Positions 1 to 64,000 of a DNA stretch of 64,000 nucleotides are shown here, piece by piece. Numbering within the stretch: position 1 is the first letter of the stretch; the number at the start of each line of letters is the position of its first letter. The notes beneath the pieces are model-generated. The model saw only the letters and a list, made by a program, of their open reading frames with translations, made no database searches and had not been told where the DNA came from. The stretch is from Aequorivita vladivostokensis (GTDB lineage Bacteria; Bacteroidota; Bacteroidia; Flavobacteriales; Flavobacteriaceae): the NCBI RefSeq assembly GCF_000952855.1, contig NZ_JSVU01000006.1:1-64000 (forward strand). The letters are read 5' to 3'. The position numbers were made by a program, and so were the translations under genes.

Positions 1-2
1 AG

Positions 3-251
3 GGGCGATTAAGGAACAGTATGTGTGTGAACGTCTATGAGAATCCCCATGCGGAGCGGATCAATGGCACTATAAAGAACAACTATCTGAAAGGATATAA
101 CCCCATAGGTTTTGAAGGATTAGTAAGAAGTTTAAATAAAGCAGTATATATGTACAACCATGAAAAACCCCATAGTTCAATCAACCATAAAACTCCCGTA
201 CAATTTGAAAAGGAAATAAAAATGAAAAAAGAATTAGTAACTTTAAATTAA
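3..251 (+). mobile_element. IS3-type transposase, C-terminal fragment (window edge)
   Basis: The frame is open from the first bases of the window, so this is the tail of a longer gene that starts outside it; the internal ATG at 21 is not a real start. The residues resemble the end of the IS3 OrfB DDE integrase core: the segment around PHAERINGTIKNNYL corresponds to the catalytic-glutamate region (A-E-x-x-x-G-x-x-K), and YNHEKPHSSINHKTP matches the usual YN..RPH..L...TP tail. The right end of the element should lie shortly after the stop, but I could not define an inverted repeat. Whether the upstream half is intact cannot be seen. Confidence 0.85.
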
Positions 252-290
252 ATAACCAACTTCAAAAAAGGTCAACCTTATTTAGTACTC

Positions 291-346
291 TACAAACCAC
301 AAACCACAAACCACAAACCACAAACTTCAAACTATAAACAGTAACC
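291..346 (+). repeat. Eight 7-bp units ending at the lpxD start codon
   Basis: Eight consecutive heptamers in one phase: tacaaac, four copies of cacaaac, then ttcaaac, tataaac and agtaacc. The last base is immediately followed by the GTG start codon of the LpxD-type gene, so the array forms its immediate leader. It belongs to the window-wide heptamer family described in the findings. No Shine-Dalgarno sequence is present. Confidence 0.85.
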
Positions 347-1285
347 GTGAAATTCCCAACTCCCCAAACCCTAGAAAATATAGCTGTCATAATCGGTTCC
401 GATTATGTGGGGGAACCTACGTTTCCGGTTTTTGGAATGAATGAGATTCACGTGGTACAGCCCGGAGATATCGTATTTGTGGACCATCCGAAATATTACG
501 ACAAGGCATTACAATCACAGGCCACCGTAATTCTTATCAATAAAAAGGTGGATTGTCCCGCCGGGAAGGCCCTGTTGATTTCCGAAGATCCTTTTCGTGA
601 TTTTAATAAACTTACCCATTATTTTAAACCGTTCAAAAGTGCAAATAGTGCGATTTCAGAATCCGCTGAAATAGGTAAAGACACGGTAATTCAACCCAAT
701 GTTTTCGTTGGAAATAATGTGAAAATTGGCCGCAATTGCCTAATCCATTCCAACGTTTGTATTTACGACAATACAATAATTGGCAATAACGTAACCATTC
801 ACGCAGGCACCGTCTTGGGCAGCGATGCTTTCTATTACAAAAACCGCCCTGAAAAATTCGATAAACTTTTAAGTGGGGGTAATGTGGTAATCGAAGACAA
901 CGTAGATTTGGGTGCCCTTTGTACTATCGATAAAGGGGTAACGGCATCAACAACCATTGGCGAAGGCTCTAAACTTGACAATCAGGTTCACGTAGGTCAT
1001 GATACCGTTATTGGAAGACGCTGCTTGATTGCTTCTCAAGTGGGCATCGCTGGTTGTGTGCTGATAGAGGATTTTGTGACCATCTGGGGTCAGGTGGGCA
1101 TAACCAGTGGTATAACCATAGGTGAAAAGGCAGTAATCTCTGCACAAAGCGGTGTTAGTAAATCACTTTCGGGCCACAAGGCATATTTTGGTTCTCCCGC
1201 AGATGAATTCAGAAAAAAATATAAAGAATTGGCTTCCATCAAGCTGATTCCGGATATCATTGAAAAATTGGATAAATTATCATGA
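347..1285 (+). CDS. lpxD: LpxD-type UDP-3-O-acylglucosamine N-acyltransferase
   Basis: 312 residues beginning at a GTG; the N-terminus KFPTPQTLENIAVIIG fits the LpxD uridine-binding domain, which supports this start. From about residue 100 there is a left-handed beta-helix of hexapeptide repeats ([IV]G...V.I). The catalytic His of LpxD falls in DNQVHVGHDTVIG. Enzymes of this family transfer a 3-hydroxyacyl chain from ACP to UDP-3-acyl-glucosamine in lipid A synthesis. It is slightly shorter than E. coli LpxD (341). Flavobacteria often carry a second lpxD-like gene next to sucD away from the main lpx cluster, so this may be the paralogue and its substrate is less certain. The next gene overlaps its stop by 4 bp (ATGA), indicating co-translation. 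Confidence 0.88.
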   Translation: MKFPTPQTLENIAVIIGSDYVGEPTFPVFGMNEIHVVQPGDIVFVDHPKYYDKALQSQATVILINKKVDCPAGKALLISEDPFRDFNKLTHYFKPFKSANSAISESAEIGKDTVIQPNVFVGNNVKIGRNCLIHSNVCIYDNTIIGNNVTIHAGTVLGSDAFYYKNRPEKFDKLLSGGNVVIEDNVDLGALCTIDKGVTASTTIGEGSKLDNQVHVGHDTVIGRRCLIASQVGIAGCVLIEDFVTIWGQVGITSGITIGEKAVISAQSGVSKSLSGHKAYFGSPADEFRKKYKELASIKLIPDIIEKLDKLS

Positions 1286-1695
1286 GCAAAAAAGCAAAAG
1301 ACGTAGTAAGGGATTTTTACAGATCAGATATTTTAAGGGACGATACCGTAATGGAACGATTCTTTCACCCAGAATTGGTGCTTATTTGGAACAGTGCCAA
1401 CGGATTATCTATCATGAACTATGATGATATTGTAAATTTCTTTAGTGAAGTAAGACGATCTTATAATGATTTAAGAATTGAGGTGAGTCATTTGCTGGCG
1501 GATGACAACCACGTAACCATTCGCTATAAATATTATATCCGCACTATGGAAAATCCCGATGAAGAATTGGGGATTGCCCACTTTATCGCAATTTGGGAGG
1601 TGAAGGATGATAAGCTATACCGAGGATACCAAGTTAGCCAACCCGTTACCGATAAAGATGATACCAATGAAAGCTACCACCGAGTTAAGGTGTAA
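1282..1695 (+). CDS. NTF2/SnoaL-like domain protein
   Basis: 137 residues with the NTF2-like pattern: N-terminal helices (DVVRDFYRSDILRDDTVMERFFHPELVL), a cone-shaped beta-sheet core (LRIEVSHLLADDNHVTIRYKYYI) and the HFIAIWEVKDDKLYRGYQ ending typical of SnoaL-like or ketosteroid-isomerase-like proteins. No specific catalytic residues can be assigned and the substrate is unknown. The start overlaps the upstream acyltransferase stop (ATGA), so the two are one transcription unit. Confidence 0.75.
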   Translation: MSKKAKDVVRDFYRSDILRDDTVMERFFHPELVLIWNSANGLSIMNYDDIVNFFSEVRRSYNDLRIEVSHLLADDNHVTIRYKYYIRTMENPDEELGIAHFIAIWEVKDDKLYRGYQVSQPVTDKDDTNESYHRVKV

Positions 1696-1723
1696 TATCT
1701 TTTAAAAGCCATCCCAAAAGCCG

Positions 1724-1731
1724 TATCTTTG
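1724..1731 (+). promoter_or_regulatory. Bacteroidota -7 box (TATCTTTG) upstream of sucD
   Basis: TATCTTTG matches the Bacteroidota sigma-ABfrA -7 consensus TANNTTTG and lies 74 bp before the sucD ATG. The -33 element is weak (TTTTAA about 20 bp upstream). This suggests sucD has its own promoter despite following the lpxD unit. Confidence 0.55.
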
Positions 1732-1805
1732 CGGCAATTCAGAAAAACCTACATGAGATTTCACTTCAATAATAAATAGAAATAATTAATAGAAAATAAT
1801 TAGCA

Positions 1806-2678
1806 ATGAGCGTTTTAGTAAATAAAAATTCAAAAATAATAGTTCAAGGTTTCACCGGTAGCGAAGGTACATTCCACGCCGAACAAATGATTGAATACGG
1901 AACCAATGTAGTAGGAGGGGTAACCCCAGGAAAAGGTGGCCAAAAACATCTTGACAAACCTGTGTTCAATACCGTTTCAGAAGCAGTTGAAAAAACAGGT
2001 GCCGATACGTCTATTATTTTCGTTCCGCCAGCATTTGCTGCAGACGCCATTATGGAAGCTGCCGATGCAGGTATTAAGGTAATTATCACTATTACCGAAG
2101 GAATTCCAGTAAAAGATATGATTACTGCATCAAACTATATAAAAGACAGAGATTGTCGCCTTATTGGTCCTAACTGCCCAGGTGTTATTACTCCGGGAGA
2201 AGCGAAAGTGGGTATTATGCCTGGTTTCGTTTTCAAAAAAGGAACCGTGGGCATCGTTTCAAAATCGGGAACCCTTACCTATGAAGCCGCAGACCAAGTA
2301 GTGAAGCAGGGCCTTGGCATTACAACGGCTATCGGGATTGGTGGTGATCCCATCATCGGTACAACCACTAAGGAAGCTTTGGAAATGCTTATTAACGATT
2401 CCGAAAGCGAAGCCGTGGTTATGATCGGGGAAATTGGTGGCCAACTTGAAATAGATGCCGCCAACTGGTACAAAAACAGCGGTATAAAAAAGCCCGTTAT
2501 TGGCTTTATTGCCGGTGAAACTGCGCCAGCGGGACGAACCATGGGCCACGCCGGAGCCATCGTTGGTGGAAGCGACGATACGGCACAGGCAAAGAAAAAA
2601 GTAATGCGCGAGTGTGGCATCCACGTGGTAGATTCGCCTGCGGAAATTGGAAAGAAAGTAAAAGAAGTATTGGGTTAA
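1806..2678 (+). CDS. sucD: Succinate-CoA ligase, alpha subunit
   Basis: 290 residues, the usual SucD length. The N-terminal CoA-binding Rossmann fold shows GFTGSEGTFHAEQM near residues 16-30 and GPNCPGVITPGE near 120. The phosphorylated histidine is H248 in the GHAGAIVGG motif. It catalyses succinyl-CoA + NDP + Pi to succinate + CoA + NTP in the TCA cycle, as alpha/beta with SucC, which is not in this window. A strong terminator follows directly. Confidence 0.97.
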   Translation: MSVLVNKNSKIIVQGFTGSEGTFHAEQMIEYGTNVVGGVTPGKGGQKHLDKPVFNTVSEAVEKTGADTSIIFVPPAFAADAIMEAADAGIKVIITITEGIPVKDMITASNYIKDRDCRLIGPNCPGVITPGEAKVGIMPGFVFKKGTVGIVSKSGTLTYEAADQVVKQGLGITTAIGIGGDPIIGTTTKEALEMLINDSESEAVVMIGEIGGQLEIDAANWYKNSGIKKPVIGFIAGETAPAGRTMGHAGAIVGGSDDTAQAKKKVMRECGIHVVDSPAEIGKKVKEVLG

Positions 2679-2697
2679 TTCTTTTGAATTTATAGAT

Positions 2698-2730
2698 AAA
2701 AAGCTCTGTGAAATTCACAGGGCTTTTTTT
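2698..2730 (+). terminator. Intrinsic terminator after sucD
   Basis: A stem AAAAGC-CTGTGAA pairs with TTCACAG-GCTTTT around a very short loop, with one internal mismatch, followed by a run of T at 2724-2730. It lies 20 bp after the sucD stop. Confidence 0.85.
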
Positions 2731-2753
2731 ATGGAGAACCCGCAACCTTTTGT

Positions 2754-2761
2754 TATATTTG
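2754..2761 (+). promoter_or_regulatory. -7 box (TATATTTG) upstream of fabG
   Basis: TATATTTG is a perfect TANNTTTG match just after the sucD terminator. Transcription from it would place the palindromic repeat at 2774-2826 inside the 5' untranslated leader of fabG. The -33 element is not clear. Confidence 0.5.
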
Positions 2762-2773
2762 ACCATAAGATAG

Positions 2774-2826
2774 AACCTGCAAGGTTTTCCAAACCTTGTA
2801 GGTTTTCCAAACCTTGTAGGTTTTTT
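2774..2826. repeat. Palindromic intergenic repeat (aacctgcaaggtt / aaccttgtaggtt)
   Basis: aacctgcaaggtttt is followed by two tandem copies of a 17-bp unit (ccaaaccttgtaggttt). CCTGCAAGG and CCTTGTAGG are complementary apart from one wobble, so the segment folds into a hairpin. Similar short palindromes recur between genes in Flavobacteria. It lies between the putative fabG promoter and the fabG ATG. Confidence 0.75.
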
Positions 2827-2854
2827 ACCAACCATCAAAACACCTTTTAAAAAT

Positions 2855-3601
2855 ATGAAATTACTGGAAGGAAAAACAGCAATCATCACAGGCGGTAGCC
2901 GCGGAATTGGAAAAGGAATCGTTGAAACATTCGCCCAACACGGCGCCAATGTGGCTTTCACATACAGCTCTTCGGCCGAAGCGGCAAATGCCTTGGCAGA
3001 TGAAATTTCAAAAACCGGCGTAAAGGCAAAGGCCTATAAAAGCGATGCTGCTTCCTATGACGAGTCGCAAAAATTGGCTGAAGAGGTTTTGAAGGATTTC
3101 GGAAGCATCGATATTCTCGTAAACAACGCCGGCATTACCAAAGACAACCTGTTGATGCGTATTTCCGAGGAAGATTTTGACAAGGTAATCGAGGTAAACC
3201 TCAAATCGGTATTCAATATGACAAAAGCCGTACAGCGCGCTATGTTGAAACAACGCAAAGGCTCCATCATCAATATGAGCTCCGTGGTTGGTGTGAAAGG
3301 AAACGCCGGACAGACCAATTACGCAGCCTCAAAAGCTGGAATTATTGGTTTTACGAAATCAGTTGCCCTGGAACTGGGTTCCCGCGATATTCGCTGTAAC
3401 GCCATCGCTCCCGGTTTCATCGAAACTGAAATGACCGGAAAACTGGACGAAGCCACCGTACAGGGTTGGCGCGATGCCATTCCGTTAAAGCGTGGCGGCA
3501 CTCCCGAGGATATTGCAAATGCTTGCGTTTTTCTTGCCAGCGATCTCTCTGCTTACGTTACTGGCCAAGTGCTGAACGTTGACGGGGGGATGCTTACTTA
3601 A
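2855..3601 (+). CDS. fabG: 3-oxoacyl-ACP reductase
   Basis: 248 residues, a classical SDR of FabG length. Visible motifs: TGGSRGIGKG (NADPH-binding TGxxxGxG, residues 12-21), NNAG near residue 89, the catalytic Ser in INMSSVVG, the YAASK (YxxxK) pair near residue 154, and the C-terminal VTGQVLNVDGGM. FabG reduces 3-oxoacyl-ACP to 3-hydroxyacyl-ACP in fatty acid elongation. It stands alone here rather than in a fab cluster. Confidence 0.92.
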   Translation: MKLLEGKTAIITGGSRGIGKGIVETFAQHGANVAFTYSSSAEAANALADEISKTGVKAKAYKSDAASYDESQKLAEEVLKDFGSIDILVNNAGITKDNLLMRISEEDFDKVIEVNLKSVFNMTKAVQRAMLKQRKGSIINMSSVVGVKGNAGQTNYAASKAGIIGFTKSVALELGSRDIRCNAIAPGFIETEMTGKLDEATVQGWRDAIPLKRGGTPEDIANACVFLASDLSAYVTGQVLNVDGGMLT

Positions 3602-3605
3602 AAAA

Positions 3606-3701
3606 GTGTTCAGTGTTCAGTGGCAGTGTGCAGTTCTACTCTAAACTCATCAACATTTAAGCATTTAAACTTTAAAACCCCTAAACATTTAAACTTTTTC
3701 A
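3606..3701 (+). repeat. Degenerate heptamer spacer between fabG and the VWA gene
   Basis: The spacer begins gtgttca gtgttca gtggcag tgtgcag and drifts into words such as catttaa, actttaa and taaactt. A 7-bp phase can be followed over most of the segment up to the GTG start at 3702, with a slip near the end. It is related in wording to the spacers at 49312 and 49698. Confidence 0.6.
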
Positions 3702-5735
3702 GTGTCCACAGAAACTATACTTTACATAATCCTCGCCGGAGTAGTATCAATCGCTCTGGCGGTTTTTATGTATGGCTATAGGTCAAAACAAACGGGTTCG
3801 CTGCGATGGGTGTTTGGGATTCTTCGGTTTATAACCTTGTTTTTAATTCTGCTTTTAATTATCAACCCAAAATTCAAAAGTGAAACCTATACCATTGAAA
3901 AGCCGAAACTTCCCGTGCTTATTGACAATTCGGCTTCAATAGGGGAGTTGGGGCAAACGAAAAACGTTTCAGCATTCCTTCAAAAACTGAAAGAGAATAA
4001 CGAACTCAACGATAAATTTGATGTTTCCTATTATTCCTTCGGAAATGATTTCCGCGAAAGCGATTCCCTTTCCTTTGATGAAAAGAATACCAACATTTCC
4101 AAAGCACTGACTTCGGCCAACGAACTTTTCAAAAACCAAACCGCACCCACAATCGTCATAACCGACGGAAACCAAACCCTCGGCAACGATTACGAATTTT
4201 CTTCGGCTACCTTTAAAAACCCGATTTATCCGGTGATTTTGGGCGATTCCATACAATACACCGACCTAAAGATTGAACAACTAAACACAAACCGGTACGC
4301 ATTCCTAAAAAACCAATTTCCCGTTGAAGTTATTCTGAATTACAGCGGCACAGAGCCGGTAAATTCTGAATTTGTAGTTACCCAAGGCGCGGCGACGGTT
4401 TATAGAACCAACGTTTCCTTTTCGGAAAATGAAACTTCAAAAACCCTTAACTTCACCTTAAATGCCTCCAGCGTCGGACTCCAAAAATACAGCGCGCAAA
4501 TCCTGCCGCTTGCCGATGAAAAAAACAAAACCAACAACAGCAAACAGTTTGCCGTGGAAGTGATTGACCAAGCCACCAACGTTTTGGTCGTGAGCAAAAT
4601 TACCCACCCCGATTTGGGCGCACTAAAAAAAGCGATTACCTCCAACGAACGGCGAACGGTTGCGTTTAAAAAACCTGCGGAGGCCATGAGCGTTTTAAAT
4701 GATTTTCAGCTGGTAATCCTGTATCAACCGGACCGCAGTTTCGCTTCGGTTTTTGCTGAAATTGAAAAGTTGAATAAAAACACTTGGATCATTTCGGGCC
4801 TGCAAACGGATTGGTATTTTTTAAATGGCGCGCAGGACAATTTCAACAAAGAAACTTCCAACGCCAGTGAGGACGTTCAAGCTAAACTGAACAGCAACTA
4901 CGGCACTTTTGCGGTTGAGGATATTGGCTTTGACGATTTCCCGCCGCTCCACACCGAGTTTGGCGCATTGACCATCAGCGTTCCAAATGAGGCAATGCTG
5001 GCACAGACCGTGAGCGGCATCGATAACGGAAACCCGATGCTCGCCACGATGGAAATAAACGGCAAACGAGACGCAATCTGGGAAGGCGAAGGCTTTTGGC
5101 GGTGGCGCGCCCGCAGTTTTTTGGAAACCGAAAGTTTTCAAAGTTTTGACGATTTCATAGGAAACCTCGTTCAATATTTGGCTTCAAACAAACGCCGAAG
5201 CAGGTTGGAAGTCTCTTCGGAAACCTTTTATTACAACAACAATCCCATAAAGATTTCGGCACAGTACTTCGACAAAAATTATGTTTTTGACAATCGTGCC
5301 TCGTTGAATATTTCAGTAAAAAATACCGAGACGGAAAAACAGACCGTTTTCCCGATGCTGCTGCGAAACAATTATTACGAGGTAGATTTAAACAGTCTTC
5401 CGGCTGGAGAGTACAATTACACGGTTTCGGTGGCAAACGAAGCGATTTCAAGCAGTGGCAATTTCACTATTTTGGATTTTAATGTGGAGCAGCAATTCCT
5501 CAATGCCGATGTTCCAAAACTTCGGCGCGTGGCCCAAAACACTAACGGAAAAGCCTTTTTTGCCACACAGGGCGATTTGCTTATCAATGCCTTGGTTGAT
5601 AATACTAACTTCCAAAACATCGAGAAAAGCGAGCAAAAAGTGGTACCTTTGGTGGATTGGAAATATCTTCTCGCCCTTATCGTTCTCGCCCTCGCAGCAG
5701 AATGGTTTATAAGAAAATATAACGGACTCATCTAA
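3702..5735 (+). CDS. Membrane-anchored VWA-domain protein
   Basis: 677 residues from a GTG start. Two hydrophobic segments at the N-terminus (about 5-25 and 38-58) are followed by a von Willebrand A-like domain with a MIDAS-type DxSxS (LIDNSASIG) and TDGNQTLG. A long extracytoplasmic part with Ig-like beta segments follows, and a C-terminal membrane helix (YLLALIVLALAAEWF). This is the architecture of the large BatA/BatB-like or DUF4159-type membrane proteins of Bacteroidota, whose function is not established. It was probably annotated elsewhere as a hypothetical or VWA protein. The prohibitin-like gene follows by 25 bp and may be co-transcribed. Confidence 0.75.
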   Translation: MSTETILYIILAGVVSIALAVFMYGYRSKQTGSLRWVFGILRFITLFLILLLIINPKFKSETYTIEKPKLPVLIDNSASIGELGQTKNVSAFLQKLKENNELNDKFDVSYYSFGNDFRESDSLSFDEKNTNISKALTSANELFKNQTAPTIVITDGNQTLGNDYEFSSATFKNPIYPVILGDSIQYTDLKIEQLNTNRYAFLKNQFPVEVILNYSGTEPVNSEFVVTQGAATVYRTNVSFSENETSKTLNFTLNASSVGLQKYSAQILPLADEKNKTNNSKQFAVEVIDQATNVLVVSKITHPDLGALKKAITSNERRTVAFKKPAEAMSVLNDFQLVILYQPDRSFASVFAEIEKLNKNTWIISGLQTDWYFLNGAQDNFNKETSNASEDVQAKLNSNYGTFAVEDIGFDDFPPLHTEFGALTISVPNEAMLAQTVSGIDNGNPMLATMEINGKRDAIWEGEGFWRWRARSFLETESFQSFDDFIGNLVQYLASNKRRSRLEVSSETFYYNNNPIKISAQYFDKNYVFDNRASLNISVKNTETEKQTVFPMLLRNNYYEVDLNSLPAGEYNYTVSVANEAISSSGNFTILDFNVEQQFLNADVPKLRRVAQNTNGKAFFATQGDLLINALVDNTNFQNIEKSEQKVVPLVDWKYLLALIVLALAAEWFIRKYNGLI

Positions 5736-5760
5736 AAATTAACCCATATAAAAATATACA

Positions 5761-6576
5761 ATGGAAAAATTACCCAAACTCACAATACCCGTCATCGTAG
5801 GAATTATTTTGCTGATAATTTTAGTATCAAAATCTTCGGTTACTATTGACTCCGGTCACGCAGGTGTGCTATATCAAACTTTTGGAAACGGTGTGGTTAC
5901 CGATGAACCGCCGCTTGGCGAAGGTTTTCATATTATTGCGCCTTGGAATAAGGTTTTCGTTTATGAAGTACGCCAACAAGAACTTAGTGAAAAAATGCAG
6001 GTACTATCCAGCAACGGACTTGAAATTAAATTGGATGCTTCTGCTTGGTATCAACCCATTTACAGTGATGTTGCCAAGTTACACCAAGAAAAAGGAGAAG
6101 ATTATTTGCAACGTGTTATTCAGCCAGCCATCAGAAGTGCGGCAAGAAGTGTTGTAGGTCGTTATACGCCCGAACAATTGTATTCTACCAAGCGAGATGC
6201 AATTCAAGAAGAAATTTTTGAGGAAACCAAAAAAATTCTTGACAAACAATACGTACAATTAAATGAAATTTTGGTGCGCGATGTAACCCTACCGCCAACA
6301 ATTAAAGATGCGATCGAAAGAAAACTGAAGCAGGAACAAGAATCTTTGGAATATGAATTTAGACTCGTAACAGCAGATAAAGAAGCTCAAAAAGTTAGAA
6401 TTGAAGCCCAAGGAAAAGCAGATGCGAATGCTATTTTAAGTGCTTCATTAACAGATAAAATCCTTCAGGATAAAGGAATTGACGCCACATTAGAACTTGC
6501 AAAATCACCAAATGCCAAAGTAGTGGTGGTTGGTTCTGGTGATAGCGGATTGCCTTTGATTTTGGGGAATAACTAA
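5761..6576 (+). CDS. Prohibitin-family SPFH/band 7 membrane protein
   Basis: 271 residues. One N-terminal membrane helix (IPVIVGIILLIILVSKSS) is followed by a PHB/SPFH domain (SGHAGVLYQTFGNGVV..., DASAWYQPIYSDV) and a coiled-coil segment rich in E/K/Q (AIERKLKQEQESLEYEFRLVTADKEAQKVRIEAQGKA). The C-terminus has AKVVVVGSGDSGLPLILG, as in bacterial prohibitin homologues. These form large ring assemblies in the inner membrane that organise lipids or modulate proteases such as FtsH; that role is known for the family and only inferred here. A terminator follows at 6637. Confidence 0.88.
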   Translation: MEKLPKLTIPVIVGIILLIILVSKSSVTIDSGHAGVLYQTFGNGVVTDEPPLGEGFHIIAPWNKVFVYEVRQQELSEKMQVLSSNGLEIKLDASAWYQPIYSDVAKLHQEKGEDYLQRVIQPAIRSAARSVVGRYTPEQLYSTKRDAIQEEIFEETKKILDKQYVQLNEILVRDVTLPPTIKDAIERKLKQEQESLEYEFRLVTADKEAQKVRIEAQGKADANAILSASLTDKILQDKGIDATLELAKSPNAKVVVVGSGDSGLPLILGNN

Positions 6577-6636
6577 ACCTGCTGATAGGTCGAGACCTCT
6601 TTTAATCTACTTATAAGAACTACAATTTATTTAATA

Positions 6637-6662
6637 AACTTTCCCGCGCGGAAGGTTTTTTT
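6637..6662 (+). terminator. Intrinsic terminator after the prohibitin-like gene
   Basis: AACTTTCC CGCGC GGAAGGTT followed by a run of T. The stem is short but GC-rich, and lies 60 bp after the stop. Confidence 0.65.
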
Positions 6663-6764
6663 ATGAGTCTATAATTCCTTTTATAGAACAAATATTATTC
6701 CTATAAATCCAAGTTTATAGTATAAATAACCTTTCAGTGTTCCTCAGAAAAATTTGATAGACCA

Positions 6765-6792
6765 TTGATTGTGAGCATATTGTTTACTTTTA
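6765..6792 (+). promoter_or_regulatory. Promoter of the DUF4386-like gene
   Basis: TTG at 6765-6767 and TACTTTTA at 6785-6792 (TANNTTTG with one mismatch) are separated by 17 bp. The transcript would start near 6799, which makes the TTG at 6799 an unlikely start codon and favours the ATG at 6874. Confidence 0.5.
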
Positions 6793-6873
6793 TTAAATTT
6801 GAAACGTATAAAAATGAATCTGAAAGAAGGCAAACGACCTTCCTATGCGTTATATTTAAACTGTAATTTTAAT

Positions 6874-7503
6874 ATGAACCCGAGACAACTATCCATTATC
6901 GCCGGACTTAGTTATTTGGTAATTTTCTTTGCCGCAATATTCGCCAACTTTTTTGTTTTGGAATCCTTGCTTGCCGCCCCGCTCGAAACAGTTCAGCAAA
7001 ACAATTTAATGGTGCGCTTTGGGGCCGTGGCCTTTCTCGCGGCGGCGGTTTTTGATGTTGTCGTAGCTTGGGCACTCTATCTTTTGTTCAAAAAACACCC
7101 CTTGACAAATCTAAGTACCTATTTCAGGATTATGCACGCGGCCATTATGGGGATTGCGGTTTTTGCTTTGATGTTAACAGTGTCGCTGACCACTGCTGCG
7201 GAAATTCTTAAACAAGTGGAAATCTTCAATATTATGTGGTTAATTGGATTATTTTTCTTCGGGATTCATTTAATACTGCTTGGGAGAATTCTTCAAAAAC
7301 CATTTTTCATCGTGTTTTTTCTCATTCTTGCAGGAATGATGTACCTGCTCGACACTGCAGCACATTTTTTATTGGTCAATTATGATGAATACAGTTCCAT
7401 CTTTTTGACTCTCGTGGCTATTCCAAGTGTAATAGGCGAGATGTCGCTGGCAGTGTGGCTTTTGGTAAAAGGAGGTAAAAGTGCGCTAAAAGAATTAAAA
7501 TAA
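6874..7503 (+). CDS. DUF4386-like integral membrane protein
   Basis: 209 residues from the ATG at 6874; the frame is open further upstream (TTG at 6799), but the start MNPRQLSIIAGLSYLVIF is characteristic of DUF4386 proteins. About six hydrophobic helices can be seen, including VRFGAVAFLAAAVFDVVVAWALYLLF and FHLILLGRIL-like segments typical of the family. Its function is unknown. The stop TAA directly abuts the ATG of the next gene, so the two are likely co-expressed. Confidence 0.75.
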   Translation: MNPRQLSIIAGLSYLVIFFAAIFANFFVLESLLAAPLETVQQNNLMVRFGAVAFLAAAVFDVVVAWALYLLFKKHPLTNLSTYFRIMHAAIMGIAVFALMLTVSLTTAAEILKQVEIFNIMWLIGLFFFGIHLILLGRILQKPFFIVFFLILAGMMYLLDTAAHFLLVNYDEYSSIFLTLVAIPSVIGEMSLAVWLLVKGGKSALKELK

Positions 7504-8265
7504 ATGCTTAGATTTTTTAGAAGAATAAGACAGAACTTACTCGCCGAAAAGAAATTTACAAAATATCTTTTTTACGCCTTTGGAGAAATTATCTTGGTTG
7601 TAATCGGCATCTTGATTGCCCTTGCCATCAACAACGCCAACCAAAAACGATTGACTGAAAAAAACGAAGTAACTTATTTAATGGGCTTAAAGGAAGAATT
7701 TCAGACCAGTAAATTGAAATTAAAGGAATTGATTGCGGTTAACCAAGACAATTACAACGGTGCCAAGCAAATACTGGCATATACCGGCGATCCTTCTGCA
7801 GCGCCTTCGGAAGAAGAATTTTCAAAAGTTTTGTATTCCACTTTTTCAACCGATATCGCTTTTAACCCCAACAACTCACTTTTGCAGGAAATTATCAATT
7901 CCGGAAATTTAAAAAATCTTTCCAACCCCGAATTGAGAATACAGTTGACCAATTGGATCTCAACTATTGAAGATATTCGAAGACAGGAGGAAGAACTTGG
8001 CATTCAGCGCATAAAAGTCCTGGATATGTTCCGCACAAATGATTACAGCCTGCGCACCATCTTTGAAAAGGCCGGAGTGTCTGAATCCATTGGCTTGCCC
8101 AGCACCGACGTCCCAGAAAGTAACCTAAATTTATTGGATTCAAAGGAATTTGAAAATAATGTGCTCATGTTTATCATCACCAGTTACGCAACTGAAGAGG
8201 TTCATTATCGTCCCCTAATGCAAGATTTGGATAAAATCCTGAAACTGATTGACGGTACAAAATAA
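7504..8265 (+). CDS. DUF6090-family single-pass membrane protein
   Basis: 253 residues. The N-terminus (FFRRIRQNLLAEKKFTKYLFYAFGE) followed by one membrane helix (IILVVIGILIALAIN, about residues 30-45) is the hallmark of DUF6090 proteins, which are abundant in Flavobacteriia. The rest is a predicted helical soluble domain (KLKLKELIAVNQDNYNGAKQIL...). Function is unknown. The start codon abuts the DUF4386-like stop. Confidence 0.8.
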   Translation: MLRFFRRIRQNLLAEKKFTKYLFYAFGEIILVVIGILIALAINNANQKRLTEKNEVTYLMGLKEEFQTSKLKLKELIAVNQDNYNGAKQILAYTGDPSAAPSEEEFSKVLYSTFSTDIAFNPNNSLLQEIINSGNLKNLSNPELRIQLTNWISTIEDIRRQEEELGIQRIKVLDMFRTNDYSLRTIFEKAGVSESIGLPSTDVPESNLNLLDSKEFENNVLMFIITSYATEEVHYRPLMQDLDKILKLIDGTK

Positions 8266-8282
8266 AATGTTCCTAAAAACTT

Positions 8283-10010
8283 TTAATCTGTCTTTTGAAA
8301 CGACCTAATAATCACCAACCCACAAATCACAGCCACAGCGGTTAAACCAAGAGCCAAAACGGTATTACTGTAAATAAAATTACCAATGGCAAATAACGAG
8401 CAATAAACGCCCACCACACCCGCGAAGAAACCAAGAATCTTCATACCAAAACCTTTGAACTTGGATTCTTTTCCAAAAATGAGACTGTTGAAACTATTCA
8501 ATGTCTCGGCATTTGAAGGCTGTGTCATTAAGGTTACAAGCACCCATCCAATTGTAGTTATTGCAACACTTAAGACCAATTGCCAATGGCCCGCCATTTC
8601 AATCATAGGAGCGTCCATTTTTCCATTCACAAAAAAGAAAGCTGCAATTACAAAAGAAATAAGCATTGCCGCTATTTCGCTATACGGATTTATTCTGCTC
8701 CAAAACCAGCGCAGAATGAAGAGCAATCCAGTGCCCGCACCAATTGACAGCAATAAGTTGAAGCCGTCGCGCGCTTCTTCCAAAACGAGCGCCAATAGCC
8801 CTGCAAAAACCATCATTAATACGGTGGAAATCCTACCCACGGCAACTTGCTCCTTTCCAGATGCCGCCTTCCGAAGAAAGCGTACGTAGAAGTCATTGAC
8901 TACATAGGAACTTCCCCAATTTAAGTGTGTGGAAATGGTGCTCATAAACGCTGCAATTAGCGATGTGATTACAATTCCCAAAAGCCCAGCCGGCAAAAAG
9001 GTAAGCATGGCAGGGTAGGAGAGGTCGTTTTTCACAAAAGCGGGATTCAAATTGGGGAAAGCGGTTTGCAGACTCTCGATATTCGGGTAAATGATTATCG
9101 ATGCCAGCCCTATAATAATCCATGGCCACGGGCGGATGGCATAATGCGCAAAATTAAAAAATAATGTAGCCCAAGTGGCGTGCTTTTCGTTTTTGGCGGC
9201 GAGCATACGTTGGGCAATATAGCCACCGCCACCAGGTTCGGCGCCGGGATACCACACGCTCCACCATTGCACTGCCAGCGGAATGATTAACAATGGAATC
9301 AACAATTCGGGTTTTGAGAAATCAGGAAGCATTGCTGTTTTTGCAGCAACGGCAGGAGTGGAGAGCAGGTTCTCAATCCCCCCAATTTCTGGCATGTTAA
9401 CAATGAAAATGGTCGCCCAAATACTTCCCACCATCGCAATGATAAATTGCACAAAATCCGTCAGCAATACGCCTTTCAAGCCACCAAATGCCGAATAAAT
9501 AACGACTACCGGAGACGCAATCAATAATACTTCAATAGAAGACAATCCAAACATTACATGACCAATCTTAATGGCCGCTAGGCAAACATTCGCCATAATC
9601 ACGATGTTAAAAAAAACGCCGAGATAAATTGCTCGAAATCCTCTTAAGAAAGCAGCACTTTTTCCGCTGTAGCGCAATTCATAAAACTCCAAATCTGTAG
9701 TAATACCGCTTCTTCGCCATAATTTGGCGTAGAAAAAAACGGTCAGCATTCCAGTTAAAAGAAAGCTCCACCAAATCCAGTTTCCAAATACGCCATCTTC
9801 GCGAATAACGCCCGCCACAAAATTGGGCGTATCTGCCGCAAACGTAGTAGCTACCATACTTACGCCCAGCAGCCACCATGGCATATTTCTATCGGAAAGA
9901 AAAAATGATTTGGAGTCTTTCCCCGATTTTTTGGCAACCAGCAGGCCGATTGCGATGAAAACGATAAAAAATGAAACTATAATTACCCAATCAAGTGTTT
10001 CTAAATGCAT
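8283..10010 (-). CDS. Sodium:solute symporter (SSS family)
   Basis: 575 residues with about 13-14 membrane helices. The start MHLETLDWVIIVSFFIVFIAIG is typical, and the conserved segments SDRNMPWWLLGVSMVATTFAADTPNFV and AAFMSTISTHLNWGSSYVVNDFYVRF match SSS transporters (the S/T-rich helix 8 Na+ site). The family co-transports Na+ with sugars, proline, pantothenate and other solutes; the substrate cannot be read from sequence. It is isolated, convergent with the DUF6090 gene and divergent from the his operon, so it may share the 10.0-10.1 kb regulatory region. Confidence 0.88.
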   Translation of the reverse strand: MHLETLDWVIIVSFFIVFIAIGLLVAKKSGKDSKSFFLSDRNMPWWLLGVSMVATTFAADTPNFVAGVIREDGVFGNWIWWSFLLTGMLTVFFYAKLWRRSGITTDLEFYELRYSGKSAAFLRGFRAIYLGVFFNIVIMANVCLAAIKIGHVMFGLSSIEVLLIASPVVVIYSAFGGLKGVLLTDFVQFIIAMVGSIWATIFIVNMPEIGGIENLLSTPAVAAKTAMLPDFSKPELLIPLLIIPLAVQWWSVWYPGAEPGGGGYIAQRMLAAKNEKHATWATLFFNFAHYAIRPWPWIIIGLASIIIYPNIESLQTAFPNLNPAFVKNDLSYPAMLTFLPAGLLGIVITSLIAAFMSTISTHLNWGSSYVVNDFYVRFLRKAASGKEQVAVGRISTVLMMVFAGLLALVLEEARDGFNLLLSIGAGTGLLFILRWFWSRINPYSEIAAMLISFVIAAFFFVNGKMDAPMIEMAGHWQLVLSVAITTIGWVLVTLMTQPSNAETLNSFNSLIFGKESKFKGFGMKILGFFAGVVGVYCSLFAIGNFIYSNTVLALGLTAVAVICGLVIIRSFQKTD

Positions 10011-10105
10011 AAAAGGTCTCGGTTTTTCAGCAGTTTATAATTGCTTGCGTGAAAGTAAAGAAATTGCACCTAAAATTAATAAAGCGTTAAATTTTATATT
10101 CACAG

Positions 10106-10135
10106 TTTAATAAACAATCTTTTTGTTTAGATTTG
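10106..10135 (+). promoter_or_regulatory. Promoter of the histidine operon
   Basis: TAGATTTG at 10128-10135 is a perfect TANNTTTG -7 box, with TTTA at 10106-10109 as the probable -33 element (18-bp spacing). Transcription would begin close to 10140, just ahead of the leader peptide ATG at 10147. Confidence 0.7.
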
Positions 10136-10146
10136 TCCTCACATTT

Positions 10147-10203
10147 ATGAACAATTCATTTTTACATCATCACCATATCCTTTTCCACGCGCTCGCGAGG
10201 TGA
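10147..10203 (+). CDS. hisL: Histidine operon leader peptide
   Basis: An 18-codon open reading frame, MNNSFLHHHHILFHALAR, with four consecutive His codons (cat cat cac cat) and a fifth His five residues later. It sits between the his promoter and an intrinsic terminator upstream of hisG. This is the arrangement of ribosome-mediated his attenuation: stalling on His codons when charged tRNA-His is scarce should favour an antiterminator. It is too short for ordinary gene callers. The codons for His overlap the 5' arm of a hairpin (CCATATC at 10173-10179 with GATATGG at 10202-10208), as expected for the pause structure. Confidence 0.9.
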   Translation: MNNSFLHHHHILFHALAR

Positions 10204-10267
10204 TATGGCTATTGTGTAAATTCGACAATATTCGAAAACCCGTTTGAGCATTCAAACGGGTTTTTTT
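10173..10267 (+). promoter_or_regulatory. his attenuator (pause hairpin plus terminator)
   Basis: Two structures are visible. CCATATC (10173-10179) pairs with GATATGG (10202-10208), enclosing a small CGCG-CT-CGCG hairpin at 10188-10197. A strong terminator follows: AAAACCCGTTTGA (10235-10247) pairs perfectly with TCAAACGGGTTTT (10252-10264) over a 4-base loop, ending in T7 (10261-10267). Between them, TATTGT / ACAATA and TTCGA / TCGAA repeats could build an alternative (antiterminator) fold; I did not compute energies. hisG begins 25 bp after the T-run. Confidence 0.85.
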
Positions 10268-10292
10268 ATTCCCTAAACGCAACTAAAATTTT

Positions 10293-11150
10293 ATGGAAAA
10301 ACTAAAAATAGCGGTACAAAAATCTGGGCGACTTCACGACGAATCGCTGGCATTGCTCAAGGATTGCGGCATTTATATAGACAATGGCCGCGACCAGTTA
10401 AAGGCCTCGGCCACTAATTTCCCTTTGGAAATCTATTACTTGCGCAACAGCGATATTCCACAGTATTTAAAGGATGGCGTGGTGGACTGTGCCATTATTG
10501 GCGAAAATCTTTTGGTTGAAAAAGGCGAAGAGATTTCAATAGCCAGTCGATTGGGGTTTTCAAAGTGCCGCGTTTCCCTCGCGGTTCCCAAAACTTTTAG
10601 ATATAATTCCATTGAAGATTTCAAAGGAAAGCGAATTGCAACAAGCTACCCTGTAACCACTCGAAATTATCTGAAAGAAAAGGGAATTGAAGCCGAACTT
10701 CATATTATCAACGGCAGCGTAGAGATTGCGCCCAACATTGGTCTGGCAGATGCCATTTGCGACATTGTGAGCAGCGGCAGCACCCTTTTCAAAAATAATT
10801 TAAAGGAAGTGGAAGTCATTTTAAAAAGCGAAGCCGTGCTTGCGGTTTCACCCACAATTTCCCAAGATGTCAACAAAATTCTCGACAAAATTCGTTTTAG
10901 ATTCCAATCCGTTTTGCAAGGCCGCGATTCGCGTTATGTGCTGTTAAATGCACCCAACGAAAAAATAGAGGAAATTATAAAAATCCTACCCGGAATGAAG
11001 AGCCCAACACTGCTTCCCTTGGCAGAGGAGGGCTGGAGCAGCATCCATTCCGTAGTAAACCGCGATGTCTTTTGGGAAGTAATCGAGGAACTGAAAGCCG
11101 CCGGCGCCGAAGGAATATTGGTATGCCCTATTGAAAAAATGATACTTTGA
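10293..11150 (+). CDS. hisG: ATP phosphoribosyltransferase, long form
   Basis: 285 residues, matching the long (hexameric) HisG class with a C-terminal ACT-like regulatory domain (KSPTLLPLAEEGWSSIHSVVNRDVFWEVIEELKAAGAEGILVCPIEKM). The phosphoribosyl-binding region shows GLADAICDIVSSGSTL. It catalyses the first step, ATP + PRPP to phosphoribosyl-ATP, and in the long form is feedback-inhibited by histidine without HisZ. First gene after the attenuator. Confidence 0.97.
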   Translation: MEKLKIAVQKSGRLHDESLALLKDCGIYIDNGRDQLKASATNFPLEIYYLRNSDIPQYLKDGVVDCAIIGENLLVEKGEEISIASRLGFSKCRVSLAVPKTFRYNSIEDFKGKRIATSYPVTTRNYLKEKGIEAELHIINGSVEIAPNIGLADAICDIVSSGSTLFKNNLKEVEVILKSEAVLAVSPTISQDVNKILDKIRFRFQSVLQGRDSRYVLLNAPNEKIEEIIKILPGMKSPTLLPLAEEGWSSIHSVVNRDVFWEVIEELKAAGAEGILVCPIEKMIL

Positions 11151-11281
11151 GCGATGAGCGACGAATTGCGCGCTACGAGCTGAATCTTGAAGAAAGAAAA
11201 TTAAACATTAAATATGTAACCCTAAGCGAATTCGAAGTGTTAAATCTTGAATTTTGAACCTTGAATTTTGAATCTTAAGCA
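11151..11281 (+). repeat. Heptamer-rich spacer between hisG and hisD
   Basis: The 131-bp gap starts with gcgatgagcgacgaa wording like the array after hisA, and ends with five heptamers in one phase (aaatctt, gaatttt, gaacctt, gaatttt, gaatctt; 11242-11276), five bases before the hisD ATG. No gene was found. Confidence 0.7.
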
Positions 11282-12580
11282 ATGAAAAAAATATACAACC
11301 CCAAATTCGAAACGTGGCCCGAAATTTTGAAACGGCCAACCCAAGCTATCGCGGATATTGAAGCGACGGTAAACGACATTTTTTCTGAAATAAAATTGAA
11401 GGGAGATAGCGCCGTCAAAAAATACACCCAACTTTTTGATGGCATATCATTGAAGAACCTGTCGGTTTCAGAGAAAGAAATATCCGCTGCGGAAAAAAAT
11501 GTTTCTGAAGAATTGAAAGAAGCCATCAATCTCGCAAAAGCAAACATCGAAAAATTCCACCATGCCCAAAAAACAGAACGAATAACCGTCGAAACTACCG
11601 AAGGCGTAAGCTGTTGGCAGGAAAAAAGAGCCATCCAAAAAGTGGGACTTTACATTCCGGGCGGTTCGGCGCCGCTGTTTTCAACGGTTTTAATGCTGGC
11701 TATCCCAGCGAATATCGCCGGCTGTAAGGAGATTGTGTTGTGTACGCCTCCCGACAAAAACGGCAAAATTAACCCTGCCATTCTTTATACCGCAAAACTT
11801 TGCGGAGTTACCAAAATTTTTAAAATCGGCGGTATTCAAGCTATTGGCGCTATGACTTTCGGCACCGCAAGTGTACCTTCAGTTTATAAATTATTCGGGC
11901 CGGGCAATCAGTTTGTGACCGTTGCCAAACAAATTGCAACCAAACACGGCGTGGCAATAGATATGCCCGCGGGTCCTTCGGAATTGTTGGTGTTTGCAGA
12001 TGAAACCGCGAATCCCGCATTTGTCGCTTCCGATCTTTTATCGCAGGCCGAACACGGCGCTGATAGCCAGGTTATTTTAGTTACTACTTCGGAAAAGTTG
12101 CTGATTTCCGTAGAAAAAGAAGTGGTAAAGCAGATGGCGTCGCTTTCCCGAAAATCAATTGCTGAAAAAGTAATCGAAAATTCAAAACTTATTTTGGTGG
12201 AAAACAATACCCAAGCCATCAATCTTATCAATGAATACGGCCCGGAACACTTTATTGTGGTTTCAAAGGAAGAAGATTTTTTCGTTGAAAACATTCAAAA
12301 CGCAGGCTCGGTCTTTATTGGGAATTATACGCCCGAAAGCGCGGGCGATTACGCTTCCGGGACAAATCACACTTTACCAACCAATGGTTTTGCAAAGCAG
12401 TACAGCGGGGTAAATCTTGACAGTTTTTTGAAGAGCATGACCTTTCAGAAAATTTCAGCAAAGGGAATCCAAAATATTGGAAAATCCATTGAAACAATGG
12501 CGGAGGCAGAAGGATTACAGGCACACAAAAACGCTGTGACTTTGCGGTTGGAGAGTTTAAATAATAAAACCGATGAATAA
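11282..12580 (+). CDS. hisD: Histidinol dehydrogenase
   Basis: 432 residues, full length. Signature segments: YIPGGSAPLFSTVLMLAIPA, FGPGNQFVTVAKQ, SQAEHGADSQVILV (zinc and substrate ligands), YGPEHFIVV (the catalytic Glu-His pair) and SAGDYASGTNHTLPT. It performs the last two oxidations, histidinol to histidine, with NAD+ and Zn2+. The hisC start lies 8 bp inside its 3' end, so translation is coupled. Confidence 0.97.
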   Translation: MKKIYNPKFETWPEILKRPTQAIADIEATVNDIFSEIKLKGDSAVKKYTQLFDGISLKNLSVSEKEISAAEKNVSEELKEAINLAKANIEKFHHAQKTERITVETTEGVSCWQEKRAIQKVGLYIPGGSAPLFSTVLMLAIPANIAGCKEIVLCTPPDKNGKINPAILYTAKLCGVTKIFKIGGIQAIGAMTFGTASVPSVYKLFGPGNQFVTVAKQIATKHGVAIDMPAGPSELLVFADETANPAFVASDLLSQAEHGADSQVILVTTSEKLLISVEKEVVKQMASLSRKSIAEKVIENSKLILVENNTQAINLINEYGPEHFIVVSKEEDFFVENIQNAGSVFIGNYTPESAGDYASGTNHTLPTNGFAKQYSGVNLDSFLKSMTFQKISAKGIQNIGKSIETMAEAEGLQAHKNAVTLRLESLNNKTDE

Positions 12581-13622
12581 AGATTTTAATATAAAGAGCA
12601 TTATTCGCCCAAATGTGGCGAAAATGCAACCATACAGCTCGGCCCGTGATGAATTTAAGGATTTTAACAGCGAGATGATTTTTCTCGACGCCAATGAAAA
12701 TCCTTTTGAAACGGACGTAAACCGTTATCCCGACCCGCAACAGCGAAGGCTGAAAGAAATTCTTTCAAAGCAAATAAACATACCTGCCAATCAAATTTTA
12801 TTGGGAAATGGCAGCGATGAAGTCCTCGACTTGATTTTCCGGGCGTTTTGCGAACCTGCCAAGGACAATATAATCACCTTGCCGCCAACCTATGGAATGT
12901 ACGGGGTTTTGGCAAATTTGAACGATATTGAAAACAGGGAAGTGCTTCTGGACGATGAATTTCAGCCGGATTTGGACGAAATTTCAAGAACGATGGATAC
13001 TCATACAAAACTCTTGTTCATCTGCTCGCCCAACAATCCCACGGGAAATTTGATTTCTTTCGAAAAAATAACCCATCTTCTCAACAATTTCAAAGGTTTG
13101 GTAGTTATCGACGAAGCTTATATCGATTTTGCGCCGCAGGAAAGTTGGATTTCAAAATTGAACGAGTTTCCAAATTTGATTGTCACGCAGACCTTGTCGA
13201 AAGCATACGGCTTGGCGGGAATCCGTTTGGGATTATGCTTTGCTTCCGCGGAAATAATTTCGGTTTTAAACAAAATCAAACCACCGTACAACGTCAACAA
13301 ACTGAGCCAACAAAGCGCAATTGACCAACTCCAAAAGGTTCAAAAATTAAATAATGATGTATCCTCGCTTAAAGCGGAAAAGGAGGTTTTCCTCAAAGCT
13401 TTGGTTGAAGTCAATTTTATCCAAAAAATATATCCTACCGATGCCAATTTTATCCTTTTAAAGGTTGACAATGCCGAAAAACGCTACGCACAAATATTGG
13501 AAAAGGGCATTGTGGTTCGCAATAGGAGTTCGCAACTGCTTTGCGAAAACACGCTTCGCATAACCATTGGTACAAATTCAGAAAACATAAAATTAATCAA
13601 CATCTTAAAAACACTGAAATAA
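12573..13622 (+). CDS. hisC: Histidinol-phosphate aminotransferase
   Basis: 349 residues, fold-type I PLP enzyme. [24 protein letters not shown] at the N-terminus, [16 protein letters not shown] and the PLP lysine in [14 protein letters not shown] are all present. It converts imidazole-acetol phosphate and glutamate to histidinol phosphate. It overlaps hisD by 8 bp, and hisB begins on its stop codon. Confidence 0.96.
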
Positions 13623-14758
13623 TGAAAAAACGCGTACTGTTTATAGACCGCGATGGCACCATCATAAAAGAAACCGTGGACGAGCAGATAGATGCTTTTG
13701 ATAAAATGATTTTTTATCCGAAAGTGTTTACTTATCTGGGAAAAATCGCAAAGGAACTCGATTTCGAATTGGTGATGATAACCAATCAAGACGGTTTGGG
13801 AAAGGATTCATTTCCCGAGAAAACCTTTTGGCCTGTACATAATTTCGTAATGAAATCCTTTGAAAATGAAGGGGTGCATTTCAGCGAAGTGTTGATAGAC
13901 AGGACCTTTCCGCACGAAAAGGCGGATACACGCAAGCCTGGGATTGGCCTGCTGAAAAAATATTTTTCCGAAGAATACGATCTTGAAAATTCCTTTGTAA
14001 TCGGCGATAGGTTGACCGATATGGAATTGGCCAAAAACCTGGGTTCCAAAGGAATTTTTATAAATGACGATACCAATTTGGGCACTTCCGAAATTTCATT
14101 AAAAGCTGAAGAACTTCAAAAATATATCGCTTTGAAAACCAACGATTGGCAGAAAATTTATGAGTTTTTAAAACTGAAGCAACGCGTTTCCGAAATCCAT
14201 CGCAAAACAAACGAAACCGATATTTCCATAAAACTGAATTTGGACGGCACGGGAAAAAGCGCCATAAACACGGGAATTGCCTTTTTTGACCATATGTTGG
14301 ACCAATTGGCGCGCCACGGGCAAATGGATTTGGCAATCACCGTAAAAGGCGATTTGGAAGTGGACGAACATCACACCATTGAGGATACCGCCATTGCCCT
14401 GGGCGAAGTTTTCAACCAAGTCCTCGGCGATAAATTGGGGATGGAGCGCTACGGCTTCTGTTTGCCGATGGACGACTGTTTGGCGCAGGTTGCCATTGAC
14501 TTCGGCGGCAGAAATTGGCTAGTTTGGGATGCGGAATTTAAGCGTGAAATGATAGGAAAAATGCCCACGGAAATGTTTCAGCATTTCTTTAAAAGTTTTA
14601 CCGATGGCGCCAAGGCAAACCTCAATATTAAAGCCGAAGGGACCAACGAACACCACAAAATTGAAGCAATTTTTAAGGCATTCGCAAAGGCAATAAAAAT
14701 GGCGGTAAAGCGCGATGCGGAAAAAATGATTTTACCATCAACTAAAGGTCTACTTTAA
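13622..14758 (+). CDS. hisB: Bifunctional histidinol-phosphatase / IGP dehydratase
   Basis: 378 residues from the ATG at 13622, which shares a base with the hisC stop (TAATG); the frame is open upstream but [17 protein letters not shown] is the standard N-terminus. The N-terminal HAD phosphatase has [13 protein letters not shown] and [14 protein letters not shown]. The C-terminal imidazoleglycerol-phosphate dehydratase has [28 protein letters not shown] and [18 protein letters not shown], the metal-binding histidine pairs. The last base of the stop codon overlaps the hisH ATG. Confidence 0.97.
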
Positions 14759-15351
14759 TGAAAATTGTAATAATTAATTATGGAGCTGGGAATATCCAAA
14801 GCATCAAATTTGCCATCAAAAGACTGGGTTTTGAAGCAATTTTGAGTGATGAGGAAGCTGAAATTCGAACTGCAGATAAAGTAATTTTCCCCGGCGTGGG
14901 CGAGGCGAGTAGCGCGATGCAAAAGTTAAGAGCAAGTGAGCTGGACAAAGTAATTCCCACTTTAAAACAGCCTGTTTTAGGGATTTGTTTGGGGATGCAG
15001 TTGCTCTGCAATTCCTCGGAAGAAGGAAATACTAAAGGCTTAGGCATTTTTGATGTGGATGTTGTGAAATTTTCAAACCGAGTAAAAGTGCCACAAATAG
15101 GTTGGAACCAGATTTCAAATTTAAAATCCGGCTTGTTTGAGGGTATTTCAGAAAACGAGTTTATGTATTTGGTGCATAGCTTTTATGCGCCTTTGTGTAA
15201 AGAAGCCATTGCAATTTCAGAATACGGAATTCAATATGCGTCGGCCTTACAAAAGGATAATTTTTACGGCGTACAATTCCACCCCGAAAAAAGCAGCACC
15301 GCAGGCGCGCAAATACTTAAAAACTTTATAAATCTAACATCTCACGTCTAA
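14758..15351 (+). CDS. hisH: Imidazole glycerol phosphate synthase, glutaminase subunit
   Basis: 197 residues, class I amidotransferase: nucleophile Cys in GICLGMQLLCNSSEEG, and the His-Glu pair in YGVQFHPEKSS. It supplies ammonia to HisF. Its final codons (NLTSHV and the stop) are encoded by the 7-bp array that continues into the hisA leader, so the repeat has become coding at this gene's C-terminus. Confidence 0.97.
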   Translation: MKIVIINYGAGNIQSIKFAIKRLGFEAILSDEEAEIRTADKVIFPGVGEASSAMQKLRASELDKVIPTLKQPVLGICLGMQLLCNSSEEGNTKGLGIFDVDVVKFSNRVKVPQIGWNQISNLKSGLFEGISENEFMYLVHSFYAPLCKEAIAISEYGIQYASALQKDNFYGVQFHPEKSSTAGAQILKNFINLTSHV

Positions 15352-15388
15352 CATCTCACGTCTAACATCTAATATCTAACATCTAATA
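15333..15388 (+). repeat. Eight 7-bp units joining hisH to hisA
   Basis: Eight heptamers in one phase: tctaaca alternating with tctcacg or tctaata. The array starts inside the last codons of hisH, and its last base is followed directly by the hisA ATG. Unit number and position relative to the start codon match the array in front of lpxD (eight units, 56 bp), although the words differ. Confidence 0.9.
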
Positions 15389-16165
15389 ATGAGAATAATA
15401 CCAGCAATAGACATCATAGACGGCAAATTCGTCCGTCTTTCAAAGGGCGATTACAGCACCCAAAAAATCTATAACGAAGATCCGTTAGAAGTGGCCAAAA
15501 AGTTTGAGGCACACGGAATAAAATATTTACACTTGGTAGATTTGGACGGTGCGAAAAGTAAACACATTGTGAACCATAAGGTTTTAGAAGAAATCGCTAT
15601 AAATACTTCTTTAAAAATTGATTTCGGTGGCGGGCTAAAAACCGATGAAGATTTGCGGATTGCCTTTGAATGTGGCGCAAACCAAATCACTGGCGGCAGT
15701 ATTGCGGTGAAAAACCCTGAAATTTTCAAATCTTGGTTGGACAAATTCGGAAGCGAAAAAATAATTCTGGGTGCCGATGCAAAGGATGAAAAAGTAGCAA
15801 TCAGCGGATGGACGGTGGATTCCGCTTTGGAATTGATTCCTTTTATACAGAAATATATTGAAGAAGGTATTGGCTACGTAATTTGCACAGACATCAGTAA
15901 AGATGGGATGTTGCAGGGTCCATCCTTTGATTTATATAAAAAAATACTCGACGAATGTCAGTCTGTTAAATCGCTCCCGATAGCTATCGGAACGAAACCT
16001 AATGTAAACGAAATGAAACTAATTGCCTCGGGTGGAATTTCATCATTTGATGAACTTCCAAAACTCGCTGAAATAGGCTGCGAAGGAGTAATAGTTGGCA
16101 AAGCGATTTACGAAAACCGAATAAGTTTAAAACAACTCGAAAACTATATTTTGAGCGACGATTGA
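15389..16165 (+). CDS. hisA: ProFAR isomerase
   Basis: 258 residues, a (beta/alpha)8 barrel. The acid/base aspartates are visible in [15 protein letters not shown] and [15 protein letters not shown]; phosphate-binding segments are [12 protein letters not shown] and [11 protein letters not shown]. It isomerises the N'-phosphoribosyl formimino intermediate to the ribulosyl form. A segment around [22 protein letters not shown] is longer than in many HisA proteins. The C-terminal codons SDD and the stop already lie in the next heptamer array. Confidence 0.96.
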
Positions 16166-16250
16166 CGAGCGACGAGCGACGAGCGACGAGCGACGAACGA
16201 CGAACGACGAACGACGAACGACGAGCGATGAGCGACGAACTACGAACGAG
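16153..16250 (+). repeat. Fourteen 7-bp units (gagcgac/gaacgac) after hisA
   Basis: Fourteen heptamers in one phase, mainly gagcgac and gaacgac, starting inside the last codons of hisA. A 17-nt segment (16188-16204) is exactly complementary to 16832-16848 on the other side of the four-helix-bundle gene, and an 11-nt segment (16221-16231) to 16714-16724, so the two flanks can pair as nested stems in RNA. Confidence 0.92.
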
Positions 16251-16342
16251 TATTGAGTTATGTAAAAAATGAAAGGTTTCGAATGATTAAATAATTGAAA
16301 TAATTATTAAATTGAATTTGTCTAACATTAAAATAAAAGGAT

Positions 16343-16690
16343 ATGCAGGATTTAAAAGCTAGAACCAAAAAGTTCACTTTGGATTGTTTGGCCTTGTGTA
16401 CTAAAATTCCAAGGTCAAGGGAATTTGACTCAATTGTACGTCAACTTATTCGGTCATCAAGTTCTGTTGGCGCAAATTATCGCGCTGCAAACAGAGCAAA
16501 ATCTGATCGTGATTTTATAAACAAGTTAAAAATTGTAGAAGAAGAAGCAGACGAAAGTATGTTTTGGCTGGAGATATTATTGGAGATTAATTCAAATAAC
16601 ACTATAACCATCCAAAATTTAATAAAGGAAAGCGACGAATTGGTTGCGATTACTGTTGCATCAATAAAAACAGCAAGAAAAAGATTATGA
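16343..16690 (+). CDS. Four-helix-bundle protein (23S rRNA IVS-encoded type)
   Basis: 115 residues matching the TIGR02436 / IVS-ORF family: KARTKKFTLDCLALCTKIP, then the signature LIRSSSSVGANYRAANRAKSDRDFINKLKIVEEEADESMFWLE. The family was first seen inside intervening sequences of 23S rRNA in Leptospira and Coxiella and is widespread as single genes in Bacteroidota; the fold is a pentameric four-helix bundle of unknown function with a possible nucleic-acid role. Here it interrupts the his operon between hisA and hisF and is flanked on both sides by heptamer arrays that are complementary to each other. It has no evident role in histidine synthesis. Confidence 0.88.
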   Translation: MQDLKARTKKFTLDCLALCTKIPRSREFDSIVRQLIRSSSSVGANYRAANRAKSDRDFINKLKIVEEEADESMFWLEILLEINSNNTITIQNLIKESDELVAITVASIKTARKRL

Positions 16691-16709
16691 TAAATATTTC
16701 CAAATCTGG

Positions 16710-16861
16710 TCGTTCATCGCTCGTACCTCAAACTTCAATTCGGCGCTCGGCGCTCGTATCTCGTAATTCAATTTCGTCGTTTGTACCTCACCATTTATTT
16801 CTCCCTTAATGGCTCCTACTTCGCATTTCAATTCGTCGTTCGTCGCTCTTACCTCGTACTT
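16710..16861 (+). repeat. Heptamer arrays before hisF, complementary to those after hisA
   Basis: Two blocks: 11 in-phase units at 16710-16786 (tcgttca, tcgctcg, tacctca, gctcgta...) and about six at 16820-16861 (ttcgcat, cgtcgtt, cgtcgct...), ending six bases before the hisF ATG. On the opposite strand the wording is acgaacg/aagagcg, the same as the hisA-side array, so the flanks are inverted relative to each other. No gene in this gap. Confidence 0.85.
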
Positions 16862-16867
16862 CAAATT

Positions 16868-17623
16868 ATGTTAACTAAACGAATCATACCCTGTCTCGAT
16901 ATTAAAAACGGAAGAACCGTAAAAGGCATCAACTTCCTAAATCTGCGCGATGCCGGCGACCCTGTGGAACTGGCAAAATTCTATTCCGAAAACGGAGCGG
17001 ACGAACTGGTTTTTCTGGATATTTCAGCAACCGAGGAGCGAAGGAAAACCTTGGCAGAATTGGTTTTAAAAGTAGCGGAAACCATCAACATTCCCTTTAC
17101 CGTTGGAGGCGGGATTTCTTCTGTGGAAGATGTGGAAACACTATTGAATAACGGGGCTGACAAGGTTTCAATAAATTCTTCAGCAGTAAAAAATCCGCAA
17201 TTGATCAATGATTTGGCTTCAAAATTTGGTTCGCAATGTATTGTAGTGGCCATTGATGCCAAACAGATTGACGGCCATTGGAAAGTGCATTTGGTAGGAG
17301 GGAAGGTGCCTACCGAGCTCGATTTGTTTGCGTGGGCAAAAGAAGTGGAACAGCGCGGGGCGGGTGAGATTCTCTTTACCTCCATGGACCACGACGGCAC
17401 CAAAAACGGTTTTGCGAACAAAGCTTTGGCCAAACTTTCAACCGAACTCAATATTCCGATAATAGCTTCGGGAGGTGCGGGAACAATCCAACATTTTTCG
17501 GATGCCTTTATTGAAGGGAAAGCCGATGCGGCCTTGGCTGCCAGTGTATTTCACTTTAAGGAAATAGCTGTGGAAGATTTAAAAAAAGAATTGAAAATTC
17601 AGGGCATACCTGTTAGACTTTAA
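16868..17623 (+). CDS. hisF: Imidazole glycerol phosphate synthase, cyclase subunit
   Basis: 251 residues from the ATG at 16868; the frame is open upstream but runs through the repeat array, and [20 protein letters not shown] is the standard HisF start. Catalytic aspartates are in IPCLDIKNG and [12 protein letters not shown]; phosphate-binding motifs are VGGGISS and ASGGAGT. With HisH it forms IGP and AICAR from PRFAR and ammonia. hisIE follows by 4 bp. Confidence 0.97.
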
Positions 17624-17627
17624 CGAT

Positions 17628-18233
17628 ATGAAAATAGATTTTAAAAAATATAACGATGGTCTTGTACCAGCGATAATTCAAGACGTTTTAACAAGTAAAG
17701 TGCTGATGCTGGGATATATGAATGAGGAAGCATTTCTGAAAACCAATCAATCAAAGCAGGTTACTTTTTTCAGCAGAAGTAAGCAAAGGTTGTGGACAAA
17801 AGGGGAGGAAAGCGGCAATTTTTTGGAACTTGTTTCCATTGCGGTAGATTGTGACAACGATGCCCTGCTACTAAAAGTGAACCCCAAAGGACCCGTTTGC
17901 CACAAAGGAACTGATACGTGTTGGCAGGAAGAAAATGTTTCAGAATATGGATTTCTTTCAGCATTGGAAAAAATCATTCAAAAGCGAAAAGAAAACCCAG
18001 AAAATGAGGATTCCTACATTGCATCCCTTTTCCGAAAGGGCATCAATAAAATTGCACAAAAAGTAGGCGAGGAGGCGGTGGAAGTGGTTATTGAAGCCAA
18101 AGACAGCAACGACGATCTTTTCCTCAATGAAAGTGCAGATCTGCTCTTTCATTATATGATTTTACTTCGGGCAAAGGGCTTTACGCTTCAGGATGTGGAG
18201 AAAATACTTCGGCAGCGCCATAAATTGGAATAA
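17628..18233 (+). CDS. hisIE: Bifunctional PRA-cyclohydrolase / PRA-ATP pyrophosphohydrolase
   Basis: 201 residues. N-terminal HisI domain with FFSRSKQRLWTKGEESGN, VDCDNDALLLKV and the zinc cysteines in GPVCHKGTDTCW. C-terminal HisE domain with LFRKGINKIAQKVGEEAVEVVIEAKD. It carries out steps 2 and 3 of histidine synthesis. Last gene of the his operon. Confidence 0.97.
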   Translation: MKIDFKKYNDGLVPAIIQDVLTSKVLMLGYMNEEAFLKTNQSKQVTFFSRSKQRLWTKGEESGNFLELVSIAVDCDNDALLLKVNPKGPVCHKGTDTCWQEENVSEYGFLSALEKIIQKRKENPENEDSYIASLFRKGINKIAQKVGEEAVEVVIEAKDSNDDLFLNESADLLFHYMILLRAKGFTLQDVEKILRQRHKLE

Positions 18234-18276
18234 TCTTTTTACTTTTTCCTACCTTTAAAAAAATAATCAATTTTTT

Positions 18277-19365
18277 ATGGCTGCACGAAGAAGAAAAAAA
18301 CCGCAAACCACCAAAATACAACCTAAAAGGGCAAAAAACCTTTCCCCGGGAACGGTAACCTATACCGGAAAAAAAACAACTACGGTTACCGAGCTGGACA
18401 TAATTGATTATTCCAGAGAACATTTCCACCGCTTTGAAACAAATAATATACAGGAAGCCTTTAACTATGAAGACTCCTCAAACATTACTTGGATAAATGT
18501 AAACGGACTTAGCAATACAGACGACATTGTAACCCTGGGTAACCACTTTGAACTTCACCCGCTTATACAGGAAGACATTGTTACAACCAATCAGCGCCCA
18601 AAGATTGATGAATACGAGGAATATCTGTTTATTGTTTTCAAAATGTTGCACTACGATGAAAGCGAACAACTGAACAATGAACACATAAGCATGGTAGTGG
18701 GCAAGGATTATGTTATAACTTTTCAGGAAGCCGAGGGGGACGTGTTTGGCGATTTAAGGGAACGCTTGGAGCACGGAAAAGGAAGGATTCGCGGGTTGGG
18801 CTCTGATTACCTGATGTTTGCCATTATGGATGCGGTGGTGGACAACTATTTTACCGTTATTGAATTTTTGAGCAATAAGGTAGAAATCCTTGAGGATAAA
18901 CTTTTTGACGACAAGGACGATGAAAACATAACCGAGGAGATCCAAGAACTAAAAAAGGAAATCTTAAAAATCCGAAAGGCGGTCATTCCCTTGCGGGAGG
19001 TTATAAACCGATTGGAAAAAATAGACACCACCTTGATTGAGGAACGCACTAACAAATACATCCGCGATTTGTACGATCATATAATTCAGGTAAACGAAAG
19101 TGTTGAAATTTACCGCGATATGATCTGGGGCTTGATGGATATGTATATGACCACCATCAGCAACAAAATGAACGAGGTGATGAAGGTATTGACAATTATG
19201 GCCTCCATTTTCATTCCGCTTACCTTTATGGCGGGTATCTACGGGATGAATTTTGACCATATGCCCGAGCTTCATTTTCGGTATGGATATTACTACCTAT
19301 GGGGCGCCATGATCCTCGTGTTCCTGGGCTTGCTATGGTATTTCAAAAGGAAGAAGTGGTTGTAG
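18277..19365 (+). CDS. corA: Magnesium/cobalt channel CorA
   Basis: 362 residues. A basic N-terminus (ARRRKKPQTTKIQPKRAKN), a large cytoplasmic alpha/beta funnel domain and a long coiled helix lead to two C-terminal membrane helices. The selectivity motif YGMNF (GMN) sits between them, followed by MPELHFRYGYYYLWG, and the protein ends with basic FKRKKWL. CorA pentamers import Mg2+. It starts 43 bp after hisIE, behind a possible promoter (TACCTTTA at about 18251). Confidence 0.93.
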   Translation: MAARRRKKPQTTKIQPKRAKNLSPGTVTYTGKKTTTVTELDIIDYSREHFHRFETNNIQEAFNYEDSSNITWINVNGLSNTDDIVTLGNHFELHPLIQEDIVTTNQRPKIDEYEEYLFIVFKMLHYDESEQLNNEHISMVVGKDYVITFQEAEGDVFGDLRERLEHGKGRIRGLGSDYLMFAIMDAVVDNYFTVIEFLSNKVEILEDKLFDDKDDENITEEIQELKKEILKIRKAVIPLREVINRLEKIDTTLIEERTNKYIRDLYDHIIQVNESVEIYRDMIWGLMDMYMTTISNKMNEVMKVLTIMASIFIPLTFMAGIYGMNFDHMPELHFRYGYYYLWGAMILVFLGLLWYFKRKKWL

Positions 19366-19530
19366 CATATTTGTTTTTATAACTGATTCATCTACTTTTA
19401 AAGCGAAATTTTATCAACCCGACTATTTCTCCATTTTTAGTTTTAAGTTAATCGTTTTTAATGACTTATGGCATAAAACCAAATCTTTGGTTTCACTACT
19501 TTTATGGGTATAAATTCATAGCGATACCTT

Positions 19531-19944
19531 ATGAAACTACCTGCACTGTTAATTTTTAGCCTTTTGCTGTTTGGCTGTAAAACTGAAAAAAAGGCAGAAG
19601 GTGCCTTTGAAACAGATGTACCTGAACGCGGCGAACTTAGTTTGGATTCCAAGATTTTTCTTGGGAATAGATTGTTTTCCGAAAAGACCTGTATTACCTG
19701 CCACGATGTTTATTCCGTAAAAAAAGGGCCTTCCGTCAAGAAGATTATGGCCGTTTACAAAGCAAAAGATGGTGATATTGTTGCGTTTTTAAAAGGAAAT
19801 GCCAAGCCCATAGTTGATACCACGGCCAGCCAAATAGCAATCATGCAAGAAAACATAGACGGTTTTTTGAAAAAGATTACTGACGAAGAACTGGATGCCA
19901 TTGCCACTTATATGATGCATGTGGATGAATTGAATCCGGATTGA
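19531..19944 (+). CDS. c-type cytochrome lipoprotein
   Basis: 137 residues. The signal peptide ends in a lipobox (LLLFGC, Cys about residue 12), then one heme site CITCH and a distal Met candidate in YMMHVDEL. The size and single heme fit a small class I cytochrome c anchored in the periplasm, acting as an electron carrier. Isolated gene between corA and the tesA-like gene; partner oxidase unknown. Confidence 0.85.
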   Translation: MKLPALLIFSLLLFGCKTEKKAEGAFETDVPERGELSLDSKIFLGNRLFSEKTCITCHDVYSVKKGPSVKKIMAVYKAKDGDIVAFLKGNAKPIVDTTASQIAIMQENIDGFLKKITDEELDAIATYMMHVDELNPD

Positions 19945-20097
19945 TTTGGTTTGTTATAAATACAAACGCATTGTGGATATGAGGAAAGCTTTGTATAGAT
20001 ATGACGATAAAAAGAATTGGTTTTTGAAATCTTTATGGGTTAGAATATAAATCACGAAAATACAGACTGGTTTTCTATAAATGGGTTTAAAAAGTGA

Positions 20098-20847
20098 CTA
20101 TTCAGTATCGAGAATCGGCTTCAAAACCTCCCAAACATTCCCCGCCACAATCTTATGTCCTTCGGCGGTAGGGTGTATTCCATCGCTTTGGTTTAATTCC
20201 TTAACCCCGCCCACATCTTTTAAAATGAAAGGAATAAACGCCAAATCATTTTTTGCGGCCAAGTCTGTAAAAATGGCTTTAAACTGCGAGGTGTATTCCT
20301 GCCCCATATTGGGCGGCAGTTGCATTCCGGCCAAAACGATTTTTGTATCGGGACTCTTCGTTCTTACGGCATCTATAATTGCCTGCAGATTTGCCTTGGT
20401 CTCTGAAATGGGCACTCCGCGCAACCCGTCGTTTGCGCCTAGTTCCAAAACGAAAACATCAATATCTTGGTTGAGGATCCAGTCGATCCTGCTTTTGCCG
20501 CCAGCCGTGGTTTCGCCGCTGACGCCTGAATTTACGACTTCATAGTTCAATCCCAGCGAATCTATTTTCTGCTGGATAATTCCCGGAAAGGCATCGTTAG
20601 TGTCGTCAAGACCGTAACCCGCGGTAATACTATCCCCAAAAAACAGGATGGTTTTGGTAGAAGTAGTTTCCGGAGCTTCCGTTTCCGTAGCTCTAGTTTC
20701 GCCGGTGTCTTCGGCGGGTTTTGATTTTGCGTTATTTCCACAGCCAACTGCTACAAAAATCAGTAAGAAATAACAAAACTTTAAGATGTTTCGATAAGGG
20801 GAAAGTGTACTATTTAAAAGGCTTTGTGTAGTTTTGGACTTCGGCAT
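20098..20847 (-). CDS. tesA: SGNH/GDSL arylesterase lipoprotein (TesA-like)
   Basis: 249 residues. The N-terminal hydrophobic segment ends in a lipobox (IFVAVGC). The four SGNH blocks are present: LFFGDSITAGYGL (Ser), the Gly in VVNSGVSGETTAGG, LELGANDGLRG (Asn) and DGIHPTAEGH (Asp-His). It is related to E. coli TesA, a periplasmic thioesterase/lysophospholipase. It is divergent from a ybbA-ybbP-type ABC pair, the same neighbourhood as in E. coli. Confidence 0.88.
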   Translation of the reverse strand: MPKSKTTQSLLNSTLSPYRNILKFCYFLLIFVAVGCGNNAKSKPAEDTGETRATETEAPETTSTKTILFFGDSITAGYGLDDTNDAFPGIIQQKIDSLGLNYEVVNSGVSGETTAGGKSRIDWILNQDIDVFVLELGANDGLRGVPISETKANLQAIIDAVRTKSPDTKIVLAGMQLPPNMGQEYTSQFKAIFTDLAAKNDLAFIPFILKDVGGVKELNQSDGIHPTAEGHKIVAGNVWEVLKPILDTE

Positions 20848-20875
20848 ATTATGGCTGATTATTATAAAAACTTAA

Positions 20876-21565
20876 ATGACAAAGATATTAAAGATTAACG
20901 GGCTAGAGAAGACTTATAAAAGCGGTTCTAAGGAATTGACGGTACTTCGCGATATTTCTCTTGATATAGAAAAGGGGCAAACCTTTTCCATCGTCGGGCC
21001 GTCCGGAAGCGGGAAGACTACTCTTTTGGGGCTGGCCGCAGGATTGGACACGCCCAATGCAGGGACGGTGGAATTATGTGGCCACGACTTAAACACTCTT
21101 AACGAAGACCAACGCGCCCAATTGCGAAATGAGAAAGTAGGCTTTATATTTCAGGATTTTCAGTTGCTACCAACCTTAACGGCTCTTGAAAACGTAAGCG
21201 TGCCTTTAGAACTGCAAAGCGCCAAAAATGCTGTGGACAGGGCAAAAGAACTTTTGGAAAAAGTGGGCTTGGCAGACCGTATGCACCATTACCCCTCGCA
21301 ATTATCCGGAGGTGAACAGCAGCGGGTAGCCGTGGCAAGAGCATTTTCCAACGGTCCTTCTATTTTATTTGCAGATGAACCCACGGGCAATCTCGATGAA
21401 GAAACCGGCGAAAAGGTAATCCAGTTGCTATTTGACCTCAATGAACAGGCGGGGACCACGTTGGTGATTATTACCCACGACCTGGATTTGGCCGCGCGGA
21501 CCCAGCGAATATTACGATTGAAGGGCGGTAAGGTTCTAACATATGAAACCACGGCAGCAATTTGA
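20876..21565 (+). CDS. ybbA: ABC transporter ATP-binding protein (YbbA/LolD type)
   Basis: 229 residues. Walker A GPSGSGKTT, Q-loop FQDFQLLPTLTALENV, signature LSGGEQQRVAVARA, Walker B ILFADEPTGNLD and the H-loop in ITHDLD. It belongs to the MacB/LolD subgroup that powers FtsX-fold mechanotransmission complexes rather than classical transport. Its TGA stop overlaps the TTG start of the permease by 4 bp. Confidence 0.92.
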   Translation: MTKILKINGLEKTYKSGSKELTVLRDISLDIEKGQTFSIVGPSGSGKTTLLGLAAGLDTPNAGTVELCGHDLNTLNEDQRAQLRNEKVGFIFQDFQLLPTLTALENVSVPLELQSAKNAVDRAKELLEKVGLADRMHHYPSQLSGGEQQRVAVARAFSNGPSILFADEPTGNLDEETGEKVIQLLFDLNEQAGTTLVIITHDLDLAARTQRILRLKGGKVLTYETTAAI

Positions 21566-24105
21566 AACAATCCAATTTAAAATCGAATATTAACGCTGCT
21601 TGGCTCCTTAAAATGGCGTGGCGCGATGCAAAGGCCAGCCGGGCACGGTTGCTGCTGTTTATGGCCTCCATTATTCTGGGGATTGCCGCCGTGGTTTCCA
21701 TACAGCTATTTAGCCAAACTCTTACCGATAATATCCAACGGCAATCAAAATCGTTGATGGGAGCCGATTTTCGCATAGACATCAACGAGCTTCCGTCGGA
21801 ACGTGCGCAGGCAATTATTGATTCCTTAAAGCCGGATGCTTCGGAGGTAAGTTTCGTTTCCATGGTGGCCTTCCCAAAAAATAACGGTACCAAATTGGTG
21901 CGCGTTCGTGGGCTGCAAGGTGATTTTCCGTTCTACGGCAAACTTGAAACAGAGCCCATTACGGCTGCTACTTCCTATCAAACTTTAGGTGGAGCTTTGG
22001 TGGATGCTACCCTAATGTTGCAGTACAATCTACAAGTGGGCGACTTTGTAAAAGTGGGTGAAATTTCCCTTCCAATAACTGGCTCCTTGATAGCCATCCC
22101 CGGCAATACCGCAGTTTCGAGCTCGGTGGCTCCTTTGGTCATCATTCCATTCCGCTTTATTGAAGACACCGAATTGTTGCAATTTGGAAGTCGAAAACGA
22201 TACGAATACTTCTATAACCAACCCGATGCGGATTTGGCGGCTTTGGAAGAACGCCTTCAACCCATGCTGGAAGCGGAAAATGCCGATCTGGACACCCACA
22301 CCAGCACCAGCAGTAGATTGGGAAGACGGTATGAAAATGTGGGCTCCTTCCTAAACCTCACAGCATTTATTGCACTTTTATTGGGCTGTGTGGGCATTGC
22401 CAGCTCGGTTAATATCTATATCAAAGAAAAAATCAAGGCCATTGCCGTCCTAAAATGTTTGGGTGCCTCCAGGAAACAAAGTTTTTTGATTTTCTTAATT
22501 CAGATTGCGGGAATAGGAATATTAGGCGGAATAATTGGAACAGCAATAGGAGTAGGGCTTCAGGAACTTTTCCCCATGGTTTTAAAGGAGTTTTTGCCTT
22601 TCGATTTAACCATAAGCATTACCCTCCAACCTTTGATAATGGGCGTGCTTCTGGGCTTGGTGATGTCTGTTTTATTCGCCTTGCTGCCATTATTGCGCAC
22701 TTGGTACGTTTCCCCATTGGAAGTACTGCGGGTGAGTGGCGATACCTCAAAGCAATCCGCAAAGGCGTGCTATGTTGCCATCGCCGTGATCATCTTGTTT
22801 TTATACGCCTTTTCCTATTGGCTGCTCAGGGATTGGTTGTTTGCATTGGCTTTTATCGGCGGGGTTTTGGTAACCTTCGGTATATTATCGGGGATTGCGA
22901 TAGGCACTATGAAACTGTTAAAAACCTACTTCCCCAGTGGAGCAGGATTTACCACCCGGCAGAGTCTTTTGAATTTATTCCGGCCCAACAACCAAACCAT
23001 TGTACTGCTAGTGGCCATTGGACTGGGGACGTTTTTGATCAGTACGCTGTACTTTACGAAGGATATTTTACTGGATAAGGCCGAAATAGGCCAAAGCTCC
23101 GAAAGCGCAAACCTGATAACCCTGGACGTGCAACCAGACCAAGTGGAGGCGGTGGCCAATACGTTTAAAGCCAACGACCTGCCCGTATTGGACAATATTC
23201 CGCTGGTAACGATGCGGATGCACAGCATAAAAAATAAATTGGTAAACACCTTACGCACCGATACTACCACCCAGATAAAAGGCTGGGTATTGAGCCACGA
23301 GTTTAGGACTACCTACCGGGCCAATTTGATCAATTCCGAGGAAATTGTAAAAGGGGAGTGGGTAGGCTCGCAACCGGCGGGCGAGATCGTGCCTGTGTCC
23401 GTCTCCGAAAATCTTGCCGAAGATGCGATGGTAACGGTCGGTGATTCCATAGTGTTTAACGTGCAGGGTGTTCTGATGCCGACCGTGGTGAAAAGCATCC
23501 GAAAAGTGGATTGGGCAAACCTGCAACCCAATTTTACGGTTTTATTTCCCAGCGGCGTTTTGGAAGATGCGCCCCAATTTAATGTGTTGACCACCTACGC
23601 GCCCACCGAAGCCAGCTCGGCCCGGCTGCAACGTGCCTTGGTGACCAAATTTCCAAATGTGTCCGTTATCGACTTACGGCAGATGTACACGGTAGTGGAG
23701 GATATCCTGAACAAGGTTTCATGGATTATCAATTTTATGGCATTTTTCAGCATCCTTACCGGGATTATTGTTTTGATTGGTTCCGTGCGTACCAGCAAAT
23801 ATCAGCGAATAAAGGAAAGTGTGTTGCTAAGAACGCTGGGCGCAAAAAACAAACAGATACTCACCATTACCGCTTTGGAATATCTATTTCTGGGAATTTT
23901 GGGTAGCCTCTTGGGTATCCTATTGGCACTCATAAGCAGTTTGCTTTTGGCAATATTTGTATTTGAGGAACCCTTTGCGCCATCGCTTATTCCGTTTCTT
24001 GTCTTCTTACCCGGAATTTCCCTTTTGGTATTGGGAATTGGATTGAGCAATATTCGGGAAGTTTTAAGTAGCTCGCCTCTGGAGGTGTTGCGGAAGAGCG
24101 GGTGA
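21562..24105 (+). CDS. ybbP: FtsX-fold ABC permease (YbbP-like)
   Basis: 847 residues from a TTG start that overlaps the ATPase stop (TTGA). One membrane helix near residue 30 is followed by a periplasmic domain. Two FtsX cores of three to four helices each (around 265-400 and 715-840), plus a middle pair of helices, match the 10-TM YbbP layout. YbbAP with TesA is conserved across bacteria and is thought to act on lipids or hydrophobic molecules in the periplasm; that is known for the family, not shown here. Confidence 0.88.
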   Translation: MKQSNLKSNINAAWLLKMAWRDAKASRARLLLFMASIILGIAAVVSIQLFSQTLTDNIQRQSKSLMGADFRIDINELPSERAQAIIDSLKPDASEVSFVSMVAFPKNNGTKLVRVRGLQGDFPFYGKLETEPITAATSYQTLGGALVDATLMLQYNLQVGDFVKVGEISLPITGSLIAIPGNTAVSSSVAPLVIIPFRFIEDTELLQFGSRKRYEYFYNQPDADLAALEERLQPMLEAENADLDTHTSTSSRLGRRYENVGSFLNLTAFIALLLGCVGIASSVNIYIKEKIKAIAVLKCLGASRKQSFLIFLIQIAGIGILGGIIGTAIGVGLQELFPMVLKEFLPFDLTISITLQPLIMGVLLGLVMSVLFALLPLLRTWYVSPLEVLRVSGDTSKQSAKACYVAIAVIILFLYAFSYWLLRDWLFALAFIGGVLVTFGILSGIAIGTMKLLKTYFPSGAGFTTRQSLLNLFRPNNQTIVLLVAIGLGTFLISTLYFTKDILLDKAEIGQSSESANLITLDVQPDQVEAVANTFKANDLPVLDNIPLVTMRMHSIKNKLVNTLRTDTTTQIKGWVLSHEFRTTYRANLINSEEIVKGEWVGSQPAGEIVPVSVSENLAEDAMVTVGDSIVFNVQGVLMPTVVKSIRKVDWANLQPNFTVLFPSGVLEDAPQFNVLTTYAPTEASSARLQRALVTKFPNVSVIDLRQMYTVVEDILNKVSWIINFMAFFSILTGIIVLIGSVRTSKYQRIKESVLLRTLGAKNKQILTITALEYLFLGILGSLLGILLALISSLLLAIFVFEEPFAPSLIPFLVFLPGISLLVLGIGLSNIREVLSSSPLEVLRKSG

Positions 24106-24534
24106 TTATTTGTCAGTTGACTGTTCTGTTAAAGTGACTTCTTTTTGTTCTTTTCTCTAGGCTAAGGTATTACCAAAAAATAATAATCATTTTTTCTGCG
24201 AAGAAACCATCAAACCTGCAATTATTTAGCTCCAATTCGTAACCCGACATTTCCCTATTTTTTAAAAGATTTGTTCGAACATTGTTCGAGTGTTGTTCGG
24301 GTTTTGTTTGGAAAAATGGGGTATTCTTCGAACGAGCTTCGAACAAGTATTGTATGAGGCTCGAATAACGGCATAATAACAACGAAGCCAAATTTCTTTT
24401 TCTAAATAATTATTTATATTTAAGTTCTGATATATAAATATCTGTTTATTAAATATATACATCTATTTTAAATAATGAAACAATTACCAAAGTAGTTCGT
24501 CCTATAAATAGATTTACCATCCAAATAATGCAAT
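24106..24534. other. 429-bp intergenic region with 11-bp-phased motifs
   Basis: No gene found. TTGTTCG (last copy TTGTTTG) occurs at 24271, 24282, 24293 and 24304, an exact 11-bp spacing. TTCGAAC follows at 24327 and 24338, again 11 bp apart. TTGTTCGAA at 24271 and TTCGAACAA at 24338 are inverted repeats. The flanks are AT-rich. Confidence 0.7.
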
Positions 24535-25263
24535 ATGACAATTTTAGTAGTAGGAGCAAGTGGTGCCACGGGCAGTAAATTAGTGGAACAACTTTTAATG
24601 CTAAACCACAGGGTGAAAATAATTGTACGATCTCCCGAAAAACTTCCTGACGCTTGTAAAACGAATGATAATCTTCAAATAATAACTGCCAGTGTTTTGG
24701 ATTTAACTGATGACGAAATACGCGAAATAGTAAAGGATTGTGACGCCGTAGCGTCTTGTCTTGGGCACAATCTATCCTGGAAAGGTATTTATGGCCAACC
24801 CAGAAAATTGGTAACGGATGCTACGCGAAGGTTATGCGATGCCATTAAATACAATAAACCGCAACGGGCAGTGAAATTTGTTTTGATGAACACCACGGGA
24901 AACCGCAATCGCGACTTAGACGAACCTATTTCCTTCGCCCAAAAATGTGTTATTGGGTTGCTTCGCTTGTTGCTGCCGCCGCATGTTGACAACGAAAAAG
25001 CGGCGGATTATTTGCGTATAGAAATTGGGCAAGACAATCCCTATGTTGAATGGACTGCAGTACGGCCCGATGGTTTGATAAATGAGGAAGTGGTAACGGA
25101 TTATAAGATTTATCCTTCTCCAACAAGAAGCGCCATTTTTAATGCTGGCAAAGTAAGCAGAATAAACGTAGCCCATTTTATGGCCCGGTTAATCCATGAT
25201 GCCGATTTATGGGCTAAATGGAAAGGACAGATGCCGGTAATTTATAGTGCAGCTGCGCATTAA
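24535..25263 (+). CDS. NAD(P)-binding SDR-like protein (atypical short-chain dehydrogenase)
   Basis: 242 residues. The N-terminal nucleotide-binding motif VVGASGATGSKLVEQLL (GxxGxxG) is followed by a Rossmann fold with VASCLGHN. The layout is that of NAD(P)H-binding (NmrA/HSCARG-like) proteins, which often sense redox state or reduce small substrates. The catalytic Tyr-Lys pair is not obvious. Monocistronic, preceded by the 11-bp-phased motif region. Confidence 0.8.
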   Translation: MTILVVGASGATGSKLVEQLLMLNHRVKIIVRSPEKLPDACKTNDNLQIITASVLDLTDDEIREIVKDCDAVASCLGHNLSWKGIYGQPRKLVTDATRRLCDAIKYNKPQRAVKFVLMNTTGNRNRDLDEPISFAQKCVIGLLRLLLPPHVDNEKAADYLRIEIGQDNPYVEWTAVRPDGLINEEVVTDYKIYPSPTRSAIFNAGKVSRINVAHFMARLIHDADLWAKWKGQMPVIYSAAAH

Positions 25264-25460
25264 ACCGTTATCTTAGGGTAGGAAAGCGTACCAAAGAAGT
25301 AGCTTGGTTAATCTAGAAAAATCACATGCTTTATTATTAAAATAAATACTTTGATTGTAACAGATTTAGTGCTACTTTCAGTAGTAACTGTGAAAATTCT
25401 AACGGGACATCAAAGCTTTTTTGAACTTACACACGCTTCGGGATAGTTTCCAGAAAAACC

Positions 25461-25667
25461 CTATTTCTTCTTAAAAGGAGCTTCCTTCACATCTTCCGAT
25501 TCGCCATAACCAGCAGGATCATTGGATTCCGGTACTTTTTTGGGATCTTCCTTTTTGGGCATCTTTATAGCTTCGGGTTTGGAATTTGGTTCCTTGGGAC
25601 TGTCCTGCTTTTCTATGTTTTGTTCGTTTTTCTTTTTTGGGTCCAACATAGGGGTTTTCTTTTCCAT
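25461..25667 (-). CDS. Small highly charged protein
   Basis: 68 residues, almost entirely K, E, P, D, N and S, with no hydrophobic core (MEKKTPMLDPKKKNEQNIEK...). It is probably disordered. Similar small hydrophilic proteins occur at 25708 and 35752; such proteins are often stress-induced in Flavobacteria, but I recognise no family. Codon frame and start are clean. Function unknown. Confidence 0.55.
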   Translation of the reverse strand: MEKKTPMLDPKKKNEQNIEKQDSPKEPNSKPEAIKMPKKEDPKKVPESNDPAGYGESEDVKEAPFKKK

Positions 25668-25707
25668 AATAGTACATTTTTGGTTGATTTTGTAGTGAAA
25701 TTAGTTG

Positions 25708-25848
25708 TTATTCCTCTTCCTGCTTAACTTTTTTTGCGCCTTTACCATCCGTTTGCGACTTTGGATTTAAGTTATCGTCCTTTGCGATTCCTTTTGCGTG
25801 GGGAATGGGGTGTTTGCCTTGTTTGTCTTCGAAGTTTGGTGTTTTCAT
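25708..25848 (-). CDS. Small charged protein, 46 residues
   Basis: Reads MKTPNFEDKQGKHPIPHAKG, then a Lys/Asp/Gln-rich tail ending in KVKQEEE. It lies 40 bp upstream of the 68-residue charged protein on the same strand, so they are probably co-transcribed. The composition resembles its neighbour: no hydrophobic segment, likely disordered. No family recognised. Confidence 0.5.
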   Translation of the reverse strand: MKTPNFEDKQGKHPIPHAKGIAKDDNLNPKSQTDGKGAKKVKQEEE

Positions 25849-26295
25849 AACAATTTGATTTTAAGTTATTTTATACTGTTTTCTAAATATTTATACAAAC
25901 TATCAAATTCCCAGCGCTTTCCCATGTTTGCTAACATTATTTAACACTGACTTTATTATAAAAGTTAAATTTAATTGGTAAATAGTTTTTTCAGGTAAAG
26001 GCCTTGCGTCTTGCTCAAAATCTCCTATTAGGCAATTCAAATCTCGTACTTCGTACGTTGTCGTTCGTATACCGTCGCTCTTGGCTCTTTTCTCTTGGCT
26101 GTTAAATAGTGAAGCGTGAGGCGTATGCCTTGATGGTGAAAGATGTAAGACCGCTGCGCTGAAAGACGTATGACATTAGTCGGTAAGACGTAAGATTTTT
26201 AGACAATTCACATACTCACACACTCACAAACTCACAGATTTACCTATTCAACTATTCACCATTGCGCCTTCTGTCCGCAGCTTACAGCTTATTGA
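25849..26295. other. 447-bp intergenic region with heptamer array
   Basis: No gene found. At 26035-26104 there are ten in-phase heptamers (tctcgta, cttcgta, gttcgta, gctcttg, tctcttg and variants), sharing words with the arrays before hisF and upstream of the XRE gene. Around 26206-26238 an 8-bp-spaced cacatact/cacacact/cacaaact run is also visible. Confidence 0.7.
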
Positions 26296-28131
26296 CTAAA
26301 GTCTCTTTCGCCATTCATTGGCACACTTTGTTTTATATGCTTCCGCCAAAGTTCTTAGATGTTTTATGTGATCAGAAACTTCTTCCCTTGCCAAACGTAC
26401 AAATTCCTCGGCTATACTTATGGCCGTTTCACTGTCATTACAGTTTACTTTTGGGTTCTTATTATTGCGCAGCATACGCCTTGCATTGCAGATAAGATGG
26501 TACATCCGTTGATTTTCATAGGTGGTTTTATGGAATATCGCTGTGGGGGTATTGGAGAAATGACTGCAGAGATGTAGGAGATATGGCAAGGAAGACTGTT
26601 TTGGTTTATATTCCCAAAATACCTGTGCCATTCCTATGCAGGTTTGTTCAATTGCCAATCTTACCATCGTAAGTGTGATGTTGAAATCATAATTAGTAAA
26701 GCCATCATTCTCCATTAAATTTAATAAGTAGGCCGCCTTGCTGGATCTATCTTCCCAAATTTTCTCAATATTTGCTACCATTAATGGATGATAGTTTACT
26801 TGAAAGTTTGGGCCATAATTTTTTTCCGAAGCATAATATGCCCATTGGGACTGTGTAATAATAGATTCCAAAAAATGACTTCCATAATTCCTTTTCTCAA
26901 ATACTTCGTTTACGGTGTATAAAATAGCATACACCCTACAGTTTCCCTCGGTTTCTTTATAAATATAATCTGATATTGCGGCAGGGCCCAGGGAGGCGGG
27001 TGTATTACTAACAAGCATCAGTGTGTAGATAATAGTATTTTGCAAAAATGGAATAGTCTGCTCCAAATGGACTTCCATACTTTGTGAATCCTCGTATTTG
27101 CTGATAAGAAAAACGGAATCAAGTTCCAACTTTTTTTTTAACAATTCGATTACCCTAATTAAAAGTTCGTCTTCGGTTTTGTAGTTGCCTCTTTTGATAC
27201 TAATGGATTGGGGTTCTTCGCTATCCATATGGGGTAGCACTTCCGCAGTTTCCACGGAAGTATCATTTGGTGCTTCCACTGCTACCGCTATTTTCTCTCC
27301 GGTTTCATCGGACTTATCTTTTTTATAGCTTGCCACAAAGCACCGTTGCCAACTGAAATAGAATAATGATTTAACCAAAATGAAAAGTTGCTCTGTTTTG
27401 TAATACAGCATATCCACAGCTTCAATACTAGGCTCAAAATCACTTTGGTAGCGGGCGGCGCAATAGGACTGGTCCAGAAGTTCCATTGTCGCAGCTTCTT
27501 CCAAATCATTTAAATCAAAAAAGGAAGCCAAGGAAGTTATAAAGCCGTGGCAGTACTCTTGGTGTTCACGTAGCCGATGGGTTATCTTATTCCTGCCCAT
27601 CAGGGCACACTCCGCTGCTCGAAATAGTAGTTCCATCGTCTGGTGGTAAGCAAAGGTGCTCTGGGCATAGTGACCCTTTTCAAAATGACTACTTGCCCCT
27701 TTACTAAAAGCATCAATCTTTTTTAGCTCCTTATCGAAAGCGCGTTTGCTTCTGCCTATCAAATCGTTTAGACATAGAGTAGAATTCATAAAGGGAAATC
27801 CCAACTCCTGCTGTCCATACACAACGTTCCCCAATAAAAGATTCTCAATAAAAAAGAGGTTTCCGGCTTCAATCTGTTCCATAGCATAGCTTTGGGTATA
27901 TATACGGTGCCGCAGTTGTGGATGTTCCTTCAACAAAGCATCTGCCTTTTCAAAATTGCTGGGCTTGCAATCGGCCTCACCTACAATAAGGGTAAGCATG
28001 TTAAGTTCAGGATTAACCGTAAATTCTCCCCAGAAAATAAAAAACGGATTTAGTGCAGCTATCAGCTCATTTAAAAGTTCTTCCGGTAGTAGGTGGGTTG
28101 GGGTGGACGATATGATGGGTTGGTAGCTCAT
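26296..28131 (-). CDS. MNT/HEPN-domain-like protein, 611 residues
   Basis: Three parts can be seen. Residues about 1-115 look like a nucleotidyltransferase-type (MNT) fold (LNELIAALNPFFIFWGEF..., LTLIVGEADCKP) without an intact GSxxxGxxxxSD motif. Residues about 140-260 are a helical HEPN-like domain (HFEKGHYAQSTFAYHQTMELLFRAAECALMG, then THRLREHQEYCH with closely spaced Arg and His). The C-terminal half (about 330-611) contains a further helical segment around TNYDFNITLTMVRLAIEQ. HEPN domains are common in toxin-antitoxin and abortive-infection RNases; activity here is unproven. Isolated in the accessory region; a stop-interrupted relative of its N-terminus lies at 31772. Confidence 0.6.
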   Translation of the reverse strand: MSYQPIISSTPTHLLPEELLNELIAALNPFFIFWGEFTVNPELNMLTLIVGEADCKPSNFEKADALLKEHPQLRHRIYTQSYAMEQIEAGNLFFIENLLLGNVVYGQQELGFPFMNSTLCLNDLIGRSKRAFDKELKKIDAFSKGASSHFEKGHYAQSTFAYHQTMELLFRAAECALMGRNKITHRLREHQEYCHGFITSLASFFDLNDLEEAATMELLDQSYCAARYQSDFEPSIEAVDMLYYKTEQLFILVKSLFYFSWQRCFVASYKKDKSDETGEKIAVAVEAPNDTSVETAEVLPHMDSEEPQSISIKRGNYKTEDELLIRVIELLKKKLELDSVFLISKYEDSQSMEVHLEQTIPFLQNTIIYTLMLVSNTPASLGPAAISDYIYKETEGNCRVYAILYTVNEVFEKRNYGSHFLESIITQSQWAYYASEKNYGPNFQVNYHPLMVANIEKIWEDRSSKAAYLLNLMENDGFTNYDFNITLTMVRLAIEQTCIGMAQVFWEYKPKQSSLPYLLHLCSHFSNTPTAIFHKTTYENQRMYHLICNARRMLRNNKNPKVNCNDSETAISIAEEFVRLAREEVSDHIKHLRTLAEAYKTKCANEWRKRL

Positions 28132-28753
28132 AATTATGTGAATTTGTGAGTTTGTGAATCTGTTCTGGGTGTCAGTTCTCAGTTCTCAGTTTGGTTTTTA
28201 GTTAGACGTGATGCCTGAAAAGGTTAATGCATGGTCCACGGCCTAAAGCCTTCTAATGCTAAAGTTGTAAAAGGTTGGGGGGATAAAAAACCTATGCGAC
28301 TTTTAAAAAACTAAAATGGGAGGATATTTTATCTACTGGCTTTGGGATTTGGTGTAGATGTTGGTCTTCATTGTATTATGAAATTGCTGGCTTAGTAACA
28401 TTCCCTTAACCAGCTTCAAGCACTTTCTGAGCAATTGCTTCAATAGAGAAATATAGAAAGGGGTTGGGTGTGGGATTTTTTGATTTGGGCTCCTGCTGCA
28501 TTATTTTGACTTATATTTGAAATTAGATCTTACTCACAGGGGGGGATAAAAGCAATAGGATATTTCGTTGTTGGCAGTCGTTGTAATGGACGAACGCAGC
28601 AAACAATAAAAAGAACAAAAAATGACAAAAAAGAAATAGCAAAAGCACAACAGCGTGTACACGAATAACGGCTGCATTTACTAATCGGAAATTCACCTCG
28701 TTTTGCTAAATTAGGTGCGTCAGCCACCGCAAGTGCGCGGTAGCGGGAGCTAA
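28132..28753. other. Roughly 620-bp region without a supported gene
   Basis: The part next to the MNT/HEPN gene has a heptamer-like run (tgtgaat, tgtgagt, then cagttct twice) at 28139-28190. The rest holds only short frames with no recognisable product. A GC-richer patch at 28715-28750 (ccaccgcaagtgcgcggtagcgg) contains a short inverted repeat and stands out from its AT-rich surroundings; I could not assign it. Confidence 0.5.
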
Positions 28754-29224
28754 TCTAATCCCATATTCCCGGAAACAAAGAATATAACTCAATCTGAACT
28801 CATTATTTTAAACCTTACGGAAATAAGGAGAAAAAGCGTAATACTATGGAAAGAGCTTCCTGAAAGCAACCACCATTTGAAACCAGACGCAAAGGCAATG
28901 AGTGCCATAGCAATGGTTAGACACGTCCTGGAAGCAGACTATGGATGGAATATTATAATCAATAATGGGAGTATGGCAAAGTATCAAACCCCTTGGCAAA
29001 CTCGTCCATACCTCAGTGTTGCAGACGAGCTTGAATTTGCTGAACCCCATAGAAATGCCATTTTGGAAAGCATCCGCCAATTTTCGGATAGGGAATTAAA
29101 CGAAACGGAAATCATTCACCCTGGAAATGGAGCCAAAAAAAACCTTGGCAAATATTTATTGCGAATTGGATATCATGAAGCTGTTCACGCCGGACAATTC
29201 AGAACAAAATGGAAAATGCCATAG
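28754..29224 (+). pseudogene. DinB-family protein, broken at both ends
   Basis: The frame reads QSELIILNLTEIRRKSVILW..., LKPDAKAMSAIAMVRHVLEADYGWN and YHEAVHAGQF, a clear DinB/YfiT-like sequence. There is no ATG, GTG or TTG before the TTG at 28877, which would drop the first helix. The C-terminus stops right after the metal-binding His segment (HEAVHAGQF), where intact DinB proteins continue about 20 residues (typically ...RPNIWD). I read it as a gene truncated by recombination near 29200. Confidence 0.65.
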
Positions 29225-29331
29225 AAGATTATTTAATGGAACACCGTAAAGACTTGGGGGTTTCCATAAATTTTGATGAAATAGACGTCATCCTTGCCAA
29301 ATGTTTAAAAGTGGCCAAAAACAATTATTGA
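29209..29331 (+). CDS. 40-residue open frame, possibly the tail of a lost gene
   Basis: MENAIEDYLMEHRKDLGVSI, then NFDEIDVILAKCLKVAKNNY and stop. It begins inside the broken DinB frame, and its TGA overlaps the ATG of the next gene (TGATG). That tight coupling suggests it was the 3' end of a larger gene co-translated with the metallopeptidase; in many genomes such YgjP-like peptidases follow a type I restriction gene. No family could be identified from 40 residues. Confidence 0.35.
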   Translation: MENAIEDYLMEHRKDLGVSINFDEIDVILAKCLKVAKNNY

Positions 29332-30044
29332 TGCACAGCGTACAATACGGATCAAGGACCATTGACTTTAAAATAACCAGGACCGCTCGCAAAACCTTGG
29401 CCATTGAAGTACATCCAGATAGCAGCGTGCAGTTGATAGCTCCACAGAATGCTCCTTTGGAGGAATTAAAAAGTAGGGTAGCGCACCGTGGCAAATGGAT
29501 TGTGAAGCAACAGGCGTATTTTGAAACCTTCCTTCCAGCTACTCCCATACGTGGATATGTTTCTGGTGAAACCCATTACTATCTTGGCAGACGGTATATG
29601 CTAAAAGTTAAAGAGGCTGATGAAAATAGCGTAAAACTAAAAGCTGGGGAAATAGTGGTAACCCTAAAACCTAACGATGAAGAAAACAGGAAGCATGAAA
29701 TAGTAAAGCGTTTATTGACAGCTTGGTATTATACCCACGCAAAGCGAAAGTTTCAAGAGGTGATGGCATTATCGTTAAATAAATTCAGTGCTGAAAAAAT
29801 AGAAAGACAGTCTTTTGAAATTAAAAGAATGAAACTTAGATGGGGCAGCTGCACCTCAGAGGGTAAAATTATCTTAAACCCAGAGCTAATAAAAGCAAAC
29901 TCAAAATGTATTGAGTATGTAATAATCCATGAGCTATGCCACTTGATAATAGCGTCACATAATAAAGAATTTTATAAACTCTTAACTGAAAAAATGCCGG
30001 ATTGGGAAAAATGGAAGGATAGACTTGAGAAGTTAATGGCGTAA
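29331..30044 (+). CDS. YgjP-like (SprT/DUF45) zinc metallopeptidase
   Basis: 237 residues from the ATG at 29331, which overlaps the preceding stop; an ATG at 29301 is also in frame. The zinc motif HELCHL (HExxH) and downstream HNKEFYKLLTEKMPDWEKWK, as well as RWGSC, are diagnostic of the YgjP/DUF45 family. Members often sit at the end of type I restriction-modification operons (after hsdR) or stand alone. No hsd gene is present here apart from, possibly, the 40-codon remnant upstream. Confidence 0.85.
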   Translation: MHSVQYGSRTIDFKITRTARKTLAIEVHPDSSVQLIAPQNAPLEELKSRVAHRGKWIVKQQAYFETFLPATPIRGYVSGETHYYLGRRYMLKVKEADENSVKLKAGEIVVTLKPNDEENRKHEIVKRLLTAWYYTHAKRKFQEVMALSLNKFSAEKIERQSFEIKRMKLRWGSCTSEGKIILNPELIKANSKCIEYVIIHELCHLIIASHNKEFYKLLTEKMPDWEKWKDRLEKLMA

Positions 30045-30091
30045 ATATTTGTGAGAAGTTACTAAAAAGAGTGGGATGACTTGGAAAAGAT

Positions 30092-30493
30092 TTATTTTTT
30101 ATCTATTAATTTTTCCAACTTCTCAATCATTTCCTTTTGTTGTTCCAGCATACGCTCATATAATTCCACCATTTTATCAATAGGATTGAAACTTGGATGA
30201 AAATTAAATACTGCTGGGTTGGTCATTGTCGCATGATCATTATTATTAATAGTATTTGAAATTACGTTAATAGCCTGCTCCTCATCAAAATTCTTAAAAG
30301 CCTCCACCGGTATGTGCAATACTTGGGAGATTTGCTCGAGTAGGGGAGTGTCCACTTCCTCTTTTTGTTCCAAGAGAGATATTTTCTTTTGGTTCCATTC
30401 CTCGCCCAGCTCATAGGCCAGCGCCTCCTGCTTAATGCCAAGCATCTCGCGAAAACGTTTTATGTTGCGGCCTTGGTGTATTTTTGTTTCCAT
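30092..30493 (-). CDS. XRE-family HTH regulator
   Basis: 133 residues. The N-terminal HTH (GRNIKRFREMLGIKQEALAYELG, then KISLLEQKEEVDTPLLEQISQVLHIPVEAF) is a Cro/C1-type DNA-binding domain. A linker and a C-terminal coiled coil (MVELYERMLEQQKEMIEKLEKLIDKK) suggest dimerisation. Such regulators are common in Bacteroidota accessory DNA. Its leader is a 20-unit heptamer array. Confidence 0.85.
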   Translation of the reverse strand: METKIHQGRNIKRFREMLGIKQEALAYELGEEWNQKKISLLEQKEEVDTPLLEQISQVLHIPVEAFKNFDEEQAINVISNTINNNDHATMTNPAVFNFHPSFNPIDKMVELYERMLEQQKEMIEKLEKLIDKK

Positions 30494-30501
30494 CTTCTGT
30501 T

Positions 30502-30641
30502 ATCGGTTGTCTGTTGTCTGTTGTCGGTTGTCTATTAAAACGTTAAGCGTTAAGTGTGTTTCTACTTTCGTAATTCGTATTTCGTCGCTTTTGGCTTTTG
30601 GCTCTTGTCTCTTATCTCTTGAATCTTGTCTCTTGTCGGTT
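30502..30641. repeat. Twenty in-phase 7-bp units upstream of the XRE gene
   Basis: The longest array in the window: twenty heptamers without a phase break, drifting from gtctgtt/gtcggtt through aaaacgt, taagcgt, taagtgt, aattcgt, atttcgt to ggctttt, ggctctt, gtctctt and gaatctt. In the XRE gene orientation the words are A-rich (aacagac, aagagac, acgaatt). The part near the XRE start (30498-30522) matches the inverted copy at 33530-33554 in 24 of 25 positions. Confidence 0.92.
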
Positions 30642-30697
30642 CTCGATACATTTTTAGGTTTCGCTGTCGCTTACCCTAAAAACACTCGAACTGACAG
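30638..30697. repeat. REP-like palindrome (ggttctcgataca...cactcgaactgacag)
   Basis: ttctcgatacatttttagg pairs imperfectly with cctaaaaacactcgaac across a short GC-richer loop (tttcgctgtcgctta). Elements beginning gttctcgataca and ending ctcgaactgacag recur in Flavobacteria genomes as intergenic REP-type repeats; this is from memory and not verified. It directly follows the heptamer array. Confidence 0.7.
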
Positions 30698-30843
30698 TTA
30701 TCAAATTTACCAAATATTTTAATAAACCCCACCTTTGTTCCTTCTAAAATATCCCCCTGAAAAGATAAATTATTCATCCTTAGAATGGTATATCCGCTTT
30801 TTGAGAAAGAACTTCCCTGCGCTAATCCATTAAAAAGTACGGT

Positions 30844-31509
30844 ATGAGAGCGGGGAAGGAGAATAAAAAAAAACAAGAATACCTATATGTAACCAATATG
30901 CAACAGGCGAAACTGGTTCTTCGAGAATTATTTGATGACCAAACAGAGGAAACATTAAACGAGGGCATCCTACTATGGCTAAAGAGTATGGAAGATTCAG
31001 AAGCCTATAAACTTTATTTGAATATACCCGAAATTTTGGAGGAAGGGAACTATTCAATAACGGATTTTTTAGAGGCAAAAATGGATTTTCCCGGCATAAG
31101 TAGTAAACAAATACTGAAAACGGTGGGCTTGGCAATGCTCCTTATGTTTTTATTAAGTGAATGTTGGCGACTGTTTGGAAAAAGATTTTATGGTAACCCG
31201 GAGGGTGATTGGCCTAACTTTGAAATCCCCATGACCATGAAGGTTGCGATCACCTTAATGCCCCTTGAGGAATTTCAAGTGGAATTGGCAGCTTCCATGC
31301 TGAACATAGTGGGGAAACCCTATTACGACAGGCTGCTTGAACAAATCACCATTTTTGACAAACCGGTAACCCCAAAACAAAGGTGGGCTTTTGAAAATGA
31401 CCCAATACTAAAAAAGCATTTACAACTCGTAATGTGGTTTACACTTATGCGTATTTTTTTGGATGCTATTTATTTCTATACTGAAAAAGATAATGGTGTT
31501 AACCCTTAA
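30844..31509 (+). CDS. Unrecognised protein, 221 residues
   Basis: Basic N-terminus (MRAGKENKKKQEYLYVTNMQ), two acidic helical stretches, one hydrophobic segment (LKTVGLAMLLMFLLSECWRLF, about residues 90-110) that may be a membrane helix, and a second, weaker one near LQLVMWFTLMRIFLDAIYFY at the end. No family recognised. The true start may be the internal ATG at 30898 (MQQAKLVLREL). It lies in the segment bounded by inverted heptamer repeats. Confidence 0.5.
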   Translation: MRAGKENKKKQEYLYVTNMQQAKLVLRELFDDQTEETLNEGILLWLKSMEDSEAYKLYLNIPEILEEGNYSITDFLEAKMDFPGISSKQILKTVGLAMLLMFLLSECWRLFGKRFYGNPEGDWPNFEIPMTMKVAITLMPLEEFQVELAASMLNIVGKPYYDRLLEQITIFDKPVTPKQRWAFENDPILKKHLQLVMWFTLMRIFLDAIYFYTEKDNGVNP

Positions 31510-31557
31510 TTGTGAGGTTGATAGGTCGTTGTACTTTCATGAGGCTGCTTGTTGTGA

Positions 31558-31690
31558 TGAACATCCCCCTAGCCCCCTCCAAAGGGGAATAGATTTGACT
31601 ACACCTCGGCAGATTAACTCCGTTGAATCTTCGATTTGCTTTACTTCGACTCCACTCCGTACAGGCAGTTGTACATCCTTCGTAATGACA
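31558..31690. repeat. REP-like Bacteroidota intergenic elements
   Basis: aacatccccctagccccct ccaaaggggaa contains CCCC...GGGG inverted repeats and is a wording seen often between genes in Bacteroidota (from memory). It is followed by cttcgactccactccgtac and tccttcgtaatgaca, resembling another common repeat end. The 262-bp gap holds no gene. Confidence 0.55.
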
Positions 31691-31771
31691 TTTATAAAAT
31701 ACCCTTTTTCAAACTTGAATATCCCTATTCTTTGAAAGAGCTTTACTGAAGCAATCTTTTAAAATTATGTC

Positions 31772-32173
31772 ATGGAAACAATTCAAAATCAATCCTTTCA
31801 GACCCTGTCGCCCGAATTGGCTGCCAAACTGCAACAGCTAACTAAAGCACTTACTATTGAACAGGTATTTTATTACGCACCTACAGCCCAAGCCCCTGGC
31901 CACCTTATCCTAATTTCGGGAAGCACTAAGAACGCAGCGGTTATTGAAGCCCGGGAATGGCTTCGGAATGCTTTTAAGAAATACCAACAATTGGTGCACG
32001 TATAGGGTTCAAAGCCCATGTGGTATGGGTATAAAAATGGGCATCCCTTTATAGCAGCTTATTGTACTGCTGCTGCGAAAGTGTATCAAAATACCACTTA
32101 TAAATGGAGCTCATCAAACACATGGAGGGATTTTAAAAAACATTTCAAAAAATTTGAACGTGACTTTTATTAA
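31772..32173 (+). pseudogene. MNT/HEPN-family N-terminal domain, interrupted by an in-frame TAG
   Basis: The first 77 residues (METIQNQSFQTLSPELAAKL...) end at TAG (32003-32005). The same frame continues without shift for 55 codons (GSKPMWYGYKNGHPFIAAYC ... WRDFKKHFKKFERDFY) before TAA. The combined sequence has the order strand-helix MNT-like core, GHPF segment, then FKKHFKKFERDFY, which corresponds to the start of the HEPN helix in the 611-residue protein (HFEKGHYAQSTF). I read it as a stop-mutated and 3'-truncated relative. A functional 77-residue product remains possible. Confidence 0.6.
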
Positions 32174-32415
32174 GAACATGAGGTGATAAGAACATTGAAC
32201 CAAGAGTTCTATCGTCTAGTGGCTCGTACAAGTGTATTTCTTACCTATATTCACTATATGAATATAATCTAACCTATCTGGAAAAGCTTTACATAGGTCA
32301 GAGTACACTTTTTAAATCCCTTACTCAGTGAATAAAATTCCTATCCCAATACCTTCCATCCATAGAGGGGCTATTTGTGAAGTAGAATGGGTAAACGTAT
32401 TATCTTATCGCCACT

Positions 32416-32640
32416 ATGGAAAGGGCGGGACAGGCCGCGGAGGAGGGAGACGAAATCTATATAAATTGGGATATGTACCATGCCATTAAGGAAGTGGAAG
32501 ATCAATTGTATACGACGGGTACCGATTGTCTTCTCGCTTTAAAAAACCTTATAAAGGCCAAAAAACCTTCTGATTGCACAGCGGTTGAAGTGCTAGATGC
32601 CTATAGCTTAAAGCCTACCCACTCACAAACTCTTAAATAA
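32416..32640 (+). CDS. Unrecognised small protein, 74 residues
   Basis: MERAGQAAEEGDEIYINWDM..., acidic and helical, ending with KPTHSQTLK. The preceding 240 bp hold no gene that I can support. No family recognised; its frame has no disruptions, but the start is uncertain. Confidence 0.35.
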   Translation: MERAGQAAEEGDEIYINWDMYHAIKEVEDQLYTTGTDCLLALKNLIKAKKPSDCTAVEVLDAYSLKPTHSQTLK

Positions 32641-32725
32641 AAATGATTCCGGCCTAAAACCTACCTATTCACAAACTAACATTATTTTATCTATATTAGA
32701 TCCACAAACTGCTTAATATCAGTAT

Positions 32726-33523
32726 ATGCCAAAACAAAAATCCTTTATTATTAAAATTAAGGGGTTCATAAAGGGGGTTTCTTACTATTTTGAAAATGGA
32801 GAACCCCGCCAACGCATCCCCAATCCACCCACCAAAGATCAAATCTATAATGATCCTCGCTTTGCGGGCGTGAGGGCAAATAATAAGGAATTTGGAGGGG
32901 CCTCCACTTATTCAAAATCTATAGCTACCGGTCTTAAAAACAATATACATACCTTCAAGGATTCCCGTTGTACAAGTCGTCTAACGGCTGCTCTTCAAAA
33001 AATAATCAAAAAGGGGAGGGGCACCCCTGGAAAGAGGGAGGCTAACATCCTTAACGGTCCCGAAAACCTAATGGGTTTTCAATTGCAAAAAAACAATGTT
33101 TTCAATCAAATATTTACGGCAAAATATATAGTTTCCGTTAACGAGAAACGTACAAAAATCACAATAAAAATCCCAAATATTACTCCATACAATCTTAAGA
33201 ACAATCCAAGCTCCGCAACCCATTTTATCCTTACGGCAGCATTAAGTATAGTTTCAATTCATAATTGGAATTCAAAAATTAAAAAATATGAACCGGATTA
33301 CCCTAAGGTAAATGGTCTGGGTGATACAAAAAAGAGTGAACCATTATTATGTAAAATAGAACACCAAAATATAAGCATCCAACTAATAAACCCGGCCAAA
33401 ACAACAATTTCCGGTGGTGTAGCGATAACAGTCTGGTTGGGCATAAGCTTTGGCAAAGAAACTGATAACAAATTCGTACCTTTTGAAACAGCCAAAGCAA
33501 TGGAGTGCATAGCCATATTCTAA
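32726..33523 (+). CDS. Unrecognised protein, 265 residues
   Basis: Basic and rich in Lys, Asn and Thr. The N-terminal part (RQRIPNPPTKDQIYNDPRFAGVRANNKEFGGAS...) looks globular; central strands (TAKYIVSVNEKRTKITIKIPNIT) and a C-terminal segment with short hydrophobic strands (GGVAITVWLGISFG) follow. No signal peptide and no family recognised. Proteins of this look recur as hypotheticals in Bacteroidota. It is the last gene before the inverted heptamer repeat at 33530. Confidence 0.55.
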   Translation: MPKQKSFIIKIKGFIKGVSYYFENGEPRQRIPNPPTKDQIYNDPRFAGVRANNKEFGGASTYSKSIATGLKNNIHTFKDSRCTSRLTAALQKIIKKGRGTPGKREANILNGPENLMGFQLQKNNVFNQIFTAKYIVSVNEKRTKITIKIPNITPYNLKNNPSSATHFILTAALSIVSIHNWNSKIKKYEPDYPKVNGLGDTKKSEPLLCKIEHQNISIQLINPAKTTISGGVAITVWLGISFGKETDNKFVPFETAKAMECIAIF

Positions 33524-33529
33524 GCATTG

Positions 33530-33556
33530 AACAGACAACAAACAACCGATAACAAA
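33530..33556. repeat. Inverted copy of the XRE-leader heptamers
   Basis: aacagacaacaaacaaccga then taaca: the reverse complement matches 30498-30522 at 24 of 25 positions. Together the two copies bound a 3.06-kb segment. In this orientation the units read aacagac, aacaaac, aaccgat, aacaaac. Confidence 0.85.
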
Positions 33557-34152
<596 letters not shown>

Positions 34153-35013
34153 TCAACCTTTTACATCATACACAAAGGCACGGTATTTAAGAAGTGCAAC
34201 AAAGAAAGCCCCTCCCAGGGCATTGCCCAATAGCGCCAATGATATAAAGGAAAGATATTCTACTAAAATAATTTTTGGTGAACTTATGAGTCCGGAAAAT
34301 ACTTCCACATTGCCGACAATACTGTGGTGAAGGCCTGTAAATGCAAGTACGGCGGTGATTATATAAATAATCAATATACGGCTTAAAGTATCTTTGGAAG
34401 CAGCTACCAGCCAAGATAGCAGCCCCATCAACCAGCCTGCAAGAATGGCGCTCACAAAAATTACACTGCCGTGATAATCGGTAACGTGGACGGCTATTTT
34501 TTCTATGGTTTTTAAATCAAAGATTCCCAATTGGGGTCCAAACCAAACCAATAAAAAGGCGATTAAATAACCCCCTATCAAGTTTCCTAAAATAACCAAT
34601 CCCCAAAGCCGCAATAAACTGGCAAGACTTCGCTTTTTATTGAGAACCGGAAGTGTAAGTAGCGAAGTTTGTTCCGTAAAGAGAATGGATTGACCGAGGA
34701 TAATCATTATAAATCCAATGGGGTAAACCAGTGACAGACTTTTAATGATGGTGTCTTCGGAAACCTTGCCCTCCAGAAAAAAGTATAAGGTACAAATCAG
34801 TAAATAGCTGAACCCTATCTCAAGACCGGCAGTAAGGGAACTCAACAAAATACTCACTGGACTTTTATCATAAGTCTCCTGCCCTTCAATAATCTGCTGT
34901 TTCAGAATCTCTCCGTGCGATTTTGCAGTGTCGGCCTCAGATGCCTTGGAATTTTTCAATTCGTCATCAATATTCTGCTGCTCCTGGGTCTTCTCGTTTT
35001 TTTCCTTTGACAT
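34153..35013 (-). CDS. Formate/nitrite transporter (FNT) family protein
   Basis: 286 residues. A hydrophilic, charged N-terminal extension of about 50 residues precedes a six-helix FNT core starting SPVSILLSSLTAGLEIGFSYLL. Further helices include LVYPIGFIMIILGQSILFTEQTSLLTLPVL and LRLWGLVILGNLIGGYLIAFLL, which match the YfdC-like branch of the family. FNT pentamers conduct small anions such as formate or nitrite; the substrate is unknown. Upstream of it on the same strand lie small stress-type genes. Confidence 0.85.
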   Translation of the reverse strand: MSKEKNEKTQEQQNIDDELKNSKASEADTAKSHGEILKQQIIEGQETYDKSPVSILLSSLTAGLEIGFSYLLICTLYFFLEGKVSEDTIIKSLSLVYPIGFIMIILGQSILFTEQTSLLTLPVLNKKRSLASLLRLWGLVILGNLIGGYLIAFLLVWFGPQLGIFDLKTIEKIAVHVTDYHGSVIFVSAILAGWLMGLLSWLVAASKDTLSRILIIYIITAVLAFTGLHHSIVGNVEVFSGLISSPKIILVEYLSFISLALLGNALGGAFFVALLKYRAFVYDVKG

Positions 35014-35104
35014 AGGGTATGTTCATAAAAAAGGTTTCGATTTCCGAAGATATAATTATTTACAAAATCAGAAAACGAAACCCGTATATTATTGAAAAGT
35101 ACGC

Positions 35105-35734
35105 TTATTTGCGTATCATTTCCTCTAAATGCTGCCGGTTGGTGGATTTTCCATAGATTTTCTGCTCGGGATCCATAATATGGGTGTCCTCCAAGCCTCC
35201 TACATATACGGCATCAAAACCGATATCCTCAATTAGTTGCTGGGTAACCCTTTTACTGTCGGCGTCCTGGGCGGCAAAGGGGATCGCCAATTTATCGGTG
35301 TTCCGAAAGGCGCGCTCCTTTAAATGCTCGGCATAAATAGTATTGAACGCTTTTGCGGTTTTGGCGGTTCCGAATTTCATTGCGGTATATTCAGAGGCAT
35401 TTCGGTTGCTGTCACGAACTTCCTGCGCCATCTCGCCATCGCGTTCGGGATATGGATTGGAAGCATCAATAATTACCTTATTGCCGTATTCCCCGGCATA
35501 GAGTTCTGATAATTTATCTATTGCCTTGAACGGAACTGCCAACAGATACACATCTGCATTGGCTTCCCAAGCCTCGTCGAGGCTTACTGCTTTTGACTTT
35601 CCTCCTGCTTCTTTTACCAATTGGTTCAATTTTTCGGGATGACGGGAAGTAAACAATACTTCGTGGCCCGCTTTGGCCCAATGTTTTCCAAGGTTTCCAC
35701 CAATGTTTCCACTTCCTATTACTCCTATTTTCAT
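35105..35734 (-). CDS. NADP-dependent F420-reductase-like / NAD(P)-binding oxidoreductase
   Basis: 209 residues. Rossmann motif GVIGSGNIGGNLGKHWAKAGHEVLFTSRHPEKL at the N-terminus, with VDVYLLAVPFKAI-type middle and NTIYAEHL, as in the NADPH-dependent F420 reductase (NPD) family that also includes non-F420 enzymes in Bacteroidota. Substrate unknown. The small charged gene lies 17 bp upstream on the same strand. Confidence 0.8.
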   Translation of the reverse strand: MKIGVIGSGNIGGNLGKHWAKAGHEVLFTSRHPEKLNQLVKEAGGKSKAVSLDEAWEANADVYLLAVPFKAIDKLSELYAGEYGNKVIIDASNPYPERDGEMAQEVRDSNRNASEYTAMKFGTAKTAKAFNTIYAEHLKERAFRNTDKLAIPFAAQDADSKRVTQQLIEDIGFDAVYVGGLEDTHIMDPEQKIYGKSTNRQHLEEMIRK

Positions 35735-35751
35735 AATTTTTTATTTTATGT

Positions 35752-35952
35752 TTATTCTTCTTCTGAATTAATTTTTTTCATGGTTTCAGAAATCTTCTTC
35801 TTTTCAGACTTTGATTTCATCTCAGCATCCTTCTCCACTTTCAATTCGCCATCTCCCTTAATTTTAAGGTCTTCCTCTGGCTGCAGTTTTCCAAAATTGG
35901 ATGATTTTCGATATTCATCCTGAAAATCGGCATGTTTCTTTTTATCACTCAT
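35752..35952 (-). CDS. Small charged protein, 66 residues
   Basis: MSDKKKHADFQDEYRKSSNF, then a Lys/Glu repeat-like tail ending in NSEEE. Disordered composition like the proteins at 25461 and 25708. An ATG two codons upstream is also in frame. It sits between the nitroreductase and the NAD(P)-binding gene on one strand, so the three are probably one operon. No family recognised. Confidence 0.55.
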   Translation of the reverse strand: MSDKKKHADFQDEYRKSSNFGKLQPEEDLKIKGDGELKVEKDAEMKSKSEKKKISETMKKINSEEE

Positions 35953-35964
35953 AATCAATTTTTT

Positions 35965-36579
35965 TTATTGGTTTTTATTCTGAAAATTTCCGTTGAAGGC
36001 AAATTCGCCCTGCTCCTTTCGTTGCCTCATTTGCTTTAGTTCCTTTTTCTTTAGATCGTCTGGCAAGCCGTCGGGGTCGCCACCAAAATAACCAAAGGCC
36101 ACCGCGGTTGCCACGTGGTAATCGTCGGTAAAATTGAATTCTTTCTGCGCCTTTTTAAACTGTACCCCAGCCATTTGGTGTACCGCTATCCCCATACTGT
36201 TGGCCTGATGTATTACGTTGCCCATAAACAAGCCCAAGTCGTGCAAAGCGTGAAAATTTTCCTTGTCGCTTTTTTCCATTGTTTTTTTAAAGGCGTTTAT
36301 CCACAACACTTGTGAATTGCCTGCCCAAGACTGGTTAAATTCATCCAGACAATCAAAAATGCGGTCGTACATTTTTGTGCCCTTTATTCCCCAAATTACC
36401 CGCCAAGGCTGAATGTTTGACGCGCTTGGCGCCCATCGGCCGGCTTCCAACAATTTTTTGACTTCTGCTTCCGTAATCGGTTTTGACGAAAACATTCTGG
36501 GACTCCATCTGTTTTTTATACTGTCGAGAACCGGATGGTCCACAGGTGTTATTTTGTTTACTGTAACTGGGTTTTCCAT
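35965..36579 (-). CDS. Nitroreductase-family protein
   Basis: 204 residues. FMN-binding signature RWSPRMFSSKPITEAEVKKLLEAGRWAPSASNIQPWRVIWG at the N-terminus; GLFMGNVIHQANSMGIAVHQMAG in the centre and a glycine-containing tail as in the NfsB/NfnB-type fold. Usually reduces quinones, nitro compounds or flavins with NAD(P)H. Divergent from terC. Confidence 0.88.
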   Translation of the reverse strand: MENPVTVNKITPVDHPVLDSIKNRWSPRMFSSKPITEAEVKKLLEAGRWAPSASNIQPWRVIWGIKGTKMYDRIFDCLDEFNQSWAGNSQVLWINAFKKTMEKSDKENFHALHDLGLFMGNVIHQANSMGIAVHQMAGVQFKKAQKEFNFTDDYHVATAVAFGYFGGDPDGLPDDLKKKELKQMRQRKEQGEFAFNGNFQNKNQ

Positions 36580-36692
36580 TTTTTTCTTTTAAATGTAACC
36601 GCTTTCCTTTGGCATAAAAAGTTTTTAAAAAAGATTTAACGCTCTGTTTCAGTATTAACATTTTCATATCATAATTCAACCTTAATTGCTGT

Positions 36693-36700
36693 TATTTTTG
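36693..36700 (+). promoter_or_regulatory. -7 box (TATTTTTG) upstream of terC
   Basis: A perfect TANNTTTG match 15 bp before the TerC ATG. The -33 element is unclear. Short leader. Confidence 0.45.
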
Positions 36701-36715
36701 TTCAAAATTTAATTA

Positions 36716-37675
36716 ATGATCGTCTGGGGAATTTTTATCGCATTTATTATTTTATTCTTAGCGTTGGATTTAGGTGTGTTTAACCGAACTCCACATGTTA
36801 TCAAAACCAAGGAGGCTGCCATTTGGACTACTGTTTGGGTAACCTTGGCCCTCGGTTTTTCGGGAGTTATTTATTGGCTCTTTAAGGATGGGTTGGTAGA
36901 AAATCCTACCAATTTGGCGCCCGATGTGGCCGTTCTTAAATATATTACCGGCTATCTGATAGAACTTTCCTTGAGTATTGATAATGTTTTTGTGATTGCA
37001 GTAATCTTTTCCTCCTTCGCCATTCCCCAGAAATACCAGCACGAAGTTTTATTCTATGGAATTTTGGGAGCAATTGTCTTTAGGGCGCTGATGATCTTTT
37101 TCGGGGTAGCGCTTATCAATAAATTTGATTGGATAATTTATGTTTTTGGGGCATTTTTATTATTCACTGCCTTTCGAATGTTGACCCACAAGGAATCTGA
37201 ATTTGATCCCAAGAAATCCAAGATGTTTCGCTTTATGAAAAAGCTTTTCCCGGTAAGCTATAAAATGGACGGCGATAAATTTTTTATAAAACGCATGGGT
37301 GTTAAAGCGGCTACTCCACTATTTGTAGCGTTAATTATAATTGAACTGACCGATATTCTCTTCGCTTTGGACAGTATTCCTGCTATTCTTGCTATAACGG
37401 CAGATCCTTTTATTGTATTCAGTTCAAATATTTTAGCGATTTTGGGACTTCGGTCTATGTATTTTCTTATTTCCAGAATGCTCACAAAGTTTCGATATAT
37501 CAATTATAGTTTAGTTGTTATCCTGGCCTTTGTGGGAGTGAAAATGATCCTGTCCCACAATATTGAAATTCCAGAATGGCTCTCGCTGGGCGTAATAGGG
37601 GTTTCACTGGCTGCCGGGATTATTGCTTCCGTAATGATTCCTGACCCCAACCCAGCGGTGGTAGAGGAAGATTAA
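36716..37675 (+). CDS. TerC-family integral membrane protein
   Basis: 319 residues with about eight membrane helices. Conserved acidic residues lie within helices: ALDLGVFNR, ELSLSIDNVFVIAVIF and ELTDILFALDSIPAILAIT (the TerC ExxDxxxxxD signature), plus ILGLRSMYFL. TerC-family proteins have been linked to manganese export and protein metallation in other bacteria. It starts close to a good -7 box. Confidence 0.92.
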   Translation: MIVWGIFIAFIILFLALDLGVFNRTPHVIKTKEAAIWTTVWVTLALGFSGVIYWLFKDGLVENPTNLAPDVAVLKYITGYLIELSLSIDNVFVIAVIFSSFAIPQKYQHEVLFYGILGAIVFRALMIFFGVALINKFDWIIYVFGAFLLFTAFRMLTHKESEFDPKKSKMFRFMKKLFPVSYKMDGDKFFIKRMGVKAATPLFVALIIIELTDILFALDSIPAILAITADPFIVFSSNILAILGLRSMYFLISRMLTKFRYINYSLVVILAFVGVKMILSHNIEIPEWLSLGVIGVSLAAGIIASVMIPDPNPAVVEED

Positions 37676-37698
37676 TTTCACAAAATCCTATTAAAATG

Positions 37699-37729
37699 TT
37701 TGGATTGGTTTTTTGCTATTGTATCTTTA
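37699..37729 (+). promoter_or_regulatory. Promoter of the HPF gene
   Basis: TTTG at 37699-37702, exactly 19 bp, then TATCTTTA at 37722-37729: an almost perfect Bacteroidota promoter 24 bp before the ATG at 37754. It also argues against the upstream in-frame ATG at 37700. Confidence 0.75.
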
Positions 37730-37753
37730 AATCTACAATCAAAACCGAAAAAT

Positions 37754-38056
37754 ATGAATATCAATTTCGAGTATCACGAGGTGGCAGCGAGCCCAAGACT
37801 GGAAGCTTTTGTAGCTGAAAAATTAAACAAACTTGAAAATAAATATGACTCAATTGTAGGTGCCGATGTTTATCTTAAAAAAGAAAACACCACCAATCCC
37901 GACATCGGAAAAATTTGCAGTGTACGTCTAAGTATGCCCGGCCCTACCATTTTTGCGGAATCTTCTACCGCATCATTTGAGGCTTCCGTTGCTAAAGTTA
38001 TTACCGAGCTTCGCTCACAACTTCAGAAACGAAAGGAAAAAATGAAAACACATTAA
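37754..38056 (+). CDS. hpf: Ribosome hibernation-promoting factor
   Basis: 100 residues (MNINFEYHEVAASPRLEAFVAEKLNKLE...), the short HPF/RaiA type that binds the 30S A/P sites in stationary phase. The start at 37754 is chosen over 37700 because the promoter overlaps the longer form. The next gene begins 2 bp after the stop. Confidence 0.9.
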   Translation: MNINFEYHEVAASPRLEAFVAEKLNKLENKYDSIVGADVYLKKENTTNPDIGKICSVRLSMPGPTIFAESSTASFEASVAKVITELRSQLQKRKEKMKTH

Positions 38057-38058
38057 TC

Positions 38059-38532
38059 ATGAAAGAAATGGGAGTAATAGCAAGAGACGAAAGACAGTTA
38101 ACACTTATATATAGCAGCAATACCCGCGTGGGCACGCACACGCTAAGCTATTTAACGGGAATTGATGAAAAATATCTGGCTATCGACCTGGCCAAGACTA
38201 AGGTATCTGATACCCAATGGGCCGAAATAGCCGATGCCCTTGGGGTTGGAATTGGAGATCTGGTAGATAAACGCCAAATGGACATTGAGGTAGAAAGTAC
38301 CGCAGAATTTGATTCCAACGACTGGCTTAAAATTATTCAGAATAATGATTCCGTAATATCAAAGCCTATTGCCATAAAGGGCAATCGAACCAAGCAGATC
38401 GACAATCCCCCAGAGATTATGGAGTTTTTTGAAGTAGATTCTGCAGGGCTTGAGCAGAGCCCATCAAACGATACCCCGCCAGATATAGAACGCACTACGG
38501 GTAACGAAAACTTTATTGAAAAAGAAAAGTAA
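38059..38532 (+). CDS. ArsC/Spx-like protein lacking the catalytic cysteine
   Basis: 157 residues. The layout follows the arsenate reductase/Spx thioredoxin-like fold: LTLIYSSNTRVGTHTLSYL in place of the C-x-T-C-R loop (no Cys), then the W in DTQWAEIADAL, and WLKIIQNNDSVISKPIAIKG in place of the L-L-x-x-P-x-L-I-x-RP region. A C-terminal 40-residue hydrophilic tail is unlike typical ArsC. Co-transcribed with hpf (2-bp gap); inferred to be a non-enzymatic binding or regulatory version. Confidence 0.65.
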   Translation: MKEMGVIARDERQLTLIYSSNTRVGTHTLSYLTGIDEKYLAIDLAKTKVSDTQWAEIADALGVGIGDLVDKRQMDIEVESTAEFDSNDWLKIIQNNDSVISKPIAIKGNRTKQIDNPPEIMEFFEVDSAGLEQSPSNDTPPDIERTTGNENFIEKEK

Positions 38533-38898
38533 TTATTCCTTAGCCACGGTTTCCAATGGCTGAATAGTAGGTTTTACCTGCTTATAAACTTCCATTTGGG
38601 GCCGGGTTAAAATATCATTCATTTCAGCGGTTTCCTGCTTTTGCAGTCCATATAGGAGGTCGAGTTTTTCCTTTCCGGAAATTTCGGCCTCAATTTTATA
38701 GCGGCGAATAAGGAATTCCTCCACCTTTCGTTGAAAAAGCAATTCCTGCTTTTCGGTCAGCGATAGTTCTAAATCGTAGCTATTGGTAATTTCCAGTGCT
38801 TCCTTTTCAGCCTGTTCATTTGATTTTTGGAAAAACGGATCTTGCGAGAATGCTGATATACTTAATAACAGCATAATAAGGGTTGTTAATTTTTTCAT
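38533..38898 (-). CDS. Small secreted protein with signal peptide
   Basis: 121 residues from the ATG at 38898: Sec signal MKKLTTLIMLLLSISAFSQ, then an acidic helical body (Glu/Lys rich, KQELLFQRKVEEFLIRRYKIEAE). The frame extends 8 codons further upstream, but the signal begins here. Predicted periplasmic; no family recognised. Convergent with the ArsC-like gene. Confidence 0.7.
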   Translation of the reverse strand: MKKLTTLIMLLLSISAFSQDPFFQKSNEQAEKEALEITNSYDLELSLTEKQELLFQRKVEEFLIRRYKIEAEISGKEKLDLLYGLQKQETAEMNDILTRPQMEVYKQVKPTIQPLETVAKE

Positions 38899-39017
38899 GG
38901 GTTCAGTTTGAATTATTTTCAATTAAAATAATAAAAAAATAATCCAGCCCCAATTACTTTAACGCTCTTTAACGGCCTGTGGATGTAGCTTAACAAACTT
39001 TTTCCCGATATTTTAAA

Positions 39018-39275
39018 TTATTGGGAAGCTGAAGTCTTTTGTTGAATAAGCAAAATAGCATCATCTACATTGCGTAGCTTCTCCATGTCCTCATTCTTAA
39101 ACTCTATATTGAAAACATCCTCAATATCCAAAATTATATCAACTAGATGTGCCGAATTTATATTCAACTCACGGGTTAAATCACTTTCCCGGTTAATCTC
39201 ATTGGCCGAAACATCATCGGGCAAATATGTTATTATGATGGGTTCAAGAAGTGCGAAAATTTCTTCCGAATTCAT
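39018..39275 (-). CDS. Acyl carrier protein of the polyketide operon
   Basis: 85 residues, a helical ACP with a serine in LNINSAHLVDIILDIEDVFNIEF, the place of the usual DSL phosphopantetheine site (here NSA). Last gene of the operon, 5 bp downstream of the ketosynthase. Likely carries the acyl chain for this pathway rather than general fatty acid synthesis. Confidence 0.82.
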   Translation of the reverse strand: MNSEEIFALLEPIIITYLPDDVSANEINRESDLTRELNINSAHLVDIILDIEDVFNIEFKNEDMEKLRNVDDAILLIQQKTSASQ

Positions 39276-39280
39276 GGGTC

Positions 39281-40552
39281 TTAAATTTTTTTAAAGATAA
39301 CACATGCGTTCACATCACCAAAACCAAAGCTGGCCTTGACAATGGTTTGTAACGAAGTTTTTTGCATTTTCAACGAAATTTTTTCCGAAGAGATCAAAGA
39401 AGCTATTTTTGGGTGCAGATTTTCACGATTCACATTCGGAAAAACAAAGCCTTCATGCAACTGGAGAATTGCCGAAACAATCTCAACACTGCCACTTGCC
39501 GATAAACAATGGCCCGTCATTCCCTTGAGGGAATTTATATAAGGAAAATCCTTCCCCTTTCGGCCTAGGGCGTGGGTCCAATTCTCAATTTCATCGGGAT
39601 CTTTTATGGTAGCGGTAAGATGGCCATTTATATAATCAATTTCTGAGGCGGCTGTATTGGAAACTTTCAGAGCATCCTTTATGCATTTCTGGATTGCGGA
39701 ACTGTTGGGGGCCGTCATACTGCCACCATTTCTCTGTCCCCCGTTGTTTATTGCCCCTCCAAGTATCTCGGCATAGATGGTGGCACCACGTTCCTGCGCA
39801 CTTTCCAAGGACTCCAAAACAAAGGCCCCGGCGCCGCTGCCTGGCACAAAGCCGCTGGCATCTGCACTCATTGGGCCAGCAACTTCATTGGGCGCATCGT
39901 TATATTTATAGGTGGTAACTTTCATGGCATCAAAACCACCCCAAATATACGGGCCCGAATCGCTAGTACTGCCACAAAGCATATACTTGGCCTTGCCCGC
40001 GGCAATATGCTCATAGCCCATTAGCAACGCCTCTGTCCCTGTCGCACAGGCCGAAGAGTTGGCAGTGACCATATTTCCGGCTCCAATTAATCCGCCAAGA
40101 TAGGCGCTTACCCCGCTCGTCATTGTTTGTACTACCGATGTACTCCCCAATCTACGCACATTACCGTCATCTATTTTATGGATTGCCTCCCGGAATTTAT
40201 CCACTCCACTAATACCGGTGCCGAAAATTATCCCCAGATCCCAAAGTGCCTCTTCCTCGGGCAAGGCCGGTTTGATTCCGGCATCCTTAAGAGCATCCAT
40301 CCCCGCAATAACCCCGTATAAAATACCGCTGCTGTTAAAATTACGCAGTTGAAGGTCTGTAAGGTATTCGCGTTTTTTTTCTTCGAAAATTTTCGGGGCT
40401 GCACCCAATTGGCAGGAAAAGTTAAGATCGCGCAACTCCGGCAAAAACTCAATGCCGGAAATGCCTTTCTTAATGGCATCCGAAAATGCCGAAATACCCA
40501 CCCCATTAGGCGCAACAATTCCGAGTCCGGTAATTACAACGCGTTTTTTCAT
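39281..40552 (-). CDS. Beta-ketoacyl-ACP synthase (KAS II-like)
   Basis: 423 residues, thiolase fold. Active-site triad: Cys in SSACATGTEALLMGYEHI, His in INGHLTATIKDPDE, His in KGMTGHCLSASGSVE. N-terminal KKRVVITGLGIVAPNG is typical. It overlaps the dehydratase stop by 4 bp (ATGA). Its role is probably to extend the starter chain on the operon's own ACP. Confidence 0.88.
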   Translation of the reverse strand: MKKRVVITGLGIVAPNGVGISAFSDAIKKGISGIEFLPELRDLNFSCQLGAAPKIFEEKKREYLTDLQLRNFNSSGILYGVIAGMDALKDAGIKPALPEEEALWDLGIIFGTGISGVDKFREAIHKIDDGNVRRLGSTSVVQTMTSGVSAYLGGLIGAGNMVTANSSACATGTEALLMGYEHIAAGKAKYMLCGSTSDSGPYIWGGFDAMKVTTYKYNDAPNEVAGPMSADASGFVPGSGAGAFVLESLESAQERGATIYAEILGGAINNGGQRNGGSMTAPNSSAIQKCIKDALKVSNTAASEIDYINGHLTATIKDPDEIENWTHALGRKGKDFPYINSLKGMTGHCLSASGSVEIVSAILQLHEGFVFPNVNRENLHPKIASLISSEKISLKMQKTSLQTIVKASFGFGDVNACVIFKKI

Positions 40553-40995
40553 ATTAAATCCTTATTCACAATCATTCCGCTTATCGTGCCTTTGGCTACT
40601 ATTTCGTCTTTGCTATTAACCATCTTTACCTTGCATTTCAGTTTATTGAACCGAAAGTATATTTTTTCTGAAATTACCGCTACTTTTTCACCGGGAAAAA
40701 CCGGACAATGAAAATCAATTTCGGTACTGCTTAGGGCAACGTTTATTTTTTCTAAAGAAATTTCATCCCTTAAAAGATAAATCCCAAAACAAACCAACCC
40801 AATTTGTGCCATACATTCCGTTAAAATGACGCCCGGGGTTATGGGATTGTTCTTGAAATGGCCTTTATAAAAATATAAATCCGTGCTAAAAATATAGGTT
40901 CCGACAATGCTCTCTTCTGAAACCGAAAGCAATTCATCTACGAACAGAAAAGGTTCGGTATATGGAAGCTTGTCTATAATTTTGGTGTAATCCAT
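40549..40995 (-). CDS. FabZ-like 3-hydroxyacyl-ACP dehydratase
   Basis: 148 residues, hotdog fold: FYKGHFKNNPITPGVILTECMAQIG contains the catalytic His and Glu of FabZ/FabA. Overlaps the ketosynthase start. Together with the FabI-like SDR it would complete a reductive cycle on the ACP. Confidence 0.82.
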   Translation of the reverse strand: MDYTKIIDKLPYTEPFLFVDELLSVSEESIVGTYIFSTDLYFYKGHFKNNPITPGVILTECMAQIGLVCFGIYLLRDEISLEKINVALSSTEIDFHCPVFPGEKVAVISEKIYFRFNKLKCKVKMVNSKDEIVAKGTISGMIVNKDLI

Positions 40996-41005
40996 TGGCT
41001 TTATT

Positions 41006-41785
41006 TTATCTCAAACTTTCACCCCCATCCACTTTCAGAATGCTGCCATTTATCCAATCGGCTTCATTTCTGCAGAGCAAATAGACCGCATTCGCCACAT
41101 CTTCGGGTGTGGTAAGTCTGTTTTGCGGATTGCGAAGCCCGGCCATTTCAGCTAACTTTTCACTCTCCGGAATAGCTAAAAATGAATCAGTTTCGGTAGT
41201 TCCCGCTTGAATGCAATTGGTTGTGATATTTAAGGGTGCCAACTCAATTGCCATATTTCGCATCAATGCTTCCAAAATCGATTTTGCTGCAGAAACCGCC
41301 GCATATCCTGGCCAGACCCTAGAATTGCCTTCACTGGTAAAGGCAATATTTCGCCCCGCTGAAGCAAAAACATCATGGGCGATCAATGTCTGGGTCCATT
41401 CATACCAACTGGTTGCCATGGCGTGAATGGTAATATCAAAATCTTGTTTGGTCAATATGTCTTCTCCTTCAGAGGCGTACATCTTTTTTAAACTTCCCTT
41501 TGCAATGCTGTGGAGTAACAATTTGACGCTTTGTTTGGGAAGTTCCATTATGATTTCGTCTCTAACGTTTTCTTTTAAGGCATCCTTATTGAAGGTTTTT
41601 ACGGTCACGCCAAAAGATTGCATCTGTTTTACAGTTGCCTCAAAACTTTCTAAATTGCTTTTCCGGTCGCGATGTACTATGCAGATATTCATTCCCTCGG
41701 AAGCGAGTTTTTTTGCTGTGGCAAGGCCCAAGCCACTACTGCCTCCAAGTATCAATGCCCATTGGTTCTTAAATTCTGCCATCAT
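41006..41785 (-). CDS. FabI-like SDR (YX6K) of the polyketide operon
   Basis: 259 residues. LILGGSSGLGLATAKKLASEG is a slightly unusual nucleotide motif. The catalytic pair is in GYAAVSAAKSILEALMRNMAIELAP: Tyr and Lys six residues apart, the enoyl-ACP reductase (FabI) spacing rather than YxxxK. The C-terminus ends WINGSILKVDGGES. Start TAATG overlaps the polyketide synthase stop. Inferred enoyl reductase of this pathway; a ketoreductase cannot be excluded. Confidence 0.75.
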   Translation of the reverse strand: MMAEFKNQWALILGGSSGLGLATAKKLASEGMNICIVHRDRKSNLESFEATVKQMQSFGVTVKTFNKDALKENVRDEIIMELPKQSVKLLLHSIAKGSLKKMYASEGEDILTKQDFDITIHAMATSWYEWTQTLIAHDVFASAGRNIAFTSEGNSRVWPGYAAVSAAKSILEALMRNMAIELAPLNITTNCIQAGTTETDSFLAIPESEKLAEMAGLRNPQNRLTTPEDVANAVYLLCRNEADWINGSILKVDGGESLR

Positions 41786-42837
41786 TAAAATTTCAATAAT
41801 ACCCGCTGTGCCGAAAATCCGGGGCCGAAGCTCAGCATCAGCCCCAAGTCGCCCTCGCCTGGATTTTGGTCCATAAACCGCTCGAGTACATATAATACGG
41901 TTGCGCTGCTCATATTACCGTACAATTTAAGTACTTCCTTTGTATCGTCTATATTTTTGCCGAGACTTCCGAACAGATCTTCAACGGTTTCCACTATTTT
42001 CCTGCCTCCCGGATGAAATATTAAATGGTCGATGTCCTCTATTTTCAGGTTATTCTTCGCTAAAAACGGATGTATGATTGCTGGAAAATGCTCCGCAATT
42101 TTTTCGGGAACAGATTTATCGAGTATCATCTGTAGCCCAGTATTTACCAATTTAAAACCCATCATATTTGTAGCGTCATAAAAATGGTACATTTCCTCTG
42201 CTAGGATTTCGGGGCCGTTGTCTTCTTCATTTGAAGACATTAAAACGCAGGCGGCACCATCACCAAAAATAGCGGCACTCACAATATTCACCATAGAAAA
42301 ATCCTCTAGTTGAAAGGTGGCTGTGGGAGCTTCCAAAGCAATTACCGCAGCTCGCTTGCCGGGATTGGCCTTTAAAAAATTATTGGCGTAAATAATTCCC
42401 GAAATCCCAGCCGCACAGCCCATTTCCGTTACCGGTAGCCTCACAATGTCCTGCTTCATTTTCAGTTCATTTATCAAGTATGCATCTACGGAAGGAATCA
42501 TAATGCCCGTACAACTTACAGTAATTATAAAATCTATGTCGGTAGGTTTCCAATTTGCCTTCTCCAATGCGTTTTGCAGACATTGTTTACCCAGCTTTGT
42601 AATCTCGCGTACGTAAATATCATTGCGTTCCTCAAAACTCGTGTTGGTAAAAACTTCCACGGGATCCATAATGGAGTACCGTTTATCTACCCCCGCGCCT
42701 TCAAAAATCTTGATTACTTTTCGTTGAAAACGGCTTTCCTGCTCTTGCATCCATTGCTTTACAAACGGAATTACTTCTTCCGTTTTTCTGCTGTATTGCG
42801 GCAGTTGTTTTGCGACAGTGGTTATTTTTACATTCAT
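41785..42837 (-). CDS. Type III polyketide synthase (chalcone-synthase-like)
   Basis: 350 residues from the ATG at 42837, which overlaps the methyltransferase stop (ATGA); a longer in-frame start at 42858 is less likely. The Cys-His-Asn triad is visible: VTEMGCAAGISG, LIFHPGGRKIVETVE and LYGNMSSATVLYVLE. GFGP-type loop LSFGPGFSAQRVLL. Condenses an acyl starter (probably from the operon ACP) with malonyl-CoA to a resorcinol, pyrone or similar aromatic product. Confidence 0.92.
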   Translation of the reverse strand: MNVKITTVAKQLPQYSRKTEEVIPFVKQWMQEQESRFQRKVIKIFEGAGVDKRYSIMDPVEVFTNTSFEERNDIYVREITKLGKQCLQNALEKANWKPTDIDFIITVSCTGIMIPSVDAYLINELKMKQDIVRLPVTEMGCAAGISGIIYANNFLKANPGKRAAVIALEAPTATFQLEDFSMVNIVSAAIFGDGAACVLMSSNEEDNGPEILAEEMYHFYDATNMMGFKLVNTGLQMILDKSVPEKIAEHFPAIIHPFLAKNNLKIEDIDHLIFHPGGRKIVETVEDLFGSLGKNIDDTKEVLKLYGNMSSATVLYVLERFMDQNPGEGDLGLMLSFGPGFSAQRVLLKF

Positions 42838-43553
42838 GTGTTCTTTTTGAGTATCCACTGGTAACGGTAAGCCCAGCGCCAGTTGATTTCACTCTTTTGA
42901 TTTGGGATCTTTATTGAAATATTATTTAATTCATCTTTTTTAAAACCCCGGGCAATGGAAACCAATCCATCATGTCTTGCCGTTTCGGTTTTTAAAAAAA
43001 AGGTGCTTACAATCTTAAAAAGTTGAAATGCATTTCTATTTCGGTGTAAATCGTTTATTACTATTCCAATGGTTACTTTAGGAACAAGGTTCATCAATAA
43101 TTCTTCAATCTGCTTATTATTGAAATGGTGCAAAAACAAAGTACACACTGCAATATCGCAATTTGGAATTAAATTTTCCTCCAAAAAAACATCAACTTTT
43201 CTAAATTCAATATTCGCATAGTTTTTGCTCTGCGTTTTCGCATATTCCAAGATGTTGGAATTGAAATCGATCCCGATACATTCAAAGTGAAAATTATTTC
43301 GTTTCCCGTAATCTGCGCATTTCCGAAGCAATTCGCCATCGCCACATCCTATATCCAGGATGGTCAGCTTCCTGTCCTTAGGATGATTCCGCAGTAGATA
43401 GTCCATTCCCTTGACGGTTATTCTGTTGCCACCCAGCCATTTATTGACTGTTTTAAGGTCATTCAGAAGCCGTTCCATTTCCTTCCCCTGAAAATCCATT
43501 GAGTCCATTATTTCCGATTGCTCAGATCTCTTTTTATTGCTGAAGTATATCAT
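42834..43553 (-). CDS. SAM-dependent methyltransferase of the polyketide operon
   Basis: 239 residues. Motif I ILDIGCGDGELLRKCADYG, followed by the acidic loop GIDFNSNILEYAK and the post-motif CDIAVCTLFLHHF. Overlaps both neighbours by 4 bp (ATGA). Probably methylates the polyketide, as SrsB-type enzymes do in phenolic-lipid clusters. Confidence 0.85.
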   Translation of the reverse strand: MIYFSNKKRSEQSEIMDSMDFQGKEMERLLNDLKTVNKWLGGNRITVKGMDYLLRNHPKDRKLTILDIGCGDGELLRKCADYGKRNNFHFECIGIDFNSNILEYAKTQSKNYANIEFRKVDVFLEENLIPNCDIAVCTLFLHHFNNKQIEELLMNLVPKVTIGIVINDLHRNRNAFQLFKIVSTFFLKTETARHDGLVSIARGFKKDELNNISIKIPNQKSEINWRWAYRYQWILKKNT

Positions 43554-44677
43554 ATTTGTGGACTCCCATGGGTTTTTTCAATGAGGGCTGGAACCAAGGA
43601 TGGAAATGTTTTTACCATAGCAAATCCAACTTTTGAAGCAAACGGGTGCATTAAAATTTGCTGTATATATCTTCCGGTCTTCAATCTCGAGTCAAATTCA
43701 TTGTGCCACTGGCTTGCGTAGCGTTTCTCCATCAATGCTCTGTCATAATTTTTCGTCTTAAATAACTTAAGAAACATTTCAGAAAAAAGTTGGGCGCTCC
43801 TTATAGCCATTGCCATCCCATTTCCGCACAGCGGATGTATGAGCCCAGCGCTGTCGCCCACCATAAATATATGGTTTTCCACGGGTTTCTTTTTCCGAAA
43901 GGATATTTGACTGATTGCTAAAGGTTTATTAAAGAGTGGTTTTGCTGTGTTGAAGAATTCATCCAGAAATGGATTTTTTGAAAGTTCCTGCTTTTGAAAA
44001 GTTTCAATATCCCCATATTTCTTAAAAGACTTTAACGTTGCCAAATAACAGGCGTTTACAGCGCCAGTTTCTGTTTTGCTAAGCCCGCAGTAGCCGCCAT
44101 TAAAATTGTGAAGTGCCACGCTATCACTCGGAAAATCATATTCATAATGAGCCTTAACGCCTAGCCATGGCGAATTCTTTTGCATAAATTTTCTGTTCAA
44201 AAAAGTATCAATATTTGATCTTTTACCGAAGGCGCCCACTACAAAATCTGCAAGCAGGGCGGTTTTCTTTTGGGTAGTAACACGAAATTGATTTTCTTCA
44301 AAAATTACTTTTTCAACCGTGTCGAACAATACTTTTGCTTTATTTTTTAACGCTTCAAAAAGCATATTATCAAAAGTATAGCGGCTTATTCCAAAACCGC
44401 CGAGTGGCAAGTGGGCTGTAATTGGGTTTCCATTTGTATCAGTAATTTCAAATTTTGAAATCTGCTTTGCTCCTACCGAGAATGGATCAATGCCAAGATA
44501 TTGTAAATATGGCAAAACTTCGTTGCTAACGTACTCGCCACATACCTTGTGATTGGGATACTCATTTTTTTCTACCAGACACACCGAAATATTTTGCGAT
44601 GCAAGATGCAAGGCTGTGGTAAGGCCAGCCAGTCCGCCGCCAATTATTATTACATCCCATTTTTGATAGCTGTCCAT
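43550..44677 (-). CDS. FAD-dependent oxidoreductase (geranylgeranyl-reductase-like)
   Basis: 375 residues from the ATG at 44677; the frame continues to 44710, but that lies in a terminator. GxGxxG: DVIIIGGGLAGLTTALHLASQN; second FAD motif VGDSAGLIHPLCGNGMAMAIRSA. This is the PHBH-like/geranylgeranyl reductase branch; in a phenolic-lipid pathway it would hydroxylate or oxidise the ring. First gene of the operon. Confidence 0.85.
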   Translation of the reverse strand: MDSYQKWDVIIIGGGLAGLTTALHLASQNISVCLVEKNEYPNHKVCGEYVSNEVLPYLQYLGIDPFSVGAKQISKFEITDTNGNPITAHLPLGGFGISRYTFDNMLFEALKNKAKVLFDTVEKVIFEENQFRVTTQKKTALLADFVVGAFGKRSNIDTFLNRKFMQKNSPWLGVKAHYEYDFPSDSVALHNFNGGYCGLSKTETGAVNACYLATLKSFKKYGDIETFQKQELSKNPFLDEFFNTAKPLFNKPLAISQISFRKKKPVENHIFMVGDSAGLIHPLCGNGMAMAIRSAQLFSEMFLKLFKTKNYDRALMEKRYASQWHNEFDSRLKTGRYIQQILMHPFASKVGFAMVKTFPSLVPALIEKTHGSPQI

Positions 44678-44691
44678 ACTTCGTTTAAAAC

Positions 44692-44727
44692 TAAAAAAAA
44701 TCCCGTCCAAATATGGTACGGGATTTT
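44692..44727 (-). terminator. Terminator of the OmpA-like gene
   Basis: On the minus strand AAAATCCCGT ... ACGGGATTTT is followed by eight T. It separates the envelope genes from the downstream polyketide operon and lies across the upstream in-frame extension of the FAD gene. Confidence 0.85.
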
Positions 44728-44746
44728 AAAAATTTTAATTTATTTT

Positions 44747-45454
44747 TTATTCGCCTGCTTGGTTTTGGGCATCTTTCTTCATTTTCTCATTCGGAATGAT
44801 GGCAAGGTTAACACGGCGGTTCTTTGCACGGCCTTCAGCTGTTGAGTTGTCTGCCACTGGAGCGGTTTCACCATACCAGTTAGTAGTAAACCTCGAAGGA
44901 CTTAAGCCTTTATTTTGTGTAAAATAATTGGTAACGGCTTGTGCTCTATTTTTAGAGAGCGTCATATTCATTTCATCAGCCCCTACGCTATCGGTATGTC
45001 CCACAACCAAAACATTGGTGTCAGGATATTCCTTTAGGATATTTGCTAATTTATCCAAAGTAGCTTGCGACGCGGGATTGATATTATACTTTGCAGTGTC
45101 AAAATATACCCCGCTATTCTCGTCAAAAGTAACAACGATACCGTCATCAACTCTTTCTACTTGGGCACCGGGGATTTCCTGCTCAATTTTTTGGGCTTGT
45201 TTGTCCATTTTGGCACCAATAAGTACTCCGGCACCACCACCAACAACACCGCCGATTACGGCACCGAGTTCTCCGTTACCTCCTTTTCCAATATTGTTAC
45301 CAAGTATTGCTCCAAGTACGGCCCCGCTGGTAGCACCAATTACGGCACCCTTCTGCTTGTTATTGGCATTTCGTGTAGCTTCACAACTTGTTAAGCTAAT
45401 AACAAATGTAAATGCCAATGCAATTAATGCGGTTTGTTTAAAAAATGTCTTCAT
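44747..45454 (-). CDS. OmpA-family lipoprotein with glycine zipper
   Basis: 235 residues. Lipobox in FVISLTSC; glycine-zipper segment (GAVIGATSGAVLGAILGNNIGKGG...) at about 35-85, then an OmpA C-terminal peptidoglycan-binding domain (VLVVGHTDSVGADEMN, LSKNRAQAVTNYF, NRRVNLAI). Likely anchors the outer membrane to peptidoglycan. 5 bp downstream of the lipocalin-like gene. Confidence 0.9.
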   Translation of the reverse strand: MKTFFKQTALIALAFTFVISLTSCEATRNANNKQKGAVIGATSGAVLGAILGNNIGKGGNGELGAVIGGVVGGGAGVLIGAKMDKQAQKIEQEIPGAQVERVDDGIVVTFDENSGVYFDTAKYNINPASQATLDKLANILKEYPDTNVLVVGHTDSVGADEMNMTLSKNRAQAVTNYFTQNKGLSPSRFTTNWYGETAPVADNSTAEGRAKNRRVNLAIIPNEKMKKDAQNQAGE

Positions 45455-45459
45455 AAGAT

Positions 45460-45939
45460 TTAGTCTTGAATTTTAGAAAAGTTCATATTTATTTTAAATG
45501 GTTTACCATCCAAATTAACCGTTTGTTCCCAACGCATAGACGAATCATTCAGCTGCGCTAGACGTAATCTGTAGCCGGCATTAGTTTCTGATTTGCCTTT
45601 GGCATTGGTTGGTTTCAATAGGAAATCGTACAGCCCTGAAGTTGGGTCAATTTCCTGAATGGTAAAAATGAAATTGCGTTCACCGGTAGGACAATTGGGA
45701 TTGTCAACTGTATAATTACCAGTATTGTTATTCGGAATAAACCTCCAGGAACTTCCTTCAATACATTCTACGGAAGTATCATTGAATAAAGTTACATTAT
45801 AGGTTCCCGAGGAATCATAAGTGATATTGTCCAAGGACCAATACCCTTTTATTACTTTTCGTGATTCTTGAACGGTCTTCGGTGTACCGCAAGCGAATGT
45901 TGTGGCTGCAATTACAGCCAGAATGAGGAATTTTTTCAT
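45460..45939 (-). CDS. Lipocalin-like lipoprotein
   Basis: 159 residues. Signal with lipobox (AATTFAC); body starts VIKGYWSLDNITY, a G-x-W lipocalin-type start, followed by beta-strands. In Flavobacteria this pair (lipocalin family, OmpA with glycine zipper) is a recurring neighbourhood. Outer-membrane or periplasmic; ligand unknown. Confidence 0.8.
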   Translation of the reverse strand: MKKFLILAVIAATTFACGTPKTVQESRKVIKGYWSLDNITYDSSGTYNVTLFNDTSVECIEGSSWRFIPNNNTGNYTVDNPNCPTGERNFIFTIQEIDPTSGLYDFLLKPTNAKGKSETNAGYRLRLAQLNDSSMRWEQTVNLDGKPFKINMNFSKIQD

Positions 45940-45975
45940 AAAGTTTAAATTAGTTTTGAATTGTTTAAGTAGCGA

Positions 45976-46137
45976 TTATCTTCTGAATAATCTTGAAAGT
46001 AATGATAGTACCAAAAGCACTAAGAAAATGTAAAAAATAATTTTTGCGATATCTGCGGCACCTTCTGCAATACCACCAAATCCAAAAATTGCTGCAATAA
46101 TTGCAATAACTAGAAAAATAATGATCCAACGTAACAT
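45976..46137 (-). CDS. DUF1328 (YtjA-like) small membrane protein
   Basis: 53 residues: [20 protein letters not shown], then a [18 protein letters not shown] segment and a basic end RLFRR. This matches UPF0391/DUF1328, a two-helix membrane protein. It is too short for many gene callers. Start cat at 46135-46137; stop at 45976. Confidence 0.88.
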
Positions 46138-46234
46138 AATAAGTAGTTTTAATGATTAGTATGCTACTAAAGTAAATAACAATTTTAACGTTTCGACCGT
46201 CTTTATCTAAAGTTTAACAAGGAATGTTAAATTA

Positions 46235-48244
46235 TTAGTAAGACAATAATTCCAATAGGTTTTCTTTAAATTTTTCTTTAGGAAGATAGCCAGATTCTAA
46301 ATTTGCGGCAAAGGGAATTGGTGTTTCCAAACTCGCAACACGCTTAACGGGAGCGTCCAGATGCTCAAAACAATTTTCGGTGATCAAAGCCGAAATATCT
46401 GAAGCAATACCGCCAAACATTGAATCTTCTTGCAGGATGATAGCCTTGCCGGTCTTCTTCACAGATTTATAAATAGCTTCGGTGTCCAAAGGAACCAGCG
46501 TTCTTAAATCTATAAGGTCGGCTTTGATTTCCGGATTTTGCTCCAATGTTTCCAAAGCCCAATGTACGCCGGCTCCGTATGTTATAATTGTAACGTCCTT
46601 TCCTTCTTTTAAAAGAGATGCTTTTCCCAAAGGCAGTGTGTAATAATCCGTTGGCACATCTTGGCGAATACTTCTATACAATGCTTTGTGTTCAAAAAAC
46701 ATCACAGGATTGGGGTCTTCAATACTTGTAGCCAGCAGCCCTTTTGCGTCATACGGAAATGCGGGATATACAACTTTTAATCCGGGCGTGTGGGTGAACC
46801 AAGCTTCGTTAGTTTGGCTGTGGAAAGGCCCCGCTCCCACTCCTGCGCCACAGGGCATGCGCACAACCACATCTGCTTTTTCGTTCCAGCGGTAATGGCT
46901 CTTCGCGAGATAATTTATGATTGGGTTAAAGCCCGAAGTCACAAAATCGGCAAACTGCATTTCCACAACCGCTTTGTAGCCATTGATGGAAAGTCCCATT
47001 GCCGCAGAAACAATTGCAGATTCACAGATAGGTGTATTTCGAACTCGGTCTTTCCCAAATTGCTCCACAAAACCTTCGGTAATTTTAAAAACGCCCCCGT
47101 ATTCCGCCACGTCCTGTCCCATTATAACCAGGTTATCATGCCGCTTCATGGATTGTTTTAATCCTTGGGAAATGGCATCGATCAAGCGAATATTTTCCTT
47201 AGCAGAATTCGCAGTAACTTCTTCATAATTAAACGGTTTGTAAACATCATTTAATTCGATTGTTTCATTGAATTCTATTTTTGGCTCCGCAAAGGCGATG
47301 TCGAGATTTTCATCTATTTCCCGTTTAAACTCCTCCCGAAATTGCTGTATTTTTTCTTCGGAAAGGACGCCTTCATTCAGCAGATAGGTTTCATAATTCA
47401 ACAGCGGATCGCGCAAGCCCCACTCGTCAATTAAATTGGTCGAAACATATTTGGTACCGCTCGCCTCTTCATGACCGCGCATTCGGAAGGTTTTGAATTC
47501 CAAAAGAATCGGACGCGGATTAGTGCGCATACTTTCTACCAAGTCCTTTAATTTTGTGTAAACCTCCAAAATATTGTTCCCCTCAATTATATGGGCCTCC
47601 ATTCCGTAGCCTTTTCCGCGGTCTGCAATATGCTCGCAATTGTATTGCTCGTTTGTAGGCGTGGAAAGACCATATCCATTATTTTCAACACAAAATAAAA
47701 CTGGAAGTTGCCAAACAGAAGCTACATTCAGTGCCTCGTGAATATCACCTTCGCTTGTTCCGCCTTCTCCAGTAAATACTGCACAGACTTTATTGTTTCC
47801 CTTCAACTTATTAGCCAGTGCAATGCCATCGGCAACGCCAAACTGCGGCCCCAAATGCGAAATCATCCCCACAATGTGGAATTCCTGCGTGCCAAAGTGA
47901 AAACTTCTATCACGGCCTTTGGTAAATCCGTTTGCTTTTCCCTGCCATTGCGAAAACAAGCGGTGCAACGGAATGTCGCGCATTGTGAAAACAGCGAGGT
48001 TTCTATGCATTGGCAAAATATATTCATCTTTGTCCAACACCGCCGTGATTCCTACCGAAATAGCTTCCTGCCCTATGCCGCTGAACCATTTTGAAACCTT
48101 CCCCTGTCGAAGCAAAATCAGCATTTTTTCTTCTATCAGCCTCGGTTTCAACATGCCGCGGTATAATTTTAATAAGGTAGCGTCATCGAGGTCTTTTCGG
48201 TTATAGTCGAAGAAAATTTGGGTGGAGGTTTCTGGTTTCATCAT
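46235..48244 (-). CDS. Branched-chain 2-oxoacid dehydrogenase E1, fused alpha-beta
   Basis: 669 residues. The N-terminal half is E1-alpha: RMRGHEEASG, TPP motif around FTGEGGTSEGDIHEALNVASVWQLPVLFCVENNGYG. The C-terminal half is E1-beta: VIMGQDVAEYGGVFKITEGF, EMQFADFVTSGFNPIINYLAK, GAGVGAGPFHSQTNEAW. The fused form is characteristic of Bacteroidota; it decarboxylates branched-chain 2-oxoacids for branched fatty acid starters. No E2 is adjacent. Confidence 0.92.
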   Translation of the reverse strand: MMKPETSTQIFFDYNRKDLDDATLLKLYRGMLKPRLIEEKMLILLRQGKVSKWFSGIGQEAISVGITAVLDKDEYILPMHRNLAVFTMRDIPLHRLFSQWQGKANGFTKGRDRSFHFGTQEFHIVGMISHLGPQFGVADGIALANKLKGNNKVCAVFTGEGGTSEGDIHEALNVASVWQLPVLFCVENNGYGLSTPTNEQYNCEHIADRGKGYGMEAHIIEGNNILEVYTKLKDLVESMRTNPRPILLEFKTFRMRGHEEASGTKYVSTNLIDEWGLRDPLLNYETYLLNEGVLSEEKIQQFREEFKREIDENLDIAFAEPKIEFNETIELNDVYKPFNYEEVTANSAKENIRLIDAISQGLKQSMKRHDNLVIMGQDVAEYGGVFKITEGFVEQFGKDRVRNTPICESAIVSAAMGLSINGYKAVVEMQFADFVTSGFNPIINYLAKSHYRWNEKADVVVRMPCGAGVGAGPFHSQTNEAWFTHTPGLKVVYPAFPYDAKGLLATSIEDPNPVMFFEHKALYRSIRQDVPTDYYTLPLGKASLLKEGKDVTIITYGAGVHWALETLEQNPEIKADLIDLRTLVPLDTEAIYKSVKKTGKAIILQEDSMFGGIASDISALITENCFEHLDAPVKRVASLETPIPFAANLESGYLPKEKFKENLLELLSY

Positions 48245-48260
48245 AAAAAATTTGCAGTAT

Positions 48261-48289
48261 CAAAAGTAGAAAAAAACCTATTGTAACAA
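48261..48289 (-). promoter_or_regulatory. Promoter of the E1 gene
   Basis: On the minus strand TTG, 18 bp, then TACTTTTG (plus-strand 48268-48261): a good TTG...TANNTTTG promoter 17 bp before the ATG. Confidence 0.65.
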
Positions 48290-48337
48290 GGATTATTAAA
48301 GAGAATATTTAGCTGCGGAAAAACTTTTACAATTTGG

Positions 48338-48345
48338 TATCTTTG
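48338..48345 (+). promoter_or_regulatory. -7 box (TATCTTTG) of the 2OG-Fe(II) oxygenase gene
   Basis: A perfect TANNTTTG match 21 bp before the ATG at 48366. -33 not clear. Confidence 0.55.
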
Positions 48346-48365
48346 TAGCCTAAATTTTAAATGCT

Positions 48366-49316
48366 ATGAATAATATACCCAGCGTAGATTTGGCAGACTT
48401 CCTTTCCGAAGACCCAAAAAGGAAACAGAAATTTGTGGACCAAATAGGTTCTGCCTATGAAGATATAGGCTTTGTTTCGCTTAAGAACCATTTCCTCAGT
48501 GATAATTTGGTAGATGAACTTTATAAGGAGGTGAAAAGCTTTTTCGCGCTTCCGCTCGAAGTAAAGAAAAAATATGAAATTGAAGGCCTCGGTGGGCAGC
48601 GCGGGTATATATCCTTCGGAAAAGAACACGCAAAGGGCAAAAAGGAAGGCGATTTAAAGGAGTTCTGGCATTTTGGGCAGGAACCGACTGAGGACGCAAA
48701 CCTTTCCGAAGAATATCCAAAAAACGTGCAGGTAAAGGAATTGCCGGATTTCAACCACACGGGCATGGAAGCATACCGAATGCTGGAAAAAACAGGCATA
48801 TATGTTCTTCGTGCGCTGGCGCTTTATATTGGATTGGATGAGTTTTATTTTGACCATTGGGCCACGAACGGCAACAGTATTTTGCGCCCCATCCACTACC
48901 CTCCTATCACCGAAGAACCCAAAGGCGCCGTGCGAGCGGGAGCCCATGGCGATATCAATTTGATTACCTTGTTGATGGGCGCTTCCGCAGGTGGACTCCA
49001 AGTGTTGCGCAAAGACGGCGAATGGATTGACGCCATCCCTAATGAGGACGAGTTGGTTATAAATGTAGGCGATATGCTGGAAAGGCACACCAATAACAAA
49101 TTGCGCTCCACCATTCACCGCGTTGTAAACCCACCGCGCGAAGAGTGGGACCAACCACGCTATTCCATCCCTTTCTTTATGCATCCGCGCAGCGATATGA
49201 AATTGAATTGTTTGCCAGAATGTATTGACGAAGAACACCCAAAAGCCTACGAAGATATTACCGCGGGCGAATTTCTGCACCAACGTTTGGTAGAGATTGG
49301 ATTGATAAAAAAGTAA
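48366..49316 (+). CDS. 2-oxoglutarate/Fe(II) oxygenase (isopenicillin-N-synthase family)
   Basis: 316 residues. Iron ligands HGD in GAHGDINLITLLMG and the distal His in STIHRVVNPP, with 2OG-binding Arg in RYSIPFF (R-x-S). N-terminal IPSVDLADFLSEDPKRKQKF matches the DIOX_N region. Common in Flavobacteria; substrate unknown. Confidence 0.88.
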   Translation: MNNIPSVDLADFLSEDPKRKQKFVDQIGSAYEDIGFVSLKNHFLSDNLVDELYKEVKSFFALPLEVKKKYEIEGLGGQRGYISFGKEHAKGKKEGDLKEFWHFGQEPTEDANLSEEYPKNVQVKELPDFNHTGMEAYRMLEKTGIYVLRALALYIGLDEFYFDHWATNGNSILRPIHYPPITEEPKGAVRAGAHGDINLITLLMGASAGGLQVLRKDGEWIDAIPNEDELVINVGDMLERHTNNKLRSTIHRVVNPPREEWDQPRYSIPFFMHPRSDMKLNCLPECIDEEHPKAYEDITAGEFLHQRLVEIGLIKK

Positions 49317-49367
49317 ACAGTCGCAGTGGCAGTTTGCAGTTGAACCTGAAACCTGAAACCTGAAACA
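49312..49367 (+). repeat. Eight 7-bp units ending at the SUI1 start codon
   Basis: Working back from the TTG start at 49368, eight heptamers in one phase (agtaaac, agtcgca, gtggcag, tttgcag, ttgaacc, tgaaacc, tgaaacc, tgaaaca) begin inside the preceding stop region. As at lpxD and hisA the array ends exactly at the start codon; the first units are weak. Confidence 0.75.
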
Positions 49368-49697
49368 TTGAATTCTTTAGAAGACCAATTAAAAAACCTA
49401 TTTCCGGACCACGAACCAAAAGAAGTTCCTGAAACAATCGATGAACCTACAGTGTGGTTGCAGGACGAACCCTTGCTTTGCAAATATGAAAAGCGAAAAG
49501 GAAAACCAATAACAATAATAGAAGGTTATACGGGTGCTGATTTAGATTTTAAAACACTTGCGAAGGAATTGAAACAGTTTTTGGGCGTGGGCGGCAGTTT
49601 TAAAAATGAACAGATTATTATCCAAGGCGATTATCGGGATAAAATCATGCAGTTTTTAAAGGACAAGGGTTTTAAGGTGAAGCGTGTGGGCGGTTGA
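49368..49697 (+). CDS. SUI1/eIF1-like translation initiation factor
   Basis: 109 residues from a TTG start. The SUI1 fold is visible in KGKPITIIEGYTGADLDFKTLAKELKQFLGVGGSFKNEQIIIQGDYRDKIMQFLKDKGF, with the conserved core of bacterial YciH-like proteins. The YciH family influences initiation fidelity. TTG start directly behind the repeat. Confidence 0.9.
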   Translation: MNSLEDQLKNLFPDHEPKEVPETIDEPTVWLQDEPLLCKYEKRKGKPITIIEGYTGADLDFKTLAKELKQFLGVGGSFKNEQIIIQGDYRDKIMQFLKDKGFKVKRVGG

Positions 49698-49807
49698 AAA
49701 AAGTTTACAGTCGCAGTGGCAGTTTGCAGTACCCACCATTTCTAAACCTTCTAACATTTAATCCTCTTAAGCGTGCAGGCTCATAAACTCTTAAAAATTT
49801 AAACAAA
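49698..49807 (+). repeat. Heptamer-like spacer before the nucleoside phosphorylase
   Basis: Starts with the same 24 bases (49707-49730) that occur at 49317-49340 before the SUI1 gene (acagtcgcagtggcagtttg plus cagt). It then drifts into tctaaac, catttaa and ctcttaa-like words until the TTG at 49808. The phase is imperfect. Confidence 0.65.
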
Positions 49808-50689
49808 TTGAAATCTCAAACTATACAACCCAGCGAACTCATTTTAACGCCCGAAGGCAAAATCTATCATTTAGACCTTGCTCCTTCCCAATTGGCGCCC
49901 ACGATAATTACCGTTGGCGATCCGGGTCGCGTGGAAATGGTTTCAAAATATTTTGACACCGTTGAAACCACCGCCCAACATCGCGAATTTAAAACCCACA
50001 CGGGCATTTATAAAGGAAAACGCATCAGTGTGATTTCCACGGGAATTGGGCCGGACAATATCGACATTGTCTTTAATGAACTGGACGCATTGGTGAATAT
50101 AGATTTTAAAAAACGCCAAGTCAACAGAAAGCTCACTTCACTTGATATTATAAGAATTGGCACTTCCGGAGGCCTAACCCCTGAAATTGAAGTAGATAGT
50201 TTTGTGGTGAGTGCTTTGGGAATAGGATTGGATAACGTGATGCACTATTACGATAAAACCGATAAAATCTTCAATCGCGATTTTGCCCAGTCATTTATAG
50301 ACCACACCCAATGGAATCCAGACAATTCAGTTCCCTATGCCGTGGAAGCCGATAAAACTCTGCTTAAAAAATTCACTTCCGATAGAACAATTCAGGGAAT
50401 AACCATTACAAATGTTGGGTTTTACGGTCCCCAAGGCCGCGTACTTCGAGCAAAACTGAAGGATGAAAACCTTAACGAAAAACTGACCTCCTTCCGATAT
50501 AAAAGGAAAAAAATAACCAATCTGGAAATGGAAACCGCCACAATGTACGGAATGGCGAAACTTTTGGGTCATCGCGCAGTTTCAATGAACGCTATCGTAG
50601 CCAATCGCACCTCGGGAAGCTTTAGTGAAAATGCCTCAAAAACCATCGATGCGCTTATTCAATATACTTTGGAAAAAATTGCGGAATGA
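49808..50689 (+). CDS. Nucleoside phosphorylase (PNP/UDP-phosphorylase family)
   Basis: 293 residues from TTG. TIITVGDPGRVEMVSKYFD (phosphate-binding), the central SVISTGIGPDNIDIVFNELDAL and RIGTSGGLTPEIEVDSFVVS, and NLEMETATMYGMAKLLG (ribose-binding Glu-Met-Glu) are present. Hexameric NP-I type. Its stop overlaps the next gene by 4 bp (ATGA). Confidence 0.9.
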   Translation: MKSQTIQPSELILTPEGKIYHLDLAPSQLAPTIITVGDPGRVEMVSKYFDTVETTAQHREFKTHTGIYKGKRISVISTGIGPDNIDIVFNELDALVNIDFKKRQVNRKLTSLDIIRIGTSGGLTPEIEVDSFVVSALGIGLDNVMHYYDKTDKIFNRDFAQSFIDHTQWNPDNSVPYAVEADKTLLKKFTSDRTIQGITITNVGFYGPQGRVLRAKLKDENLNEKLTSFRYKRKKITNLEMETATMYGMAKLLGHRAVSMNAIVANRTSGSFSENASKTIDALIQYTLEKIAE

Positions 50690-51552
50690 AAAATTTTTTA
50701 ATCGGCGGCGTGCCGGAACACTTTAACCTACCTTGGTATATTGCCCTTCGCGATAAGGAATTTCAAAAACGAGGAATCAACCTACGGTGGAAGGATTACC
50801 CCGGCGGCACCGGGGAAATGGCGCAAGCCTTGCGTGAAAAGGAGATAGATATGGCCGTTATCCTTACCGAAGGCATTGTGCGCGACATAATCAATGGAAA
50901 CCCTTGCAAGATTGTGCAGGTTTTTGTGAAATCGCCGTTGCTTTGGGGAATTCACGTGGCCAATGCTTCCGAATACGAAGAAGTGAGCGATTTAAGAGGG
51001 ACCGATGCGGCCATTAGCCGCTATGGTTCGGGCTCTCACTTAATGGCTTTCGTAAATGCGGAAAATCATAACTGGGATTTAAAGAATGATTTAAAATTTA
51101 AGGTAATCCAGGATTTGGATGGCGCCTTGGAAGGGCTACCAAAGGGAGACGGCGACTATTTTATGTGGGAAAAATTTATGACCAAGCCCTATGTGGACAG
51201 CGGTATTTTCCGATTGGTCGGTGAGTCCCCGACCCCATGGCCAAGTTTTGTAATAGCCGTTCGAAATGATGTTTTGGAGAAAGATGGCGAAAGCATAAAA
51301 GCTATCTTGGAAGTTATAAACGCTGTAACCGAGAATTTTAAAACCCTGCCAAACATTGATGAAATGATTGCCAAACGCTACGGCCAAAAAATCGAGGACG
51401 TGCGCGAATGGCTATCTTTAACCGAATGGAGCGACCGCCAGTTGACTTCAAAAGAGCTGGAAAATATTCAGCAAAAACTGATGGATTTGGATTTAATTGA
51501 CGATAAAATACAGGAAGACAGCGTTTTATATCATTTCCAAATAAAATCTTAA
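50686..51552 (+). CDS. Periplasmic-binding-protein-like (NMT1/THI5 type) cytoplasmic protein
   Basis: 288 residues. NFLIGGVPEHFNLPWYIALRDKEFQKRGINLRWKDYPGGTGEMAQALREKEIDMAVILTEG is the start of an NMT1/TauA-like bilobed fold, but no signal peptide or lipobox is present. No THI5-type CCCFC motif. Overlaps the nucleoside phosphorylase (ATGA). Such cytoplasmic PBP-folds are known as enzymes (e.g. MqnA/MqnD, THI5); function inferred only as binding. Confidence 0.72.
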   Translation: MKNFLIGGVPEHFNLPWYIALRDKEFQKRGINLRWKDYPGGTGEMAQALREKEIDMAVILTEGIVRDIINGNPCKIVQVFVKSPLLWGIHVANASEYEEVSDLRGTDAAISRYGSGSHLMAFVNAENHNWDLKNDLKFKVIQDLDGALEGLPKGDGDYFMWEKFMTKPYVDSGIFRLVGESPTPWPSFVIAVRNDVLEKDGESIKAILEVINAVTENFKTLPNIDEMIAKRYGQKIEDVREWLSLTEWSDRQLTSKELENIQQKLMDLDLIDDKIQEDSVLYHFQIKS

Positions 51553-51607
51553 TATTTACGCAACCCTACCGAGCTAAGTGCATCTTGTTTATATAAAAAC
51601 AACTATT

Positions 51608-51715
51608 ATGACTACTTTCTTAATCGTTCTGGGGGCGTTATTAGTCACAAACTTTTTGCTATTGCAGTTTAGCTGCAACGACGCCACAGAACCCGAAACA
51701 CCTGAAGAAGAATAG
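51608..51715 (+). CDS. 35-residue membrane peptide
   Basis: MTTFLIVLGALLVTNFLLLQ then FSCNDATEPETPEEE. One membrane helix and an acidic tail. A clean small frame with its own spacing; similar peptides (a short TM plus SCN/SCK) exist in Flavobacteria, from memory. Too short for most gene callers. Orphan; function unknown. Confidence 0.5.
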   Translation: MTTFLIVLGALLVTNFLLLQFSCNDATEPETPEEE

Positions 51716-51811
51716 AAAATTTCTCCCCGTTTCTATTCTTTATTATTTATTTTTATATCTTATTGTTTATTCAGGCTTTCCCTTTTAAGGCTGCTGAGCG
51801 ATGCCGAAGCA

Positions 51812-52477
51812 CTACCAATTAATCGGAACCTCTCCCTTTTCCTTTAAAAATTCATTTGCCTTACTGAAGTGTTTGTTGCCAAACCAATAGCCTCTATTCG
51901 CGGCTAATGGCGATGGATGTCCACTAGTCAGCACCAGATGTTTTGAAGAATCAACCTTAGCCCCTTTCTTCTTTGCCGGCCCGCCCCAAAGCATAAAAAC
52001 CAGACCTTCCCTTTCCGTTGAAAGTTTTTCGATTACGGCGTCCGTAAATTTTTCCCATCCCTTATTTTGATGGCTTCCCGCTTGGTGCGCCCGAACCGTC
52101 AACGTGGCATTTAAAAGCAAAACCCCTTGGTCCGCCCAGCGTTGCAAATTTCCGTTGTTCGGAATGGCCGTACCCACATCGGTCCGTATCTCTTCAAAAA
52201 TATTTTTAAGCGAAGGCGGCATAGCTACTTCTTTGCCTACCGAAAAACATAGACCATGGGCTTGCCCCGGTCCGTGATATGGGTCCTGCCCTATTATCAC
52301 AACTTTCACCTCATTAAAGGGAGTGTGGTTGAAGGCCGAAAAAATCTGCTTTCCAGGAGGAAAACACTTTGAAGACGCGTACTCATTCTTTACAAATTCG
52401 ACCAAATTCTTGAAATAGGGTTTTTCGAACTCATCTTTTAAAATGGCTTTCCAACCCGGCTCAATTGTTACCTCCAT
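51812..52477 (-). CDS. ung: Uracil-DNA glycosylase
   Basis: 221 residues, family 1. GQDPYHGPGQAHGLCFSV (catalytic Asp region), LLNATLTVRAHQAGSH and the HPSPLAANRG loop with the catalytic His. Removes uracil from DNA. Divergent from mutS2. Confidence 0.97.
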   Translation of the reverse strand: MEVTIEPGWKAILKDEFEKPYFKNLVEFVKNEYASSKCFPPGKQIFSAFNHTPFNEVKVVIIGQDPYHGPGQAHGLCFSVGKEVAMPPSLKNIFEEIRTDVGTAIPNNGNLQRWADQGVLLLNATLTVRAHQAGSHQNKGWEKFTDAVIEKLSTEREGLVFMLWGGPAKKKGAKVDSSKHLVLTSGHPSPLAANRGYWFGNKHFSKANEFLKEKGEVPINW

Positions 52478-52483
52478 TATTGT

Positions 52484-52491
52484 TACTTTTG
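52484..52491 (+). promoter_or_regulatory. -7 box (TACTTTTG) upstream of mutS2
   Basis: TACTTTTG ends one base before the ATG at 52493, so transcription should begin at or after that ATG; the downstream in-frame ATG at 52517 is then the likely start. TTG at 52465-52467 is a candidate -33 (16-bp spacing, slightly short). Confidence 0.55.
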
Positions 52492-52516
52492 TATGATTGC
52501 TGAAAAAGTAAAATTA

Positions 52517-54691
52517 ATGGAAATAAAACGGAAAGCCCGTATTGACAGTAAAACTTTAGAGGATTTAGAATTTCCTGCCGTGCTTCGGCAAGTTGCTGAA
52601 TTTTGTGTTACAGAGCCCGGAAAGGAAAGTGTACTTTCTATTTCTCCTTTTCAGGATTTTGATGAAATTGAGCCGGAACTGAAACGCGTAAAAGAATTCA
52701 CGGCCTCTTTTGATGGAGAAAACCGCATCCCAAACCACGGGTTCGATCCAATTTTTAGAGAGCTGCGTTTGCTTGAAATTGAAAACAGCAGTTTGGAAAT
52801 TTCGGGTTTCCGAAAAATTCTATCCATTTCTGAAACCACGCGGATTCTTCTGAAATTCTTTAAAAAATTTGAAGAGTTTTATATTCACTTGAATTCCTTT
52901 TCGGAAGAAGTAAATTACACTTCCATCATTTCTGAAGAAATAAACAAACGCGTTGACAAATACGGCGAAATAAAGGATGAGGCTTCCACCGAGCTTGGCA
53001 CGATTCGCAGAAGATTGAATGTGGTAAAGGGAAAAATCAATTCCTCTTTCACAAAGGCTCTTTCACAATACGCACAGAGTGATTATTTGGATGAAATCCG
53101 CGAGTCTGTGGTTGAAAACCGTCGTGTGCTTGCCGTAAAAGCTATGCACCGCAAAAAAGTGAAAGGCGCCGTGTTGGGCAGTTCAAAGACGGGAAGCATT
53201 GTTTACATAGAACCGCAAGAAACGCTTGAATATGCCAACGAGCTCAGCAATTTAATTTACGAGGAAGACGAAGAAATAAAACGTATTCTAAAAGCGATGA
53301 CGGAATTTGTGCGTCCACATGCATCGCTTTTGGCAAGCTATCAGGAATATTTGATAACGATGGACGTGCTTTACGCGAAAGCAAAATATGCTTTAAAAAT
53401 AAACGGCGTGTTGCCCATTATCGTTTCGGAAAAAAAGATTTCATTAGTAAAGGCATATCATCCGCTATTGCTGGTTTCAAACAATAAAAGAAAAGAAAAA
53501 ACATTTCCGCAGAGCATTGAATTGGTTCCGGAAAAACGCATCATTGTAATCTCCGGACCCAACGCCGGCGGGAAAAGTATCACATTAAAAACCGTTGGGC
53601 TTTTGCAGGTGATGCTACAAAGCGGGCTTTTGATTTCTGCTGTGCCGCAAAGCGAAATGTGTTTTTTCAAAAGAATTCTCACAGATATTGGCGACAATCA
53701 ATCCATCGAAAACCACCTCAGCACCTATAGTTACCGTTTAAAAAAAATGAACCAATTTCTGAAAAAGTGCAACTACAAAACGCTTTTTCTTATTGATGAA
53801 TTTGGAACGGGCAGTGACCCGGAACTCGGCGGGGCTTTGGCAGAAACATTCTTGGAGGTTTTTTACGAACGGGAAGCTTTCGGGATAATCACCACACATT
53901 ACACCAATTTAAAATTATTGGCGAATGAACTGCCCCACGCCATCAATGCAAATATGCAGTTCGATAATAAATCGCTGGAGCCGTTGTACCAGTTGCACTT
54001 GGGCGAAGCGGGAAGCAGCTATACCTTTGAGGTTGCGCAGAAAAACGGTATTCCGTACAGTTTGATAAACAAGGCGAAAAAGAAGATTGAGCGTGGCAAA
54101 GTGCGTTTTGATAAAACCATTGCCAATCTTCAAAAAGAGCGGTCAAACCTTCGGAAGACTTCGGAATCTTTAAAAACCGAAGAACAAAAGGCACGGATTG
54201 AAAGCAAACAATTGGAAGAAGTGAATGCCCGTGTACAGGAAAAACTGGAAAGCTATCAGGAATTGTTTGACGCTAACCAAAAACTCATCAGTCTGGGAAA
54301 AAAGGTTGATGTGCTTTCTGAGAAATATTTCAACAACAAGCAGAAAAAGCAATTGATTGACGAGTTGATGAAACTTGTGATGATTGAAAACAGCAAACGC
54401 AAAAAGCTGGCGCCCAAAGTCAAAAAAGCCGTAAAAGCCAAGGAAAAGAAAGTGATACAGGAAGTTGAAAAAAAGGTGGAAGTAATCCGGGAACGCAAAA
54501 AAGAAGAAAAAGAAAAAGCCAAAAAGCTGCCACCGCCAAAACCGAAAGTTACCCTAAAAATTGGCGACAGAGTACGAATGATTGATGGTCGCGCCATCGG
54601 CACGATTGATACCATTGAAAAAAATAAGGCCATTGTGAATTATGGAATGTTTACAACGAATGTTAGTTTGGAAGAACTTGAAAAAGTCTGA
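52517..54691 (+). CDS. mutS2: MutS2-family ATPase without Smr domain
   Basis: 724 residues from 52517 (732 if the ATG at 52493 is used). Walker A GPNAGGKSITLKT, Walker B LIDEFGTGSDPELGGALAE and ITTHYTNLK are in the ATPase core. Long coiled coil with Lys/Glu from about 530 to 670. The C-terminus is a KOW/Tudor-like segment (IGDRVRMIDGRAIGTIDTIE); the Smr nuclease domain of Bacillus MutS2 is absent, as often in Bacteroidota. Roles in other species: ribosome rescue and suppression of recombination. Confidence 0.92.
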   Translation: MEIKRKARIDSKTLEDLEFPAVLRQVAEFCVTEPGKESVLSISPFQDFDEIEPELKRVKEFTASFDGENRIPNHGFDPIFRELRLLEIENSSLEISGFRKILSISETTRILLKFFKKFEEFYIHLNSFSEEVNYTSIISEEINKRVDKYGEIKDEASTELGTIRRRLNVVKGKINSSFTKALSQYAQSDYLDEIRESVVENRRVLAVKAMHRKKVKGAVLGSSKTGSIVYIEPQETLEYANELSNLIYEEDEEIKRILKAMTEFVRPHASLLASYQEYLITMDVLYAKAKYALKINGVLPIIVSEKKISLVKAYHPLLLVSNNKRKEKTFPQSIELVPEKRIIVISGPNAGGKSITLKTVGLLQVMLQSGLLISAVPQSEMCFFKRILTDIGDNQSIENHLSTYSYRLKKMNQFLKKCNYKTLFLIDEFGTGSDPELGGALAETFLEVFYEREAFGIITTHYTNLKLLANELPHAINANMQFDNKSLEPLYQLHLGEAGSSYTFEVAQKNGIPYSLINKAKKKIERGKVRFDKTIANLQKERSNLRKTSESLKTEEQKARIESKQLEEVNARVQEKLESYQELFDANQKLISLGKKVDVLSEKYFNNKQKKQLIDELMKLVMIENSKRKKLAPKVKKAVKAKEKKVIQEVEKKVEVIRERKKEEKEKAKKLPPPKPKVTLKIGDRVRMIDGRAIGTIDTIEKNKAIVNYGMFTTNVSLEELEKV

Positions 54692-54695
54692 AAAA

Positions 54696-54758
54696 AGTTT
54701 TCAGTTTTCAGTCGCAGTTTTCAGTGAAACTGCTAACTGAGACTGCGACTGAATACTA
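54696..54758 (+). repeat. Nine 7-bp units with a 12-bp inverted repeat
   Basis: agttttc, agttttc, agtcgca, gttttca, gtgaaac, tgctaac, tgagact, gcgactg, aatacta: nine in-phase units, three bases before the next ATG. ttcagtcgcagt (54707-54718) is exactly inverted at 54742-54753, so the leader can fold. Confidence 0.8.
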
Positions 54759-54761
54759 TTT

Positions 54762-55166
54762 ATGAAAAGTAAAGACCACAAAATAATCCTCTTCGACGGC
54801 GTTTGCAATCTCTGCAACGGCGCTGTTACTTTTATAATCAAGCGGGACAAAAAGGATGTTTTTAAATTTGCAGCGCTTCAAAGTGAAATTGGGCGTGAGT
54901 TGACTTCAAAATTCAATATAGATACTTCAAAAGTAGATTCCATCATTCTTATTGATGGCGAAAAACATTACGAAAAATCCTCGGCGGCGCTTCGTATAGC
55001 CAAATACCTTTCGGGCGCCTATCCCCTACTTTTTGGATTTATGGTTGTGCCAAAATTCATCAGAAATGCAGTCTATGATTACATTGCCAAAAACCGCTAT
55101 AAATGGTTCGGGAAAAAGGAAAGTTGTATGATTCCCACTGCGGAACTGAAATCAAAATTTCTATAA
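54762..55166 (+). CDS. DCC-family thiol-disulfide oxidoreductase (DUF393)
   Basis: 134 residues. LFDGVCNLCNGAVTFIIKRD contains the DxxCxxC signature, then FKFAALQSEIGRELTSKF. The family has a thioredoxin-like fold. Downstream of mutS2 by 70 bp. Confidence 0.9.
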   Translation: MKSKDHKIILFDGVCNLCNGAVTFIIKRDKKDVFKFAALQSEIGRELTSKFNIDTSKVDSIILIDGEKHYEKSSAALRIAKYLSGAYPLLFGFMVVPKFIRNAVYDYIAKNRYKWFGKKESCMIPTAELKSKFL

Positions 55167-55264
55167 TACAAATTGCCCATTCCAAAATTTTACACTTCGG
55201 TTAACGATAAGTTAACGGTTCGTTTTATTTCCTTAACTTTTCATCTAAACAATATTTTTACGCC

Positions 55265-56626
55265 ATGCAATTGAAGTTTAAAGGCTTAGTCGCCATTTCA
55301 ATTTTTACCCTGATCGCGCTTATTGGCATTCAGGGATATCTTATTTATAATACCTACGAGCTCAAAAAGAAAACTTACACTATTGATGCCCGTAACGCGA
55401 TTGCCAAGGTGTACAACACCAAGGAGTTGGACTCCATAATGTGGTTGTACCGGACAGATTTTCTTGAAAACCTGAGAGCATATGAAAAGGGTGAGTTAAA
55501 AGAAAAAGATTTACTCTTAAACCTTCGGGAAAAAACTATAGAAATCAACCCGGGTTTTCTGCAACTTTTTAATCAAGGATTGGCAAAGGAGAAAGAGAAT
55601 TATAATGTAAAGATTAAAAAGGTACTCACTTCAGTAACACTTACAGATTCTTTGGGAAACAAAAAGGAAATTTATAATCCTGAAGACAATGATACAATAA
55701 TCCTTTTGGGAGAAAATTTTGCACAAAATGACGGACTTCTCATCAATAACAGTACGTGGCAGGACGATCAAAGCCCTATAAAGCTCAATTTTCAGTCCAG
55801 TATTTTTATGAACATTTCAGATTGGGATGCTATCATGCTGGAAGAACTTTCAGGTTTGCTCATTTTATCGAGCCTACTATTTCTTTTCGTAGTGAGCCTT
55901 CTATATTATTCCATCCAAAATTTGATGAAACAAAAACGTTTGGCTGAAATAAAGACCGATTTCATCAACAACATCACCCACGAATTAAAAACGCCCCTCT
56001 CTACCCTTTCGCTGGCCACCAAAACCCTTACCAGTGAGCACGCAAAAGGAAACACGGAAATCGTGGACGGCGCGGTACAGGTTATAGATAGGCAGAACAC
56101 AAGGCTTCAAAAATTGATAGACCAGGTTTTGCAGAGCAGTTTAGGGTATCAGCAAATCCAACTTTCAAAGGAAAGTTTCAATGGGAGCATCTTTATGAAT
56201 GAACTGTTGGACGATTATATGCTCACCATTCCCGCTTCGGAAATTACCCTAAACCGAAATATTGAAAGCACCGGAATTCCTTTGGAAGCCGATAAATTTT
56301 ATTTGAGCACTGCCATTATCAATATACTCAACAACGCCATAAAATACGGGGGAACCGAGCTTTCCGTCCATTATGGGATAGACAAGGAGGATTCTTCACA
56401 TTTTATAAGAATCAAGGATAACGGCATCGGTATTTCACCTAAATACCAACGCTTCATTTTTGAAAAATTTTACCGCATCAGCGAAAAGGACACCCACAAT
56501 TATAAAGGACTTGGATTGGGCTTATACTATACAAAACAAATAATTGCGGCACACGGCGGTGGCATTTCGGTAGCAAGCGACGCGAATAAAGGTTCAATAT
56601 TCACCATTAAAATTCCATTGGTATGA
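55265..56626 (+). CDS. Sensor histidine kinase
   Basis: 453 residues. N-terminal TM (about 7-27), periplasmic sensor domain of about 170 residues, second TM (LSGLLILSSLLFLFVVSLLYY, about 195-215), HisKA with FINNITHELKTPLSTL (His), N box IINILNNAIKYGG, G1 IKDNGIGISP and G2 GLGLGLYYTKQII. Intact. It is followed after 82 bp by the interrupted response regulator, its expected partner. Confidence 0.92.
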   Translation: MQLKFKGLVAISIFTLIALIGIQGYLIYNTYELKKKTYTIDARNAIAKVYNTKELDSIMWLYRTDFLENLRAYEKGELKEKDLLLNLREKTIEINPGFLQLFNQGLAKEKENYNVKIKKVLTSVTLTDSLGNKKEIYNPEDNDTIILLGENFAQNDGLLINNSTWQDDQSPIKLNFQSSIFMNISDWDAIMLEELSGLLILSSLLFLFVVSLLYYSIQNLMKQKRLAEIKTDFINNITHELKTPLSTLSLATKTLTSEHAKGNTEIVDGAVQVIDRQNTRLQKLIDQVLQSSLGYQQIQLSKESFNGSIFMNELLDDYMLTIPASEITLNRNIESTGIPLEADKFYLSTAIINILNNAIKYGGTELSVHYGIDKEDSSHFIRIKDNGIGISPKYQRFIFEKFYRISEKDTHNYKGLGLGLYYTKQIIAAHGGGISVASDANKGSIFTIKIPLV

Positions 56627-56708
56627 AATGTCCATTAACAGATTGTAAACCAAACGAAGATGTAAATCTGGACATTCCATCTTCCTATTTCTCAAATATT
56701 TTATACAG

Positions 56709-57422
56709 ATGAAAAATATACTCTTAGCAGAAGACGATATAGATTTGGGCACCATGCTGAAGCAGTATTTGGAGCTGAACAAGTTTCAAGTGGTTTGGGC
56801 CAAAGATGGAAGTGAGGGGCTTGAGCGTTTTCAAAATGGAAGTTTTGACCTCTGCATTCTGGATGTAATGATGCCCGTAATGGATGGTTTTTCCTTGGCG
56901 GATAAAATTATTGAAATCAACCCAGAAATACCCTTTCTGTTTCTCACTGCCAGAAAAACAAAGGAAGACCGCATAAAAGGATTGTAACTGGGAGCCGATG
57001 ATTATATCGTGAAACCGTTTGAGGCCGAGGAACTTATTCTTCGTATAAAAAATATTATGGCCCGTGCAGCGCAGCAACATACGGAGCGCGAGGACTTGCC
57101 AAAGGACGGCACCATCAAAATTGGAAAATATAATTTTGACCCTGCCAAGCTCGAATTGCGCCTCGCCGGAAACACCCAAAAAATAACCGACAAGGAAGCG
57201 CGGCTTCTCTATTATCTCTATTATCTCTATTCAAACAGAAATCAACTCATCAAGCGCGAAGATATTCTTCAGCACGTATGGCACAAAACCGATTTTTTCT
57301 CCAGAAGAAGTATGGATGTGTTCGTAACACGTGTGCGCAAAAGGCTTCAGGACGATCCCAACATAAGCATAGACAGTGTTCGCGGGATTGGTATGAAATT
57401 CAAAATAAAAACGCAGAAATAA
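56709..57422 (+). pseudogene. OmpR-family response regulator with premature stop
   Basis: One frame of 237 codons plus stop, interrupted by TAA at codon 93 (56985-56987). Before it: receiver with acidic pocket AEDDIDLG, phospho-Asp FDLCILDVMMPVMDG and FLFLTARKTKEDRIKGL. Directly after it, in the same frame: LGADDYIVKPFEAEELILRI (conserved Lys), then a winged-helix DNA-binding domain ending GMKFKIKTQK. Homologues read GLELGADDY here, so a single GAA to TAA change explains the stop. The upstream histidine kinase is intact. Could be a true mutation or a sequencing error; a restart at 57009 (GTG) would lack most of the receiver. Confidence 0.8.
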
Positions 57423-57445
57423 TTAGTAACTAAAACAATTTGAAA

Positions 57446-60322
57446 ATGAAAACAATTACAAAAACGGTGCTTTTGCTGTCGCTACTGCTCGTGGGGGCAG
57501 CCACAACGGCACAGGAGTATTTTGGAACAACCACTTTTGGCGACGGCTCCATTGACTTTGCCTATCGTTCGGCCATGGACAGCCAGGGCAATGTTTATGC
57601 ATCAGGTATTTACTCGGGAACCATCACTATTGGCAATTCGGTGACCTGGGCTGGAGGAAATGCTGATGGTTTTTTGGCGAAATATGACAACGACGGAAAC
57701 CCCGTGTGGGTAAAAAGTTTTGGAGGTCCAGCAGATGATGTGGCCGTAGATGTGGCAGTGGACAGTAACGACAATCTATATATAACAGGCTATTTTCAAG
57801 GTAGAGCCGCCATGGCCTTTGATGCCGATCCGGGACCGGGCGTGTTTTTATTGGAACAATTATCGCCCTTTTTGAGCCGTGATTGCTTCATCATAAAACT
57901 GGATAGCAATGGCGATTTTGTTTGGGCAAAGCAGGTGAGCAATCCTGCGGGCGCAAACGTAAACGAAGATTCCAAATCCATAGAGGTTGACAGTGCCGGA
58001 AACGTTTATATTGGCGGAAGTTTTGTATATGCCGATTTTGACCCGGACCCAAATACTTCTTTTGAATTATTTTCAACAAATGGAGGCTCCTCTCCCGATG
58101 GATTTTTGTTGAAATTGGACACCGATGGAAATTTTGTGTGGGTAAAAACCTTTGGTTCTACCGGGATTGTAGATGTAGTTGATATGGAATTTGATGCCAA
58201 TGAAGATATCCTAATCGGTGGAAGATTCCGAAATACGGTTGATTTAGATCCAAATGCCGGAACTTCAACCTTTACCTCAAACGGAGCCGATGATCTTTTT
58301 ATGGCAAAACTTTCTTCGGATGGCGATTATATCTGGGGTCAAGCGTTTGGTGGCTCTGGTTTGGACGTTTTCAAATCCATTCACGATCTGCCCTCTGGAG
58401 TTTATGTGGAAGGAATGTTCTCTGGCACGGTCGATTTAGACCCTACGGCCGGTACTAACACCCAAGTTTCAAACGGCCCTTGGGATGCATTTTTGAGCAA
58501 GTTTGATACGGATGGGAATTATAGTTTTAGCTACGTTTTGGGTGGAGAAACCACAGATCTGGAACATTTTTACGATTTAACCGAAGGCTTCAACGGAAAT
58601 CTTTTCGCGACGGGTTCTTTCAACGGCACCACAGATTTCGATAATAGTGCTGCGGAAGCCCTAACCACTTCAGACGGAAAAACCGATAATTTCCTATTGG
58701 AAATAACCCCCGCCGGGGAATATGTAAACCATTGGACCACTGGCGGCGACAATACCGAGGATGTGCCACAGGTGCATTTCAACAATAGCAACCAGATTTT
58801 AACTATGGGCTCCTTCCGCAGCTCCTCCGTTGATTTTAATCCATTTGTGGGAGAGGATATCCAAAACGTAGTCGGATTTTATGACGGATATTTTTCGCGC
58901 TACAATCTTTACAATAACGGAAACGACAATTGCAGCGACGCAATAGCCGTGGCCTGTGGCGACACAATTACGGACGAAACCATTAACGATACCGATTCCG
59001 GAGGAAATCCTGCTAACGATGAATTTTATTCTTTTACTGGCAACGGCACTTCACAATTTGTAACTCTTTCCCTTTGTGCGGGTACCGACTTTGATACCGT
59101 AATTAGGATTTTTGAGGATTGCACCCTTGCCAATGAAATTGCGATGAACGACGATAGTTGCGGCGTTCAGTCAGAACTTACTTTCCTTTCCGATGGCACT
59201 TCTACCTATTATATTATGGTTGAAGGCTTTGGCTCCAACAATGGCAACTTTACCTTGGCGGTAAGCTGTGAGGACCTTGCAATTAACGATGAATGCGAAA
59301 ACGCCTTGCCGATAGCTTGTGGCGAAACCGTTACCGGAACAACTGCCAATGCCACTTTCGATGCCTCTGCCCCAGCCTGTGGCGGTGTTGATATTACCGG
59401 GCCTGGCGTTTGGTATGAGTTTACCGATAACAGTGGTTTGGTTACAGATTATACCATTTCACTTTGCAACGGCACGGATTACGACAGTAAATTGACTGTT
59501 TATTCGGGAACTTGCGGCGCTTTAGTTTGCGAAACCGCTAACGATGATGCTTGCGGACTTCAGTCTGAAGTTTCTTTCCAAAGTGATGGAAACACAACTT
59601 ATTATATTTTGGTTCACGGTTTCTTAAACGCTACCGGAAACTTCACCCTAAATGTGGACTGTGCTCCAGTGCCACCACCAAATGATATGATAGCCAATGC
59701 CATTGATGTGGATCAAGTTGGTTTTCCATATACCGATCCGGCCGTAGCGATGCCAGCAGCAACAACGGAAAACGGAAATCCTTCGGATTGCGATTTAACC
59801 GGTGCCAATGGCGTTTGGTATAAATTTACCACCAATGTTGCAGGAAATGCGGAGGCCACCATCGTTTCCCCAGCGGGGGCGAGCTCGGTAACTTTTTACA
59901 CCGCAGCCGATGAAAATGCCTCGGAAACCGATTTGACCTTGGTGCCACAAAACACTAACCAATGCGGTCCGGGAACTTCGGCTTCCATTTTCACCTTGGC
60001 AAATCAAATCTATTATGTGTTTGTATTGAACACTGACGGAATAACTGATATAACTATTGATGCAACCGTACTTGGAACTGATGACAATACTATTGAAGGC
60101 TTCAGTTATTATCCAAATCCAACAACTGGCGTGCTCAATCTAAAGGCACAGGCTACCATTGAAGAAGTGACTATATTAAATATGTTGGGCCAAAAAGTGC
60201 TTGAATTGAAAAACACTTCAAATGCGATGGAACTGAATGTATCCAACCTTGCTGCGGGAACTTATATTATGAAAGTTTCCGTAAACGGAGAAGTTGGCAC
60301 GTTTAAGATTGTTAAGAACTAA
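57446..60322 (+). CDS. Large T9SS-secreted beta-propeller protein
   Basis: 958 residues from the ATG at 57446. Signal peptide MKTITKTVLLLSLLLVGAAT ending in TTAQE. About 30-480: SBBP-type repeats (GNVYASGIYSGTITIG, NDGNPVWVKSFGG and variants). About 490-780: pre-peptidase-like domains (NDNCSDAIAVACGDTITDET..., repeated, Cys-rich). C-terminal type IX sorting domain: YYPNPTTGVLNLKAQATIEEVTILNMLGQKV ... YIMKVSVNGE. Exported and probably cell-surface; function unknown. Follows the two-component genes. Confidence 0.88.
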   Translation: MKTITKTVLLLSLLLVGAATTAQEYFGTTTFGDGSIDFAYRSAMDSQGNVYASGIYSGTITIGNSVTWAGGNADGFLAKYDNDGNPVWVKSFGGPADDVAVDVAVDSNDNLYITGYFQGRAAMAFDADPGPGVFLLEQLSPFLSRDCFIIKLDSNGDFVWAKQVSNPAGANVNEDSKSIEVDSAGNVYIGGSFVYADFDPDPNTSFELFSTNGGSSPDGFLLKLDTDGNFVWVKTFGSTGIVDVVDMEFDANEDILIGGRFRNTVDLDPNAGTSTFTSNGADDLFMAKLSSDGDYIWGQAFGGSGLDVFKSIHDLPSGVYVEGMFSGTVDLDPTAGTNTQVSNGPWDAFLSKFDTDGNYSFSYVLGGETTDLEHFYDLTEGFNGNLFATGSFNGTTDFDNSAAEALTTSDGKTDNFLLEITPAGEYVNHWTTGGDNTEDVPQVHFNNSNQILTMGSFRSSSVDFNPFVGEDIQNVVGFYDGYFSRYNLYNNGNDNCSDAIAVACGDTITDETINDTDSGGNPANDEFYSFTGNGTSQFVTLSLCAGTDFDTVIRIFEDCTLANEIAMNDDSCGVQSELTFLSDGTSTYYIMVEGFGSNNGNFTLAVSCEDLAINDECENALPIACGETVTGTTANATFDASAPACGGVDITGPGVWYEFTDNSGLVTDYTISLCNGTDYDSKLTVYSGTCGALVCETANDDACGLQSEVSFQSDGNTTYYILVHGFLNATGNFTLNVDCAPVPPPNDMIANAIDVDQVGFPYTDPAVAMPAATTENGNPSDCDLTGANGVWYKFTTNVAGNAEATIVSPAGASSVTFYTAADENASETDLTLVPQNTNQCGPGTSASIFTLANQIYYVFVLNTDGITDITIDATVLGTDDNTIEGFSYYPNPTTGVLNLKAQATIEEVTILNMLGQKVLELKNTSNAMELNVSNLAAGTYIMKVSVNGEVGTFKIVKN

Positions 60323-60353
60323 TTATTTTTCATAATTAGATTTAGTTGATAAG

Positions 60354-60385
60354 GCAGGCTCCGAATTTTTTGGGGCCTGCTTTTT
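60354..60385. terminator. Intrinsic terminator between convergent genes
   Basis: GCAGGCTCC pairs with GGGGCCTGC (one G-T pair) across a 9-base loop, then T5. Located 31 bp after the T9SS gene stop; the minus-strand gene ends at its 3' edge. Confidence 0.8.
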
Positions 60386-61187
60386 AATTTATAGTCTGAC
60401 CAGAATTGATATTTCCAGGTGATTCCGCTGAGGGTCCGCTCCAAATAAAGTGAGAATAGTGATTACCGGTTCCCGTAAGTTGAAGGGATAAACCCGAAGG
60501 ATCCGATCCGGATTCAGTCACTCCAATATCTACGGAGGTCATACCTGCTGCCGTACCGGTTGTAGCAGTAAAGGATCCTTCATAACTAATAAAATAAAGA
60601 ACCGTGCCAGAATCAATCAAGGCGATTCCATCAGGAGAACCATTTTCGATTCCATTTGTTGGATAAGAAATAATTACAGTACCAATTCCGTTGGATTGAT
60701 TTGGGATAACATTTCCATTAAGAGTTTGGGTGTTATAGACCTGACCATTGAATCCGTTATAAAGCTCAATGGAATAGTTTGACAAGTCCAATCCAGCTGG
60801 CCCAGCTATTTCAATAAACTCACCTGTGTCAGTTCCCGCGTTATCATAATGAAACTCATTAATCCAGGCCACGGGGCTGGCTAGAGTTACCGGGTGGATA
60901 TCTTCCCAACTATCGCCGTCCCAAATTTGAAGAATTCCTTTATTGTTTGGCAAATCCATCACAAAAACCATCAAGCCATAATCGGAATATCCGGGATTTA
61001 TAGCATCCCGCGCCGCAATACTCGGCACCCGCGGCGGCATAAAACCCTTGTAGGTCGTACCCCCATCAGAAGAGCCAGCTATTTCGAGCATAGATGCAGG
61101 CGAAGGGGTAGTTGTACCAATGCCAACTTGGGCAAAAACAGTGGTAGCTCCAAAAGCTACAACAAAAAATAGAGTTGTTTTTTTCAT
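60384..61187 (-). CDS. Secreted lamin-tail-domain-like protein
   Basis: 267 residues. Signal KKTTLFFVVAFGATTVFAQ, then the VGIGTTTPSPASMLEIAG start seen in many Bacteroidota surface proteins. The C-terminal part (WINEFHYDNAGTDTGEFIEIAGPAGLDLSNYSIELYNG..., YPTNGIENGSPDGIALID) is a lamin-tail (LTD) domain. No T9SS sorting domain. Surface or secreted; function unknown. Confidence 0.78.
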   Translation of the reverse strand: MKKTTLFFVVAFGATTVFAQVGIGTTTPSPASMLEIAGSSDGGTTYKGFMPPRVPSIAARDAINPGYSDYGLMVFVMDLPNNKGILQIWDGDSWEDIHPVTLASPVAWINEFHYDNAGTDTGEFIEIAGPAGLDLSNYSIELYNGFNGQVYNTQTLNGNVIPNQSNGIGTVIISYPTNGIENGSPDGIALIDSGTVLYFISYEGSFTATTGTAAGMTSVDIGVTESGSDPSGLSLQLTGTGNHYSHFIWSGPSAESPGNINSGQTIN

Positions 61188-61338
61188 AACTATGGTTTTT
61201 AAGCATAGCTAAGAAGATGAAATTCAAAAATATAGATTGGGTCTAAATTTTCGGGGAGAAATCTAAGATAGAAAATAAAAATTTTGCCGCCAAATTATTT
61301 TTGTCGCTAGCTCAAAATAAAAATCTAAACCCAAATAA

Positions 61339-62784
61339 TTATGAATCCAGATCAAAGGTTTCGGAAGGATTGTCTTGCGGCACATAATCCAGCATTCCCT
61401 CGCCTTTTGCGATGATGGAACACACCGTGGCATCTCCTGTAACGTTCACCACGGTACGGAACATATCCAAGATTCGGTCCACCGGAAAAATTATCGCAAT
61501 CCACGCAGGATTCAACCCAACCGATTCCAGTACGATAATAAGCATTACCAATCCAGCACTTGGCACCGCGGCAGAACCAATTGATGCCAATGTTGCAGTA
61601 AGTACAATAGTTAATTGTTGGCCGAGAGTTAAATCAATCATATGCAATTGGGCAAGAAAGACCACAGCTACGGCCTGGTATAAACAGGTTCCGTCCATAT
61701 TTACCGTTGCGCCGATGGGGAGGACAAAGCTGGTTATTTTTTTATCGACCCCCAGATTTTCCTCCACACATTCCATAGTTACCGGTAAGGTTGCGGCACT
61801 GCTCGAGGTTGAAAATGCCAGAGTCTGTGCGGGAGCCATCGCCTTAAAAAAACCTTTGTAAGGAATTTTCTTTACAAAAAGTTTCATCAATAAAGGATAG
61901 ACGATAAAAATCATCAGCATAAGCCCCAAAAACACGGTAAGTGAGTACCAACTCAATCCCTTAAATATTTCATATACCTTTCCAATATCGTCGCCCGCCA
62001 TTTTGCTCACAACCCCTGCCAGAAGTGCAAATACGAAGAAAGGAGCGGCCTGCATCACCAAATCGACCATTTTTAGAAAAACTTCCATGGCACTGTCCAT
62101 AAAATCGGTCACGGGCTTTGACTTTTCATTCGGAATCAGCAGCAGACAGACCCCGAAGAATATTCCGAAGAAAATAATCTGCAGCATCAATCCATTGTCA
62201 GTCAACGAAAAAAAGAAGTTTTCGGGCACTATATCAACCAAAGGTTGCAGCGGGGTGCTTTCTTTGGTCTTTTGGGCGGTCTCCATCTTTTCCGCCACGG
62301 CGGCATCTTTCAGCTCCCCTCTAGAGAGGTCTGTTATTTTCTGGGCCCTTTCAAAAAATGCCGGATCCTGCAGATAATTGATGCCGTCCTTTACCTCGTG
62401 GCCTTCTGAGGCCGACCAAATTTCATAACTTATCCGGTTATCGATCCTGCTTTGTTCGTCAATCAATTTTCCGGGCTGAATGACATTTACCAACATGAGG
62501 CCCAAACTCACTGCGAAAAGCGTTGTAATGAGATACGCCAAAAGCGTCTTCCCTCCCATTCTCCCAAGGCTTGAGGGATCGCCAATATTTGCCACTCCGC
62601 TGATAATGGAAACCAAGACCAAAGGCACGGCAATCAATTTTAACAAATTGATGAAAATTTTGCCGAAGGGTGCTATCCAGTCTATCGTAAATTCACTCCA
62701 CCCCAACTGGCTGCTGAGCAACGCCCAAATGATCCCTAAAACAAGTCCGATGATTATTTTCCAGTGAAGTGCGAGTTTTTTCAT
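61339..62784 (-). CDS. Dicarboxylate/amino acid:cation symporter (DAACS)
   Basis: 481 residues. About eight TM helices and re-entrant loops. Signature AFSTSSSAATLPVTMECVEENL, and NMDGTCLYQAVAVVFLAQ. A hydrophilic insertion of about 75 residues (ESEKSTPL-like, about 120-195) separates helices. GltP/DctA-like uptake of glutamate, aspartate or C4 acids with Na+/H+. The 7-bp words of its leader (62785-62830) resemble the hisA leader. Confidence 0.92.
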   Translation of the reverse strand: MKKLALHWKIIIGLVLGIIWALLSSQLGWSEFTIDWIAPFGKIFINLLKLIAVPLVLVSIISGVANIGDPSSLGRMGGKTLLAYLITTLFAVSLGLMLVNVIQPGKLIDEQSRIDNRISYEIWSASEGHEVKDGINYLQDPAFFERAQKITDLSRGELKDAAVAEKMETAQKTKESTPLQPLVDIVPENFFFSLTDNGLMLQIIFFGIFFGVCLLLIPNEKSKPVTDFMDSAMEVFLKMVDLVMQAAPFFVFALLAGVVSKMAGDDIGKVYEIFKGLSWYSLTVFLGLMLMIFIVYPLLMKLFVKKIPYKGFFKAMAPAQTLAFSTSSSAATLPVTMECVEENLGVDKKITSFVLPIGATVNMDGTCLYQAVAVVFLAQLHMIDLTLGQQLTIVLTATLASIGSAAVPSAGLVMLIIVLESVGLNPAWIAIIFPVDRILDMFRTVVNVTGDATVCSIIAKGEGMLDYVPQDNPSETFDLDS

Positions 62785-62800
62785 AGTTGGGTGATGGATT

Positions 62801-62828
62801 TTAGACGTGAGATATTAGACTTGAGATT
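62801..62828. repeat. Four 7-bp units between the symporter and aroC
   Basis: ttagacg, tgagata, ttagact, tgagatt in one phase. On the symporter (minus) strand the words read like tctaata/tctcacg, the set found in the hisA leader. Confidence 0.7.
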
Positions 62829-63893
62829 TTATATTTTCGAAATTTTACTTAACAACCAAAAATCGGCGATGACCAACGCTGCCATTGCCTCCACAATAGG
62901 CACGGCTCGCGGTACAACACAGGGGTCGTGGCGGCCTTTGCCTTCTGCCGTCACTTTGTTTCCTTTGTTATCAATGGTTTCCTGTTTTTGCATAATGGTT
63001 GCAACGGGTTTAAAAGCCACTTTAAAATAAATATCTTGCCCATTGCTGATACCGCCCTGAATTCCCCCGCTGTGGTTTGTTTTTGTACTGCCGTCCGCTT
63101 TAAATGAATCATTATGGACACTGCCTTTCATTGCTGTTCCTGCGAAACCGCTTCCGTATTCAAAACCTTTTACGGCGTTTATGGAAAGCATTGCCTTGCC
63201 AAGCTCGGCGTGCAGTTTGTCGAAAACCGGTTCTCCCAAACCGACGGGCACATTTTGGATAACACAGCTAACAGTTCCACCAACGGTATCGCCTTCTTTT
63301 CGAATGGATTTTATGTAATTTACCATCTCGGAAGCAATTTCCGCATCGGGACATCGCACCGGATTTTTTTCGATTTCTGAAAAATCTACTTCGGAATAAG
63401 GTTCTGTAAGTTCCATTTCGCCTACAGAAGAAACGTATGCCGTGATTTTGATGCCTTTCAACAACTGTTTTGCGATTGCTCCCGCCACAACCCTGCAAGC
63501 AGTTTCGCGCGCCGAGGAACGGCCGCCCCCGCGATAGTCACGGATTCCGTATTTTTTATCATAGGTAAAATCGGCATGCGACGGACGGTAAATATCCTTT
63601 ATATGGCTGTAATCCTTGCTTTTTTGGTCGGTATTTTCAATGAGGAAACCGATGGGCGTGCCAGTGGTTTTACCTTCAAAAATTCCTGAGAGGAACTTTA
63701 CCTCGTCTTCTTCTTTCCGTTGGGTAACAATTGCAGATTGCCCGGGTTTGCGGCGTTGCATTTCACGATTGATTGCTTCAAAATCGAGAGAAAGTCCGGC
63801 GGGGCAGCCATCTATGATTCCGCCAATGGCCGCTCCGTGCGATTCGCCAAAGGTGGTGAGTTTAAAAATTTTTCCGAAGGAATTGCCCGCCAT
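62829..63893 (-). CDS. aroC: Chorismate synthase
   Basis: 354 residues, full length. [20 protein letters not shown] at the N-terminus (FMN/EPSP site), [17 protein letters not shown]-type loop, [21 protein letters not shown] and [16 protein letters not shown] at the C-terminus. Converts EPSP to chorismate with reduced FMN. Confidence 0.97.
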
Positions 63894-63907
63894 AGATGTG
63901 TTTTGAA

Positions 63908-63938
63908 CAAATGTAAACTTTCGGGTTTAATTATTCAA
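63908..63938 (-). promoter_or_regulatory. Promoter of aroC
   Basis: On the minus strand TTG (63938-63936), 20 bp, then TACATTTG (63915-63908): a perfect TANNTTTG -7 box 14 bp before the ATG. Confidence 0.65.
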
Positions 63939-63966
63939 GATTCAAGGTTTAAAATTCAGGATTGAA
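63933..63966. repeat. Heptamer-like run at the window end
   Basis: Units attcaag, attcaag, gtttaaa, attcagg, attgaag follow one another at a 7-bp phase upstream of the aroC promoter. Short, but consistent with the family seen elsewhere in the window. Confidence 0.55.
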
Positions 63967-64000
63967 GAAGCGCATTTTTAAGAATCGTAACCGGATGCAA

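Follow-up and report, generated by a model that had tools for sequence, protein, structure and literature searches.

An S23 gene bracketed by inverted heptamer arrays at the hisA-hisF junction of Aequorivita vladivostokensis, and its relatives in other operons

The hisA-hisF junction of Aequorivita vladivostokensis carries a gene of the S23 family, and its two flanks are complementary to each other. The question raised by this locus is what such a unit does in a protein operon: whether it is an RNA-borne relative of the intervening sequences (IVSs) of 23S rRNA, a mobile DNA element, a regulatory switch, or a gene that merely lies among repeats. The unit shares its protein family and plan with the rRNA IVSs and differs from them in its protein-operon setting and its paired heptamer arms. 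A search of the open-licence literature turned up no description of S23 genes that lie in operons between inverted heptamer arms. The window is the whole stretch of DNA that was analysed (64,000 nt). X is the upstream arm, Y the downstream arm, and X-S23-Y the whole unit. The features are given in Table 1.

Table 1. Features of the hisA-hisF junction (positions in the window).
Feature	Position	Strand	Basis or remark
hisA, upstream neighbour of S23	15389..16165	+	PF00977
Upstream arm X, period 7 (GAGCGAC / GAACGAC), 13.9 copies	16153..16249	+	tandem and inverted repeats
S23 leader, AT-rich	16250..16342	+	motif scan: without TANNTTTG match
S23 / 23S_rRNA_IVP gene, 115 aa, four-helix bundle	16343..16690	+	PF05635, TIGR02436
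Downstream arm Y, block 1	16709..16729	+	inverted repeats; partner 16181-16201; 16709-16724 also with 16221-16236
Downstream arm Y, block 2	16739..16771	+	inverted repeats
Downstream arm Y, block 3	16773..16789	+	inverted repeat; partner 16188-16204 at 82%
Downstream arm Y, block 4	16832..16862	+	inverted repeats; 16832-16848 exact partner of 16188-16204
hisF, downstream neighbour of S23	16868..17623	+	PF00977; ATG at 16868

The first-pass annotation had described an IVS-type gene between mutually complementary arrays in the his operon. Both profile scores are above their cut-offs (PF05635, 55.1 bits, cut-off 33.8; TIGR02436, 77.3 bits, cut-off 24) and the flanks are inverted, with a 7-nt period, so that this description holds. 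The exact complementary pairs of 17 nt (16188-16204 / 16832-16848) and 11 nt (16221-16231 / 16714-16724) that it reported were both recovered; they belong to inverted repeats of 26 nt (88%) and 16 nt (94%), respectively. The hisA stop codon falls within the upstream array. Downstream, several degenerate blocks stand in place of a single clean array, and the last of them ends 5 nt upstream of the hisF ATG. No rRNA match was found in 14500-18500, which places the his element outside any rRNA gene. The Rfam search of the his region gave nothing of note (one weak microRNA-family match, 17929-18020); that of eight loci from other genomes gave no match at gathering score.

The structure predicted for the his-junction S23 protein (AlphaFold2) has four helices (pLDDT 95.7). 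Its nearest fold matches are 2rld (TM 0.85) and 2gsc, followed by a weaker match to Avd, ribonucleoprotein entries of diversity-generating retroelements included (4dwl, 8ub7; E 0.02, TM about 0.77). The solved family structures, 2gsc and 2rld, contain five chains each, and the S23 protein of Xanthomonas is described as a homopentameric toroid in a part of PMC4990558. Pairwise dN/dS is 0.01-0.11 for six intact his-junction S23 genes, with a median of 0.10 over 71 S23 pairs at other sites; judged by these ratios, the S23 orthologues are under purifying selection. One hisA-hisF S23 gene (L094) has ACG at the position of the ATG start; its frame is intact and conserved.

The same arrangement was sought around other S23 genes. 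In the own-arm test, each upstream flank was compared by alignment with the reverse-complemented downstream flank of the same copy and with those of other copies; 187 of 190 loci were taken in. This genome has 11 PF05635 genes. A survey of S23 copies for flank complementarity had been proposed as a check, and in this genome it turned up no exception: all 11 copies have arrays on both sides, mutually inverted, and in 11/11 the match to the own flank exceeds that to the flanks of all 10 other copies. The unit wording differs from copy to copy (mostly 7 nt, some 6, 8 or more). PF05635 was found in all 28 genus genomes searched (5 to 21 copies each) and in 116 of 148 sampled phylum genomes. The inverted flank score has a median of 16.25 over 80 genus loci versus 9.0 at 600 random window positions. 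The his copy scores 18.5, the maximum of the random positions is 15, and 47 of the 80 genus loci lie above all 600.

All rates of the own-arm test apply to samples of best-scoring or first-listed matches, not to weak family members. All 40 sampled partners were beaten by 60/79 genus loci, and all partners by 18/30 phylum loci (best 30 loci). Among genome_contigs loci, 25/78 beat all 40 partners and 53/78 at least 95% of them; the cross scores are raised there because many of these loci have common AGATTTGAG-like wording. A further 60 phylum loci were picked from the family list prior to any look at flanks: 28/60 beat all 59 partners and 36/60 at least 95%. About half of the loci in the broad samples thus fail to beat all partners. 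Outside Bacteroidota, 18 of 30 loci from nine genomes score at least 13, some of them already among the loci surveyed earlier. Most of these positives come from metagenome-assembled genomes and could reflect faulty binning. Among isolates, Fodinibius is positive at 2 of the 4 loci shown; Gloeocapsopsis (Cyanobacteria) and Bowmanella (Gammaproteobacteria), named isolates, score only 7 to 9. The evidence for the arrangement outside Bacteroidota is weak. At the level of sequence, an S23 gene bracketed by inverted heptamer arms is a real and general observation, and a larger one than the first finding. The same arrangement surrounds many S23 relatives and so has the look of a widespread type of genetic element within bacterial operons that has drawn little notice.

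Whether the arms belong to the protein or to the site was read from their wording. Likeness of wording is given as a lexicon cosine (shared 5-mers). Same-site pairs, which are not independent, have a cosine of 0.02 where S23 identity is below 50% (n=12) versus 0.70 where it is at least 85% (n=23). Pairs with unrelated neighbours, not independent either, have 0.44 at S23 identity of at least 70% (n=30) versus 0.03-0.05 below 50%. Different S23 lineages at one junction (sdhA-sdhB, cysD-cysN, fadJ-fadA) carry different arms, changed on both sides; three wordings occur inside one sdh S23 lineage, each matched on both sides. The wording tracks the S23 protein rather than the site, and the arms are therefore part of the element, not mere landing sites. 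This finding and the four empty hisA-hisF junctions whose sequence was inspected, none of which has arrays, leave the earlier suggestion of a mobile cassette that inserts at heptamer arrays without support. The intact S23 proteins of 110 loci cluster by site. Across sites, identity peaks at 80.5% (a pair from two genomes, with one site poorly defined) and is otherwise at most 73%; no near-identical copies were found at different sites. Recent mobility was not seen among the loci compared, and by these sequence comparisons the X-S23-Y elements look old and site-stable.

Empty sites exist, as the proposed comparison with hisA-hisF junctions lacking the gene brought out. Among 16 hisA-hisF loci, 8 are filled; at 4 the junction is empty and the two genes share an 11-nt overlap, at 3 more the coordinates indicate an empty junction, and 1 went unread; a relative with a 93% identical HisA is among the 4 with the overlap. 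No target-site duplication was noticed by eye at hisA-hisF. Of the 27 sdhA-sdhB loci, sorted by eye, 6 have an S23 frame and 5 have remains; 1 holds an X-Y hairpin that lacks the gene, and 1 holds only Y. Clean gaps of 3 to 5 nt are present at 8 loci and other inserts at 5; 1 was not read. At the 28 ffh-folD loci, sorted likewise, an S23 frame is present at 10; 8 more are decayed or partial, 3 hold a gene-less hairpin and 1 holds only X. Another palindrome lies at 5, and arrays without match at 1. Gene-less X-Y hairpins are found at ffh-folD (L231, L234, L245), at sdhA-sdhB (L260) and in the window (54692-54760). The last of these (AGTTTTCAGTCGCAG... / ...CTGCGACTGAATACT) fills the gap between two co-directional genes. 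Other short palindromes (CCTCGAG..CGAGAGG; CCCGCCTTCGCGGG) occur in relatives at the same junctions, at ffh-folD (L236, L239, L240, L251, L253) and at hisH-hisA (L090, L093, L096).

The position of the elements is that of operon junctions. Orientation figures for neighbours come from a composition score; an earlier count used the longest open frame. Where both neighbours are callable, S23 is co-directional with both at 73/74 genus loci and 68/72 genome_contigs loci; in the two phylum samples it is so at 23/29 and 42/53. Median distances from S23 are 68 nt on the side of the upstream stop and 59 nt on that of the downstream start, and the arms fill both gaps. At one recurrent site (8 loci in several families: L012, L121, L323, L326, L342, L349, L367, L369), S23 lies antisense to an ABC-ATPase gene and its downstream partner, so that an own promoter would be needed there.

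The usual Bacteroidota promoter motif is TANNTTTG. It has no match in the his S23 leader (nearest, TGAATTTG at 16313) and is not in excess in S23 leaders (12 of 187 loci versus 13.2 expected); a simple scan for sigma-70 promoters and terminators gave nothing above shuffles that was worth using. On these grounds, the idea that the S23 leader holds a separate promoter was rejected. With no excess of the motif, S23 probably depends on the operon transcript, from which the gene would be read. Life as RNA fits the sense orientation and the absent promoter; dependence on read-through would equally produce the sense bias.

The arms are periodic, with autocorrelation peaks at 7, 14 and 21 nt, and within X the dinucleotide repeated most often is AG. 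Y is G-poor and lies near the start codon of the downstream gene. The RNA fold of 16150-16870, in which the arms pair, has z = -4.68 versus 20 shuffles. In the minimum free energy (MFE) structure, over half of X is paired to Y at 103 of 123 loci, these loci having been chosen for complementarity; the sense RNA is more stable than the antisense in only 74 of the 123. Mismatches compatible with G-U pairing are not in excess over the A-C type, either in a first test (155 versus 185; 101 of 110 loci, L012 and loci scoring below 13 being left out) or in a second, which also served for the MFE count (78 versus 109; 123 loci, eight named loci being left out along with any that had N, short flanks or a score below 13). 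Selection for RNA pairing through G-U mismatches was accordingly dropped as a candidate, both tests running slightly in the reverse direction; selection of this kind, base by base, is not seen.

The explanation that is favoured, held with about evenly balanced confidence, is that the element is an mRNA-borne relative of the rRNA IVSs, with stem-forming arms, cutting by RNase III and an S23 pentamer that recognises its own arm. X, the S23 gene and the complementary Y together form the genetic element that fills the hisA-hisF junction. In the operon transcript, X and Y would pair in a long stem and leave the S23 message as the loop, on the model of the 23S rRNA IVSs. RNase III would cut this stem, leaving separate messages for hisA, S23 and hisF, the last beginning with a short G-poor leader. 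The S23 homopentamer would recognise its own arm, perhaps with one AGNNNNN unit per subunit, and the arm-bound protein would either guard the stem or steer its processing. Stem formation in the transcript, cutting of the stem and own-arm binding are the steps that we infer. The IVS-like unit proposed at first stands as anatomy, by the family and fold of S23, the complementary flanks, the sense position in the operon and the predicted stem; its putative processing out of the his transcript is plausible, and the genome has an RNase III gene.

The plan recalls the 23S rRNA IVSs of Coxiella, Leptospira and others, in which an S23-family ORF also lies between complementary stem-forming ends, and which likewise show sporadic presence and empty sites (PMC4990558, in part). 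According to the same source, the Coxiella IVS has two or three tandem GACAGAT heptamers, in strain-variable number, upstream of the S23p ORF. The X-S23-Y elements differ in being located in protein operons, in several copies per genome, and in having quasi-periodic heptamer arrays of many wordings as both arms. The Coxiella IVS ORF is reported to be decaying (PMC4990558), whereas the S23 ORF here is under purifying selection. Since their site is in protein operons, the X-S23-Y elements are not members of the rRNA IVS class.

Two other accounts touch on parts of the arrangement. Arrays of TAACTGA heptamers before start codons or after stop codons have been described, Bacteroidetes included (PMC4679880, in part); they have one fixed heptamer, whereas here the wordings vary and the arms are paired around S23. 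A term search of that paper gave no mention of S23, four-helix or 23S rRNA. A table of phage elements of F. columnare includes a gene for a four helix bundle protein, placed between those for guanylate kinase and a nicotinate-nucleotide adenylyltransferase (PMC5524665, in part).

The strongest competitor, of real weight but unlikely, is a mobile element at the DNA level. The arms would be terminal inverted repeats, built from several sites bound by S23 or a partner enzyme, gene-less hairpins would be non-autonomous derivatives and solo arrays would be scars. The arm wording that tracks the S23 protein, the empty sites, the gene-less hairpins at ffh-folD, sdhA-sdhB and 54692-54760, the lack of G-U excess and the different S23 lineages at one junction favour it. 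It is opposed by the clustering of S23s by site without near-identical copies elsewhere, the strong sense bias in the genus, the purifying selection on S23, the lack of a known nuclease fold in a 115-aa four-helix bundle and the fact that no target duplication was noticed, by eye, at hisA-hisF. REP/RAYT (REPIN) systems comprise a single gene with inverted-repeat flanks and gene-less hairpins elsewhere. The layout and the gene-less hairpins are alike; the X-S23-Y elements differ in their unrelated protein, their heptamer-array arms and the lack of visible recent dispersal. Avd of diversity-generating retroelements has the same four-helix-bundle fold as S23. Mobility driven by a reverse transcriptase, or a retroelement of this kind, was rejected for this genome, which has no PF00078 match; PF00078 is present in 9 of the 28 genus genomes.

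A wider form of the favoured reading is doubtful. According to it, S23 proteins would be ring-shaped RNA-binding pentamers, each of which recognises a five-heptamer array of its own with one AGNNNNN unit per subunit, and X-S23-Y would be a general operon-internal class of RNA in Bacteroidota, perhaps beyond, of which the rRNA IVSs would be a displaced side branch. The longest chain of AG at 7-nt steps in the upstream flank has 3, 4, 5 and 6 units at 22, 18, 34 and 14 of 184 loci, respectively. The mode at five is kept when S23s are clustered at 70% and lost at 60% (46 clusters). In the later 60-locus sample, chains of 4, 5 and 6 occur at 11, 15 and 5 loci, with the mode again at five, and the downstream CT chain has no mode at five. 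The link between five units and the pentamer is suggestive only, because the mode is lost at 60% clustering and the CT chain lacks it.

A regulatory switch in cis, rather improbable, would use the same numbers. TRAP is a ring-shaped oligomer that binds repeated UAG/GAG sites. By a similar logic, the S23 pentamer would wrap the five-unit X of its own mRNA and so control whether Y, lying against the following start codon, is available for translation. The likeness to TRAP lies in the ring oligomer and in the regular AG spacing, the latter seen as sequence periodicity; the X-S23-Y elements differ in the 7-nt step and the complementary second arm. The mode at five that survives 70% clustering, the five chains of each solved family structure, the homopentameric toroid (PMC4990558, in part) and the G-poor Y close to a start codon speak for the switch. 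The loss of the mode at 60% and the CT chain speak against it, as do the common orthologous operons without the element, in which the switch would be dispensable.

Heptamer arrays are also found apart from S23 genes. Short-period arrays occur in 29 of 271 intergenic regions (464 kb of the genome), and 29 of 38 arrays have period 7; solo arrays therefore exist. Inverted pairs without S23 are rare: a self-inverted score of at least 16 is reached at 3 of 194 other co-directional junctions, and not all three are of the heptamer kind. Coincidence, by which heptamer microsatellites abound in junctions and S23 genes are merely among them, is hardly credible: period-7 arrays do occur elsewhere, but the inverted match within an element is far above that between elements and above that at random positions, and such pairs are this rare without S23. 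Several arrays lie elsewhere in the window. An array TCTAACATCTCACG lies directly before the hisA ATG at the hisH-hisA junction (15332-15388); its wording resembles the arms of L001 (fadJ-fadA), and it is absent or replaced in some relatives. The hisG-hisD junction (11150-11282) has an array like the his X arm, then one of other wording; 3602-3690 has an X-like array directly after a stop codon, again followed by one of other wording. At 26208-28191, a HEPN-domain gene (26299-28131, minus strand, PF05168) is flanked by matching arrays, ahead of its start and beyond its stop.

If the flanking arrays are the cognate partners of S23, the function and origin of S23 genes and of 23S rRNA IVSs become directly testable. 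The protein would have the heptamer arm as a defined ligand and the operon transcript as a defined site of action, and the empty sites would be natural controls. A hidden element that acts at the RNA level would then be present in many operons of housekeeping function (sdh, fad, cysDN, his, ffh-folD, nuo).
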